Shown here piece by piece: positions 1-55,699 of a stretch of 55,699 bases of DNA. The stretch covers positions 1 to 55,699 of the forward strand of contig JAGWMP010000002.1 in NCBI GenBank assembly GCA_028871705.1, read 5' to 3'. Source of the DNA: Gammaproteobacteria bacterium. GTDB lineage: Bacteria; Pseudomonadota; Gammaproteobacteria; Steroidobacterales; Steroidobacteraceae. Both the position numbers and the translations under genes were made by a program. The notes below the pieces were generated by a model. The model was given only the letters and a program-made list of their open reading frames with translations, was not told the DNA's origin and made no database searches. Every line of letters starts with the position of its first letter. The stretch's first letter is position 1.

Positions 1-135
1 GGCATCATGGGTCCGCCGACCATCGCCTTCTACGGCGCCGATGGCCGCGAACGCAGTGACCTGCGCGTGGTGGGATACATGAAAGCCGACGCCTTCGCCG
101 CAAGGGCCCGCGAGGCGCTCCAAGCTCCGCCGTGA
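1..135 (+). CDS. C-terminal fragment of DsbD-like thiol:disulfide interchange protein (5' truncated by window edge)
   Basis: Open frame from base 1: GIMGPPTIAFYGADGRERSDLRVVGYMKADAF... ending TGA; resembles the DsbD C-terminal thioredoxin domain (GPPT...F.G..G.E....R..G); its TGA overlaps the next GTG start. Confidence 0.6.
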   Translation, partial: GIMGPPTIAFYGADGRERSDLRVVGYMKADAFAARAREALQAPP

Positions 136-875
136 GCGGGCGCCGCCGCCCGCTCGGTGCCGCTGCCGCGGTGACCGGGATGCTGCTCGTGGCCGCGGGC
201 GCGGGCTTTCTCCTGCAGCGGTTGACCGCACCCCCGCCATCGACGCTGCGCCCGCTGCCACCGGCAGCAGCCCCCAGGCCTGCGGACCCGGCGCCGCCGA
301 CGGCTTCCGGGCCCACGCCGCGCCCGCCCGCCGCACCCGGCGCCGCTTCGGCCTCCGGGGGGCTCCCCGATTTCACCCTCCCCGATCTCAGCGGTGCGCC
401 TCGCCGGCTTTCGGACTGGCACGGACGGACGCTGGTGATCAACTTCTGGGCCACCTGGTGCGAGCCCTGTCGCCGCGAAATCCCACTCCTCGAGACTGTT
501 CGCCGTGAAAATTACTCTAAAAACCTCGAAATAATCGGTATCGCCGTCGATCATCTGGATTCCGTGCAAAAAATGGTCGAGGACCTCAAGATCGACTATC
601 CGGTGCTGGTCGGGGAGAAGGGAGGGCTCGCCGCGGTGAGCGCCTTCGGCATGGATACGGTGCTGCCCTTCACGGTGTTTGCCGACCCGCAGGGCCGCAT
701 CGTTACGGTCAAGGTCGGAGAGTTGCATCGGGACGAGGCGACGTTCATCCTCGCGCGGCTGGCCGAGGTCGCGGCCGGAAGGCTCACCGTCGCAGCCGCA
801 CGGGGCCGGATCGATGACGAGATCCGCCGCCTGGCCACCGCCCGTGCGGCATCTGCAGGTCCCACCCACAATTAG
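132..875 (+). CDS. TlpA/ResA-like thioredoxin-family protein, N-terminal TM and Pro/Ala linker
   Basis: 247 aa; signal anchor, Pro/Ala-rich linker, LVINFWATWCEPCRREIPLLE with CxxC; GTG start overlapping upstream stop. Confidence 0.85.
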   Translation: MSGRRRPLGAAAAVTGMLLVAAGAGFLLQRLTAPPPSTLRPLPPAAAPRPADPAPPTASGPTPRPPAAPGAASASGGLPDFTLPDLSGAPRRLSDWHGRTLVINFWATWCEPCRREIPLLETVRRENYSKNLEIIGIAVDHLDSVQKMVEDLKIDYPVLVGEKGGLAAVSAFGMDTVLPFTVFADPQGRIVTVKVGELHRDEATFILARLAEVAAGRLTVAAARGRIDDEIRRLATARAASAGPTHN

Positions 876-988
876 CAAGATCGGGTGAGATCCTCGCAGA
901 TCCCGCCAAGAACCTATCCAAGTGCGCTCCGATTGGGGTACATTCGCCGCGCTTGTTTGACCCAAACCGATAAGAAGACCCGCCAGCC

Positions 989-1435
989 ATGGCCCGAGTG
1001 CTGTTGTTGAACGGCCCGAACCTGAATCTGCTCGGTACCCGTGAGCCCGCCATCTACGGCACCGAGACGCTCGAGTCGATCGAGAAGCGCTGCGCGGCGC
1101 TCGCGCGCGAGGCAGGCCACGAGCTCGTGGCCTTCCAGAGCAACGCCGAGCACGAGCTGATCGGGCGGATCCAGCGCACCGGGACGGACGGCATCGCCTT
1201 CCTCATCTTCAATCCCGGCGCCTTCACCCACACGAGCATCGCGCTGCGCGACGCGCTGCTCGGCGCACACGTCCCGTTCATCGAGCTGCACCTCTCCAAC
1301 ACGCACGCGCGTGAGAGCTTCCGCCAGCATTCCTACTTCTCCGACATCGCCGTCGGGGTGATCGCCGGTTTCGGCGCTTTCGGCTACGAGATGGCGGTGC
1401 GCGCCGCCGCCGAGCGGCTCGCGCGCCGCGCCTGA
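989..1435 (+). CDS. aroQ: 3-dehydroquinate dehydratase, type II
   Basis: [21 protein letters not shown] and [24 protein letters not shown] motifs; directly upstream of accB. Confidence 0.95.
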
Positions 1436-1476
1436 GTCACCAACCCTTCGCCTCAAGACCTCGGGGTATTCCCGGC

Positions 1477-1944
1477 ATGGACATACGAAAAATCAAGAAA
1501 CTGATCGAGCTGCTGGAGGAATCCGGCATCGCCGAGATCGAGATCAAGGAGGGGGAGGAAGCGGTGCGCATCAGCCGCATGGGCCCCGCGCAGCCGGTTA
1601 CCCAGCTGGTGCACGCCCCGGCCCCGGTCGCGGCCGCCGCGGGACGCTTGCCGGAGCTGCAGCCCGCGGCGCTCGCCGAGGGCGGCGGCGCGCCGAAGCC
1701 CAAGCCCAACGAGCATGTCATCACCGCGCCGATGGTCGGGACCTTCTACGCCGCGCCCTCCCCGGGCGCCAAGGCCTTCGTCGAAATCGGCGATGAGGTC
1801 AAGGTCGGCCAGGTCCTGTGCGTCATCGAGGCGATGAAGATGATGAACCAGATCGAGGCCGACAAGGCCGGCAAGCTCTCCTCCATCATGGCGCGCAACG
1901 GCGACCCGGTGGAGTTCGGCCAGCCCCTCTTCGTCATCGAATAA
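1477..1944 (+). CDS. accB: Biotin carboxyl carrier protein of acetyl-CoA carboxylase
   Basis: [28 protein letters not shown]... with biotinylation motif [15 protein letters not shown]. Confidence 0.96.
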
Positions 1945-1952
1945 AGCCGGCC

Positions 1953-3296
1953 ATGATCGAGAAGCTGGTCATCGCCAACCGCGGCGAGATTGCGCTGCGC
2001 ATCCTCAGAGCCTGCCGCGAGCTGGGCATCAAGACGGTGGCGGTGCACTCGACCGCCGACTACAGCCTGAAGCACGTGCTGCTCGCGGACGAGTCGGTGT
2101 GCATAGGCCCGCCGGCCTCCGCCGGCAGCTACCTCAACATGCCGGCGATCATCTCGGCCGCCGAGGTGACCGACTCGGTCGCCATCCATCCCGGCTACGG
2201 CTTCCTCTCCGAGAACGCCGACTTCGCCGAGCGGGTCGAGAAATCCGGCTTTGTATTCGTCGGACCGAAGGCCGAGACCATCCGCACCATGGGCGACAAG
2301 GTCTCGGCCATCAAGGTGATGAAGTCGCACGGCGTGCCGTGCGTACCGGGCTCCGACGGCCCCCTCGGGGACGACGGCGACGAGAACCTGCGCATCGCGC
2401 GCGATATCGGCTATCCGGTGATCATCAAGGCATCCGGCGGCGGCGGCGGCCGCGGCATGCGCGTGGTGCACACCGAGGCCTCGCTCCTGAATGCCATCGG
2501 CATCACGCGCGCCGAGGCGCGCGCCGCCTTCGGCAACGACCAGGTCTACATGGAGAAATTCCTCGAGCGCCCCCGCCACATCGAGTTCCAGGTGCTCGGC
2601 GATGCGCACGGCAACGTGATTCACCTCGGGGAACGCGACTGCTCGATGCAGCGCCGCCACCAGAAGGTGATCGAGGAGGCACCGGCCCCGGGAATCACGC
2701 TCCGGCAGAGGAAGACCATGGGCGATCGCTGCGTCGAGGCGTGCCGCGCGGTCGGCTACCGCAGCGCCGGCACGCTCGAGTTTCTCTACGAGGACGGCGA
2801 GTTCTTCTTCATCGAGATGAATACCCGCATCCAGGTCGAGCATCCGGTGACCGAGCTCGTGACCGGCATCGACCTGGTGAAGGCGCAGCTCATGATCGCG
2901 AGCGGCGAGCGGCTGCCCTACGCGCAGAGCGACGTACAGATCCGCGGCCACGCCATGGAGTGCCGCATCAACGCCGAGGACCCCAAGACCTTCGTGCCCT
3001 CGCCCGGTCCCATCCGCCTGTGGCATGCGCCCGGCGGGCCCGGCATCCGCGTCGACAGCCACGTGTACTCGGGCTACAACGTGCCGCCCTATTACGACTC
3101 GCTGATCTGCAAGCTCATCGCCCACGGCGACAATCGCGATACCGCCATCGCGCGCATGAAGAACGCCCTCGCCGAGATGGTCATCGAGGGCATCAAGACC
3201 AACGTCGCGCTGCACCAGGAGATCTGCAATCACGCCGCCTTCCAGAAGGGCGGCACCGACATCCACTACCTGGAGCGCCGGCTGGGATTGCGTTGA
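1953..3296 (+). CDS. accC: Biotin carboxylase subunit of acetyl-CoA carboxylase
   Basis: [33 protein letters not shown]...; 447 aa; real ATG inside the longer track ORF (1818). Confidence 0.96.
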
Positions 3297-4168
3297 GCCG
3301 GGTATCGGTCTCCTTCGATCTGGGCGCCCTCGATCCGGCGGTGGCCGAGCGCCTGTGCCTCGCGCTCGGCGCCGCGGCGGTCACCTTCGCCGACGCGCGC
3401 GATGATCCGGTGCTCGAGCCGTTGCCGGGCGAGATGCGCCTGTGGCCGGCGACGCGCCTCACGGCGCTGTTCCTCGAAGCCCCCGAGCCCGGCGCCGTCG
3501 CCGCCGCGCTCGCCGCGGCCCTCGGCATGCCCGCCGCGCGCATCAGCGCCGCGGTGCTGCCGGAGCGCGTCTGGGAGCGCGAGTGGCTGAAGGATTTTCA
3601 CGCCATGCGCTTCGGGGAGCGGCTCTGGATCTGTCCGCGCCACGAGCGCGTCACCGAGCCCGATGCCGTCATCGTCACGCTCGACCCGGGGCTCGCCTTC
3701 GGCACCGGGACCCATCCGAGCACGGCGCTGTGTCTCGAATGCCTCGACCGCCATCCGCCCCGCGGCGAGCGGGTCATCGACTACGGCTGCGGCTCGGGGG
3801 TGCTGGCGCTCGCGGCCGCCAGGCTCGGGGCGGCCGAGGTGCATTGTTTCGACATCGATCCCCAGGCACTCACGGCCACGCGCGAGAACGCGCTCGCGAA
3901 CGAGGTCGCCGCGGCGGTGCACGTGCACGAGCGTGCCGCGCAGCTGCCCGGGGGCGCGGGGCTCCTGCTCGCGAATATCCTCTCCGGTCCCCTGTGCGCG
4001 CTCGCACCGGCTTTCGCGGCGCTGCTGCGCCCCGGCGGCTTCGCGGTGCTTGCCGGACTGATGCGGCACGAGGTCCCCGACGTGACAGCCGCTTACGCCG
4101 CGTGCTTTGATGTGGAGGGCTGCGCAGAGAAGGGCGATTGGGCGTGCCTCAGGGCGCGCCGGCACTAA
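3293..4168 (+). CDS. prmA: Ribosomal protein L11 methyltransferase
   Basis: [64 protein letters not shown] start overlapping accC TGA. Confidence 0.92.
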
Positions 4169-4174
4169 CGAGCG

Positions 4175-5374
4175 ATGTTCACCGTCTGTCCCAAGTGCGC
4201 CCTGACGCTGGTCGTGACGGCGGCGGACCTGCGCGTCGCGCAGGGGTACGTGCGCTGCGGCCGCTGCTCGAGCGTGTTCAACGCACTCGCCCAGCTCTCC
4301 GACGAGCGCGGCGCGGCACGCGCCGCCGAGCCGCCGCCCCCCGAGCGCGAGCCCGAGCCCGAACCCGAAGCACAGCCCGAGCCCCCGCCACCGCCGGCGC
4401 GCACGCCGGCGCCGCCTGCCGCGGAGGAGGAAGGACTCCCCGAGGAGGCGCTCGAGTTCAATCCCGAAAGAACCGACGCCGCCTCGGTGTTCGTTGCGGC
4501 GCCGCCAAGTCCCGAGTGGACCGCGGCGACCGGCTCGTTCAAGGCACTCGTGGCCGCCAACCAGGAGCCGGTCGCGCCTGCGCCGGCACCGGCCGCCGCG
4601 AACGAGGACCTCGACATCGAGCTCGACGCCGCGCTCCTCTCCGAGATCGTCGCGAGCCAACCGCGTGCACGGGACGCGCCCCCGCCGCCCGCTGCCCCGC
4701 CGCCCGCGCCGCAGAAGCCACCCGCTCCGCCGCGCCGCAGCGCGCCCCATACTGCGCCCGCCGCGGTGCCTGCTGCCGCGGCGCCCGCCGCGCCGCAGCC
4801 GGACACGGAGCCGGAACCGCTCGCAACCGCCTCGCCCGCGCCACGGCGCGCGCCCTGGCTGTGGAGCATCGCCGCGGCGCTCGCGGTGCTGGTACTCGCG
4901 GCCCAGGCCGTCGATCATCAGCGCGACGCCCTCGCCACCGATCCGCGCTTCGGCGCCCCGCTCACCGCGCTCTATGCCTCGCTCGGCGTTCCGCTCATGC
5001 CACGCTGGGATCTGCACGCCTACGACGTGCGCCAGCTCGGCGCCACGGTCGCACCGGCGGCCGCGGCCGGCGCCACCGGCGCGATCACCGTGCGCGCCAG
5101 CATCCACAACGCGGGATCGAAGCCGCAGCCGCTGCCGCTGTTGCGCGTGACGCTCGAGGACCGCTTCGGCAACCGCATCGCCTCGCGCGACGTGTCCCCG
5201 CGCGACTACCTGCCGCACAGCATGACGCCGGGCGCGCTGCTCGCCGTGGGCCAGCGCATCGACGCCGAGCTCGCCTTCGTCGATCCGGGCTCGAGCGCCG
5301 TCGGCTTCGAGCTCGACGCCTGCCTCGCGATGCGCGGCGGCGTCACCTGCGCCAACGACGCGGGCGCCCGCTAG
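4175..5374 (+). CDS. MJ0042-type zinc-ribbon protein with DUF3426-like C-terminal domain
   Basis: N-term CPKC...RCGRCSSVFNA zinc ribbon, long Pro/Ala/Glu linker, TM, then DUF3426-like domain; sits between prmA and dusB. Confidence 0.85.
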   Translation: MFTVCPKCALTLVVTAADLRVAQGYVRCGRCSSVFNALAQLSDERGAARAAEPPPPEREPEPEPEAQPEPPPPPARTPAPPAAEEEGLPEEALEFNPERTDAASVFVAAPPSPEWTAATGSFKALVAANQEPVAPAPAPAAANEDLDIELDAALLSEIVASQPRARDAPPPPAAPPPAPQKPPAPPRRSAPHTAPAAVPAAAAPAAPQPDTEPEPLATASPAPRRAPWLWSIAAALAVLVLAAQAVDHQRDALATDPRFGAPLTALYASLGVPLMPRWDLHAYDVRQLGATVAPAAAAGATGAITVRASIHNAGSKPQPLPLLRVTLEDRFGNRIASRDVSPRDYLPHSMTPGALLAVGQRIDAELAFVDPGSSAVGFELDACLAMRGGVTCANDAGAR

Positions 5375-5382
5375 GAGCGCGC

Positions 5383-6372
5383 ATGCGTATCGGGCCCTGG
5401 ACGCTGCCCTCGCCCGTCGTGCTCGCGCCCATGGCGGGCGTGACCGACCGGCCGTTCCGCATCCTGTGCCGCAGCCTCGGCGCGGGACTGGCGGCCTCAG
5501 AGATGCTCACCTCGGATACGCGGCTCTGGACCAGCTCCAAATCGCGCCTGCGCATGAACCACCAGGGCGAGCCGGAGCCGCGCGTGGTTCAGCTCGCCGG
5601 CGCCGATCCGGAGGCGCTCGCCGAGGCGGCCCGGCTCAACGTCGCGCTCGGCGCCCAGATCATCGACCTGAACATGGGCTGTCCGGCAAAAAAAGTCTGC
5701 GGGAATCTGTGCGGCTCGGCGCTGCTCAGGGACGAGCCGCTGGTGGCACGCATCCTGGAGACGGTGGTCCGCGCGGTCGAGGTGCCCGTGACGCTCAAGA
5801 TCCGCACCGGCTGGGATCGCGCGCACGTGAACGGCGTCGAGATCGCGCGCATCGCCGAGCGCTCCGGCATCGCAGCGCTCGCGGTGCACGGGCGCACACG
5901 CGCGGACTTCTACGCCGGGACCGCGGAGTACGCGACGATTCGCGACATCAAGGCGCGCGTATCGATTCCGGTGTTCGCCAATGGCGACATCGGCGACGGA
6001 AAAAAAGCGCGCGAGGTACTTGATTTCACCGGTGCCGACGGAGTAATGATCGGCCGCGCGAGCCACGGGCGACCGTGGATTTTCCGCGCTGTCAACGGTG
6101 AGCTGCAAAGCGGATTTGCGACGCCGGCACTTCTGCGCAGCGAGGTGCGTGATATCATCCTCGCGCATCTCGACTCGGTGTACTGCTTCTACGGCGAGGA
6201 GACCGGAGTCCGGATCGCGCGCAAACATCTCGGCTGGTATTGCGGACAGCTGCTCGGCGAGCCGGCGGCGGTCCGGCGGGATCTGATGGGGGCATTGAGT
6301 ACCGCCGCACAGTTCGCGCAGACGCTTAAAGCTTTCGATGCATGGGTGGGCGAGGCCGCATTGGCGGCCTGA
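5383..6372 (+). CDS. dusB: tRNA-dihydrouridine synthase B
   Basis: VVLAPMAGVTDRPFRILC, QIIDLNMGCPAKKVCGNLCGSALL, HGRTRADFY; followed by fis. Confidence 0.95.
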   Translation: MRIGPWTLPSPVVLAPMAGVTDRPFRILCRSLGAGLAASEMLTSDTRLWTSSKSRLRMNHQGEPEPRVVQLAGADPEALAEAARLNVALGAQIIDLNMGCPAKKVCGNLCGSALLRDEPLVARILETVVRAVEVPVTLKIRTGWDRAHVNGVEIARIAERSGIAALAVHGRTRADFYAGTAEYATIRDIKARVSIPVFANGDIGDGKKAREVLDFTGADGVMIGRASHGRPWIFRAVNGELQSGFATPALLRSEVRDIILAHLDSVYCFYGEETGVRIARKHLGWYCGQLLGEPAAVRRDLMGALSTAAQFAQTLKAFDAWVGEAALAA

Positions 6373-6399
6373 CGATCGGTTTTTCTCCGGGGGTCTTAC

Positions 6400-6693
6400 A
6401 TGACGGCAAAGAAAAAGACTCGGACTCGTGAAGCCGCCGCCGCCAGAGTGAATGGACGCGATCTGCCGCTGCGCAATCACGCCGAGCGCGCCTTGAGTGA
6501 ATACTTCACCAGCCTGAACGGCCATCGGCCCGCGCACCTGTACGATCTGGTGCTGCGCGAGGTCGAGGAGCCCCTGTTTCGCGTGGTGCTCGACTACGCC
6601 CAGGGCAACCAGAGCCGCGCCGCCGGAATCCTCGGCATCAACCGTGGCACGCTGCGCAAGAAGCTCAAGCAGTTCGGACTCGCGGGCTCCTGA
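6400..6693 (+). CDS. fis: DNA-binding protein Fis
   Basis: 97 aa; [48 protein letters not shown]; dusB-fis order as in E. coli. Confidence 0.95.
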
Positions 6694-6740
6694 GGCCCGC
6701 CGGCGCCGGGCGCCCCGGCCCGTCGGGGGCTGAAAGCACG

Positions 6741-8324
6741 ATGCCCTCGCTCCCCGTACGCCGCGCGCTGCTGTCGGTCTCCGACAAGACCGGGCTCGTC
6801 GAGCTCGCCCGCGCGCTGCAGCAGCGCGGCATCGAGATCCTCTCCACCGGCGGCACGGCGCGCCTGCTGGCATCGGCGGGCGTCGCGGTGCGCGAGGTGG
6901 CGAGCTGGACCGGCTTCCCGGAGATCATGGACGGGCGCGTCAAGACGCTGCACCCGAAGATCCACGGCGGCCTCCTCGGCCGCCGCGGCGTCGATGATCA
7001 GGTCATGGCGCAGCACGGCATCGGGCCCATCGATCTGCTGGTCGTGAATCTCTACCCGTTCGCCGCCACCGTGGCGCGCCCCGGCTGCACCTATGAGGAC
7101 GCCATCGAGAACATCGACGTCGGCGGTCCGGCGATGCTGCGCGCCGCCGCCAAGAACCACGACTCGGTGCTGGTGGTGGTCGATCCGGCGGACTACCCGC
7201 AGCTCCTGAAGGAACTCGACACCCACCAGGGTGCAAGCGACACGGCGACGCGCGCGCGCCTCGCCGCCAAAGCCTTCGCGCATACGGCGAGCTACGACGC
7301 CATGGTCGCGGCGTATCTCCAGGCGCACACCGCCGGGGTGGCCGCGGCAGCCGGGCGGCCGCCCTTCCCGGCAACGCTCGCGCTCGTCTTCGAGAAGGTC
7401 CAGGACCTGCGCTACGGTGAGAATCCGCACCAGGCGGCGGCCTTCTACCGCGACCCGGCCGCCCGTGGCGCGAGCATCGCACGCGCCGCGATGCTGCAGG
7501 GCAAGGATCTGTCCTTCAACAACATCGCCGATGCCGATACCGCCATCGAGTGCGTGCGGCAGTTCGCCGGCCCCGCCTGCGTCATCGTCAAGCACGCCAA
7601 CCCCTGCGGCGCGGCGCTCGCGCCCTCCGTGCTCGAGGCCTACGAGCGCGCCTATCGCACCGACCCGACCTCGGCCTTCGGCGGCATCATCGCCTTCAAC
7701 CGCGAGCTCGACGGGGCGACCGCGCGCGCCATCACGTCGCGGCAGTTCGTCGAAGTGCTGGCCGCCCCGAGCGTAGCCCACGAAGCCGCCCAGGTGCTCG
7801 CCGGCAGGCCGAACGTGCGCGTGCTGGCGCTCGGCGACCTCGGCGCGGGCAGCCAGGATGCGCTCGAGCTGCGCAGCGTCGGCGGCGGCCTGCTCACGCA
7901 GACGCGCGATCTCGCGGATCTGCCCGAGAGCGAGCTGCGCGTACCGACGCGGCGCAAGCCGAGCGAGACGGAGATGGCGGACCTCAAGTTCGCGTGGACC
8001 GTGTGCCGCTTCGTGAAATCCAACGCCATCGTGCTGGCGCGCGAGCGCGCCACCGTCGGTGTGGGCGCCGGTCAGATGAGCCGCGTCTATTCGACGCGCC
8101 TCGCCGCCATGAAGGCGGCGGACGAGAAGCTGGTGGTGGCGGGCGCGGTGCTGGCATCGGATGCCTTCCTGCCGTTTCGCGACAATCTCGACGTGGCCGC
8201 GGGCTTTGGGGTCCGCGCGGTCATCCAGCCGGGCGGGAGCGTGCGCGACGCGGAAGTGATCGCGGCCGCGGACGAGCACGACATGACCATGGTTTTCACC
8301 GGCATGCGCCACTTCCGCCACTAG
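6741..8324 (+). CDS. purH: Bifunctional AICAR formyltransferase/IMP cyclohydrolase
   Basis: [37 protein letters not shown]...; [18 protein letters not shown]-terminus. Confidence 0.97.
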
Positions 8325-8335
8325 GTGCGCCGCCC

Positions 8336-9628
8336 ATGAAGATTCTGATCGTCGGCGGCGGCGGCCGTGAGCACGCGCTCGCCTGGAAATGCGCATCCGC
8401 CGCGCGCGTCAGCGAGGTGCTGGTGGCGCCCGGCAACGCCGGCACCGCGGCCGAACCCCGGGTGCGCAACGTCGCGGTCGGCGCCGAGGACATCGCCGGT
8501 CTCACCCGCCTCGCCGCCGCCGAGCGCGTCGATCTCACCATCATCGGACCGGAGGCGCCGCTGGTGGCGGGGGTCGTCGACGCCTTCGGCGCCGCGGGCT
8601 TGAGGTGCTTCGGCCCGACGCAGGCGGCCGCGCGGCTCGAGGGCTCGAAGGCCTTCGCCAAGGAATTCCTGCGCCGGCACGGCATCCCCACGGCGCGCTC
8701 GGCCACCTTCACCCGCGAGAGCTTCGATGCCGGCTGGGTGCGCGCCCAGACAGCCCCGCTGGTCGTAAAGGCGAGCGGTCTCGCCGCCGGCAAGGGCGTG
8801 GTCATCGCCGCCTCCGCCGCCGAGGCCCTCGCCACGGCCGAAGCGATGTTCGCCGGCCGGTTCGGCGCCGCCGGCCGCGAGGTCGTGATCGAGGAATTCC
8901 TCGCGGGCGAGGAAGCGAGCTTCATCGTGATGGCCGACGGCGCCCACGTGCTGCCGCTCGCGACCTCCCAGGACCACAAGCGCCGCGACGACGGCGACCG
9001 CGGCCCCAACACCGGCGGCATGGGCGCCTACTCCCCCGCCGCGGTGGTGACGCCCGCGATGCACGCGCGCATCATGCGCGAGGTGATCGAGCCTGCGATC
9101 GCCGGCCTGGCCGCCGACGGCACGCCTTACACCGGCTTTCTCTACGCCGGCATCATGATCGCCCCCGACGGCACGCCCAACGTGCTCGAGTTCAACTGCC
9201 GGCTCGGCGATCCGGAGACGCAGCCGATCCTCGCACGCCTCGCCTCCGACCTCACGGGGCTGTGCGAGGCGGCGCTCGAGCGGCGGCTCGATCGCGAGCG
9301 CGCGCAGTGGGATCCGCGCGCGGCGCTCGGCGTCGTCATGGCGGCGGGCGGCTATCCGGACAGCGTGCGCACGGGAGACCCCATCGAGGGGCTCGAGCGC
9401 GCCGCGCAGCTGCCGGGCAAGATCTTTCACGCCGGTACGCGGCTCGAGGCCGGGCGCGTGGTCACGAGCGGTGGGCGGGTGCTGTGCGCGGTCGGACTCG
9501 GAGCCGATGTGGCCGCGGCGCAGCGCCAGGCCTACGCGCTCGCGGACACGGTGCATTGGACCGGCGTGCAGTACCGGCGCGACATCGGCTTCCGTGCGAT
9601 CGCGCGCGAGCGCGGCGCACCGGCCTGA
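8336..9628 (+). CDS. purD: Phosphoribosylamine-glycine ligase
   Basis: MKILIVGGGGREHALAWKCA; GPEAPLVAG; QDHKRRDDGDRGPNTGGMGAYSP; 430 aa. Confidence 0.97.
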   Translation: MKILIVGGGGREHALAWKCASAARVSEVLVAPGNAGTAAEPRVRNVAVGAEDIAGLTRLAAAERVDLTIIGPEAPLVAGVVDAFGAAGLRCFGPTQAAARLEGSKAFAKEFLRRHGIPTARSATFTRESFDAGWVRAQTAPLVVKASGLAAGKGVVIAASAAEALATAEAMFAGRFGAAGREVVIEEFLAGEEASFIVMADGAHVLPLATSQDHKRRDDGDRGPNTGGMGAYSPAAVVTPAMHARIMREVIEPAIAGLAADGTPYTGFLYAGIMIAPDGTPNVLEFNCRLGDPETQPILARLASDLTGLCEAALERRLDRERAQWDPRAALGVVMAAGGYPDSVRTGDPIEGLERAAQLPGKIFHAGTRLEAGRVVTSGGRVLCAVGLGADVAAAQRQAYALADTVHWTGVQYRRDIGFRAIARERGAPA

Positions 9629-9636
9629 AGCGCGCC

Positions 9637-10068
9637 GTGGCGCTCGATTTCCCCGGCGCGCACGTGGTGGAGCTCGAGGTCCGCCCCGCGGACATCGACG
9701 CCTACGACCACGTCAATAACGCCGTCTACCTCACCTGGCTCGACCGCGCGGCCTGGTCGCACTCCGCGGCGCTCGGCCTGCCGCTCGAGCGCTGCGTGGC
9801 GCTGCGGCGCGGCATGGCGGCGCTGCGCACCGAGATCGACTTCGTGCGCGCGGCGCTCGCCGGCGATCGCGTGCAGGTGGCCACCTGGATCGAGGCCGGC
9901 GATGCGCGGCTGCGGGTGGGGCGGCGCTTCCAGGTGCTGCGCGCGGCGGACGGCGCGACGCTGGCGCGGGCCCGCACCGACTACGTCTGCATCAATCTCG
10001 ACACCGGCAAGGCGGTGCGCATGCCGCCGGAATTCACGCGCGCCTACATCCCCACGGTCAGAAACTGA
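9637..10068 (+). CDS. Acyl-CoA thioesterase, 4HBT hotdog family
   Basis: EVRPADIDAYDHVNNAVYLTWLDRAAW; about 143 aa from GTG; start codon uncertain. Confidence 0.8.
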   Translation: MALDFPGAHVVELEVRPADIDAYDHVNNAVYLTWLDRAAWSHSAALGLPLERCVALRRGMAALRTEIDFVRAALAGDRVQVATWIEAGDARLRVGRRFQVLRAADGATLARARTDYVCINLDTGKAVRMPPEFTRAYIPTVRN

Positions 10069-10918
10069 AGCGGATGAAGCCTTCGGGCCCCTTGAAGCTC
10101 ATGTTGACGACGCCGGCGAAGCCGCTGCTGTCGCCGCTCACCGAGATGTGCATGCTGGTGTAGCCGAGGCCGAGCGAGAAGTAGGGGTTCCAGCGGTACT
10201 GCAGGTCCGCGTGCAGGTCGGTGTAGGAGCCGCTGTAGCCGCTCAGGCTGGCCTTGACGTAGTTGCCGCGCGCATTGAGCGAGAAGCGCCTGGAGATGCA
10301 CCAGACGAAATCGACCGGCAGCGTCGGCAGCGGCTCGGCGGCCGACTCATTCTGCACCTGGCCGGTGGCGGGAATCGCCCCCATGGCCTCGGCCTGCACC
10401 GCGAACACCCCGATCCCGGTGCCGAGCTCGATGCTGTCGGTGTGAATGAGCGAGTAGGTGTAGGTGAGCCCGAAGCTGCGCCAGTTGATCGAGGTCTGGA
10501 CCTGCTGCCCGGCGGCGAAGGTCTGATTGCCGAAGGTGATGTTGTTGGCGAGCACCTGACTGGCCGAGCGGTCCGACTCGTAGTACTCGGCGCGCAGCTT
10601 GTGCCGCTCGCGCATGCGGAACATGAACTCGACCCGGCCCTGGTGCATGCGCGCCGGGAGGCCGAGGTCGCGCTCGGCGTTGACCGGCGTACCCAGGGTC
10701 CCCGGGGGCACGCCGGTGGTCGGGTCGTAGCGTACGTTGGTGCTGATCGACGGCGGATAGAAGGCGCCGAGGATGTAGAAATGGTCGTGGATCGGGCTCG
10801 AGCGCTCGGGCCGCGCGGGCGGCGGCAGCGGCGCGCCCGAGAGCTTGTCGACGTCGGCAACGGCCAGCCCCGACTGAGTCGCGAGAACCACGATGGCGGC
10901 CGCGAGCCGGATGCGCAT
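10058..10918 (-). CDS. Predicted outer-membrane beta-barrel protein (OmpW/OmpA-barrel-like)
   Basis: Signal peptide MRIRLAAAIVVLATQSGLAVA, alternating beta strands, C-terminal aromatic GFIRFSF; internal ATG chosen over longer track ORF. Confidence 0.65.
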   Translation of the reverse strand: MRIRLAAAIVVLATQSGLAVADVDKLSGAPLPPPARPERSSPIHDHFYILGAFYPPSISTNVRYDPTTGVPPGTLGTPVNAERDLGLPARMHQGRVEFMFRMRERHKLRAEYYESDRSASQVLANNITFGNQTFAAGQQVQTSINWRSFGLTYTYSLIHTDSIELGTGIGVFAVQAEAMGAIPATGQVQNESAAEPLPTLPVDFVWCISRRFSLNARGNYVKASLSGYSGSYTDLHADLQYRWNPYFSLGLGYTSMHISVSGDSSGFAGVVNMSFKGPEGFIRFSF

Positions 10919-11027
10919 GCGAGTCGAGCTCCCTTGGCGCCCGTTTGGCGCAGGTAGCGCGATCTTACTGAGGCGTGCGGCGCTTGTACCAGCGTCGCCG
11001 GATGCCGACGTGACGCCGCGCACGTTA

Positions 11028-11050
11028 GCCGGGCGGCCAGACCGCCCGGC
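11028..11050. other. 9-bp perfect stem-loop just beyond the rho stop
   Basis: GCCGGGCGG-CCAGA-CCGCCCGGC, 6 bp past the rho stop on the minus strand; no T-tract. Confidence 0.6.
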
Positions 11051-11056
11051 GGCGCG

Positions 11057-12498
<1,442 letters not shown>

Positions 12499-12502
<4 letters not shown>

Positions 12503-12864
12503 TTTGCGGCCCGTACGCCGGCGGCATCGAGGTTGCTGTCGAGGAACGCCGCCAGCTGCGACTTGGAGACGGCGCCGACCTTCTGGGCCTCGACCGTGCC
12601 GTTCTTGAAGAGAATCAGCGTGGGTATGCCGCGGATGCCGAACTTCGGCGGGGTCTGCGGGTTCTCGTCGATGTTGAGCTTGGCGATCTTGATCCGGTCC
12701 TGGTACTCGCTCGCGATCTCATCGAGTATCGGGGCGATCATCTTGCAGGGACCGCACCACTCGGCCCAGAAGTCCAGCAGCACCGGCTTGTCGGATTTGA
12801 GAACGTCCTGTGTAAAAGTGGCATCGGTGGTATGCACGATGTTCGGGCTACTCACGCGGTTCAA
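12499..12864 (-). CDS. trxA: Thioredoxin 1
   Basis: [40 protein letters not shown]. Confidence 0.96.
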
Positions 12865-13138
12865 CCTCCGTTGAGACAGAGAGTGTGGATTTCATGGCTG
12901 TTGGAAAATTCGGAAAAATCGGGGCGGGTCGGCACACGCGCAGGAAAAAGCGATGCCAGTTGCACCCGTCAAACGGTTACACTAACTCGTCGGTTGAGTA
13001 TCGGACCCCTTGGGGGAAAGGATAACCGGACTGGCGGGTACGGACCCTCGGGCCCGCTGACTGAGACACTTTGTAGCGCTTCCGGGCCGGTTTTTCAAGT
13101 CCCGAGGCGCTTTTCGCATAACGCTGCAGCTGTAATTG

Positions 13139-14473
13139 ATGACTGATCCACAATCGGATTCCGTGACTTTTGCATCCCTGGGCCTGCGCGAGGAGGTCAT
13201 GCAGGGCGTGCGCCAGGCGGGCTTCAGGCAATGCACGCCGATCCAGGCACAGACGCTCCCCCTCGCGCTCGCGGGCCGCGACGTCGCCGGACAGGCGCAG
13301 ACCGGCACCGGCAAGACCGCCGCCTTCCTCATCGCGCTGTACCAGGCGCTGCTCACGCGGCCGCCGGCCGCCAACCGCAGCCCGACCTCGGTGCTCGCCC
13401 TGATCGTCGCACCGACGCGCGAGCTCGCCGTGCAGATCCACTACGACGCGCTCACGCTCGGCGCGCACACGGGCCTGCGGCACTCGGTGGTGTTCGGCGG
13501 CATCGACTACGACAAGCAGCGCCAGGAGGTCGCGGGGGGCTGCGATGTGCTGATCGGCACGCCGGGGCGCCTCATCGACTACTTCAAGCAGCACGTCTAC
13601 GACCTGCGCCACGCGCAGGTGATGGTGCTGGACGAAGCCGACCGCATGTTCGACCTGGGGTTCATCGCCGACATCCGCTACATCCTGCGCCGGCTGCCGC
13701 CGCCGCAGCGGCGCCAGTCGATGCTGTTCTCGGCGACGCTCTCGTACCGCGTGCTCGAGCTCGCCTACGAGCACATGAACAACCCCGAGCTGGTGCGCAT
13801 CGAGCCCGACAAGCGCACCGTGGATGCGGTCCGGCAGGTCATCTATTACCCGGCGATGGAGGAGAAGGTGCCGCTGCTCATCGGGCTGCTGCATCAGAGC
13901 GAGGCCGTGCGCACGCTGGTGTTCGTCAATACCAAGAGGAGCGCCGAGCGGCTCGAGAGCGTGCTCAGGGCAAACGGCTTCAACGCCCAGGCGCTGTCGG
14001 GCGACGTGCCGCAGAACAAGCGCCTGCGTTTCCTGCGCGACTTCCACGACGGCAAGCTCGCGGTGCTGATCGCCACCGACGTCGCCTCGCGCGGGCTGCA
14101 CATCCCCGACGTGAGCCACGTGTTCAACTTCGACCTGCCGCAGGATCCGGCCGACTACGTGCACCGCATCGGCCGCACCGCGCGCGCCGGCGCCGCGGGC
14201 GATGCCATCAGCTTTGCCTGCGAGGAGTACGCGGTCGGGCTGCCGGACATCGAGACCTACCTCGGCCACAAGATCCCGGCGAGCCCGATCTCCCCGGAGG
14301 TGCTCGCGCGCGAGGTGCTGCCCGGGAGCCTCCCGCCCCGCTCGCACCGGCCGCATCACGGCGGCGGTGGCCGCCGCGGTGGTGGTGGTGGCGGGGGTCG
14401 TGGCGGCGGCGGCGGGGGTCCGCGCGGCGGCGGCAGGGGTCCTCGCTCCGGCCGCCAGGGGCGGGGCCGCTGA
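13139..14473 (+). CDS. rhlB: DEAD-box ATP-dependent RNA helicase RhlB-like with Gly/Arg-rich tail
   Basis: AQTGTGKTAAFL, PTRELAVQI, DEADRMFDLGF, SATL, HRIGRTARAG; divergent from trxA-rho as in E. coli; C-term GRRGGGGGGGRGG. Confidence 0.9.
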   Translation: MTDPQSDSVTFASLGLREEVMQGVRQAGFRQCTPIQAQTLPLALAGRDVAGQAQTGTGKTAAFLIALYQALLTRPPAANRSPTSVLALIVAPTRELAVQIHYDALTLGAHTGLRHSVVFGGIDYDKQRQEVAGGCDVLIGTPGRLIDYFKQHVYDLRHAQVMVLDEADRMFDLGFIADIRYILRRLPPPQRRQSMLFSATLSYRVLELAYEHMNNPELVRIEPDKRTVDAVRQVIYYPAMEEKVPLLIGLLHQSEAVRTLVFVNTKRSAERLESVLRANGFNAQALSGDVPQNKRLRFLRDFHDGKLAVLIATDVASRGLHIPDVSHVFNFDLPQDPADYVHRIGRTARAGAAGDAISFACEEYAVGLPDIETYLGHKIPASPISPEVLAREVLPGSLPPRSHRPHHGGGGRRGGGGGGGRGGGGGGPRGGGRGPRSGRQGRGR

Positions 14474-14589
14474 GCCGCGGGCGCGGCGCGCCCGTGGCAC
14501 TTACCGCGCCGCTCGGCTAAGCTCCCCATGTTGGGGGCCGCCGCCAGCAGCTCCAGGCCGTCCAGCCCACCCCGAGATTGGGCCATCGC

Positions 14590-14814
14590 ATGGCGGAAAT
14601 CGAAGACAACGTCGACCGCGAGCTGTTTCGCAACGTGGAGAAGCTGCGGCAGTTGCGTATCGAGCACCGCGACCTCGATGAGGTCATCTCGCGGCTGTCG
14701 CTCGATCTGCACATCAACGAGCTGCAGTTGAAGCGCCTGAAGAAGCGCAAGCTCATGCTCAAGGATCAAATCGCGCGCCTGGAGAGCCAGTTGATCCCGG
14801 ATCTGAACGCCTGA
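14590..14814 (+). CDS. Small coiled-coil protein, YdcH/DUF465 family
   Basis: 74 aa; DEVISRLSLDLHINELQLKRLKKRKLMLKDQIARLE. Confidence 0.8.
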   Translation: MAEIEDNVDRELFRNVEKLRQLRIEHRDLDEVISRLSLDLHINELQLKRLKKRKLMLKDQIARLESQLIPDLNA

Positions 14815-16190
14815 TGGGTAATGCCGAAAGCGCCGTGCGGGAGCTCCTGCTGCGGCTCGCATCCCCGCAGTTCCTCGCCGAGGCCCTCGCGATCCTGATC
14901 GCGCTCGCGGTCGGATTCGGCGCGGCGCGCGCGGTGCGCCCGTGGCAGGCCGCGGACGCGGCCGAAGCGCCGGCACGCTCGACCTGGCCCGAGCGGCTGC
15001 TCGCGGCGCTGCTGACACTGGTGCCGCTCCTCGCCATGCTCGCGACGCTGCTCGCCGGCCGTGCCACGCTCGCCGCGGCGGGGCTCGCGACCGGCGTGGC
15101 CGACTCGGCGGTACAGCTCCTGATCGCCCTGGTGGTGGTGCGCCTCGGCGTGTACGTCCTCGGGCGGCTGCTCGGGCCCCACTCCTGGGTGCGCAGTCGC
15201 CAGCTCACCATCACATTGGCGCTGGCGTTCATCGTGGCACTGGCGCTGCTCGGCTGGCTCGATGCGATCGAGGCCGCGCTCAGCCGCGTGAGCCTCGTGC
15301 CCGGCCGCAGCCAGTTCAGCCTGTGGGCACTGCTCAAGGGTCTGGTGGTGATCACCGCGTTCGTCGTGGTGGCGAGCCTCGTCGCCCGGGCGCTCGAGCG
15401 CCACGTCATGCGGCTCGAGCAGCTCGCGGTCTCGACCCGGGTGGGCGTCTCGAAGTCCACGCACTTCCTGCTGGTGGGGCTCGGGCTGCTGCTCGGGATC
15501 AACGCCGCGGGCGTCGACATCACGACGCTCAACGTGCTCTTCGGCGCAATCGGACTCGGGCTCGGCTTCGGCCTGCAGTCGGTCGCCAGCAATTTCGTCA
15601 GCGGTTTCGTGCTACTGATGGACAAGTCCATCAAGCCGGGCGACGTCATCAGCTTCACCTCCGCCAATACGGGCGACAACACCGGCAGCAGCAATTTCGG
15701 CTGGGTACAGGAGCTGCGCGGCCGCTATGTCGTGGTGCGCGACCGCGACGGCGTCGACACGCTGGTGCCGAACCAGAACCTCATCACGAGCCCGTTCATC
15801 AACTGGAGCTACTCGGACCAGCGGGTGCGCATCCGCCTCCCGGTCACGGTGAGCTACGAGGACGATCCGGAGGTGGCCTTACAGCTGCTGCTCGAGGCCG
15901 CCGAGGGCCACCCGCGGATCCTGCGCGAGCCGGCGCCGGTCTCGCGCCTCATCAGCTTCGAGGACAACGGCATGCGCCTGGAGGTGCGCTTCTGGATCGC
16001 CGATCCCGTCAACGGCGTCAACAACGTGCGCTCGGACGTGAATCGCGCGATCTGGCGGATCTTCCGCGCGCATGGCGTGCACATCCCGGTGCCGCAGCGC
16101 GACCTGCGCATGCGCGAGGAGACCCGGCGCCGTCCGCCGGCCGGCGGCGCCGCGCCCGGCGTGCCCGGTTTCGACCGGGCCGCGGACTGA
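14814..16190 (+). CDS. MscS-family mechanosensitive ion channel
   Basis: GLGLGFGLQSVASNFVSGFVLLMDKSIKPGDVI and VPNQNLITSPFINWSYSD motifs. Confidence 0.93.
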   Translation: MGNAESAVRELLLRLASPQFLAEALAILIALAVGFGAARAVRPWQAADAAEAPARSTWPERLLAALLTLVPLLAMLATLLAGRATLAAAGLATGVADSAVQLLIALVVVRLGVYVLGRLLGPHSWVRSRQLTITLALAFIVALALLGWLDAIEAALSRVSLVPGRSQFSLWALLKGLVVITAFVVVASLVARALERHVMRLEQLAVSTRVGVSKSTHFLLVGLGLLLGINAAGVDITTLNVLFGAIGLGLGFGLQSVASNFVSGFVLLMDKSIKPGDVISFTSANTGDNTGSSNFGWVQELRGRYVVVRDRDGVDTLVPNQNLITSPFINWSYSDQRVRIRLPVTVSYEDDPEVALQLLLEAAEGHPRILREPAPVSRLISFEDNGMRLEVRFWIADPVNGVNNVRSDVNRAIWRIFRAHGVHIPVPQRDLRMREETRRRPPAGGAAPGVPGFDRAAD

Positions 16191-16218
16191 CGGCGCGCGG
16201 GCCGCGCGCAACTCCCCA

Positions 16219-16644
16219 GTGCCGCTGCGGGTCGAGGCGGGTGTCGAGATTCCGGACGCGGAGCTCTCGGTCAGCTTCATCCGCTCCTCGGGTCCCGGCG
16301 GGCAGAACGTCAACAAGGTGGCGAGCGCGGTGCAGTTGCGCTTCGATCTCGCCGGCAGCACCGTGCTCGGCGAGGCCGTCAAGGCGCGGCTGCGTCACCT
16401 GAGCGGCCGCCGCCTGACCGCCGACGGGGCGCTGCTTCTCGTCGCCCGCACTCACCGCAGCCAGGGGGAGAACCGCCGCGACGCCCTCGAGCGGCTCGCC
16501 GAGCTCATCCGGCGTGCGCTGGTGCAGCCCAAGGCGCGCCGCGCCACCAAGCCGCCCCGCGCCGCGCGCGAGCGGCGCCTCGAGGGCAAGAGCCGCGTGC
16601 AGCGCGCCAAGCGCCTGCGGTCGCGGCCGCGCTGGGACGACTGA
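16219..16644 (+). CDS. arfB: Peptide chain release factor-like ribosome rescue protein ArfB
   Basis: SFIRSSGPGGQNVNKVASAVQLRFD GGQ motif with basic C-terminal tail. Confidence 0.9.
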   Translation: MPLRVEAGVEIPDAELSVSFIRSSGPGGQNVNKVASAVQLRFDLAGSTVLGEAVKARLRHLSGRRLTADGALLLVARTHRSQGENRRDALERLAELIRRALVQPKARRATKPPRAARERRLEGKSRVQRAKRLRSRPRWDD

Positions 16645-16658
16645 GGAGACGCACGTCC

Positions 16659-17117
16659 ATGTATGCATCGGCATTGATGGCATTTCTGCACCACTGCGCC
16701 GCCTTCACCCTGGTGGCAGCGCTGGCGGTCGAGGTCGCGCTCTTCAAGCCGCCCCTCACCCTGGCGCAGGCGCGGCGCCTGCAGCGCACCGACCTCATCT
16801 TCGGCATCGCCGCCGGCGCCGTGCTCGTCATCGGCGCCCTGCGCGTCGCCTACTTCGAGAAGCCGAGCACCTACTACCTGCACGACGCCTGGTTCATCGC
16901 CAAGCTCGCGGCGTTCCTCGCCGCGGGCCTGGTCTCGATCTACCCGACGATGACGTTTCTGTCGTGGAACGCGGCGCTCAGGGACGGCCGCGTGCCGGAG
17001 GTGAGCGCCGCGCGCACCCGCCGGGTGCGCCTGTGTCTCATGCTCGAGCTCACCGCGATCGTCGTGATCCTGCTGTGCGCCGCGCTGATGGCGCGCGGCT
17101 TCGGGTACACGCGATAA
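16659..17117 (+). CDS. DUF2214-family membrane protein
   Basis: 152 aa, four predicted TM helices, FLHHCAAFTLVAALAVEVALFK...RTDLIFGIAAG. Confidence 0.75.
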   Translation: MYASALMAFLHHCAAFTLVAALAVEVALFKPPLTLAQARRLQRTDLIFGIAAGAVLVIGALRVAYFEKPSTYYLHDAWFIAKLAAFLAAGLVSIYPTMTFLSWNAALRDGRVPEVSAARTRRVRLCLMLELTAIVVILLCAALMARGFGYTR

Positions 17118-17121
17118 TAGG

Positions 17122-17850
17122 TCACACCTCAGGGTCTTCGTCGATTCCCGAGTCGCGACTCTTCTCGGGGTCTCGGCTCGGCTGCTCCTGCGCCGACTCG
17201 CCCTGCGAGATTGAGCCGTCTCTGTCTTGTTCGCGGAGCCTCAGCCAATCTTGTCGCGCCCTGGCACGAGTCTCCTCAGGATCCTCGGCTGCGCCCGGCA
17301 GCCGCCGCAGCCTGAGCCATTCCTCGCGCCCCAGTCTTTGCGCCTCGAGCACCGGGTCCGCTCCATGCGGGGCTGCGGCGGATCGCTGCTCCGCCGCACC
17401 GCGCGACTGATCCGCGCTCAAAGCCGCAACGTCAGCCAGATCCTGCGGTCGGCCCGCAGCAAGTTTTGCGGCGAGTAGGTCCTCGCGCGAGATGAAAGGT
17501 GCGCGCAGCGACCCGTCAATTGCGACGTCCACACGCCGCTGCCATGCCTGCTCGAAATCAACGCCGCTGATGCGCGAGAGAATGTCCACCATTACCGGCG
17601 GAGTGCCCATGCGGAAAAAGCTCCCTGGCTCGACCAAGTCCTGTGCGGTCAACCCCTCCACAGGGGCTCCGAACTGCGCCAAAGCCGCATACAGCGCGCC
17701 ACCATTGACGGCGTCGGCACTGATCAGGATGTCGAGATCGCGGGTTGCTCGGGGCTGCGCGTGGAATCCCACCGCGTATCCCCCGACGATGAGGTACCTA
17801 ACCCGGTGGGCGTTTAATGCGGACAAGAGATCTTTGAAGTCTGGGAACAT
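17122..17850 (-). CDS. MNT-fold nucleotidyltransferase (AbiEii/DUF6036-like) with long charged C-terminal tail
   Basis: RYLIVGGYAVGFHAQPRATRDLDILISADA (GG...DxD), PVMVDILSRISGVDFEQAW, ISREDLLAAKLAAGRPQDLADV; then about 95 aa charged tail. Confidence 0.75.
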   Translation of the reverse strand: MFPDFKDLLSALNAHRVRYLIVGGYAVGFHAQPRATRDLDILISADAVNGGALYAALAQFGAPVEGLTAQDLVEPGSFFRMGTPPVMVDILSRISGVDFEQAWQRRVDVAIDGSLRAPFISREDLLAAKLAAGRPQDLADVAALSADQSRGAAEQRSAAAPHGADPVLEAQRLGREEWLRLRRLPGAAEDPEETRARARQDWLRLREQDRDGSISQGESAQEQPSRDPEKSRDSGIDEDPEV

Positions 17851-17998
17851 CGACGTGGCCCTTGAGAGCGTAGAGTTCCAGCGTGAGATCCATCACCGCC
17901 CGCAGTCGTTCTTGCGCGGGCAGGCGCTGCCATGCCGGATACTCGGCTCTCTTCATCGCCTCAAGGCTTCGGTAACGCGTGATCGTCTTGTCCACCAC
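17798..17998 (-). CDS. Small protein (66 aa) overlapping the nucleotidyltransferase; putative partner/antitoxin
   Basis: MVDKTITRYRSLEAMKRAEYPAWQRLPAQERLRAVMDLTLELYALKGHVDVPRLQRSLVRIKRPPG; 53-bp overlap with downstream NTase. Confidence 0.6.
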   Translation of the reverse strand: MVDKTITRYRSLEAMKRAEYPAWQRLPAQERLRAVMDLTLELYALKGHVDVPRLQRSLVRIKRPPG

Positions 17999-18060
17999 CT
18001 CAACTTAGCACATCGGCAGCTCCGGCAAGTAGCTGCGGGTGGTCTGGATTCACTATTGAT

Positions 18061-20430
18061 TCATGGACTTGCGGGGCGAGCCGGGCGGATCAGCCAGGCG
18101 GCCAGCGCCGGCAGCAGGATGATCGCCGCCAGCATGTTCACCAGGAACATGAAGGTCAGCATGATGCCGATGTCCGCCTGGAACTTGAGGGGCGAGAACA
18201 CCCAGGTGGCGACCCCGATGGCGAGCGTCACACCCGTGAAGATGATGCTGGCGCCCGTCACGCGCAGCGTGCGCTCGTAGGCCTCGCGGACGTCGAGCCC
18301 CTGGTGCAGAAACTCCTGCATGCGGCTGAAGAGGTAGATGCCGTAGTCGACGCCGATGCCGGCGCCGAGCGCCACCATCGGCAGCGTCGAGACCTTGAGC
18401 CCGATGCCGACCAGAGCCATGACCGCATACACCAGCACCGAGACCAGGGCGAGCGGCACCACCACCAGCACCGTACCGGTCACGGAACGGAAGGTCAGCA
18501 GGCACATGAGGATCACCGCGCCGAACACGCCCGCGAGGATCAGCAGCTCCTTCGCCTCGACCGTCTCGTTGGTCGCCGCCATGACGCCGACGTTGCCGGC
18601 GGCGAGCCGCACCCGCGCGCCGGCGAGCGCGTTGGCGCTGCGCCACGCTTTCACCGCGGCCACCGCGCGCGCGATGGTCGCGGCGCGGTGGTCGGTGAGA
18701 AAGATCATGACCGGCACGACGTCGCAGTTCTCATTCAGCAGCCCGGTGCTGGTCTCGATGTAGCGCGTCGATTGCGTGAGCTGGGTCTGCTCGCGCGGGA
18801 TGCTGCGCCACTTGAGACTCCCCTCGTTCCAGCCGGCGATCGCCACCTTGGCGATGAAGGGCAGCGTGATGACCTCCTGCACGCCGGCGACGTTGCGCAT
18901 GTGCCAGCCGAAGCGATCGACGGCGGCCATGAGGTCGTGGCTGACGCACAACGGCTGGTCGGACTCGACGATCGCCGTCAACACGTCGACCCCGATGGAG
19001 AAACGGCTGGTGATGACGTCGTTGTCGCGGTTGTAGCGCGAGTCGGCGCGCAGCTCCGGCACGCCCCGCTGGGTATCGCCGATCGGCGTCTCGCGCCCCT
19101 TCCACCAGCCCGCCAGCGCGAGCAGCGCCGCGGCCGCGATGATGGCGAGCGCCGGGCCGCGCGCGGTGATCCCCGCGACGTGGTGCCACAGCGCGGCGAG
19201 CTGCCGCTGGCGCCGCTCGACGCGTGCGCGGTAACCCGGGGCGAAGCGTACGTAGGACACCAGCACCGGCAGCAGCACCAGGTCGGTGAGGATGACGATC
19301 GCCACGCCGATGCTGGCGGTGATCGCCATCTCGCGGATCACCTGCACCGGAATCATGAGAATGGTGACGAAGCCCACGAGGTCGGCGAGCAGCGCCACCA
19401 CCGCCGGCAGCAGCAGCTGGCGGAACACGCGCCGCGCGGCGGCCTCGCTGTCGAGACCGGCGAGCGCGGCATCCGCGGCGGCGCTGATCTTCTGCACGCC
19501 GTGGCTCACGCCGATCGCGAAGATCAGGAACGGCACCAGCAGCCCGATCGGATCGATGCCGTAGCGCAGCGCCACCAGCGCGCCGAGCTGCCAGATCACC
19601 GCGATGCACGAGCACACGACCGGCACGCAGGCGATGCGCCACGACTGGCAGTAGAGCCGCACCGCGAGCAGCGTCAGCACCAGCGTGATGCCGGCGAACA
19701 GCACCACGGCGGCGGCGCCGTCGGCGATGTCGCCCATGACCTTGGCGAAGCCGATCATGCGCACGTCGATGCCGTGCCCTTCGAGCGGCTGGCGTACCTC
19801 ACGCTCGAGCGCGTGCGCGACCGCGATCGGGTCGACCGGGCGGCCCTGCGCGTCCCGGTCGAGCACGATGGCGCTCACCAGTGCGCCGGAGAAGTCGTTG
19901 GCCACCAGGCGGCCGATGATGCCGGCCTTGCGGATGTTGTCGCGCACGCGCGCGAAGTTCTCCGGCGTGGGACTGAAATCCTCGGGCGTGACGTTGCCGG
20001 CCTCGATGCCGTCTTCGACCACCTCGAGGTAGCGCACGTTGGGCGTGAAGATCGACTGCACCTGGGTGCGGTCGATGCCGTCCATGACGATGATCGCATC
20101 CGTCGCCTTGCGCAGTGCGGCGAAGAACTGCGGCGTGAACATGTTGCCGTCGCGCGCGATGAGGGCCACCAGCACGCGGTCGGCGCCCTGGAACTCGGCC
20201 ACCTTCGGGTCGAGGTAGGTGCGCATGTACTCGTGATGCACCGGCAGCGTCTTGGTGAAGGAGGTGTCGATGCGCAGCCCGCGCCACGCCACCGTGCCGA
20301 GAATCAGCGTACCGAGAGCGAACAGCGCGAGGATCAGCGTCCGCTGGCCGAAGATGAGCCGCTCGAGAACGCCGCCGAATCCCGGCAGGGGGCGATCCGC
20401 CGCCGCGGCGTCCCCGGCCGCGGCCGTCAT
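18061..20430 (-). CDS. RND/MMPL superfamily transporter
   Basis: 789 aa from ATG overlapping the upstream gene stop (ATGA); multiple TMs, GVDYGIYLFSRMQEFL, ITASIGVAIVILTDLVLLPVL. Confidence 0.9.
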   Translation of the reverse strand: MTAAAGDAAAADRPLPGFGGVLERLIFGQRTLILALFALGTLILGTVAWRGLRIDTSFTKTLPVHHEYMRTYLDPKVAEFQGADRVLVALIARDGNMFTPQFFAALRKATDAIIVMDGIDRTQVQSIFTPNVRYLEVVEDGIEAGNVTPEDFSPTPENFARVRDNIRKAGIIGRLVANDFSGALVSAIVLDRDAQGRPVDPIAVAHALEREVRQPLEGHGIDVRMIGFAKVMGDIADGAAAVVLFAGITLVLTLLAVRLYCQSWRIACVPVVCSCIAVIWQLGALVALRYGIDPIGLLVPFLIFAIGVSHGVQKISAAADAALAGLDSEAAARRVFRQLLLPAVVALLADLVGFVTILMIPVQVIREMAITASIGVAIVILTDLVLLPVLVSYVRFAPGYRARVERRQRQLAALWHHVAGITARGPALAIIAAAALLALAGWWKGRETPIGDTQRGVPELRADSRYNRDNDVITSRFSIGVDVLTAIVESDQPLCVSHDLMAAVDRFGWHMRNVAGVQEVITLPFIAKVAIAGWNEGSLKWRSIPREQTQLTQSTRYIETSTGLLNENCDVVPVMIFLTDHRAATIARAVAAVKAWRSANALAGARVRLAAGNVGVMAATNETVEAKELLILAGVFGAVILMCLLTFRSVTGTVLVVVPLALVSVLVYAVMALVGIGLKVSTLPMVALGAGIGVDYGIYLFSRMQEFLHQGLDVREAYERTLRVTGASIIFTGVTLAIGVATWVFSPLKFQADIGIMLTFMFLVNMLAAIILLPALAAWLIRPARPASP

Positions 20431-21491
20431 TGCGCCGCCCCGGCGGCGGTGGCGCCCGTGCCGAGCGGGATCGTGCGGGCGCCGTCCTCGCCCACCACGG
20501 CGAGCGCGCCCGGCCCGGCGGCCAGCGCCGCCGCGAGCCCGCTGCGGTCGCTCTGCTGCTCGAGTGTGAAGGACTCCCCGCCGTCGCGGCTCACCAGCAC
20601 CACCCCGGCGAGGCCCACGACCGCGACGGTGCCGCCGGGCAGCCGCGCCGCCCCATCGAGCATCTCGACGGTGCCGGTCTCGAGGCGCCGCCAGCTCGCG
20701 CCGCCGTCCTCCGAGCGGTAGAGATTGCCGCGCATACCGCTCGCCAGCAGTGCCTCGCCGCCGAGCGGCAGCACGTCGAAGAACGAGCCCGTATAGGGCG
20801 AGGCGAGCTCGCGCCACCCGCTCCCCGCGTCGTCGGAGCGGTAGAGGTGTCCCGCCTCGCCGGCGATGTAGAGCCGCGCGCCGGGACCGCCCACGATGCG
20901 ATTGAGGTGATAGCCGCCGCCCGCCGCCTCCTCGGCCGCGCCGGAGGCGGCCGCGCGCGCCGCGCCCGCCGGCCGCGCCCGCGGGATCGGGGCAAAGGGG
21001 GGCGCGCTCCAGGTCGCGCCGCCGTCGGCGCTCGTGAGGTAAGTGCTGTAGGCGCCGACCGCGATGGCGGCGCCATTCGCGCCGCACCAGACGTCGAGCA
21101 GCGGGCGCTGCGCCTCGGGAGCGTGGTGGACCAGCCGCCAGTGCACGCCGGCATCGCTGGTCGCGAGGATCGCCTCGTCGTGGCCCACCGCGACGCCGCG
21201 GCGCTCATCGAAGAAGCACACGCCGGTGAGCAGCGCCTGGACCGGGACGCTCGCCGCCTGCGTCCAGCTCGAGCCCCGGTCGTCGGAATACACGATGACG
21301 CCGCGGTCGCCGACCGCCACCAGCCGACCGCCCGCGGGGGCGAGTGCGATGAGGAGTGCGTGCGCTGCGAGCGGCGCCTGCTCGGCGGGCAACGGCGCCG
21401 GTGCCGGCGCATCGGCCGCCGGACCGGCGGCGGCGTTCAGTGCCGCGGCCGCCGCCACCAGCGCCGCGAGCGCTGCGCGCCGATACACCAC
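20427..21491 (-). CDS. YCF48-related/BNR-repeat beta-propeller protein, exported
   Basis: Signal peptide; repeated YSDDRGSSWTQ, TSADGGATWS, YRSDDAGSGWRE, YRSEDGGASWRR, SRDGGESF. Confidence 0.88.
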   Translation of the reverse strand: MVYRRAALAALVAAAAALNAAAGPAADAPAPAPLPAEQAPLAAHALLIALAPAGGRLVAVGDRGVIVYSDDRGSSWTQAASVPVQALLTGVCFFDERRGVAVGHDEAILATSDAGVHWRLVHHAPEAQRPLLDVWCGANGAAIAVGAYSTYLTSADGGATWSAPPFAPIPRARPAGAARAAASGAAEEAAGGGYHLNRIVGGPGARLYIAGEAGHLYRSDDAGSGWRELASPYTGSFFDVLPLGGEALLASGMRGNLYRSEDGGASWRRLETGTVEMLDGAARLPGGTVAVVGLAGVVLVSRDGGESFTLEQQSDRSGLAAALAAGPGALAVVGEDGARTIPLGTGATAAGAAQ

Positions 21492-21495
21492 GGCG

Positions 21496-22857
21496 TCACC
21501 GGATGCCGCGGCGCTCCAGCATGCTCGGCTGGTAATCCTCGGGCGAGCGCTTGATGTCGAAATTGTAGGACTTGGGCTCCTCGTTCTGCAGGCCGAGAGC
21601 GAGGTAGCGTCCGTTGGAAAGGTCCATGACCAGCTCGAGCGTCGTCCACAGCGACGGCAGATCGTAGTAGTTCATGGCGTGCCCTTCCTGCACCCGGTAG
21701 AGCTGCCCGCGCGCGTCGTAGCAGTCGACCGCGAGGATCTGCCAGGAATCCTCGTCCACGTACAGCGTGCGGCGGCTGTAGAGGTGGCTCTGGCCGGGCT
21801 TCAACTTCGAGTCGACCACCCACACCCGGTGCAGCTCGTAGCGCGCCAGGTCCTGGTTCAGGTGGTTCTTGTGCAGCATGTCGCTGTACTTGATCTTCGG
21901 ATCCTGCAACCGGTAGGCGTTGTAGGGGACGTACATCTCCTTCTTGCCGACGATCGTCCAGTCGTAGCGCTGCGGGCTGCCGTTGTACATGTCGAACTGG
22001 TCGGCGGTGCGCAGGTTGTCGGCGTTGGTGCCCGGGTTGTCGAAGGCGACGTTGGGCGCGCGGCGCACGCGGCGCTGTCCGGGGTTGTACACCCAGGCGC
22101 GGCGGTTCTCTTTCGACTGATCGAGGGTCTCCTGCACAAGCAGGATCTCGCCCGCGAGGCGCGCCGGCGCGGTGGTCTCCTGCGTGAAGTAGAGCAGGAT
22201 GTTGTTCATCTTCGCCTCGGTCATGCCGGGCTCGTAGTACTGGAAGTAGAACTCCTCCTTGAAGTTCACGAGCGTGAAGCTGCCGCTCGCGGTGAGCGGC
22301 GCCTGGCCGACCTCGAGCGCGGCGGCGAGCCCGCGCCAGCGCGTCACGTGGTTCCAGTAGATCTCGACGCCCGATTGCGGGATCGGGAACGGCACGCCGC
22401 CGAGCGCGCCGGTGATGCCGTTGCCGTCGGGCACGAGCCGGCCGCTCACGGCATTGCGCCTGGTGGCCTCGTAGACGTGCTCGGGGGCCGCGGCGCTGCG
22501 GCGCGTCTGGTACACGATCATCTTGTAGTCGGGATAGGTCTTGAAGAGCGCCTTGTGCCCCTCGGTGAGCCTGGCGGTGTACTGCGCCATGTTGGCCGCG
22601 GTGATCGTGAACAGCGGCTTGTCGGCGGCGTACGGGTCGGGGTGATGGTCGCCCGAGTGGTAGTTGGGAAAGCCCGCATCGGCGGCAGACTTGAGGCCCC
22701 CCGTCCAGGCGGGAATCGTGCCGTCGGCGTTACCGGCCTTCTCGCCCCCGAGCGGCGTCAGGTCCGCGCCGAGCCGCGCGGCTTCCTGCGGGCTCACCGC
22801 CCCGTACGCCACCGGCGCCATGAGGAGCGCCGCCGTCAAGCTGATCACCGTCTTCAT
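21496..22857 (-). CDS. DUF1329-domain protein (outer-membrane lipoprotein-sorting-like), exported
   Basis: MKTVISLTAALLMAPVAYGAVSPQEAARLGADLTPLGGEKAGNADGTIPAWTGG...; DUF1329 hallmark. Confidence 0.92.
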   Translation of the reverse strand: MKTVISLTAALLMAPVAYGAVSPQEAARLGADLTPLGGEKAGNADGTIPAWTGGLKSAADAGFPNYHSGDHHPDPYAADKPLFTITAANMAQYTARLTEGHKALFKTYPDYKMIVYQTRRSAAAPEHVYEATRRNAVSGRLVPDGNGITGALGGVPFPIPQSGVEIYWNHVTRWRGLAAALEVGQAPLTASGSFTLVNFKEEFYFQYYEPGMTEAKMNNILLYFTQETTAPARLAGEILLVQETLDQSKENRRAWVYNPGQRRVRRAPNVAFDNPGTNADNLRTADQFDMYNGSPQRYDWTIVGKKEMYVPYNAYRLQDPKIKYSDMLHKNHLNQDLARYELHRVWVVDSKLKPGQSHLYSRRTLYVDEDSWQILAVDCYDARGQLYRVQEGHAMNYYDLPSLWTTLELVMDLSNGRYLALGLQNEEPKSYNFDIKRSPEDYQPSMLERRGIR

Positions 22858-22904
22858 CGCAGCCCCCTCCATAGCCCATGCACGCCCATCGGGGCGCGCG
22901 CGGC

Positions 22905-25031
22905 TCAGAATGAGAATTTGACGGACGCCGCGAGAAAATCGCGATCGCCCAGCAGGTTGTACTGACCGGCGCCACCGTAGTGGGTGTAGGAGACGTCGAA
23001 CTCCCAGCGCTGCCGCGTGCTCGCGGTCACACCGACGGTGCTCCCATAGCGGCCGGCGAGGAACGCGCCTCCGGGACCGGGCGACACGCCGCTCACGTCC
23101 TGACTCCAGGTGAAGTGCGGCAGCAGGTTCCAGTCGCCGATGAGGTTGTCGTACTCGAGGCGGCCGGCGAGCACGTAGCCCCAGGCGAAGTCGCTCGCGA
23201 ACGCCGAGCCCGGGATGACGCACTGGAAGCCCGCGTTGACGCACTGGCCGTTGACCGCCGGGAACTCCGGGTAGCCGCCGAGGTTCGGGTTGCCGCTGAG
23301 CGTGCCCGGCCCGCCGAAGCGCAATCCGAAGCCCTGGGGACCGCCCGAGTACTTGTTCGGCAGCGAGGCGTAGTCGGCCCCGGCCTCGGCGACCAGGACA
23401 GCCTGGGAGGCCTTGAGGACGTTGGCCCATACCTGGGTCGCGGTGACGTCGAAGTGCCAGGTGTCCTTGAGCTCATAGCCCTGTACGGTCTGCCCGAGCC
23501 CGTAGAGGCCGAACTGGTTGCAGCCCGTGATGGGCGTGGCGGAGGCCGGAACGCAGCGCCCGGGACCGGTGGTCGGCTCGCCGAGCAGCTTCGCGATCCC
23601 CGTCTCGAAGGGGCTGAGCGAGGCATAGATCAGCTCGGGCAGATCCAGCTGCAGCGGCACGTCGTGACGGTAGGCGACCTCGCCCTGCAGCGCGGTACCC
23701 GTCGCCTGGATCTGGGTGTTGAACGAGAGTCCCAGCATCTTGATATTGGTCGGGAACTGCTCGACGTAGCCCTGGGAGGCGGCGTACTCGTTGGCCGCGA
23801 TGTTGCTCGCCTGGTTGTTGACGTTGCCGCCGGCGCGCAGGGTGTTGGCGCCGATGGTGGCGTACTCGGTCGCGGTGGCTGCGCTCAGATTTCCGCCCTG
23901 CGTCGCGGCGGCCTGCTGCCCGACGGCGGCGCCCGTCGCGACCGCCTCCGCGAACGGCAGCCCGGCGGCGAGCGCCTGCGCGGCGGCGCCCACGGCGTTG
24001 ACGGCGCCCCAGGCGTTGCCGAAGCCCACCTGCGAGCCCGACTGGATGGAGATGAGGGGCAGCCTGCTCGTGTAGTTGAGGAAGTAGAAGCCGAGCTCGG
24101 TGCCCTGGCTGAAGTTCGGCAGGTACCACTTGAACTTGATGCCCGCCTGGCCGGAGTTGGGGGGGCGTTCGTCCGGCAGCCGCGGGATCGCCTGGAAGTT
24201 GCTGATGAGACCGCCGCCGAGCGGGCTGAAATCGACACCCTGATCGGAGAGCGCGCCGAAGCCGAGCACGATCTTGTTGCCGCCGGCGCCGGCGATGTCG
24301 TTGGTGCTGAAGTAGGCGCCATCGGGCTCGATGATGTCCTGGTGCCAGTCGAAGAGGTACAGCAGCTGCGTGCTCAGGTTCTTGGTGAGCTGCAGGTTGA
24401 GCACCACCGACTCATCCGGCAGCAGCGCCTGCTTGAGCTCGGCGCCGGGCACCTGCAGAGCCGTCACGTCGAAGTAGTCGACCTGATTGAGACCTCCCGG
24501 GATGAACGTGCTTTCACCCCAGTCGATGACCTGGCGGCCGACCCGCAGCTCCGATGGCATCGAGCCCATGTTCCAGCGCAGGTAGCCGAAGGCATCCAGC
24601 AGCCGTGTGTAGCTGCCGACCACGTCCTTGGCGCCCTGCGAGAGCGGAGTGCGCTCGGCGAACCCGCCCATGACGTAGAAATCGTAGAGGCCCGAGCCGC
24701 GCACGAACACGCCGGCCTTTTCCTTATAGTTGAGCGAGAGCTCGGTGACGCCGGTGAGCGCCTCGGTGAAGGTACTGCCCTTGGCGTAGTTCAGGTCGCC
24801 GTCGTCGATGTTGGGTCCGTAGCCGCACCCTCCGTCGGCGATGGCGATGAACGCGCAATTGCGTCCGCCGATGCGCCACCCCTGGCCGTAGCCAATGGTG
24901 GTGTCCCACGAGCCGCTCCAGTCCCCTGACGAGAAATCGACTGCCCGCGCCTGCGGTGCCGCGCACAATGCCAGGCAGACCGCCGCGGGGGCGATCAGCA
25001 GCCCGCGACGCCCCATGTGAACTTTCCTCAT
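22905..25031 (-). CDS. DUF1302-family outer-membrane beta-barrel protein
   Basis: Signal peptide; GDWSGSWDTTIGYGQGWRI, LRVGRQVIDWGESTFIPGGLNQVDYFDV; C-terminal FLAASVKFSF. Confidence 0.93.
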   Translation of the reverse strand: MRKVHMGRRGLLIAPAAVCLALCAAPQARAVDFSSGDWSGSWDTTIGYGQGWRIGGRNCAFIAIADGGCGYGPNIDDGDLNYAKGSTFTEALTGVTELSLNYKEKAGVFVRGSGLYDFYVMGGFAERTPLSQGAKDVVGSYTRLLDAFGYLRWNMGSMPSELRVGRQVIDWGESTFIPGGLNQVDYFDVTALQVPGAELKQALLPDESVVLNLQLTKNLSTQLLYLFDWHQDIIEPDGAYFSTNDIAGAGGNKIVLGFGALSDQGVDFSPLGGGLISNFQAIPRLPDERPPNSGQAGIKFKWYLPNFSQGTELGFYFLNYTSRLPLISIQSGSQVGFGNAWGAVNAVGAAAQALAAGLPFAEAVATGAAVGQQAAATQGGNLSAATATEYATIGANTLRAGGNVNNQASNIAANEYAASQGYVEQFPTNIKMLGLSFNTQIQATGTALQGEVAYRHDVPLQLDLPELIYASLSPFETGIAKLLGEPTTGPGRCVPASATPITGCNQFGLYGLGQTVQGYELKDTWHFDVTATQVWANVLKASQAVLVAEAGADYASLPNKYSGGPQGFGLRFGGPGTLSGNPNLGGYPEFPAVNGQCVNAGFQCVIPGSAFASDFAWGYVLAGRLEYDNLIGDWNLLPHFTWSQDVSGVSPGPGGAFLAGRYGSTVGVTASTRQRWEFDVSYTHYGGAGQYNLLGDRDFLAASVKFSF

Positions 25032-25246
25032 GTCTCCCCCTGCTGCCTTGCGGCCCGGCGCCTGTGTCCGGGATATCTGATTTGCGACTGGTTCGCTGCT
25101 GGCGCCTGCACGCCGGGTTCTTGTTTGTTCCGCAACACAAGACCTGCGCGTCGGAGTCTACGACTCGGCCACGCGGGGCGGCAAGCAGCTGGCGAATCAG
25201 CGTCCTATGATGTACCGCCGCCACTACCGGGCGGCGCCAGGCAGCC

Positions 25247-26059
25247 GTGGCGCAAATGGATACTTTCACCGGCAGGACCGTTCTGATCACCGGAGCCTCG
25301 ACCGGCATCGGGCGCGCGCTCGCGCTCGAGCTGGCCCGCGCCGGGGCGCGGCTCGCGCTCACTGCGCGCGACGCGGCGCGCCTTGGCGCCACGGCCGCGG
25401 AGTGTGCGGCGCTCGGCGCCGAGGTACTCGCCGTTCCCGGGGACGTCGCCGTCGCCGCGGACTGCCGCACGGCCGTCGCGCGCACGGTGGAGCGCTTCGG
25501 CGCCCTCGACGTGCTGGTGAACAACGCCGGCATGACCATGTGGGCGCGCTTCGATCAGCTCGCCGACCTCGGGGGTCTCGAGCGGCTGCTCGCGGTCAAC
25601 TACCTCGGCGCGGCGCGCGTGACCGCGGCGGCGCTGCCGTATCTCAAGAGCGCGCGCGGGCTGATCGTGGCGGTGGCGAGCATCGCCGGACTCACCGGCG
25701 TACCCGAGCGTACCGGCTATGCCGCCAGCAAGCACGCCATGGTCGGCTTCTTCGAGTCGCTGCGCATCGAGCTCGAGAGCTGCGGCGTCGGCGTGACGAT
25801 CGTGGCCCCGGACTTCGTCAAGAGCGAGCTGCACAAGGCGGCCCTCGGACCCGACGGCCGCCCCCTCGGCAAGACCCCGATGGACGAGCCGCGCATCATG
25901 ACCAGCGAGGAATGCGCGCACCTCATGATGGGGGCGATCGCCAGGCGCCAGCGCCTCCTCATCACCTCGCGACGCGGGCGGCTCGGGCGCTGGGCGCGCC
26001 TGGTGGCACCGGGCCTGGTCGATTCACTCGCCGCCCGCGCCATTCGCCTGCGGCGCTGA
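25247..26059 (+). CDS. Short-chain dehydrogenase/reductase
   Basis: VLITGASTGIGRALA, NNAG, YAASKHA. Confidence 0.93.
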   Translation: MAQMDTFTGRTVLITGASTGIGRALALELARAGARLALTARDAARLGATAAECAALGAEVLAVPGDVAVAADCRTAVARTVERFGALDVLVNNAGMTMWARFDQLADLGGLERLLAVNYLGAARVTAAALPYLKSARGLIVAVASIAGLTGVPERTGYAASKHAMVGFFESLRIELESCGVGVTIVAPDFVKSELHKAALGPDGRPLGKTPMDEPRIMTSEECAHLMMGAIARRQRLLITSRRGRLGRWARLVAPGLVDSLAARAIRLRR

Positions 26060-26078
26060 GCGCGCGGCGCCCGCGCCC

Positions 26079-26612
26079 TCACTCGAAGGCGATCGCCGGC
26101 AGATCGAGCGCGATGAGGAAGTACTCGAACAGGTGCTGGATCACGCGGATCTGGTTGTGGAGGCGATGATCGCTCTCGAGCAGGTGCAGCGCCGCACGGT
26201 TGCTCTGCGCGAAGCGCACGCTGTGCTCGAACGGCACCACCTCGTCGCGCCAGCCGTGCACCACCGCCGCCGGACAGTCGACGCCGCCGGCGCGCAGCTC
26301 CGGCAACCCCTCGAGGTACAGCGCCGGCGCCATGAGAAACACGCCACGGGCGTGCAGCAGCGAGGCGGAGGCGACCGCCACGTAGCCGCCCATGCTCGAG
26401 CCGACCAGCACCAGGTCGCCGGCCAGCTCCTTGCAGAAGTCGACCAGCTTCGCGACGCGCGCGCGCGGCTGGTCGATGCCGCGGTAGTCGACCGAGTGCG
26501 CCTCGTAGCCCTCGCTGCGCGCCACTTCCGCGAGCGCGGTGATCTTGCGTCCCCAGGGACCGCTTTCCTGTCCGTGGGAAAAGACGACGTGACGGGTCAC
26601 GAACGCCTCCAC
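26079..26612 (-). CDS. Small alpha/beta hydrolase
   Basis: VVFSHGQESGPWG, LVGSSMGGYVA nucleophile elbow, VVHGWRDEVVP; start (GTG) inferred. Confidence 0.8.
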   Translation of the reverse strand: MEAFVTRHVVFSHGQESGPWGRKITALAEVARSEGYEAHSVDYRGIDQPRARVAKLVDFCKELAGDLVLVGSSMGGYVAVASASLLHARGVFLMAPALYLEGLPELRAGGVDCPAAVVHGWRDEVVPFEHSVRFAQSNRAALHLLESDHRLHNQIRVIQHLFEYFLIALDLPAIAFE

Positions 26613-26656
26613 GCTGCCGCCGCCGGGCTTGGGTGCCGGATCCGCATGGGCGAATA

Positions 26657-29600
26657 ATGCAGGCAATGGAAACGTTAAGCCAATCGGAAACGGCAAGCGC
26701 GCGGGCGCCGGGCTGGCAGTTCTGGATCGATCGCGGCGGCACCTTCACCGACGTGGTCGCCCTCGCACCCGACGGTGCGCTGCACATCCGCAAGGTGCTG
26801 TCGGCGCCCGCCGGCAGCGGCGCTGACGCCGATCCGGGCCTCGCCGCCGCGCGCGAGCTGCGCGCCGCGTTGGACCCCGGGGCGCCGGTCGTGGAAGTGA
26901 AGGTCGGGACCACCGTGGCAACCAACGCGCTGCTGACGCGCGGTGGCGAGCCGGTGGTGCTCCTCACCACCGCCGGCTTCGCCGATGCGCTGCGCGTCGG
27001 CTACCAGAACCGCCCCGACATCTTCGCGCGCCGCATCGTGCTGCCGCAGCCGCTCTATACCGCGGTCATCGAGGCCGAGGAACGCATCGACGCCGACGGG
27101 CGCGTGCTCGTGCCGCTCGCCCTCGAGCGGCTGCGGGCGGACCTCACGCGCGCGCGGCGCGCCGGACGGCGCGCGCTCGCCATCGTGTTCATGCACGGCT
27201 GGCGCCACGGCGCGCATGAGCGCGCCGCCGCGGCCCTCGCCCGCGAGCTCGGCTTCGAGGAAGTCTCGGTGTCGCACGAGCTCTCGCCGCTGGTGCGCTA
27301 CGTGACGCGCGGCGACACCACGGTGCTCAACGCCTACCTGGCGCTGCCGCTGCGCGTCTACGTCGGGGGCCTCAGGGCGCAGCTCGCCGCGCTCGACAGC
27401 GGCGCGCGTCTCGCCTTCATGCAGAGCAACGGCGGCTTGGCGGACGCGGCCGCGTTCCACGCCCTCGCGAGCGTGCTGTCGGGGCCGGCGGGCGGACTGA
27501 TCGGCATGCACTGGGTGGGCGAGCGCGTGGGTACGCCGAAGCTCATCGGCTTCGACATGGGCGGCACCTCGACCGACGTCTCGCTCATCGACGGTGCGCT
27601 GCCGCAGCGATTCGAGCACACCATCGCCGGGGTGCGCCTCACGCAGCCGATGCTCGACGTGCACACCATCGCCGCCGGCGGCGGCTCCATCCTGAGCTAC
27701 CGCGACGGGCGCTTCGCGGTGGGTCCGGCCTCGGCGGGCGCGGCTCCGGGACCGGCGTGCTACCGGCGCGGCGGGCCGCTCACGCTCACCGACGTGCAGG
27801 TGCTGCTCGGGCACCTGCGCCCCGACACCCTGCCGGCGCTGTTCGGCAACGACGGCCGCGCGCGCATCGACGCCGAGGTGGTCGCGGACAGGTTCGCGGC
27901 GCTCGCGGCCGAGGTGAGCGCGCGGGTGGCGCACGGCTGCTCGGCGGAGCTCGTGGCGGAGTCGTTCCTCGAGGTCGGCGTCGAGTCGATGGCCAATGCC
28001 ATCCGCCAGGTGTCGGCGCGCCAGGGGCTCGATGCCGGCGACTTCACGCTGTTCTGCTTCGGCGGGGCGGCCGGCCAGCACGCCTGCCGCGTGGCGCAGG
28101 CCGCCGGGATGCGCCGGGTGCTGGTGCATCCGCTCGCGAGCGTGCTGTCGGCATTCGGCATCGGCGTGGCGGACCGCCTGGCAGTGCGCCGCGCGAGTCT
28201 GCGGGCGCCGCTCACCGCGGCCGGCCTCGGGGAGGCGCGCCTCGAGCTCGAGCGCCTCGAGGCGCGCGCGCGCGCCGAGCTCGCCGCGTTCGCCGCGGCG
28301 CCCGAACGGGTGCGGGTGGCATGGCTGCTCGAGGTGCGCGCCGGCGACAGCGAAGTGACGCTCTCGGTGGCCTATGGCGCGCTCGGGGAGGTGCGCGAGC
28401 GCTTCCACGCCGAGCACCTGAAGCGCTTCGGCTTCGCCGCCCACAGCCTCGAGGCGGTGATCGAGGCGGTGCGCGCCGAGGCGCGCCTCACTTCGCTCGA
28501 CGGCGCAAGGCTGACAATCCCCGCGCCGGCGGTGCCGGCGGCCCTGCCGCCGACCGCGCGCGCCTGGTTCGCGGGCTGGCGCGAGGTGCCGCTCGTCTCG
28601 ATGGCGACTCTGGAGGAGACGCTTGCGGGACCTGCGCTCATCGTCGAGCCGCACAGCACCGTGGTGCTCGAGAGCGGCTGGCAGGCGCGCCGCCTCGAGG
28701 GCGGGGAGCTCCTGCTCGAGAGCCAGGCAGCCGCCGGCGGCGGCGGCGAGCACGCCGCCGATCCGGCGCGCATCGAGATCTCCAACAATCTCTTCATGCA
28801 CATCGCCGAGCAGATGGGCGAGGTGCTCAAAGCCACCGCCCAGTCGGTGAACATCCGCGAGCGCCTCGACTACTCCTGCGCGCTGTTCGACGCGCAGGGG
28901 GGCCTGGTCGCCAACGCGCCGCACATGCCGGTGCACCTGGGGTCGATGGGCGCGAGCGTGCGCGCGGTCATCGAGGCGCGGCGCGGGCAGCTGCGGCCCG
29001 GGGACTCCTGGCTCCTCAACAGTCCCTACCACGGCGGCACCCATCTGCCCGACATGACCGTGGTCACGCCGGTCTTCAGCGGCGGCGGCGCTGCGCCCGA
29101 CTTCTTCGTCGCCTCGCGCGCCCACCACGCCGACATCGGCGGGGTGACGCCGGGCTCAATGCCGCCCTTCAGCCGCGACATAGAAGAGGAAGGGGCGCTG
29201 TTCGAGTGTTTCCACATGGTGGAGGACTCGCGGCTGAGGGAGCGGGAGCTGCGCGCCGCGCTCGCCGCCGGACGCTGGCCGGCGCGCCGCCCCGCGCAGA
29301 ACCTCGCGGATCTGCGCGCGCAGCTCGCCGCCAACGCGCGCGGCATCGCCGAGATCGGCCGCGCGCTCGAGCGCTACGGGCTCGCCGGCCTCAGCGCCCG
29401 CATGCGCGAGGTGCAGGACAACGCCGCGCTCGCGGTGCGCGAGTGCCTCGGTGCGTGCTCGAGCGGCGAGTTCCGCTACGAGATGGACGGCGGCTTCTGC
29501 GTCGCGGTGCGCATCGACATCGACCGCGACGCGCGCCGCGCGCGCATCGATTTCACCGGCTCCTCGCCCCAGGGCCCGCACAACTTCAACGCCCCGCGCG

Positions 29601-30292
29601 CCGTGTGCGTGGCGGCGGTGCTGTACGTGTTCCGCACGCTGATCGAGCGGCCGATTCCGCTCAATGAGGGTTGCCTCGAGCCGCTCGAGATCGTCATCCC
29701 GCCGGGCTCGATGCTCGATCCGCGGCCGCCGGCGGCGGTGGCCGCCGGCAACGTCGAGACCTCGCAGTGCATCGTGGACGCGCTCTACGGCGCGCTCGGT
29801 ATCCTCGCCGCCTCCCAGGGAACGATGAACAACCTCACCTTCGGGGACGAGCGGCTGCAGTACTACGAGACGATCTGCGGCGGCGCCGGGGCGGGGCCGG
29901 ATTTCGACGGCTGCGATGCGGTGCACACGCACATGACCAACTCGCGCCTCACCGATCCGGAGATCCTCGAGGCGCAGTACCCGGTACTGGTGCGCGAGTT
30001 CGCGATCCGCCGCGGCTCGGGCGGCGCCGGCCGCCACCACGGCGGCGACGGCGTGGTGCGCAGGCTCGAGTTCCGTGCGCCCTTCACGGGCGCACTGCTC
30101 GCCAATCACCGGCGCATCGCGCCCTTCGGGCTCGCGGGGGGAGCGCCGGGGGCGTGCGGCGCGGCCCACATCCGCCGTGCGGCGGGCGGCGCGCTCGAAA
30201 CCCTCGGCGCCACGGCCCGTTTCGAGGTGGCGCCGGGGGACGAGCTCACGATCCTCACCCCGGGCGGGGGCGGCTTCGGCAAGAGTGACTAG
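26657..30292 (+). CDS. 5-oxoprolinase/hydantoinase, fused HyuA-HyuB type
   Basis: FWIDRGGTFTDVVALAPDG, GFDMGGTSTDVSLID; C-terminal HyuB LNSPYHGGTHLPDMTVVTPV; 1211 aa. Confidence 0.93.
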   Translation: MQAMETLSQSETASARAPGWQFWIDRGGTFTDVVALAPDGALHIRKVLSAPAGSGADADPGLAAARELRAALDPGAPVVEVKVGTTVATNALLTRGGEPVVLLTTAGFADALRVGYQNRPDIFARRIVLPQPLYTAVIEAEERIDADGRVLVPLALERLRADLTRARRAGRRALAIVFMHGWRHGAHERAAAALARELGFEEVSVSHELSPLVRYVTRGDTTVLNAYLALPLRVYVGGLRAQLAALDSGARLAFMQSNGGLADAAAFHALASVLSGPAGGLIGMHWVGERVGTPKLIGFDMGGTSTDVSLIDGALPQRFEHTIAGVRLTQPMLDVHTIAAGGGSILSYRDGRFAVGPASAGAAPGPACYRRGGPLTLTDVQVLLGHLRPDTLPALFGNDGRARIDAEVVADRFAALAAEVSARVAHGCSAELVAESFLEVGVESMANAIRQVSARQGLDAGDFTLFCFGGAAGQHACRVAQAAGMRRVLVHPLASVLSAFGIGVADRLAVRRASLRAPLTAAGLGEARLELERLEARARAELAAFAAAPERVRVAWLLEVRAGDSEVTLSVAYGALGEVRERFHAEHLKRFGFAAHSLEAVIEAVRAEARLTSLDGARLTIPAPAVPAALPPTARAWFAGWREVPLVSMATLEETLAGPALIVEPHSTVVLESGWQARRLEGGELLLESQAAAGGGGEHAADPARIEISNNLFMHIAEQMGEVLKATAQSVNIRERLDYSCALFDAQGGLVANAPHMPVHLGSMGASVRAVIEARRGQLRPGDSWLLNSPYHGGTHLPDMTVVTPVFSGGGAAPDFFVASRAHHADIGGVTPGSMPPFSRDIEEEGALFECFHMVEDSRLRERELRAALAAGRWPARRPAQNLADLRAQLAANARGIAEIGRALERYGLAGLSARMREVQDNAALAVRECLGACSSGEFRYEMDGGFCVAVRIDIDRDARRARIDFTGSSPQGPHNFNAPRAVCVAAVLYVFRTLIERPIPLNEGCLEPLEIVIPPGSMLDPRPPAAVAAGNVETSQCIVDALYGALGILAASQGTMNNLTFGDERLQYYETICGGAGAGPDFDGCDAVHTHMTNSRLTDPEILEAQYPVLVREFAIRRGSGGAGRHHGGDGVVRRLEFRAPFTGALLANHRRIAPFGLAGGAPGACGAAHIRRAAGGALETLGATARFEVAPGDELTILTPGGGGFGKSD

Positions 30293-31923
30293 CCAGGCGA
30301 GCCAACGACTCCACCGCGCAGGATCGAGGTCTGGATCTCCCACTCGACGCGCTGCCCCGCGGTCGCCTGGCGGTTCACCGACACGGGACGCACGCGGCTC
30401 ACGCCCGCGCGGTGCGTCACGAGCCAGGTGTCGAACTCACCGGGGCGCGTGGTGGCGAAACCGAACAGCAGGTTGAACTTGCCCTCGGCAACGCTCTGGG
30501 CGCCGTTGACGCGTTCGTCGCAGATCACGAAGTGACTGTCGCGCGGCGTCACGCCGGCGAAGGCGCCCTGCGCGGCGAGTGAGTCGAGGAACTCCGAGAC
30601 GCGCGCGCGCGCGCGCGCCCAGGTCGCCGGGCCGTTGTGCTCGAGCAGCACCCAGCGGGTGCCCTGCTCGATGCTCGCGGCGACGTAGAGCCCGAGCCGC
30701 CGCGCGCAAAGGTAGCGCCAGTCCGAGGCGCTGCTGCCATCCCCGGCGAGCGTGCGTGGACCCGGATTGGTGCGGCCGGCGCTGCGTACCGCCTGCAGGG
30801 TGTTGACCCCCTGCTGCGCGAGGCGCGCGCGCTCGGCGTCCGACACCGTCACCGCCGGCCGCAGCCCCGGGCGCAGCGACGCCTCCTCGGCCTCCACCGC
30901 CGTCCAGATGGGCCAGCTCTCGTCCGAGCGCGCGATCATTCCGGCGGCCGCCCCGCAGGATGCGAAGGTTTCGACCCGGCCGCGCAGGCGGTCGAAGGCC
31001 TGGACGCGCGGGTAGTACATCACCGCGCAGTCGCTGCGGAACGGCCAGCTGCGCAGCGCCGCGAGCGCCACCGCGGCGCTGCTCCAGGATGCGGGCGGAT
31101 CGACCACCAGCAGCGCGCAGCGCTCGCGGCACAGGCGCGCCGCCACGTAGAGCGTCGACATGCCGACGTCCTGCTCGCGTGCCAGCGGCGGAATGCACAG
31201 CAGGTTGAAGCGCTCGGCGGCGGCGAGCGCGAACAGGCCCGTGCCGCGGGCGTGCGAGCCGATCACGTCGTAGTCGGTGAGCGGTGCGCCGTCATCGCCG
31301 TCGGGATTGGAGAGCGTGTAGCCGGCCGCGACGCCGCCGGGCCCGCCGGCGGAGCGATCCGGACGCTGCGCCGGAAGCGTGCCGTGCACGCGTACCAGGG
31401 CCGATTCGAGCAGTGCCTGGGTGAGAAAGCCCTTCGCGCCGGCCGTCATGGACACGCGCCGGTAGATCTCCTGATCCTCGACGAGCTCCGAGCCCGCGGT
31501 GCGCACGCGCTGCACCACGAGATTGAAACGATCGGCGTCGGCCGCCGAGAGCCCGTCATAGTCGACCGAGGCGCGCAGGTACTCACGCGAGCCCGGGTTG
31601 ACCGCGATCAGCGTGAGGATCTCGCCCGCCGCCGGGAGGCTGAGCGTCGGCGGCCGCGCGCCGTTGACCACGCGGACGATGCGCGCTTCGCGCCCGCCGT
31701 TCTCGAAGAACTGCTCGACGGCGTAGGACAGCGTCGCGGGCTGCCACAGGCCGCCGAAGTGCTGCTGGAACTCGGAGAAGCTGCGGACGGTGAGCGGCTG
31801 TGCGACCGGGCCCTTGAGCGTGCGCCCGACGAAAGCGGCGACCCCGGTGGCGACGCCGTCGATGGCCTGATAGTCACGGCTTTGTTGGGCGAGTTGTGCG
31901 CCGGACACGCGGCTGTTGGCCAC
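30289..31923 (-). CDS. Contractile tail sheath-like protein (phage/eCIS sheath family), orphan
   Basis: N-term AIDGVATGVAAFVGRTLKGPVAQPLTVRSFSEFQQHFGG; C-term RRLGLYVAASIEQGTRWVLLEHNGPATWARARARVSEFLDSLAAQGAFAGVTPRDSHFVICDER...GKFNLLFGFATTRPGEFDTW. Confidence 0.85.
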   Translation of the reverse strand: MANSRVSGAQLAQQSRDYQAIDGVATGVAAFVGRTLKGPVAQPLTVRSFSEFQQHFGGLWQPATLSYAVEQFFENGGREARIVRVVNGARPPTLSLPAAGEILTLIAVNPGSREYLRASVDYDGLSAADADRFNLVVQRVRTAGSELVEDQEIYRRVSMTAGAKGFLTQALLESALVRVHGTLPAQRPDRSAGGPGGVAAGYTLSNPDGDDGAPLTDYDVIGSHARGTGLFALAAAERFNLLCIPPLAREQDVGMSTLYVAARLCRERCALLVVDPPASWSSAAVALAALRSWPFRSDCAVMYYPRVQAFDRLRGRVETFASCGAAAGMIARSDESWPIWTAVEAEEASLRPGLRPAVTVSDAERARLAQQGVNTLQAVRSAGRTNPGPRTLAGDGSSASDWRYLCARRLGLYVAASIEQGTRWVLLEHNGPATWARARARVSEFLDSLAAQGAFAGVTPRDSHFVICDERVNGAQSVAEGKFNLLFGFATTRPGEFDTWLVTHRAGVSRVRPVSVNRQATAGQRVEWEIQTSILRGGVVGSPG

Positions 31924-31966
31924 TCAAACGCCTCTTGGAGTTGTATCTGGGGACTCTAGCACAGGG

Positions 31967-31984
31967 TGTCGGCCGACGCCGACA
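31967..31984. promoter_or_regulatory. 18-nt perfect inverted repeat upstream of the sheath gene
   Basis: TGTCGGC-CGAC-GCCGACA, 44-61 bp upstream of the GTG start at 31923. Confidence 0.5.
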
Positions 31985-32013
31985 GTCTCGCGGCGCGCGC
32001 GACCTGACGTGAC

Positions 32014-32199
32014 TTAAGTGCCGTCGCCCGTGTGCGGCGCGGCATCGCGCTCGAGCGCGCGCTGGGCCTCCTCGAGGCGGGCACGCTCGCGTGCCTCGCG
32101 CTTGGCGGCAATCTCCGCCAGCATGAGCTCGAGCCACTGCGATAACGCCGGGGCAGGCGCGTCCTGCCGCGATAGCGGCGGCGTCGGGGAATCGCTCAT
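32014..32199 (-). CDS. Small charged/amphipathic protein (61 aa), unknown
   Basis: MSDSPTPPLSRQDAPAPALSQWLELMLAEIAAKREARERARLEEAQRALERDAAPHTGDGT; ATG shares a base with the upstream TGA (TGATG). Confidence 0.6.
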   Translation of the reverse strand: MSDSPTPPLSRQDAPAPALSQWLELMLAEIAAKREARERARLEEAQRALERDAAPHTGDGT

Positions 32200-33476
32200 C
32201 AGCCGCCGCCGTCCTTCGTAGGGGGCGGCGTCTTGCCGGGCGGTGCAGCCGCGGCAGGTGCGGGGACAGCCGCGGCGGGTGCCGCGGCGCCCGTGGTGGG
32301 CGCAGGAGCCTGTGCACCGGGCTCGATCTCCGAGAGGATCTGCTTGAAGGACGCCTCGTCCATCGGCAGGTCGGACTTGCCGTCCCAGCTCGAGCCCGCG
32401 GGCAGCGCGTTCTGCACCCGCGGCGCGCGGGCGAGCACCTGCTCGAGACTCGCGTCCGGGGTCGAGATCGGCACCGGCACGCCGCGCGGATTCCTGGTGA
32501 GCGAGGCCACCAGGGCCCAGTCGATCTGCAGGTGATGGCTCTTGAGCTGCTGCTGCAGCGTCGCGGCGAGCTCCTTGCTGAGGAGCTTGCGCTGCGCCTT
32601 GTTCCAGTCGCGCGCATCGTCCTCGAGCACGTCGTAGGGCTGCAGGTACAGCTGCCCGTCGGTCCAGCCGAACTCGAACGGCTGGTTCACCACGCGCACC
32701 TGCGTGCCGACCGGCACCATGTTGAAGAACTGCTCGATGTCCTCGGGATAGAGGCGAATGCAGCCGTGACTCGAGCGCAGGCCGACGCCGGCCGGCTTGT
32801 TGGTGCCGTGGATCAGGTAGCTCGGCCACTGCAGATAGAACGCGTACTTGCCGAGCGGATTGTCGGGGCCCGGTCCGATCACCGGGTCGAGATCCTCGCC
32901 GTTGTCGTGATGCTCCTTGCGCACCGACACCGGCACGCGCCAGGTCGGATCCTTCTGGCGGCGCACGATCCGGGTGACGCCCTCGGGCGTGCGCCAGCCC
33001 ACCTTGCCGATGCCGATGGGATGGGTGATTACGACGGTGCGTTCCCCGGCCTTGACCGGCGGGAAGTAAAAGATCCGCATCGCGGGGATGTTGATCACCA
33101 GGCCCGTGTAGGGGGCGTTCGGCAGCACGAACTGACTCGGTACGACGATCTCGGTGCCCTCGCCCGGCAGCCACGGGTCCACCTTCGGGTTGGCGCGCAG
33201 GATCTCCTCGTAGCCGACGTTGAAGCGGCGCGCGATGTCGGTGAGCGTGTCGTCCTTGCCCGCGGCCACCACCTGCACGACGCCGACCACGCTCTGCCCT
33301 GGCTCGAGCTCGAAGCGTTCCGTGACCGCCGGCTGCGGCAGCGCCGGAGGCGCCGGTGCCGCCGGCGGGGGCGGCGGCGGGGCCTTGCGATGCAGGGGGC
33401 CGAACAGCGAGCAGGCGGCGAGCAGGCAGCAGCCCGCGAGCGCCACGGCCGCTGCGCGCAGCGGAACGGTATTCAT
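32199..33476 (-). CDS. L,D-transpeptidase (YkuD) lipoprotein with LysM-like region
   Basis: Lipobox LLAAC; DIARRFNVGYEEILRANPKVDPWLPGEGTEIVVP; YLIHGTNKPAGVGLRSSHGCIRLYPEDI. Confidence 0.93.
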   Translation of the reverse strand: MNTVPLRAAAVALAGCCLLAACSLFGPLHRKAPPPPPPAAPAPPALPQPAVTERFELEPGQSVVGVVQVVAAGKDDTLTDIARRFNVGYEEILRANPKVDPWLPGEGTEIVVPSQFVLPNAPYTGLVINIPAMRIFYFPPVKAGERTVVITHPIGIGKVGWRTPEGVTRIVRRQKDPTWRVPVSVRKEHHDNGEDLDPVIGPGPDNPLGKYAFYLQWPSYLIHGTNKPAGVGLRSSHGCIRLYPEDIEQFFNMVPVGTQVRVVNQPFEFGWTDGQLYLQPYDVLEDDARDWNKAQRKLLSKELAATLQQQLKSHHLQIDWALVASLTRNPRGVPVPISTPDASLEQVLARAPRVQNALPAGSSWDGKSDLPMDEASFKQILSEIEPGAQAPAPTTGAAAPAAAVPAPAAAAPPGKTPPPTKDGGG

Positions 33477-33526
33477 AAGGAGCGAATTATGACCGATGTG
33501 CGGCCGTGGCGAGCGTCGGCGCACGA

Positions 33527-34024
33527 CTACAGGAGCACCGGCTGATTGGGCAGCTCGCCGCCCCCGGGCGCGACTCCAGGGAAATGCCGCCCGAGCAGCG
33601 CCCCGACCCCGGCGACCCCGCTGACCGAGCCCTCGCGGAAGCGCCCCTCGCGATAATGGTGCTGCATCTGGCGGCACACGGCGTCCCACTCGGCCTGGCT
33701 TACGCGCGCGGCGATGCCGCGGTCGGCGACGATCTCGACGACCCGGTCGGCGAGGTCCACGTAGATCAGCACGCCGTTGTTGTGGGCGGTGTCCCACACC
33801 CCGAGCAATCCGAAGAGCTGCAGTGCGCGCTGCCGCGGCGTGAGGTCGTGCCAGAGCTCGGGGAAATCGAAGGCGGTTTCGACCACGAAGCGGATCTCGC
33901 CCGCGTGTCGCGCCTCGCACTCGCGGATCGCCGCCTCGATCGCCTGACGCACCGGCGGCGAGAAGTGGCGCCGCGTGCGAAAGCGCGTGCTGGCAAGGTG
34001 GCGCAGGAGCCTCAGGATCTTCAT
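33527..34024 (-). CDS. TPM-domain protein, short cytosolic-type
   Basis: AIEAAIRECEARHAGEIRFVVETAF...LFGLLGVWDTAHNNGVLIYVDLADRVVEIVADRGI. Confidence 0.85.
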   Translation of the reverse strand: MKILRLLRHLASTRFRTRRHFSPPVRQAIEAAIRECEARHAGEIRFVVETAFDFPELWHDLTPRQRALQLFGLLGVWDTAHNNGVLIYVDLADRVVEIVADRGIAARVSQAEWDAVCRQMQHHYREGRFREGSVSGVAGVGALLGRHFPGVAPGGGELPNQPVLL

Positions 34025-34027
34025 CGC

Positions 34028-34954
34028 CTACCAGCTCCCCGAGGCCCCGCCGCCCGCGAAACCCCCGCCTCCGCCGCTGAATCCTCCGCCGCCGAAGCCG
34101 CCACCGCCGAAGCCTCCCCCGAGGCCCCCGCCGAAACCTCCGAAGCCCCCGCTCGACCAGCCGCTGCCGCGCCCGAGGCCCCCGAGCAGCGTGAACGCGA
34201 ATCCGGCGAGCGCGGCGAGCCCGGCGAGCGCGAGCGCGTAACCGGCGATCCATACGAGCAGCCCCGCGCCCGCGCCGGTCAGCACCGAGCCGAGCGTGCG
34301 CCCGAAGATGCTGCGCAGCAGCGCCGAGCCCACCAGCACCGCAAAGAGCAGCGGCAGCAGCAACCCGCCGCCGCCGTGCGGCCGGCGCGCTCCCTGCCAT
34401 CCCTGCTGCGGTGGGGGCAGCGGCTCGCCCTGGACGAGCTTCATCATCTGATCGAGGGCGGCGTCGATGCCGCCGTAGAAATCGCCCTGGCGGAAGGCGG
34501 GCTTCACGGTCTCATCGATGATGCGGTTGGTGAGCGCATCCGTGAGCACTCCCTCGAGGCCGCGGCCCACCTCGATGCGCACGCGATGATCGTCCTTGGC
34601 GACGAGCAGCAGCGCACCATCGTCGATCCCCTTGCGGCCGAGCTTCCAGGCATCGGTGACGCGGATCGAATACTGCTCGATCTCCTCGGGCTGCGTGCTC
34701 GGAACGATCAGCACGGCGAGCTGCGAGCCCTTGGCGGATTCGAACGCGGCGAGCTTCTGCTCGAGGGCGGTCTGCTGACCGGCGGTGAGCGTGCCGGTGA
34801 GGTCGGTGACGCGCGCGCTGAGCGCCGGCACGGCGACCAGCCCCGCCGCCGCTGGGTCCGCGGCGCCCTGGCCGGCGGCGCACACCGCCAGCCCGAGCAG
34901 CAGCGGCAGCGCGGCAGCCGCGCAGCGGCGGGCCCGAGGCGCCGAGCCCCTCAT
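34028..34954 (-). CDS. TPM-domain (YgcG-like) membrane protein with Gly/Phe-rich C-terminus
   Basis: ARVTDLTGTLTAGQQTALEQKLAAFESAKGSQLAVLIVPST; GFGGGGFGGGGFSGGGGGFAGGGASGSW. Confidence 0.92.
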   Translation of the reverse strand: MRGSAPRARRCAAAALPLLLGLAVCAAGQGAADPAAAGLVAVPALSARVTDLTGTLTAGQQTALEQKLAAFESAKGSQLAVLIVPSTQPEEIEQYSIRVTDAWKLGRKGIDDGALLLVAKDDHRVRIEVGRGLEGVLTDALTNRIIDETVKPAFRQGDFYGGIDAALDQMMKLVQGEPLPPPQQGWQGARRPHGGGGLLLPLLFAVLVGSALLRSIFGRTLGSVLTGAGAGLLVWIAGYALALAGLAALAGFAFTLLGGLGRGSGWSSGGFGGFGGGLGGGFGGGGFGGGGFSGGGGGFAGGGASGSW

Positions 34955-34958
34955 CGCG

Positions 34959-35609
34959 TCAGGGTTTTGCGGCGGGCGGGGTGGCCGCCGGCGCCGGGCT
35001 GCCCGGCATCGCCGGCGTGCTGGTGTCGAAGCTCACCGCCGGCGCCGTCGCGATCTGCTGTTCGTTGGCGACCGTGAAGTTCGGCTTCACCTTGAAGTCG
35101 AACATCTTCGCGGTGAGGTTCACCGGGAAGGAGCGCACCGTGACGTTGTAGCTCTCCACCGCTGCGATGTAGCGGTTGCGCGCCACGGTGATGCGGTTCT
35201 CCGTGCCCTCGAGCTGCGACTGCAGGTCGGCGAAGCGCTGGTCGGACTTCAACTGCGGATAGTTCTCGGTCACCGCCATCAGGTGACTCAACGCCTGGGT
35301 GAGCTGGCCCTGCGCCGCCTGGTACTTCTGGAAGAGCTCCGGGTTGTCGAGCACCTGCGGTGTCACCTGGATCGAGTTCGCCTGGGCGCGCGCCTCGGTG
35401 ACCCCGATCAGCACCTTCTGTTCCTGGGCGGCGTAGCCCTTCACCACCTCGACCAGGTTCGGGATCAGGTCGGCCCGCCGCTGGTACTGGTTGACGACCT
35501 CGGACCAGGAGGCCTTAACGGCCTCGTCCTGCTGCTGCAGCTTGTTGTAGCCGCAACCGGAAAGCATCAGCACCGCGGCCGAAAGCAATGCCACCATCCA
35601 CGCACGCAT
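34959..35609 (-). CDS. LemA-family lipoprotein
   Basis: LSGCGYNKLQQQDEAVKASWSEVVNQYQRRADLIPNLVEVVKGYA. Confidence 0.95.
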   Translation of the reverse strand: MRAWMVALLSAAVLMLSGCGYNKLQQQDEAVKASWSEVVNQYQRRADLIPNLVEVVKGYAAQEQKVLIGVTEARAQANSIQVTPQVLDNPELFQKYQAAQGQLTQALSHLMAVTENYPQLKSDQRFADLQSQLEGTENRITVARNRYIAAVESYNVTVRSFPVNLTAKMFDFKVKPNFTVANEQQIATAPAVSFDTSTPAMPGSPAPAATPPAAKP

Positions 35610-35705
35610 CGGGGTTCTCCTAGGCAAGACGCGCCCGGACCTGCAGCCAGGCCCTTGGGGGCGGGAATTGTCACATGGGGGCCGAAGCGGCGTCGATCAA
35701 GGGCC

Positions 35706-35736
35706 AAAAAAAAACCCCAGGTTTTTAGGCCTGGGG
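35706..35736 (-). terminator. Rho-independent terminator for the 67-aa ORF
   Basis: Minus strand: CCCCAGG-CCTAAAAA-CCTGGGG followed by T9. Confidence 0.85.
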
Positions 35737-35784
35737 TCTGGAAGGGCGGACCTTCGATGAAGGGAAGGAAGTCCGCCAGGGGAT

Positions 35785-35988
35785 TCAGTGCAATCGAGCC
35801 CAGTGCAGGATGCGGATCTCGTCCGAATCCAGATCGAAACTCTGTGCCAGGAGCGAGCGCAACTCGCGGTTGGCCCGTCCCTGCGTCAGCGGCTCGCGCA
35901 ACTCCACCACTCCGCTCCACTCGTTGCCGGGCATGGTGCGCGCCCTGCCAGTACCGGTTACGAAGTGCGTGTAGTACTTGGTAGCCAC
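35785..35988 (-). CDS. Small uncharacterised protein (67 aa)
   Basis: MATKYYTHFVTGTGRARTMPGNEWSGVVELREPLTQGRANRELRSLLAQSFDLDSDEIRILHWARLH; followed by a strong terminator. Confidence 0.75.
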   Translation of the reverse strand: MATKYYTHFVTGTGRARTMPGNEWSGVVELREPLTQGRANRELRSLLAQSFDLDSDEIRILHWARLH

Positions 35989-36035
35989 GGCAAAAGGTTA
36001 GTGCCGGGGCACCGGCGAAGTCCGTGAGATGTTCC

Positions 36036-36055
36036 ACAGAACCCCGGGGTTCTGT
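36036..36055. promoter_or_regulatory. 20-bp perfect palindrome in the divergent 67-aa ORF / greB intergenic region
   Basis: ACAGAACCCCGGGGTTCTGT; CATAAT -10-like box at 36070-36075 on the plus strand. Confidence 0.6.
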
Positions 36056-36093
36056 AAAAAGGGCTGCGACATAATTCACAGGATTTTCCCGCG

Positions 36094-36618
36094 ATGCGAC
36101 GCGCGCCCCCGCGAGAGCCTCCGGCCTCGAAGTACATCACCCCCCAGGGGGCGCAGCGGCTGCGCACCGAGCTCGATGCGCTCTGGCGCGACGAGCGGCC
36201 GCGCGTGACGCAGGCGGTCGCGGCGGCCGCGGCCCAGGGCGATCGCTCGGAGAATGCCGAATACACCTACGGCAAGCGGCGGCTGCGCGAGATCGACCGC
36301 CGGGTGCGCCACCTGCGCCGGCGCCTGGATGGCATGGTGATCGTCGATCAGCCGCCGGCCGACCCCACCCGGGTGTTCTTCGGGGCCTGGGTGCTCATCG
36401 AGGCCGACGACGGCGCGCAATCGCGCTACCGCATCGTCGGCCCCGACGAATTCGACATGCTGCCCGGGTACATCAGCATGGATTCGCCGTTGGGAAAGGC
36501 GCTGCTGCGCCGGCGCCTCGACGAGGAGGTCGCGGTCGCGACCCCGGCCGGCGAGCGCACCTACCTCATCGTCTCGATCGAGTACGAGAGGCTCACCACA
36601 ACACCCGGACGTTCTTGA
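36094..36618 (+). CDS. greB: Transcript cleavage factor GreB-like
   Basis: YITPQGAQRLRTELDALWRDERPRVTQAVAAAAAQGDRSENAEYTYGKRRLREIDRRVRHLRRRL; ISMDSPLGKALL. Confidence 0.93.
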   Translation: MRRAPPREPPASKYITPQGAQRLRTELDALWRDERPRVTQAVAAAAAQGDRSENAEYTYGKRRLREIDRRVRHLRRRLDGMVIVDQPPADPTRVFFGAWVLIEADDGAQSRYRIVGPDEFDMLPGYISMDSPLGKALLRRRLDEEVAVATPAGERTYLIVSIEYERLTTTPGRS

Positions 36619-38017
36619 ACTGCCAGGGATCGCTCTTGTCGATGTCCTCGGGGAAGAGGCGCTCGCGCTCGTGCAGCGGCGTCCAGTCGGTATATTCCCC
36701 GGACACCGGGCCTAAGTACGGCATGCAGATCTCGAGGTTGCGCCGGAAGTCCATCTCGTCGGGCTCGACGAGTCCCAGGTTCGGGTTCTCCATCGCCCAG
36801 ATCACCCCGGCAAGCACCGCCACGGTCACCTGCAGGCTCGTGGCGTTGTTGTAGGGGGCGAGCTGGCGCGCCTCGCCGATCGAGAGCTGCGAGCCGTACC
36901 AGTAGGCGTTACGGCGGTGGCCGGCGAGCAGCACGCCGAGCTCGTCGATCCCAGAGGTGATGTCGTCCATGAGGATGCGCTGGCGCTCCTGCTGCACGTA
37001 GTTGCGGCCGGCGAGCTCGTGCACCGACATGACCGCCGCGTCGCACGGGTGATAGGCGTAGTGCACCGTCGGGCGGTAAACCACCTGCGCCCCCTCGCGC
37101 ACCGTGTAGTAATCGGCGATCGAGATCGCCTCGCCGTGGGTGATGCACAAGCCGTGGAAGTGCCCGGCGCGCGGCGTCCAGGTGCGCACCCGCGTCGCCG
37201 CCCCCGGCTGCATGAGATAGATCGCGGCGAGACAGCCGAAGTCGTGGCGCTTGCCGTCGCGCGGGAAGTTGCGCTCGTGCGTGCCCCAGCCCATCTCGCT
37301 CGGCTGCGAGCCCTCGGAGACGAAGCCGTCGATCGACCAGGTATTGACGAACTCGCCGGGCAGCTTCGGCTTGCTCGAGATCTGGGTGTCGCGCTCGGCG
37401 ACGTGGATCACCTTGACGCCGAGCCGGCGCGCGAGCTCACCCCACTCGGCGCGGCTCGCCGGATTGCCGGCCTCGACCTTGGTGTCCTGCGCGATGTTGA
37501 GCAGCGCCTGCTTGACGAAGTGCGACACCAGCCCCGGGTTGGCGCCGTGGGTCAGCACCGCGGTCGGGGCACGCTCGTTCCCGGCGCGCAACGCCAGGGC
37601 CTCCTCGCGCAGCGCGTAGTTGGTGCGGCGCGCCACGGGCACGGTCGGATCGGTATAGCCGCCGGGCCAGGGCTCGATGCAGGTATCGATGTACATCGCG
37701 CCTTTTTCCCAGCACAGCTTGATGAGCGCGATGCTCGAGACCTCGACCGAAACGTTGATGAGAAAATCCCCGCGCCCGAGCAGCGGATTGAGCACGCGGC
37801 GGAAGTTCTCGCGCGTCAGCCGCTCCTTCACGAACCTGACGCCGAATTTCGCCGCCTCCTCGTTCCCCTTGTCCTCGGCGGTGACGATGGTGATGCGCTC
37901 GGGAGCGACGCCGATGTGCCGCAGCACCAGCGGCAATACGCCCTGGCCGATGCTGCCGAAGCCGATGAAGAGAATCCGCCCGGGGAACTCGACGTGAACT
38001 TTGTGCTCGTTGCTCAT
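36593..38017 (-). CDS. hss: Homospermidine synthase
   Basis: GRILFIGFGSIGQGVLPLVLRHI, NVSVEVSSIALIKLCWEKGAMYIDTCIEPWPGGY; 474 aa; 3' end overlaps greB by 26 bp. Confidence 0.9.
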   Translation of the reverse strand: MSNEHKVHVEFPGRILFIGFGSIGQGVLPLVLRHIGVAPERITIVTAEDKGNEEAAKFGVRFVKERLTRENFRRVLNPLLGRGDFLINVSVEVSSIALIKLCWEKGAMYIDTCIEPWPGGYTDPTVPVARRTNYALREEALALRAGNERAPTAVLTHGANPGLVSHFVKQALLNIAQDTKVEAGNPASRAEWGELARRLGVKVIHVAERDTQISSKPKLPGEFVNTWSIDGFVSEGSQPSEMGWGTHERNFPRDGKRHDFGCLAAIYLMQPGAATRVRTWTPRAGHFHGLCITHGEAISIADYYTVREGAQVVYRPTVHYAYHPCDAAVMSVHELAGRNYVQQERQRILMDDITSGIDELGVLLAGHRRNAYWYGSQLSIGEARQLAPYNNATSLQVTVAVLAGVIWAMENPNLGLVEPDEMDFRRNLEICMPYLGPVSGEYTDWTPLHERERLFPEDIDKSDPWQFKNVRVLW

Positions 38018-38126
38018 GATGCCCGTTGCTCGAGTGGACCGTGAACGGGCACACCCGGTGCACCCGCCGCCAGTGCGGAGCGTATCAATCGGCCGTGCGC
38101 GGGTCACGCGGCTTACCGCCGCGCGC

Positions 38127-38786
38127 TCATCTCCAGTGCGGCGGGTAGGTGCGCTCGTAGCCGGGGAGCGAGGCGACGCGCTCGAGCCAGCGGCCGAGCG
38201 CCGGGTAGTTGACTTCCACCGGCATGAAGCGCGAGGACAGCTCGCGCGCCTCGGGGCGCTCGAGCGCCCGCTTCAGCAGCTGGATGCCCGGGAAGATCAC
38301 CATGTCGACCGCCGAGCATGCATCGCCCACCACCCACTCGCCCTTCGACAGCCTGCCTTCGATGGTGCGCGCCTCGTTCGCGACCGCGTGCATGGCGCTC
38401 GTGACCTCATCCCCGGCGAGATCGCCTTCGTGCTGGAACACCGCGCGCGTGATGGTGCGCAGCTGCGGCTCGATGTAGGCCTGGTACTCGCAGATCACCC
38501 GCATGATGACCCCCGCCTCCTCGGGCGTGCGCCCGAAGATCGGCGGCTGCGGGTACTTCAGATCGAGGTAATAAAGAATGGCGAGCGACTCGAAGCACAC
38601 GTAGTCGCCGTCCTTCAGTACCGGCACGCGGCCGCGCGGATTGAGCGCCAGCATCTCGTGGGACTTGTGCTCCTGCTTGGAGAACTGCAGCAGGTGGCTC
38701 ACGTAGGGCAGCCGCTTGTACTCGAGCGCCAGCAGCACCCGCCACGCGTAGGGACTGCCGCTGCCCCAGTAGACGTCGATTGCCAT
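38127..38786 (-). CDS. Glutathione S-transferase family protein
   Basis: [52 protein letters not shown]. Confidence 0.9.
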
Positions 38787-38851
38787 CGGTCCCTCAGCAC
38801 TTGGTGCTGCGGTGATTGTAACGACAAGTGCTTCGCGCCGAAAATGCGCGC

Positions 38852-39721
38852 ATGGCTGCAACGCTGATCGATGCCGCGGGGCTCGCCCGCCACCTGGGCG
38901 ACGGCGACTGGCTGTGCATCGACTGCCGCTTCGACCTCGCCCGCCCCGAATGGGGGGCGCAGGCCTTCGCCGCCGCTCACATCCCCGGTGCGCTGTACGC
39001 CCACCTCGACCGCGATCTCTCCGGGCCGCGCACCGCGGCGAGCGGCCGTCATCCCCTGCCCGACCCGGCGGCACTCGCCGCCACCTTCAGCCGCTTCGGC
39101 ATCGATGCCCGCGTTCAGGTCGTCGCCTGCGACCAGGGGCCGGGCGCCTACGCGGCGCGGCTCTGGTGGCTGCTGCGCTGGCTCGGCCACGAGCAGGTGG
39201 CGGTGCTCGACGGGGGCTTCGGCGCCTGGGAGCGCGCCGGGCTGGCGGTGACGGGGGAGCGCACCTCGCGGCCGGCGCGCCGCTTCGAGGCGCGTGCCCC
39301 CGCCGACCGCGTGGTGAGCACGGCGGCGATCGCCGCGGCGCTCGGCCGCGGCGACCTCGCGCGCGGCGAGCCGCTGCTGGTCGACGCGCGCGCCGCCGAC
39401 CGCTTCGCGGGCGAGAACGAGACCATCGACCCGGTCGCCGGCCACATCCCGGGCGCGCGCAACCACCCCTTCGCCCGCAACCTCGACGCGCGCGGGCACT
39501 TCCTGCCGCCGGCGGAGCTGCGCCGTGCGTGGAGCGCGACGCTCGGCGGGCGGGCGCCCGAGGCGCTGGTCGCGATGTGCGGCTCGGGTGTAACCGCCTG
39601 TCACAACCTGCTCGCGCTCGAGCACGCCGGACTTCCCGGAGCGAAGCTCTACGCCGGCTCGTGGAGCGAGTGGATCCGCGATCCGGCGCGCGCGGTGGCG
39701 CGTGGTGGCGACGATGTGTGA
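38852..39721 (+). CDS. Two-domain rhodanese (thiosulfate/3-mercaptopyruvate sulfurtransferase)
   Basis: Two rhodanese repeats; active-site [17 protein letters not shown]. Confidence 0.92.
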
Positions 39722-39766
39722 CGCGGCACTCTCACTCGCCACACAATTTTGATATAACGCGGACCC

Positions 39767-41746
<1,980 letters not shown>

Positions 41747-41748
41747 GT

Positions 41749-42303
41749 TCAGGCCAGCGCCGCCAGCACCGCGAGCGCCAGGAACACCGCGGCACCGATC
41801 CGGTGCATGAGCTGTACGGGGATGCGCTCGGCCACCGCGCGGCCGAGCAGCACCGCCGGCACGTCGCAGATCAGCATCCCGAGCGTGGTGCCGGCGACTA
41901 CCGGCAGCAGCACCCGATAACGCGCGGCCAGCGCCAGTGTGGCGATCTGCGTCTTGTCGCCCATCTCGACCAGGAAGAAGGTGACGACGGTCGTGCCGTA
42001 GGCGCCCAAACGCGTCGCGCGTGCGCCGGCGGCCGGCTCCTCGTCGGGAATCAGCATCCACACCGCCGTGGCGAGAAAGGAGGCCACCAGCAGCCAGCGC
42101 AGCACCTGCGGCGAGAGCAACGCGGCGAGCAGCATGCCGACGGCGCCGGCGGTCAGATGGTTGAGGAGTACGGCCGTCACGATCCCGGCGATCACCGGCA
42201 CCGGCGCGCGAAAGCGCGCCGCCAGCAGCAGCGCGAGCAGCTGCGTCTTGTCGCCGAGCTCCGCGAGCGCGACGACGCCCGCGGAGACCAGAAATGCTTC
42301 CAT
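41749..42303 (-). CDS. TMEM165/GDT1 (UPF0016) family transporter, putative Mn2+ exporter
   Basis: Two ExGDKTQ motifs: ALAELGDKTQLLALLLAARF and VEMGDKTQIATLALAARY. Confidence 0.93.
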   Translation of the reverse strand: MEAFLVSAGVVALAELGDKTQLLALLLAARFRAPVPVIAGIVTAVLLNHLTAGAVGMLLAALLSPQVLRWLLVASFLATAVWMLIPDEEPAAGARATRLGAYGTTVVTFFLVEMGDKTQIATLALAARYRVLLPVVAGTTLGMLICDVPAVLLGRAVAERIPVQLMHRIGAAVFLALAVLAALA

Positions 42304-42591
42304 GGAGACCCTCGAGGTTTGCGTCCCGGTGGGGCCGGGAGTAGCATGACACGGGCGTTCGTATCCGTCGTGGATGAGTGCGCTTTGTACGATTGTGTTG
42401 ACTTCCCTTCCCGCCGCGCGCTCCTCATCCGTGCGCGAACGCAGGTGCAGGCCGCCGGCCCAAGCGCTGCGCATCGACTGAAACACTGTCGTGTGCCTTG
42501 AAGCCTTGACCTGTTTGATCCTTCACGCGGTTCATGCGACCGCCGCGCATGCGGCGTGCCGCTGTCCGCATTTTCATAGAGAGACCGCCCA

Positions 42592-42873
42592 GTGACGACG
42601 ATTTACGTAGGCAATCTGCCCTTCACCGCCACCGAGCAGGACGTGAAGGCCTTGTTCGAGCGCCATGGCAAGGTGGAGTCCGTCAAACTGATCAACGACA
42701 GGGAAACCGGTAAGCCGCGCGGCTTCGGTTTCGTCGACATGCCGCAGAGCGAGGCGCAGGCCGCGATCCAGGCTCTGAACGGCTTCCAGATGGCCGGCCG
42801 CCCGCTGCGCGTCAACGAGGCGCAGGAGCGCCCGCAGCGTCCGCGCCAGGGCGGCGGTCCCTTCCGTCGCTGA
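42592..42873 (+). CDS. RRM-domain RNA-binding protein
   Basis: TIYVGNLPFTATEQDVKALFERHGKVESVKLINDRETGKPRGFGFVDM (RNP-2/RNP-1). Confidence 0.93.
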   Translation: MTTIYVGNLPFTATEQDVKALFERHGKVESVKLINDRETGKPRGFGFVDMPQSEAQAAIQALNGFQMAGRPLRVNEAQERPQRPRQGGGPFRR

Positions 42874-42905
42874 ACTGTCACGGCCGGCCGTTGAAGCGCA
42901 CAAAG

Positions 42906-42930
42906 AACCCCGCGCCCCGCGGGGTTTTTT
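42906..42930 (+). terminator. Rho-independent terminator of the RRM gene
   Basis: AACCCCGCG-CCC-CGCGGGGTT with T6 tract. Confidence 0.9.
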
Positions 42931-42979
42931 CATGTGGCGGCCAAGGGGTAGGCGGCGGCGTACGTTGCACGGGATCGTC

Positions 42980-43816
42980 ATGACCATCGACAAGAACAAG
43001 AAGAGATGGGCGGCACTCGCCGCCGCGGCGCTGCTGCTCGGCGCGTGCACCGCTTACAGCACCCGCCAGAGCACTTCGCTCGCGCTCGATCGCATCCTCG
43101 CGGGCGATCAGAGATCGGAGCAGAACCGCGCGCGCGACCGCTACCGCCACCCGAAGGCGACGCTGCTGTTCTTCGGCATCCGCCCCGAGATGAGCGTGCT
43201 CGAGGTGTGGCCGGAGCCGGGCTGGTACACGGAGGTACTGGCGCCGCTCCTGGCCGACAAGGGCCATTACTACGCCGGCGTGATCGCCGCCGATCCCAAG
43301 AGCCCGTACGTCACGCATCGCCTCGAGGCCTACCGGCAGAAGCTCGCCGCACGCCCCGAGGTCTACGGGCACGTGACGGTCGTGACCTTCCCGCTCGACG
43401 GTTCCGACGTGGTGCCGCCCGGCACGCTCGACATGATCCTCACCTTCCGCAACATCCATAACTGGATGGCGCACGCTCAGGCGGCCGCGGCTTTCGCCAC
43501 CATGTTCCGGGCCTTGAAGCCCGGCGGGGTGCTCGGCGTCACCGAGCACCGCGGCGACCCCGCCGTGCCGCAGGACCCGAAGGCGAAGAGTGGCTACGTC
43601 AACGAGGACTACGCCATCCGGCTGATCGAGGCGGCGGGCTTTCGGCTCGAGGCGAGCTCGCAGGTGAACGCCAATCCGAAAGACACCCGGGACTACGAGC
43701 AGGGCGTGTGGACGCTGCCGCCCACCTACGAGCTCGGCGACAAGGACCGCGAGAAGTACGCGGCCATCGGCGAGAGCGACCGCTTCACGCTGAAATTCGT
43801 CAAGCCCGCGCGATAA
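42980..43816 (+). CDS. Class I SAM methyltransferase-like protein with lipoprotein signal peptide
   Basis: MTIDKNKKRWAALAAAALLLGAC (lipobox) then MSVLEVWPEPGWYTEVLAPLL, MFRALKPGGVLGVTEHR. Confidence 0.8.
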   Translation: MTIDKNKKRWAALAAAALLLGACTAYSTRQSTSLALDRILAGDQRSEQNRARDRYRHPKATLLFFGIRPEMSVLEVWPEPGWYTEVLAPLLADKGHYYAGVIAADPKSPYVTHRLEAYRQKLAARPEVYGHVTVVTFPLDGSDVVPPGTLDMILTFRNIHNWMAHAQAAAAFATMFRALKPGGVLGVTEHRGDPAVPQDPKAKSGYVNEDYAIRLIEAAGFRLEASSQVNANPKDTRDYEQGVWTLPPTYELGDKDREKYAAIGESDRFTLKFVKPAR

Positions 43817-43823
43817 CGCGCGC

Positions 43824-45917
43824 CTACCACATATCGCGCAGGCGGGCGCCCACGTCGACCGTCAGCTGCTGCTCGCCCGTGCCCTGGAGCGCATCCTCGC
43901 CGAGGCGGCTCGAGCCCTGGAAGATGGCGGCGTCGAGCGTCTTCAGTACCTTCTCGGTCATGAAGCGGCTGCGTCCGCCGTAGACGTGGGCATCGCCCTG
44001 GCGCGACTGCTGCGTCAGATGGAACTTCAGCGGCATGACGAGCGCGAGGTCGTTCTGGGCGCGCGTCAGCGCCACGTACAGGAGGCGCCGCTCCTCCTCG
44101 ATCAGCTCGGGTCTGCCGGTGGAGAATTCCGAGGGAAAACTGCCGTCCACCACGTTGAGCAGATACACCGTGTCCCACTCCATGCCCTTGGCCGAGTGGA
44201 TGGTGGACAGCACCAGGTAGTCTTCTTCCAGCGACGGCCGGCCGGCGAGATCGCTGGTGGCATGCGGTGGATCGAGCGTGAGCTCGGTGATGAAGCGCTC
44301 GCGCGAGGGATACTGGCCCGAGAGGTGCTCGAGCTGATCCAGGTCGCCGAGGCGCGTGTGAAAGTGCTCGTAGATGCGCTCGAAGTGCTTCTGGTACCAC
44401 TCGCGCGCCTGGTGCACCTGGCCGGCCCAGGGCAGCTGCGGGTCGGCGAGCGCACGCAGCAGCTCGATGAGCCGCCGCCAGTCGATCTCGTGGGTCTGCG
44501 GCGGCTTGAAGCCCGCGAGCGCCTCGAAGGTATTGCCGCCGGTCTCCATGTGCTCGATCGCGGCGGCGGCGTTCACCGGTCCCATGCCCGGCAGCAGCTG
44601 CAGCACGCGAAACGCCGCCAGGCTGTTGCGCGGGTTGTCGGCCCAGCGCAGTACCGCCAACAGGTCCTTGACGTGCGCGGCCTCGAGAAACCTGAGCCCG
44701 CCGTACTTGACGTACGGGATCTTGTGCTTGGTGAGCTCCACCTCGAGCACGTCGCTGTGACTCGCGCTGCGAAACAGTACCGCCTGGCGCCTGAGCGGTA
44801 CGTTGGCCTCGCGGCGGCGCAGCACTTCGGTGCGCACGTACTCGGCCTGGGTCTGCAGCTCGTCCACGGTCACGGCGCGCGGCCGCGTCCCCTGGCCGCG
44901 CACCGACAGGAGGTACTTGCGCTGCTCGCGCGGCGCCTCGCCCATCACCGCGTTGGCGACGTCGAGCACCTGCTGGGTCGAGCGGTAGTTCTGCGCGAGC
45001 GCCACCACCTCGGCGCGCGGCTGAAAGCGCTGCGCGAAGCCGAGGATGTTCTCGACCGCCGCGGCGCGGAACGAATAGATCGCCTGCGCGTCGTCGCCCA
45101 CCACGGTGAGTCCCGCGCCGTCGGGCTTGAGCGCATGCAGGATCTCCGCCTGCAGCCGGTTGGTGTCCTGGTACTCATCGACCAGCACGTGATCGAAATG
45201 CGCGCCGATGTGCTGCGCGAGGCGCGCCTCGGACATCATGCCGTGCCAGTAGAGCAGCAGGTCGTCGTAGTCGAGCAGATGGGCGTGCTGCTTCTGCTCG
45301 ACGTAGCCGCGGAACAGCGCGGTCAGCTCCGTCTCCCACTGCAGGCACCACGGATAGTGCCGCTCGAGGGTCTCCTTGAGCGGCGCGCGCGTATTCACGC
45401 GATTCGAATAGATCGCAAGGCAGGTGTCCTTGCGCGGAAAGCGCTGGTCGCGGGCGGCGAGCCCGAGCTCGGCGCGCAGACTGTCCATGAGGTCGGCGGA
45501 GTCGCCGCGATCGATGACGCTGAAGTGCGGATCGAGCTGCAGGTGGCCCGCGTAATGGCGCAGCAGCCGGTTGCCGATCGAATGGAAGGTGCCGGCCCAG
45601 GCGAGGCGCTGCGAGATCGTGGCGCTCACGCCGCCCATCGACTCCTTCAGGGCCTGCTTGGTGATTTCGTGGGCGCGGCGGCGCATCTCGTGGGCGGCGC
45701 GGCGCGTGAAGGTCAGCATCAGGATGCGCGCCGGATCGACCCCGTGGATCACCAGGTGCGCCACGCGGTGCGCCAGAGTGTCGGTCTTGCCGGTGCCGGC
45801 CCCGGCGAGGATCAGGAGCGGCCCGGAGGCGAAACCCTTCTCGGGCAGCGGCTCGCCGTGCGTCACCGCCTTGCGCTGCGCGGCGTTGAGCTTGTCCAGA
45901 TGCGCGGTGGTGGCCAT
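43824..45917 (-). CDS. UvrD/REP-family ATP-dependent DNA helicase
   Basis: LNAAQRKAVTHGE, LAGAGTGKTDTLAHRVAHL, VDEYQDTN, GDDAQAIYSFRAA, TIHSAKGMEWDTVYL, LLYVALTRAQ. Confidence 0.95.
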   Translation of the reverse strand: MATTAHLDKLNAAQRKAVTHGEPLPEKGFASGPLLILAGAGTGKTDTLAHRVAHLVIHGVDPARILMLTFTRRAAHEMRRRAHEITKQALKESMGGVSATISQRLAWAGTFHSIGNRLLRHYAGHLQLDPHFSVIDRGDSADLMDSLRAELGLAARDQRFPRKDTCLAIYSNRVNTRAPLKETLERHYPWCLQWETELTALFRGYVEQKQHAHLLDYDDLLLYWHGMMSEARLAQHIGAHFDHVLVDEYQDTNRLQAEILHALKPDGAGLTVVGDDAQAIYSFRAAAVENILGFAQRFQPRAEVVALAQNYRSTQQVLDVANAVMGEAPREQRKYLLSVRGQGTRPRAVTVDELQTQAEYVRTEVLRRREANVPLRRQAVLFRSASHSDVLEVELTKHKIPYVKYGGLRFLEAAHVKDLLAVLRWADNPRNSLAAFRVLQLLPGMGPVNAAAAIEHMETGGNTFEALAGFKPPQTHEIDWRRLIELLRALADPQLPWAGQVHQAREWYQKHFERIYEHFHTRLGDLDQLEHLSGQYPSRERFITELTLDPPHATSDLAGRPSLEEDYLVLSTIHSAKGMEWDTVYLLNVVDGSFPSEFSTGRPELIEEERRLLYVALTRAQNDLALVMPLKFHLTQQSRQGDAHVYGGRSRFMTEKVLKTLDAAIFQGSSRLGEDALQGTGEQQLTVDVGARLRDMW

Positions 45918-45985
45918 GGGCGCGCCGACTATACCCGTGGCCGCGAGCGGCTGGCGACCGACGCCCGCACGACCCGCGGGTTAGG

Positions 45986-46534
45986 ATGCGCCGCATGAAA
46001 CCCGCCAGCGAAACCGTGCATTTCACCGGGCGCGTCATCCGCGTCACCACCGAGCAGGTGGTGCTGCCGAACGGCCACCGCGCCGAGCTCGAGGTCGTCC
46101 ACCACCCGGGCGGCGCCGCGGCCGTGGCGGTGGATGCGGCGCGGCAGGTGTGCCTGCTGCGCCAGTACCGCTACGTGGCCGGCGGGTGGCTGTGGGAGCT
46201 GCCCGCCGGCAAGCTCGAGCCGCGCGAGCCGCCGCTCGGCACCGCGCAGCGCGAGCTCATGGAGGAAGCGGGCGTCAGCGCGCGCCATTGGCGCCCGCTC
46301 GGCACCTGCCTGTCCTCGCCCGGAGTGTTCACCGAAGTCCTGCACCTCTACCTCGCTACCGGAGTCGCTCCCGCCGCCACGGCGCACGAGCGCGCCGAAG
46401 TGATCGAGATTCACTGGTTGCCGTTCGACACCGCCTGCGACTGGGCGCTCGATGGCACCATAACGGACGCCAAGACGATCGTCGGCCTGCTGCGCGCGCG
46501 GTTTGCCATAACCACCACAAGTGTCGCCATTTGA
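45986..46534 (+). CDS. NUDIX hydrolase (ADP-ribose pyrophosphatase-like)
   Basis: LWELPAGKLEPREPPLGTAQRELMEEAGVSA Nudix box. Confidence 0.92.
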   Translation: MRRMKPASETVHFTGRVIRVTTEQVVLPNGHRAELEVVHHPGGAAAVAVDAARQVCLLRQYRYVAGGWLWELPAGKLEPREPPLGTAQRELMEEAGVSARHWRPLGTCLSSPGVFTEVLHLYLATGVAPAATAHERAEVIEIHWLPFDTACDWALDGTITDAKTIVGLLRARFAITTTSVAI

Positions 46535-46622
46535 TCCGTGACGCAGGTCGCAGAACGCCGGATGCCCGCGCGGTTACGCTTGGAAACGTGAAGCGCGTCT
46601 TGCGCCCGACGGTATTGATCCC

Positions 46623-46964
46623 GTGGACGACACGAGTAGAAAAACACAGTCCCAGGAGAGCCCCGCCACGGCAGGCGATGCCGAGCGGCGGCGTATCGGG
46701 TTGGTCGTGCACGACGACCGCGGCCAGGCCTCGGTCGAGTGGCGCGACGCGCCGAGCGACTACGAGCGTCCGGTGCTCGAAGTCATCGGCAATCCGCAGC
46801 TCGCCCTGAAGAGCGAAGAGAGCTACGACCCGTACGCGCGCCACACCGCGACCTATCCGAAGGCCGGCCCCGGCAGCACCACGCGCACGGATCTGCGCAA
46901 GCTCTCCGAGTGGATCAAGATGAAGCGGGCCCTCGAGGAGCGCAAGCAGCGCGGCGAGGACTAG
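46623..46964 (+). CDS. Uncharacterised protein (113 aa)
   Basis: IGLVVHDDRGQASVEWRDAP...YERPVLEVIGNPQLALKSEESYDPYARHTATYPK; GTG start inferred. Confidence 0.6.
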   Translation: MDDTSRKTQSQESPATAGDAERRRIGLVVHDDRGQASVEWRDAPSDYERPVLEVIGNPQLALKSEESYDPYARHTATYPKAGPGSTTRTDLRKLSEWIKMKRALEERKQRGED

Positions 46965-47614
46965 GACGTCCTCTCGATGTGCGCGCGCTTGCGCGCGTTG
47001 CCGAGCCGGTAGAAGCGCCGCAGCTCCGTGAGCACCTCCCGCTCCCCGTGCACGGGAGCGGCCAGCCGCCCCTCGAGCCGGCGGCAGAAGCGCTCGGCAT
47101 AGCGGCTCGCTTCCCCATACAAGCCGCGCCGCTGCGCGCTGAGCCGCGGATCGATGCGCGTGCGCTCGAACAGCGCACGGCGCAGCTCCGCCGGGAAATG
47201 GTCCGGGTACTGCCGGCGCATGAGCCAGTAGCTCGCCACGTACTTGTCGACCTCGGCCTGCATCTCGAGCTCGAGCAGCGACACCGGCTTGTCATGGCCG
47301 GCATTCCAGGCGAGATAGAGGAAGTGACTGACGCCCTCGAGCGCGGTCCACCAGTCGCCGAGGTTGGCGCCGTTCAACTCGATGAGCGGATCGGCGCCCG
47401 CCAGGCGCTCGAGGAGCTTCGGATCGAGGTACAGCGACAGCGCGAGCTCGCTGCCGTCCGCGCTCTGCGCCACGATGAGCTCCTCGTCGGCGAGGCCGCC
47501 GTGCGGCGCGCGCGGCAGCTGCCCGCGGTCGGTCACGAGGAAGTCGTACACGTCGTAGGCGACGCGTACGTCGTAGATGCCGCCGATGAGCTCCTGCAGG
47601 CGCGACAGCAGCAT
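46961..47614 (-). CDS. Uncharacterised protein A (217 aa)
   Basis: Long protein-like ORF MLLSRLQELIGGIYDVRVAYDVYDFLVTD...; no family recognised. Confidence 0.7.
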   Translation of the reverse strand: MLLSRLQELIGGIYDVRVAYDVYDFLVTDRGQLPRAPHGGLADEELIVAQSADGSELALSLYLDPKLLERLAGADPLIELNGANLGDWWTALEGVSHFLYLAWNAGHDKPVSLLELEMQAEVDKYVASYWLMRRQYPDHFPAELRRALFERTRIDPRLSAQRRGLYGEASRYAERFCRRLEGRLAAPVHGEREVLTELRRFYRLGNARKRAHIERTS

Positions 47615-47624
47615 GCGCGCGCCT

Positions 47625-48251
47625 TCAATGCTCGCGGGCGATGCCGCCGCGCTCGCGCGTCGGGCAGACGCCGAGCCGGTCGAGGAGCGAGTAGCAGCGC
47701 GCGCTGCCGGTCTTCAGCCACAGCTCGTAGAGGCGCAACACGTCGCGGTCGCTATGGCGGCAGGAGGTCTCGCTGATGTCGTTGAGCGCATCCACCATGG
47801 GCTGGAATTTCGCCGACAGCTCGGCGAACACCGCGCCGAGCACCCGCCCGCGGCCCCGTCCGACGGCGTGCGCGAGCTCGCCGTAGGCACGGCCGCCCAT
47901 GGCGATGTGATAGTCGATGTCGATGAGCCGCGCGGCGAAGCTCGGTGCGAAGAAGCCCGCGACGAACAGCGACACGTCGCCGAGGCGCTGCAGGGCGCGC
48001 TGCCGCTCGTTCTCGCTCGGCGCCTCGAGCGCCTCGCACAGCATGACTACGAGCGGCTTCAGGCGCACCGCGCCCGGGGAACCCTCGTAGAGCGCCTCCG
48101 AGCGCGCGAACAGCGTGAGCAGGTTCACCACGTAGTGCTCGGTCTGGTCCTCGACCGCGACATGCGCGCGCGTGAGAGCGCCATGCAGGCTGTCCCGGAA
48201 GAACTCCTGCAGGTTCGCCACCGGCACCACCCGTTCGGTATCGGCACTCAT
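47625..48251 (-). CDS. Uncharacterised helical protein B (208 aa)
   Basis: MSADTERVVPVANLQEFFRDSLHGALTRAHV...RLGDVSLFVAGFFAPSFAARLIDIDYHIAMGGRAYGELAH; 10 bp upstream of gene A. Confidence 0.7.
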   Translation of the reverse strand: MSADTERVVPVANLQEFFRDSLHGALTRAHVAVEDQTEHYVVNLLTLFARSEALYEGSPGAVRLKPLVVMLCEALEAPSENERQRALQRLGDVSLFVAGFFAPSFAARLIDIDYHIAMGGRAYGELAHAVGRGRGRVLGAVFAELSAKFQPMVDALNDISETSCRHSDRDVLRLYELWLKTGSARCYSLLDRLGVCPTRERGGIAREH

Positions 48252-48413
48252 GGTCCGCGCGCCTCCTCGTACTCCTGTAACGGCCCGCTGACAGATTCTC
48301 TCCAGGCGCCGTACCGATACCGTGACGCGCTGCGCTGAACGGGTGCAAACTCGCGCCACAAGAATCTGGCAGCGCAGCTGCGCGAGTGCTGATTGCCGCG
48401 CCGGGGGCTCACC

Positions 48414-49763
48414 GTGCCGACGACTCCGTTAACTGCCCCACAGGGGACCTTTCTCGGCCTCTCGGGCTATCACTGGCTGGTGATCGCGGCGGGCTGGGCC
48501 GGCTGGGGACTGGACGTCTACGACGCGGTGCTCTTCAACTTCGTCGCGCGCAACTGCATCCCGGCACTGCTGCACCTGCCGCCCGACTCCGCCGCGGCGA
48601 AATCCGCCGCCGTCTTCTGGAACGGCGTGATCACCTCGACGCTGCTCGTGTGCTGGGCGGTCGGCGGCATCGCCTGCGGCGCCGTGGCGGACCGCATCGG
48701 CCGCAAGCGCGCCCTGTTCCTCACCATCGCCGTGTACACGCTCGGCACCGGCGCCTGCGCCCTGGTGACCAGCATCCCGCAGCTGATCCTGTGCCGCGCC
48801 GTCGCCGCCCTCGGCATCGGCGGCGAATGGGCCATCGGCGCCGCGCTGGTCGCGGAGGTAGTGCCGGAGAACCGCCGCGTCGAGGCGGGAGTCATCATGC
48901 AGACCGGCTCGCCGCTCGGCGTGGTCCTCGCCGGACTCGTGAACTACCAGATCAGCGGCGTGTGGCTCGCCGGGCGGCCCGAGAGCGCGTGGCGCTACGT
49001 GTTCCTCGCGGGCCTGCTGCCGGTGGTGCTGGCGGTCTGCGTGCGGCTCTTCCTGCGCGAGAGCGAGCGCTGGGAAGCCGGTCGCGGCGCGGCGCGCACG
49101 GCGAGCCCGCGGGCGCTGTTCACGCCGCAGCTGCGCGCGGCGACGCTCGGTGGCCTCTTCGTCGCGACGGCGGCGATCCTCAGCTGGTGGGGCTGCAATG
49201 CCTTCGTGCCGCTCCTCGGCAGCAGCCTGGCGGGCGAGACGGCCCGCAGCGCCGGACTGGCCGGCGCCCAGATGCAGGCGCTGACCGCGGCGTGGCAGGC
49301 GCACGGCTCGGCCTGCTTCAATCTCGGCGGTCTGCTCGGCACCTTCGCCGCCGTGCCACTGGCGCGCGCCCTCGGCCGGCGGCCGATGTTCGTCATCTAC
49401 TTCCTCTTCTCGGCGCTCGCGCTGTTCGCGACCTTCGGGCTGCCGCTCGAGCCGTACACGCGGCTGTCGCTTCTCGCCCTGGTGGGCGCCGGTGTCTACG
49501 GCATCTTCGGCGGCTTCACCTTCTATCTGCCGGAGCTGTTTCCGCTGCGGGTGCGCGCCACGGGAGCCGGCTTCTGCTACAACACCGGGCGGGTGCTGTC
49601 CGCTTTCGGCCCCTACCTGGTCGGCTCGGTCTCCGCGGCCGCCGGCGGCTCGGGCGCCGCTCTCACGCAGGTGTTCTTCTGGCTCGGCGTCGTGCCGCTC
49701 GCGGCGGGCCTGATCTCGTGGCTCGTGGTGGTGGAGACGCGCGGGCGCCCGCTGCCCGCCTGA
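48414..49763 (+). CDS. MFS transporter
   Basis: 12-TM pattern; GAVADRIGRKRALFLTIAVYTLGTGACAL, RAVAALGIGGEWAIGAALVAEVVP; GTG start inferred. Confidence 0.9.
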   Translation: MPTTPLTAPQGTFLGLSGYHWLVIAAGWAGWGLDVYDAVLFNFVARNCIPALLHLPPDSAAAKSAAVFWNGVITSTLLVCWAVGGIACGAVADRIGRKRALFLTIAVYTLGTGACALVTSIPQLILCRAVAALGIGGEWAIGAALVAEVVPENRRVEAGVIMQTGSPLGVVLAGLVNYQISGVWLAGRPESAWRYVFLAGLLPVVLAVCVRLFLRESERWEAGRGAARTASPRALFTPQLRAATLGGLFVATAAILSWWGCNAFVPLLGSSLAGETARSAGLAGAQMQALTAAWQAHGSACFNLGGLLGTFAAVPLARALGRRPMFVIYFLFSALALFATFGLPLEPYTRLSLLALVGAGVYGIFGGFTFYLPELFPLRVRATGAGFCYNTGRVLSAFGPYLVGSVSAAAGGSGAALTQVFFWLGVVPLAAGLISWLVVVETRGRPLPA

Positions 49764-49780
49764 AACGACTGCGCCGCCCC

Positions 49781-50470
49781 TCAGGCCCCGAGCCTCGAGG
49801 CGAGCTCGCCACAGTCGCGCACGTCGAGCTCGGCCGGCGCGAGCTCGGCCGGCCAGGCGCTGCCGCGGCGGTTCATCCAGGCGCTGCGGCAGCCGGCGGC
49901 GCGGGACGCCTCGACATCGAGCCAGGGGTCGTCGCCGACGTAGAGGATCTGGTGCGCGGCGAGCCCGAGCGAGCGCGCCAGGTGCTCGAAGCTGCGGCGG
50001 TCGGGCTTGCCGGCACCGATCTGCCGGGCGTTGAGCGAGAGCGCGAAGGCGGCGTCGAGGCCGATGCGGCCGAGATCGGCATTGCCGTTGCTGAGCGAGG
50101 CGAGCGTGAAGGCGCGCCCGAGGCGCGCCAGCGCCGGACGCACGTCGGGCAGCACCTCGACCTCGCAGCGCGCGGCGAGGAACACCTCGAAGGCGCGCGC
50201 GGCGACCTCCGCGCCGTAGCCGCACTCGCGCGCATGCCGCTCGAGCGCCGTCAGGCGCAGGTACGTCACGTCGTGCGCGTTGTGGGGCTCGGCGCGCGCC
50301 AGCTCCTCGCGCGCGGCGCGCATGTCCGCGAGCGACAGCTGCTCGGGGATGCGCGGGCAATTGAGCCGCAGCCATTCGATGAGGCGCGCCTCGGCACGCG
50401 CGAGCACCGGCTCGACATCCCAGAGTGTATTATCGAGATCGAACGCGACGGCGCGCACGTCGTTCAGCAC
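49781..50470 (-). CDS. HAD-superfamily hydrolase
   Basis: AVAFDLDNTLWDVEP, LASLSNGNADL, GAGKPDRRSFEHL, YVGDDPWLDVEASRAAG. Confidence 0.9.
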   Translation of the reverse strand: MLNDVRAVAFDLDNTLWDVEPVLARAEARLIEWLRLNCPRIPEQLSLADMRAAREELARAEPHNAHDVTYLRLTALERHARECGYGAEVAARAFEVFLAARCEVEVLPDVRPALARLGRAFTLASLSNGNADLGRIGLDAAFALSLNARQIGAGKPDRRSFEHLARSLGLAAHQILYVGDDPWLDVEASRAAGCRSAWMNRRGSAWPAELAPAELDVRDCGELASRLGA

Positions 50471-50491
50471 GCCCCGAAGGTTATCACTGAA

Positions 50492-51145
50492 GTGGCACAG
50501 CTCACGCTCGCCATCGGCAACAAGAACTATTCCTCGTGGTCGCTGCGCGCCTGGATCGCGCTCAGGCACCTCGGGGTCGAGTTCGACGAGGTGCTGATCG
50601 CGCTCGACCAGCCCGACACCCACGAGCGCATGGACGCGTTCGGACCGAGCGGCCGGGTGCCGGTGCTGCGCGCCGGGGACCTCGCCATCTGGGACTCGCT
50701 GGCGATCTGCGAGTACGCCGCCGAGCTCACCGGCCGCGGCTGGCCGCGCGAGCGCGCGGCGCGCGCCGTGGCGCGCTCGGTTGCCGCGGAAATGCACTCG
50801 GGATTCCAGACGCTGCGCACGCTGTGGCCCATGAACGCCCGGGCCCGCAACCGCCGCACCGCGACCCCGGCGGCCCTCGCCGCCGACGTCGAGCGGATCG
50901 ATGAGCTCTGGAACGACTGCCGGCGCCGCTTCGGCGGCGGGGGACCGTGGCTCTTCGGTGCCGAGTACGGCATCGCGGACGCGATGTACGCACCGGTCGT
51001 GCTGCGCTTCAACACCTACGGCGCGCGGGTATCCGACACCGCGCGCTGGTACATGGCGGCGGTGCTCGAGGACGGCGCACTGCAGGAGTGGATCCAGGGC
51101 GCGCGCGCCGAGCCCTGGACGATCGCCAGCGACGAAGTCGGCTGA
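50492..51145 (+). CDS. Glutathione S-transferase family protein
   Basis: LTLAIGNKNYSSWSLRAWIALRHLGVEFDEV, GPSGRVPVLRAGDLAIWDSLAICEY. Confidence 0.92.
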   Translation: MAQLTLAIGNKNYSSWSLRAWIALRHLGVEFDEVLIALDQPDTHERMDAFGPSGRVPVLRAGDLAIWDSLAICEYAAELTGRGWPRERAARAVARSVAAEMHSGFQTLRTLWPMNARARNRRTATPAALAADVERIDELWNDCRRRFGGGGPWLFGAEYGIADAMYAPVVLRFNTYGARVSDTARWYMAAVLEDGALQEWIQGARAEPWTIASDEVG

Positions 51146-51158
51146 AGGGATCCATCGC

Positions 51159-53246
51159 ATGCGTCCCCGCGTGTCCCCGCTGCCCCCGTTCGTGTGCCTG
51201 CTCGTGCTGGGGTGCGCGCCGCTCGCGCACGCCGCCCCGTTCACGCCCGAGGACCTCGTGGTCCTCAAACGCGTGAGCGATCCGGAGCTCTCCCCCGACG
51301 GCCGCTACCTCGTCTTCGTCGAGCGCGAGACCGATCTCGCGGCCGACAAGGGCCACACCAGCCTCTGGCTGCTCGACCCGCGTCCCGGCGCCACGCCGGC
51401 GCGCCTCACCGACGGCAAGGTCAACGACTCGAGCCCGCACTGGTCGACCGACTCGCGCACGCTCTACTTCCTTTCCGACCGCGGCGGCAGCTCGCAGCTG
51501 TGGCGGCTGTCGCTCACGGACGGCGGCATTCAGCGCATCAGCGACTACCCGCTCGAGGTCGGCTCATTCAAGGTATCGCCCCGGGGCGAGGTGCTCGCCC
51601 TCTCCCTGGCGGTCTTCCCGGACTGCCCCGACCTCGCCTGCACGCGGGCGCGCCTCGACGCGCAGGCAAAGGACCCGGCGAGCGGCCGCCTCTACGACCG
51701 CCTGTTCGTACGCCACTGGGATACCTGGAGCGACGGCACGCGCTCGCACCTTTTCACGGCACGGCTCGGGGCGGATGGCCATGTGGGCGTGCCCGTCGAC
51801 GTGTCGAAGGGGTTCGACGCGGACATTCCCGGCAAGCCCTTCGGCGGCGACGAGGACTACGCCTTCAGCCCGGACGGGGCGACCCTGGTGTTCTCGGCGC
51901 GCATTGCCGGGCGCACCGAGCCCTGGTCGACCAACTTCGATCTCTACCAGGCGCCCGCCGACGGCTCCACCGCCGCGGTCGACCTCACGGCCGGCAATCC
52001 CGCCTGGGATGCGCAGCCGGTGTTCCTGCCGAACGGCGACCTCGCCTGGCTCGCACAGGACCGGCCGGGTTTCGAGTCCGATCGCTTTCACGTGATGCTG
52101 CGCAGCGCGCGAACCGGCACCGCGCGCGCCCTCACCGCCTCCTGGGACCGCTCGGTCGCGCGCCTCGGCGCGATGCCCGATGGGCGCCACCTGCTCGCGA
52201 GCGTCGAGGAGCGCGGCCAGCGCGCGCTGTACTCGATCGACGTCGCGACGGGCAAGCCCGTGAAGCTCATCGGCGAGGGCGAGGTGGCCGGCTACAGTGC
52301 CGGGCGCGCGACGATCGTCGTGAGCCTCGCGAGCCTCGCCGGCCCCGCTGACCTGTACGCGCTGCCGGCGCGCGGCGGCGTCTTGAAGCGCCTCACCGAC
52401 GTCAACCACGAGCTGCTGGCGGCGCGCAGCCTCACCGGCTTCGAGCAGTTCAGCTTCAAGGGCTGGAACGACGAGACGGTGTACGGCTACGTGATGAAGC
52501 CCTACGGCTATGAGCCGGGCAAGCGTTTCCCGGTGGCCTTCATCGTGCACGGCGGCCCGCAGGGCAGCATGGGCAACGAGTGGCACTACCGCTGGAACAT
52601 GCCGGTATTCGCCGGCCACGGCTACGGCGTGGTGAGCATCGACTTTCACGGCTCCACCGGCTACGGCCAGGCATTCACCGATTCCATCAGCCGCGACTGG
52701 GGCGGCAAGCCCCTCGTCGACCTCGAGAAGGGCCTCGCCGCCGCTCTCGAGCGCTACCCGTGGCTCGACGGCACGCGGGCGTGTGCGCTCGGCGCCTCCT
52801 ACGGCGGCTTCATGATGAACTGGATCGAGGGCAACTGGCCCGACCGCTTCCGCTGCATCGTGACCCACGATGGGGTGTTCGATCAGCGCATGATGTATTA
52901 CTCAACCGAGGAGCTCTGGTTCCCCGAGTGGGAGATGGGCGGCACGTACTACAACGCGCCGGAGCTCTACGAGAAATTCAACCCGGCGGGCTTCGTGGCC
53001 CGCTGGCGCACGCCGATGCTCGTCATCCACGGCGAGCAGGACTTCCGCATCCCCTACTCCCAGGGACTCGGCGCATTCACCGCCCTGCAACGCCGCGGGA
53101 TCGAAAGCCGCTTACTGGTCTTCCCCAACGAGAATCACTGGGTGCGCAAGCCCGCCGACAGCCTGCAGTGGCACCACGAAGTCTTCAAGTGGCTCGATGC
53201 GCATCTGCAGGACCCACCTCACCAGCCGAGCACTCCGTCGAAATGA
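51159..53246 (+). CDS. S9-family peptidase (prolyl oligopeptidase-like), apparently active
   Basis: Signal peptide; beta-propeller; GASYGGFMMNW, HGEQDFRIP, NENHW triad motifs. Confidence 0.93.
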   Translation: MRPRVSPLPPFVCLLVLGCAPLAHAAPFTPEDLVVLKRVSDPELSPDGRYLVFVERETDLAADKGHTSLWLLDPRPGATPARLTDGKVNDSSPHWSTDSRTLYFLSDRGGSSQLWRLSLTDGGIQRISDYPLEVGSFKVSPRGEVLALSLAVFPDCPDLACTRARLDAQAKDPASGRLYDRLFVRHWDTWSDGTRSHLFTARLGADGHVGVPVDVSKGFDADIPGKPFGGDEDYAFSPDGATLVFSARIAGRTEPWSTNFDLYQAPADGSTAAVDLTAGNPAWDAQPVFLPNGDLAWLAQDRPGFESDRFHVMLRSARTGTARALTASWDRSVARLGAMPDGRHLLASVEERGQRALYSIDVATGKPVKLIGEGEVAGYSAGRATIVVSLASLAGPADLYALPARGGVLKRLTDVNHELLAARSLTGFEQFSFKGWNDETVYGYVMKPYGYEPGKRFPVAFIVHGGPQGSMGNEWHYRWNMPVFAGHGYGVVSIDFHGSTGYGQAFTDSISRDWGGKPLVDLEKGLAAALERYPWLDGTRACALGASYGGFMMNWIEGNWPDRFRCIVTHDGVFDQRMMYYSTEELWFPEWEMGGTYYNAPELYEKFNPAGFVARWRTPMLVIHGEQDFRIPYSQGLGAFTALQRRGIESRLLVFPNENHWVRKPADSLQWHHEVFKWLDAHLQDPPHQPSTPSK

Positions 53247-53274
53247 AAACGCACGGGCTGGATGCGCACCTGAA

Positions 53275-55176
53275 ATGAGGACGCTGCTCGCACTTGTGGG
53301 CCTGGGGGCGCTCTCGGCCACGCTGGCCGCACCGCCTCCCGCGGCGGAGGTGTTCGCCGCGCTCCCGGAAGCGACTCAACCCGCGATCAGCCCGGATGGC
53401 CACTACCTGGCGTGGTCCGAGCGCAAGGGTGACTCGGTCGGCGTGGTGATCTTCGATCTCGGTACGCGCCAGAATCTGCGCGTCCTCGGCGTCGTCGCCG
53501 GCGACACGCTGGTCTCACTCGGCTGGCAAAGCAACGAGACGCTGCTGATGGAGCTGCAGATCGCGGCCAATCACCCCGGCCCGGGGCGGCAGGTGTTGGC
53601 GCAGAACGTCGCCAGCGGCGAGAGCCGCGAAGTGGTCTCCCGCTTCGAGTACCTGGTCGCAGCGCGCACTACCAAGCCCGACACGGTCATCGTCGCCACG
53701 CAGCCGCCCAACGTCACCACCATCGGAGAGGCCGGCGGTTACACGCACCTCCTGGAGGTCGACGTGCGCACGGGCACCCAGACCTCGCTGCGCGAGGGCG
53801 GTAAGCGCACGATCCGCTGGTTCGTCGACCGCGACGGACACCCCGTGGCGCGCGAGGACTGGGAGTGGCTGCAGAACCAGTACTGTGTCTATGCCATCCC
53901 GGGCAACACCAAGCGCGAGCTGCTGTGTCGCGACGACTCCGACCCGCCCACCATCAGCGGCATGCTGGGCGACGGCAGCGCGCTGGTGGTTCTGGAGGCC
54001 AACGGACACAGCCACGAGGCGGCCTGGGCGCTGCCGCTCGACGGCTCGCACCCGCGCGTACTGGCGGAGCTGCCGGACGCCGACATCACCAGTGTCTTCC
54101 TCGACTCCTATAGCGGCGCGGTGACTGGTGTGCTCGCGAGCGGCCTCGGCAGCTCCATTCGCTGGCTCGACCCTGCCGCCGAGCAACGCTACACCTCGAT
54201 CGCGCGCGCCTTCCCCAATCTGCAAGTGGAGCCCTACGGATGGACCGAGGATGGCAGCAAGACGCTGGCTCGCGTCAGCTCCCCGTCCGCTCCGCCCGTG
54301 TACTACCTGACCGACTTCAAGACCAACAAAGCGGACATCGCCGCCGAGACGTATCCAGGGCTGGCCGGCGCGGCGCTGGGTGAGGTGAAGGAGATCAGCT
54401 ACAAGTCCCGCGACGGGACCGACATCCCGGCCTACCTCGCGACGCCGCCGGGCGCCAAGCCGCCTCTTGCGCTCGTCGTGCTGCCGCACGGCGGTCCCAA
54501 CTCGCGCGACTACCTCGTGTTCAATGCCCTGGTGCAGTTCCTCGCCACCCGCGGCTACGCGGTACTGCGGCCTGAGTTTCGCGGCTCAAGCGGTTTCGGT
54601 GACGCCTACCGCGAGGCCGGCGATCAGCAATGGGGCGGCAGGATGCAGGATGACATCACCGACGGCGTCCGCGCGTTGGTCGCACAGCAGCTCGCCGACC
54701 CGCACCGGGTCTGCATCTTCGGTGACACGCCGTACGGCGGCTACGCGGCGCTGGCGGGTGCGGCGTTCACACCCGAGCTCTACGCGTGTGCGGTGAGCAT
54801 CAACGGCGTCTCGGACTTGCCGGCCTATGTCACCGCGTTGCTGCCGCGCACCGGCACGCCTCTCGCGCACACGGCGTCCTCATCCAGCGCGGCGCGGGTG
54901 GAGAAACGCATCGGCAAGCCGGGCGACCCGATCCTCAAGAGCCGCTCGCCGATCAACGCCGTCGCAAACATCCGCGCGCCCATCCTGATCATGTATACCG
55001 GCAACACCGGGCTGCTCCCTGTGCAAGGAGCTGATATGGCGCGGGCGCTCACCGCGGCGGGCAAGGACGTGACGCTCGACAAACTGCCCGGCGATGCCTG
55101 GGCCAATTCCCGGGTGCGCGCACAGATCTTCAGCGAGGTCGAGCGTTTCCTCGGCCAGCACCTGCAGGCGAACTGA
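53275..55176 (+). CDS. S9-family peptidase-like protein with degenerate catalytic triad
   Basis: Signal peptide; propeller; VVLPHGGPNSRDYLVFNALVQFLATRGYAVLRPEFRGSSGFG; GDTPYGGYAAL in place of GxSYGG. Confidence 0.88.
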   Translation: MRTLLALVGLGALSATLAAPPPAAEVFAALPEATQPAISPDGHYLAWSERKGDSVGVVIFDLGTRQNLRVLGVVAGDTLVSLGWQSNETLLMELQIAANHPGPGRQVLAQNVASGESREVVSRFEYLVAARTTKPDTVIVATQPPNVTTIGEAGGYTHLLEVDVRTGTQTSLREGGKRTIRWFVDRDGHPVAREDWEWLQNQYCVYAIPGNTKRELLCRDDSDPPTISGMLGDGSALVVLEANGHSHEAAWALPLDGSHPRVLAELPDADITSVFLDSYSGAVTGVLASGLGSSIRWLDPAAEQRYTSIARAFPNLQVEPYGWTEDGSKTLARVSSPSAPPVYYLTDFKTNKADIAAETYPGLAGAALGEVKEISYKSRDGTDIPAYLATPPGAKPPLALVVLPHGGPNSRDYLVFNALVQFLATRGYAVLRPEFRGSSGFGDAYREAGDQQWGGRMQDDITDGVRALVAQQLADPHRVCIFGDTPYGGYAALAGAAFTPELYACAVSINGVSDLPAYVTALLPRTGTPLAHTASSSSAARVEKRIGKPGDPILKSRSPINAVANIRAPILIMYTGNTGLLPVQGADMARALTAAGKDVTLDKLPGDAWANSRVRAQIFSEVERFLGQHLQAN

Positions 55177-55699
55177 TCAGCGCCCCTTGCGCACGAACTG
55201 GTAATCCCCGACGGCGAGTGCGCCGGCGCTGAGCTCCATCTGCGCAGCGGCCGGGACGGCCGCGCTGTCGGGACACACCTTCGGGTCGTGCGTGGCGGCG
55301 AAGCCGTTGCCCTTCTTCTTCCAGATGAGCCGGCAGCCTTCCGGCTGCACGTCCTCCATCTGCATGCTGGTGAAGAGGTCCTTGTTGAGGTAGCCGTCGC
55401 GCCAGCGCGTCGGCTCGTTGAGCTCGTAGAGCGTCTGCACCAGGCCGCGCTTCTCGTCGAGCTCGAAGCTCCACATCTTCTGGCCGAGCACACGGCGCGC
55501 ATCGTCGAGCGCCGACTCCTGCGCGTAGTACACGTAGTGACCGAGGCGCGGCGTGTACACGTGCGTGACGACGAGCTGGACCGATTCGTGCGCCGGGTGG
55601 ACGTTGTTGCGCGCATCGAGCTGCGCCTGGGCGCTGTTGTCGTAGCGCCCCGGCAGCATGGTGAGCATCAGCATCAGGTCGGGCTGGGTCAGCCTGTCC
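55177..55699 (-). CDS. CpcT/CpeT (DUF1001)-family protein, 5' truncated by window edge
   Basis: LMLTMLPGRYDNSAQAQLDARNN...HYVYYAQESALDDARRVLGQKMWSF; frame open to window end. Confidence 0.7.
   Translation of the reverse strand, partial: DRLTQPDLMLMLTMLPGRYDNSAQAQLDARNNVHPAHESVQLVVTHVYTPRLGHYVYYAQESALDDARRVLGQKMWSFELDEKRGLVQTLYELNEPTRWRDGYLNKDLFTSMQMEDVQPEGCRLIWKKKGNGFAATHDPKVCPDSAAVPAAAQMELSAGALAVGDYQFVRKGR

Follow-up and report, generated by a model that had tools for sequence, protein, structure and literature searches.

Contractile sheath proteins are known from phage tails, tailocins, the T6SS and CIS. The closest described counterpart of the gene reported here, hereafter the orphan sheath, is the eCIS sheath (Cis2) of gammaproteobacteria, rhizobia and Streptomyces, which is homologous to it over the full length, has the same predicted fold and adjoins it in the tree. 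Unlike Cis2, however, the orphan comes without tube, cap, baseplate or spike, the residues of its N-arm, linker and tube-facing side are relaxed or lost, its C-terminal tail is longer, and it is inherited vertically as one copy. Of the solved structures, the CIS sheaths of Halogeometricum borinquense and Streptomyces coelicolor (PDB entries 9ezm, 8bky and 8bl4) are the closest by sequence and among the closest by fold. Both belong to complete injection systems, in which they form contractile polymers (PMC11566945; PMC10066040), whereas the orphan has no tube to surround. Among the myophage tail sheaths (T4 gp18, Mu gp39 and P1), the core fold is shared for T4 and P1, but the best phage records are only 25–27% identical over about a third of the protein, and no phage genes are found nearby. 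More distant still, TssB and TssC of the T6SS have the core of the sheath fold in common with it (PMC9230969), although the T6SS sheath is made of two proteins.

The window, that is, the whole stretch of DNA analysed (55,699 nucleotides), comes from a MAG that is 84% complete. The sheath gene ends in a stop that overlaps the last bases of the convergent hydantoinase gene, by 4 bp (Table 1). The preliminary description had read the 544-aa product as a sheath-type protein, and this was borne out. The ORF matched PHROG 23 ("tail sheath") with E=1e-40 over residues 1–497, and the three PDB sheaths named above matched the protein by sequence with E=3e-37 to 7e-36. The Pfam sheath models proposed for checking the assignment did give matches, but with scores under the gathering cut-offs (24.9 bits against 26.9, and 19.9 against 31.4), so that automated annotation may miss the gene. 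The AlphaFold2 model, built from a 52-sequence alignment, reached a pLDDT of 87 and a pTM of 0.87, and the best 50 Foldseek matches listed for it in the PDB were all contractile-sheath or phage-tail entries, with 9ezm at the top (E=5e-31). By sequence, profile and predicted fold, the window ORF is a genuine contractile-sheath homologue, and its sequence and structural homology to the contractile sheath protein superfamily extends over the core domains.

Table 1. Positions in the window of the orphan sheath gene, the regions of its product, its upstream elements and its flanking genes
Feature	Position	Strand	Remarks
Orphan sheath-family gene	30289..31923	minus	544 aa, GTG start
Residues 1–20, eroded N-terminal arm	31864..31923	minus	eCIS relatives carry YPGVYIEEVPSG here
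Residues 99–228, outer domain	31240..31629	minus	Part with the highest conservation in orphans and the lowest in eCIS sheaths
Residues 346–398, region of the eCIS domain-I beta-hairpin	30730..30888	minus	Relaxed in orphans, poorly ordered in the window model
Residues 432–451, long domain-I helix	30571..30630	minus	Invariant eCIS Arg at 451 lost
Residues 498–544, C-arm strand, then orphan-specific C-terminal extension	30292..30432	minus	
RBS-like AAGAGG	31931..31936	minus	Conserved in near relatives
Extended -10-like promoter element (putative) TGCTAGAGT	31953..31961	minus	38 nt before the start; conservation strong among near relatives
61-aa ORF	32014-32199	minus	Overlaps the L,D-transpeptidase stop; motif (L/M)S(E/Q)WLxxMLxEIxxKxE
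LysM + YkuD L,D-transpeptidase	32199..33476	minus	Lies upstream on the same strand in much of the order; positional context rather than a proven partner
5-oxoprolinase/hydantoinase A-B fusion	26657..30292	plus	Convergent with the sheath gene in many families of the order; positional context rather than a proven partner

The gene had been described as having no injection-system neighbours, and the loci compared agree with this. The window neighbours checked are ordinary (oxoprolinase/hydantoinase, L,D-transpeptidase, two TPM proteins, LemA, GreA/B, an enzyme of the saccharopine-dehydrogenase family and a GST), and in 20 further regions read from other genera and families no CIS genes were found beside the orphan, the surroundings being ordinary chromosomal ones. 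Relatives of the window sheath, 38–85% identical and with an intact ORF, are encoded in 25 public-genome loci, most of which keep the gene order L,D-transpeptidase, small ORF, sheath and convergent hydantoinase. The proposed orphan setting, devoid of CIS genes, recurs in the loci of relatives across families. Phage structural, lysis and integrase neighbours were absent from the families read, and the nearest relatives are not phage-like, matches to phage sheaths being weak. Several of the relatives of the window sheath come from records labelled Steroidobacteraceae. An orphan-clade sheath that groups with family f6 was also found next to an M23-like peptidase in a record labelled Rhodospirillales (L025:9908-11464), a label that may be wrong.

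No conserved partner gene of the orphan sheath was found among the neighbours compared. The L,D-transpeptidase and the hydantoinase were rejected as functional partners because unrelated genes intervene in several families and the locus labelled Rhodospirillales has the M23-like peptidase instead. For example, aminopeptidase-like, rhomboid-like and glycosyltransferase-like genes separate the sheath from the L,D-transpeptidase in several of the further regions. The conserved positions of these two genes look like ancestral synteny.

Matches to the orphan were detected in 189 of the 246 genomes of the window's order, which comprises bacteria of soil and water, all but two of them (G008 and G016) better than 1e-57. 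The 187 genomes with such strong matches (E < 1e-57) belong to 11 of the 16 families (f1–f8, f10, f11 and f15). The gene is nearly always present as one copy per genome in this search, and its ORF is intact in nearly all carriers throughout the 11 families. Many of the genomes listed without the orphan are small, 1.3–2.7 Mb (e.g., family f13 and genus g6), and there is a hint that the gene is dispensable in streamlined lineages. When the search was extended to the class (323 genomes), matches of comparable strength outside the order were seen only in G285, G311, G314, G427, G506, G515 and G542. In the loci around six of these seven genomes (L059–L064) a tube gene follows the sheath, and G506 has a tube match on the short contig that carries its sheath. 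Other CIS sheaths in the class matched more weakly, from 1e-12 to 1e-36.

Components of a complete machine were sought in 80 genomes, 74 from the order (72 of them orphan carriers) and six with a sister eCIS, using the profiles PF06841, PF04965, PF14065 and PF04717 for tube, baseplate, cap and spike; absence here means the result of a profile search. In the window's own genome these searches found no tube, gp25, Pvc16 cap or spike gene. Nor was a second sheath found there with a protein query, which is the better test, as the profile PF04984 detected no second sheath but also missed that of the window. The tube search works, since a tube was detected in all six eCIS-bearing genomes. Among the 72 carriers, a tube was present only in G006 and G215, gp25 and Phage_base_V each in four (G006, G079, G209 and G215, with a further gp25 match under the cut-off in G009), and the Pvc16 cap in one (G006). 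None of the tube, gp25, Pvc16 and Phage_base_V was found in the single-contig carriers G048, G221, G029, G065, G070 and G088. The matches in G079, G209 and G215 resemble genes of a T6SS or a phage, and in G006 an eCIS with its own sheaths is located on C12, unlinked to the orphan on C34 (loci L073 and L075). With regard to the T6SS, the two components covered, the TssE-like gp25 and the VgrG-like Phage_base_V, are absent from the window's own genome and from most carriers.

These results bear on borrowing of a tube and baseplate from an unlinked locus, raised in the preliminary description, and on the wider possibility that the gene encodes the sheath of a cryptic or unlinked contractile machine whose tube and baseplate genes lie elsewhere or have diverged beyond recognition. 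The sheath fold, the eCIS on another contig in G006 and the tube gene in G215 speak for it, but 70 of the 72 carriers lack a tube, including the six single-contig genomes, and the cap, gp25 and spike are missing from nearly all of them. Moreover, the eCIS of G006 has sheaths of its own, and the residues on the tube side are precisely the relaxed ones. Borrowing from an unlinked locus is thus rejected, and a cryptic or unlinked machine is extremely unlikely. A stand-alone domesticated sheath, the other proposal made at the outset, is strongly supported by the order-wide spread, the genome-wide lack of tube and baseplate, the single clade and the purifying selection described below.

The origin of the gene was addressed with a maximum-likelihood tree (LG+C20+F+G4) including 30 orphans, a representative set of the 187 carriers. 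All 30 fall into a single clade (100/100) with a stem length of 0.56, which is long; the eCIS sheaths adjoin this clade and the other CIS sheaths lie outside. The clade survives the addition of eCIS sheaths from Rhizobium, Ensifer, Streptomyces and IMG/VR, which mix with the sister group. Inside the orphan clade the families of the order cluster together, which fits vertical descent, and one domestication before the radiation of the order is the simplest reading. The nearest gammaproteobacterial eCIS sheaths are 33–39% identical to that of the window. A viral origin was rejected, as the IMG/VR sheaths of L082–L084 are eCIS-like and 38–39% identical, and neither that of L082 nor that of L083 belongs to the orphan clade. 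The sheath of L082 is followed by a tube-like gene, with small filamentous-phage-like genes on the opposite strand; L082–L084 could represent integrated filamentous phages next to an eCIS. One of the class genomes with a strong match (G314, locus L059) carries a complete eCIS with tube, T4_baseplate, Pvc16 cap, AAA ATPase, CIS_tube, spike and gp25. Its sheath and those of its relatives L060–L064, from other gammaproteobacterial families, count among the working sheaths most closely related to the orphan. L059 also holds a 1044-aa gene with a start that appears DUF4157-like by eye.

The orphan sheath is under purifying selection (dN/dS 0.05–0.2). Pairwise values were 0.186 for the window and L022, 0.156 for the window and L023, 0.147 for L022 and L023, and 0.055 for L011 and L014, similar to those of neighbouring genes. 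Just upstream of the sheath start, close relatives carry the AAGAGG element and the extended -10-like TGTG(C/T)TAGAGTC, which would function as part of a promoter, and the gene appears to be transcribed from one of its own. A decaying eCIS or prophage relic without present function might be suspected from the conserved residues lost from the N-arm and domain I and from the small-genome lineages that lack the gene. However, the dN/dS resembles that of adjacent genes, the ORFs are intact in nearly all carriers of the 11 families, the promoter-like element is conserved, and in the outer domain conservation exceeds that of working eCIS sheaths. This reading is refuted by selection and distribution, and we give it practically no credence; the pseudogene decay in relatives that would have spoken against the initial proposal was not seen, the ORFs being intact at 38–85% identity.

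In assembled sheaths, subunits are joined by "handshakes", four-stranded sheets made of the N-arm, C-arm and domain I (PMC11915804; PMC8894135), and a longer N-linker blocks contraction (PMC5797969; PMC10066040). The handshake elements (N-arm PGVYxEE, linker IxGVxTS and C-arm KPAEF) are lost or relaxed in the window clade, with remnants only in some deep orphans. Together with the missing tube, gp25, Phage_base_V and Pvc16, this leaves the window gene without these attributes of a working eCIS or CIS sheath. Constraint was compared as mean column identity in representative sequence sets. It was lower in orphans than in eCIS sheaths for the N-arm (0.20 against 0.56), the linker (0.27 against 0.68), residues 346–398 (0.26 against 0.50) and residues 399–505, the C-terminal part of domain I (about 0.3 against 0.6), although poorer alignment there could account for part of the relaxation of domain I. 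The opposite was observed for the outer residues 99–180 (0.46 in orphans, 0.32 in eCIS sheaths) and 181–228 (0.39 and 0.26). The contrast was significant (Mann-Whitney p=8e-31), with only 1 of 474 circular shifts giving a value as low; as a control, it was absent when two eCIS subsets were compared and much weaker for two subsets of orphans. The alignments thus show an inverted pattern, in which the N-arm, hinge linker, tube-side domain and C-arm are relaxed and the outer domains conserved.

The eCIS-conserved positions lost in orphans comprise the PGVYxEE arm, the GVxTS linker, the 337–344 motif, 369–387, E415, R451, 472–477 and the C-arm. Conversely, the conserved residues specific to orphans include V120, Y122, Q138, R139, D150, Q151, D219 and S223, all eight of which are in the outer domain. 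In the sister eCIS model the domain-I beta-hairpin is formed by strands 389–395 and 399–403 and would be the handshake acceptor of this domain; helix 432–451 is probably the equivalent of the tube-attachment helix. The tail after F497 measures 26–83 aa in orphans and 12–14 in eCIS sheaths, with no overlap, and in the window model it contains an extra strand (508–514) and a low-confidence helix. N-arm confidence was low in the AlphaFold monomer models of both the orphan and the eCIS sheath, so the models do not show a functional loss of the arm. In deeper orphans, such as those of L049, L050 and L051, the arm still reads PGILVEE or PGIFVEE, and some members may still exchange strands.

Since relaxation or loss has affected the N-arm motif, the hinge linker, the hairpin region of domain I and the residues of the C-arm, a canonical sheath polymer is unlikely for the orphan. 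The same erosion in the window clade weighs against a domesticated filament, as which the protein would form polysheath-like hollow tubes or rings in the cytoplasm, with a scaffolding role in the cytoskeleton or in storage. Self-assembly in the absence of a tube does occur among phage sheaths, T4 and phiKZ providing examples (PMC6357053; PMC6088184), but the R-type diffocin sheath CD1363 stays unassembled, and self-assembly is therefore not universal among sheaths (PMC6088184). The full sheath fold is retained in the predicted model, some deep orphans keep the N-arm motif, and the C-terminal extension could make a new interface; even so, we regard a filament as rather unlikely.

Erosion of the parts that weave subunits together also disfavours an anti-phage or anti-CIS decoy that co-assembles with the sheaths of incoming myophages or rivals and poisons them. 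A decoy would require no partner gene, and altered T6SS sheath subunits co-assemble with the wild type and block its function (PMC5797969). Against this, typical defence genes look different from a single-copy, vertically descending gene whose chromosomal neighbourhood is conserved, matches to phage sheaths are weak (25–27% identity over about 36% of the protein), and PADLOC, with its curated defence models, returned no match for either the sheath or the L,D-transpeptidase. Such a role is very improbable.

We think it likely, instead, that the orphan is a domesticated eCIS sheath, now working in the cytoplasm without a tube or contraction, by way of its former outer face. The order would descend from a bearer of the eCIS type that other gammaproteobacterial families have today; of that system only the sheath would have survived, to be reused. 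The present product would be a cytoplasmic protein (no signal peptide was seen by eye), either a monomer or a small non-canonical assembly that does not contract. As predicted by the model, the sheath fold is kept, and the C-terminal extension may fold back as the extra strand and cap the edge used elsewhere for subunit exchange. The former outer face would bind a partner, as a scaffold or binding protein, and the putative patch of Y122, Q138, R139 and Q151 on neighbouring strands of the predicted model is the best candidate binding site.

Probably, then, a sheath has become a near-core chromosomal gene of a bacterial order, with its outer domain converted to a module for binding or scaffolding and with polymerisation abandoned or rebuilt. 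If true, this near-core reading adds a further fate of sheaths to injection machines and phage tails, and a sheath of such age and order-wide occurrence, kept by purifying selection without its tube, would clearly exemplify the reuse of a single nanomachine part. The reversed constraint pattern also offers a direct test of what a sheath can do without a tube. Because it scores under the curated Pfam cut-offs, the orphan may have gone unnoticed in automated annotation, and likewise in CIS surveys that take complete loci as their starting point; the open-licence PMC papers searched, outside which most subscription literature lies, contained no earlier description of such a gene.

The small ORF between the sheath and the L,D-transpeptidase was also considered. 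Its product, 61 aa and coiled-coil-like, gave no Pfam match above the cut-off. It was rejected as a partner of the sheath, as it follows the L,D-transpeptidase even where no sheath is adjacent (L041, L045 and L046), and it therefore goes with the L,D-transpeptidase. Its motif was observed downstream of 28 of the 37 L,D-transpeptidase genes scanned, including cases with no adjacent sheath, and the ORF is possibly an unannotated small partner of that enzyme.
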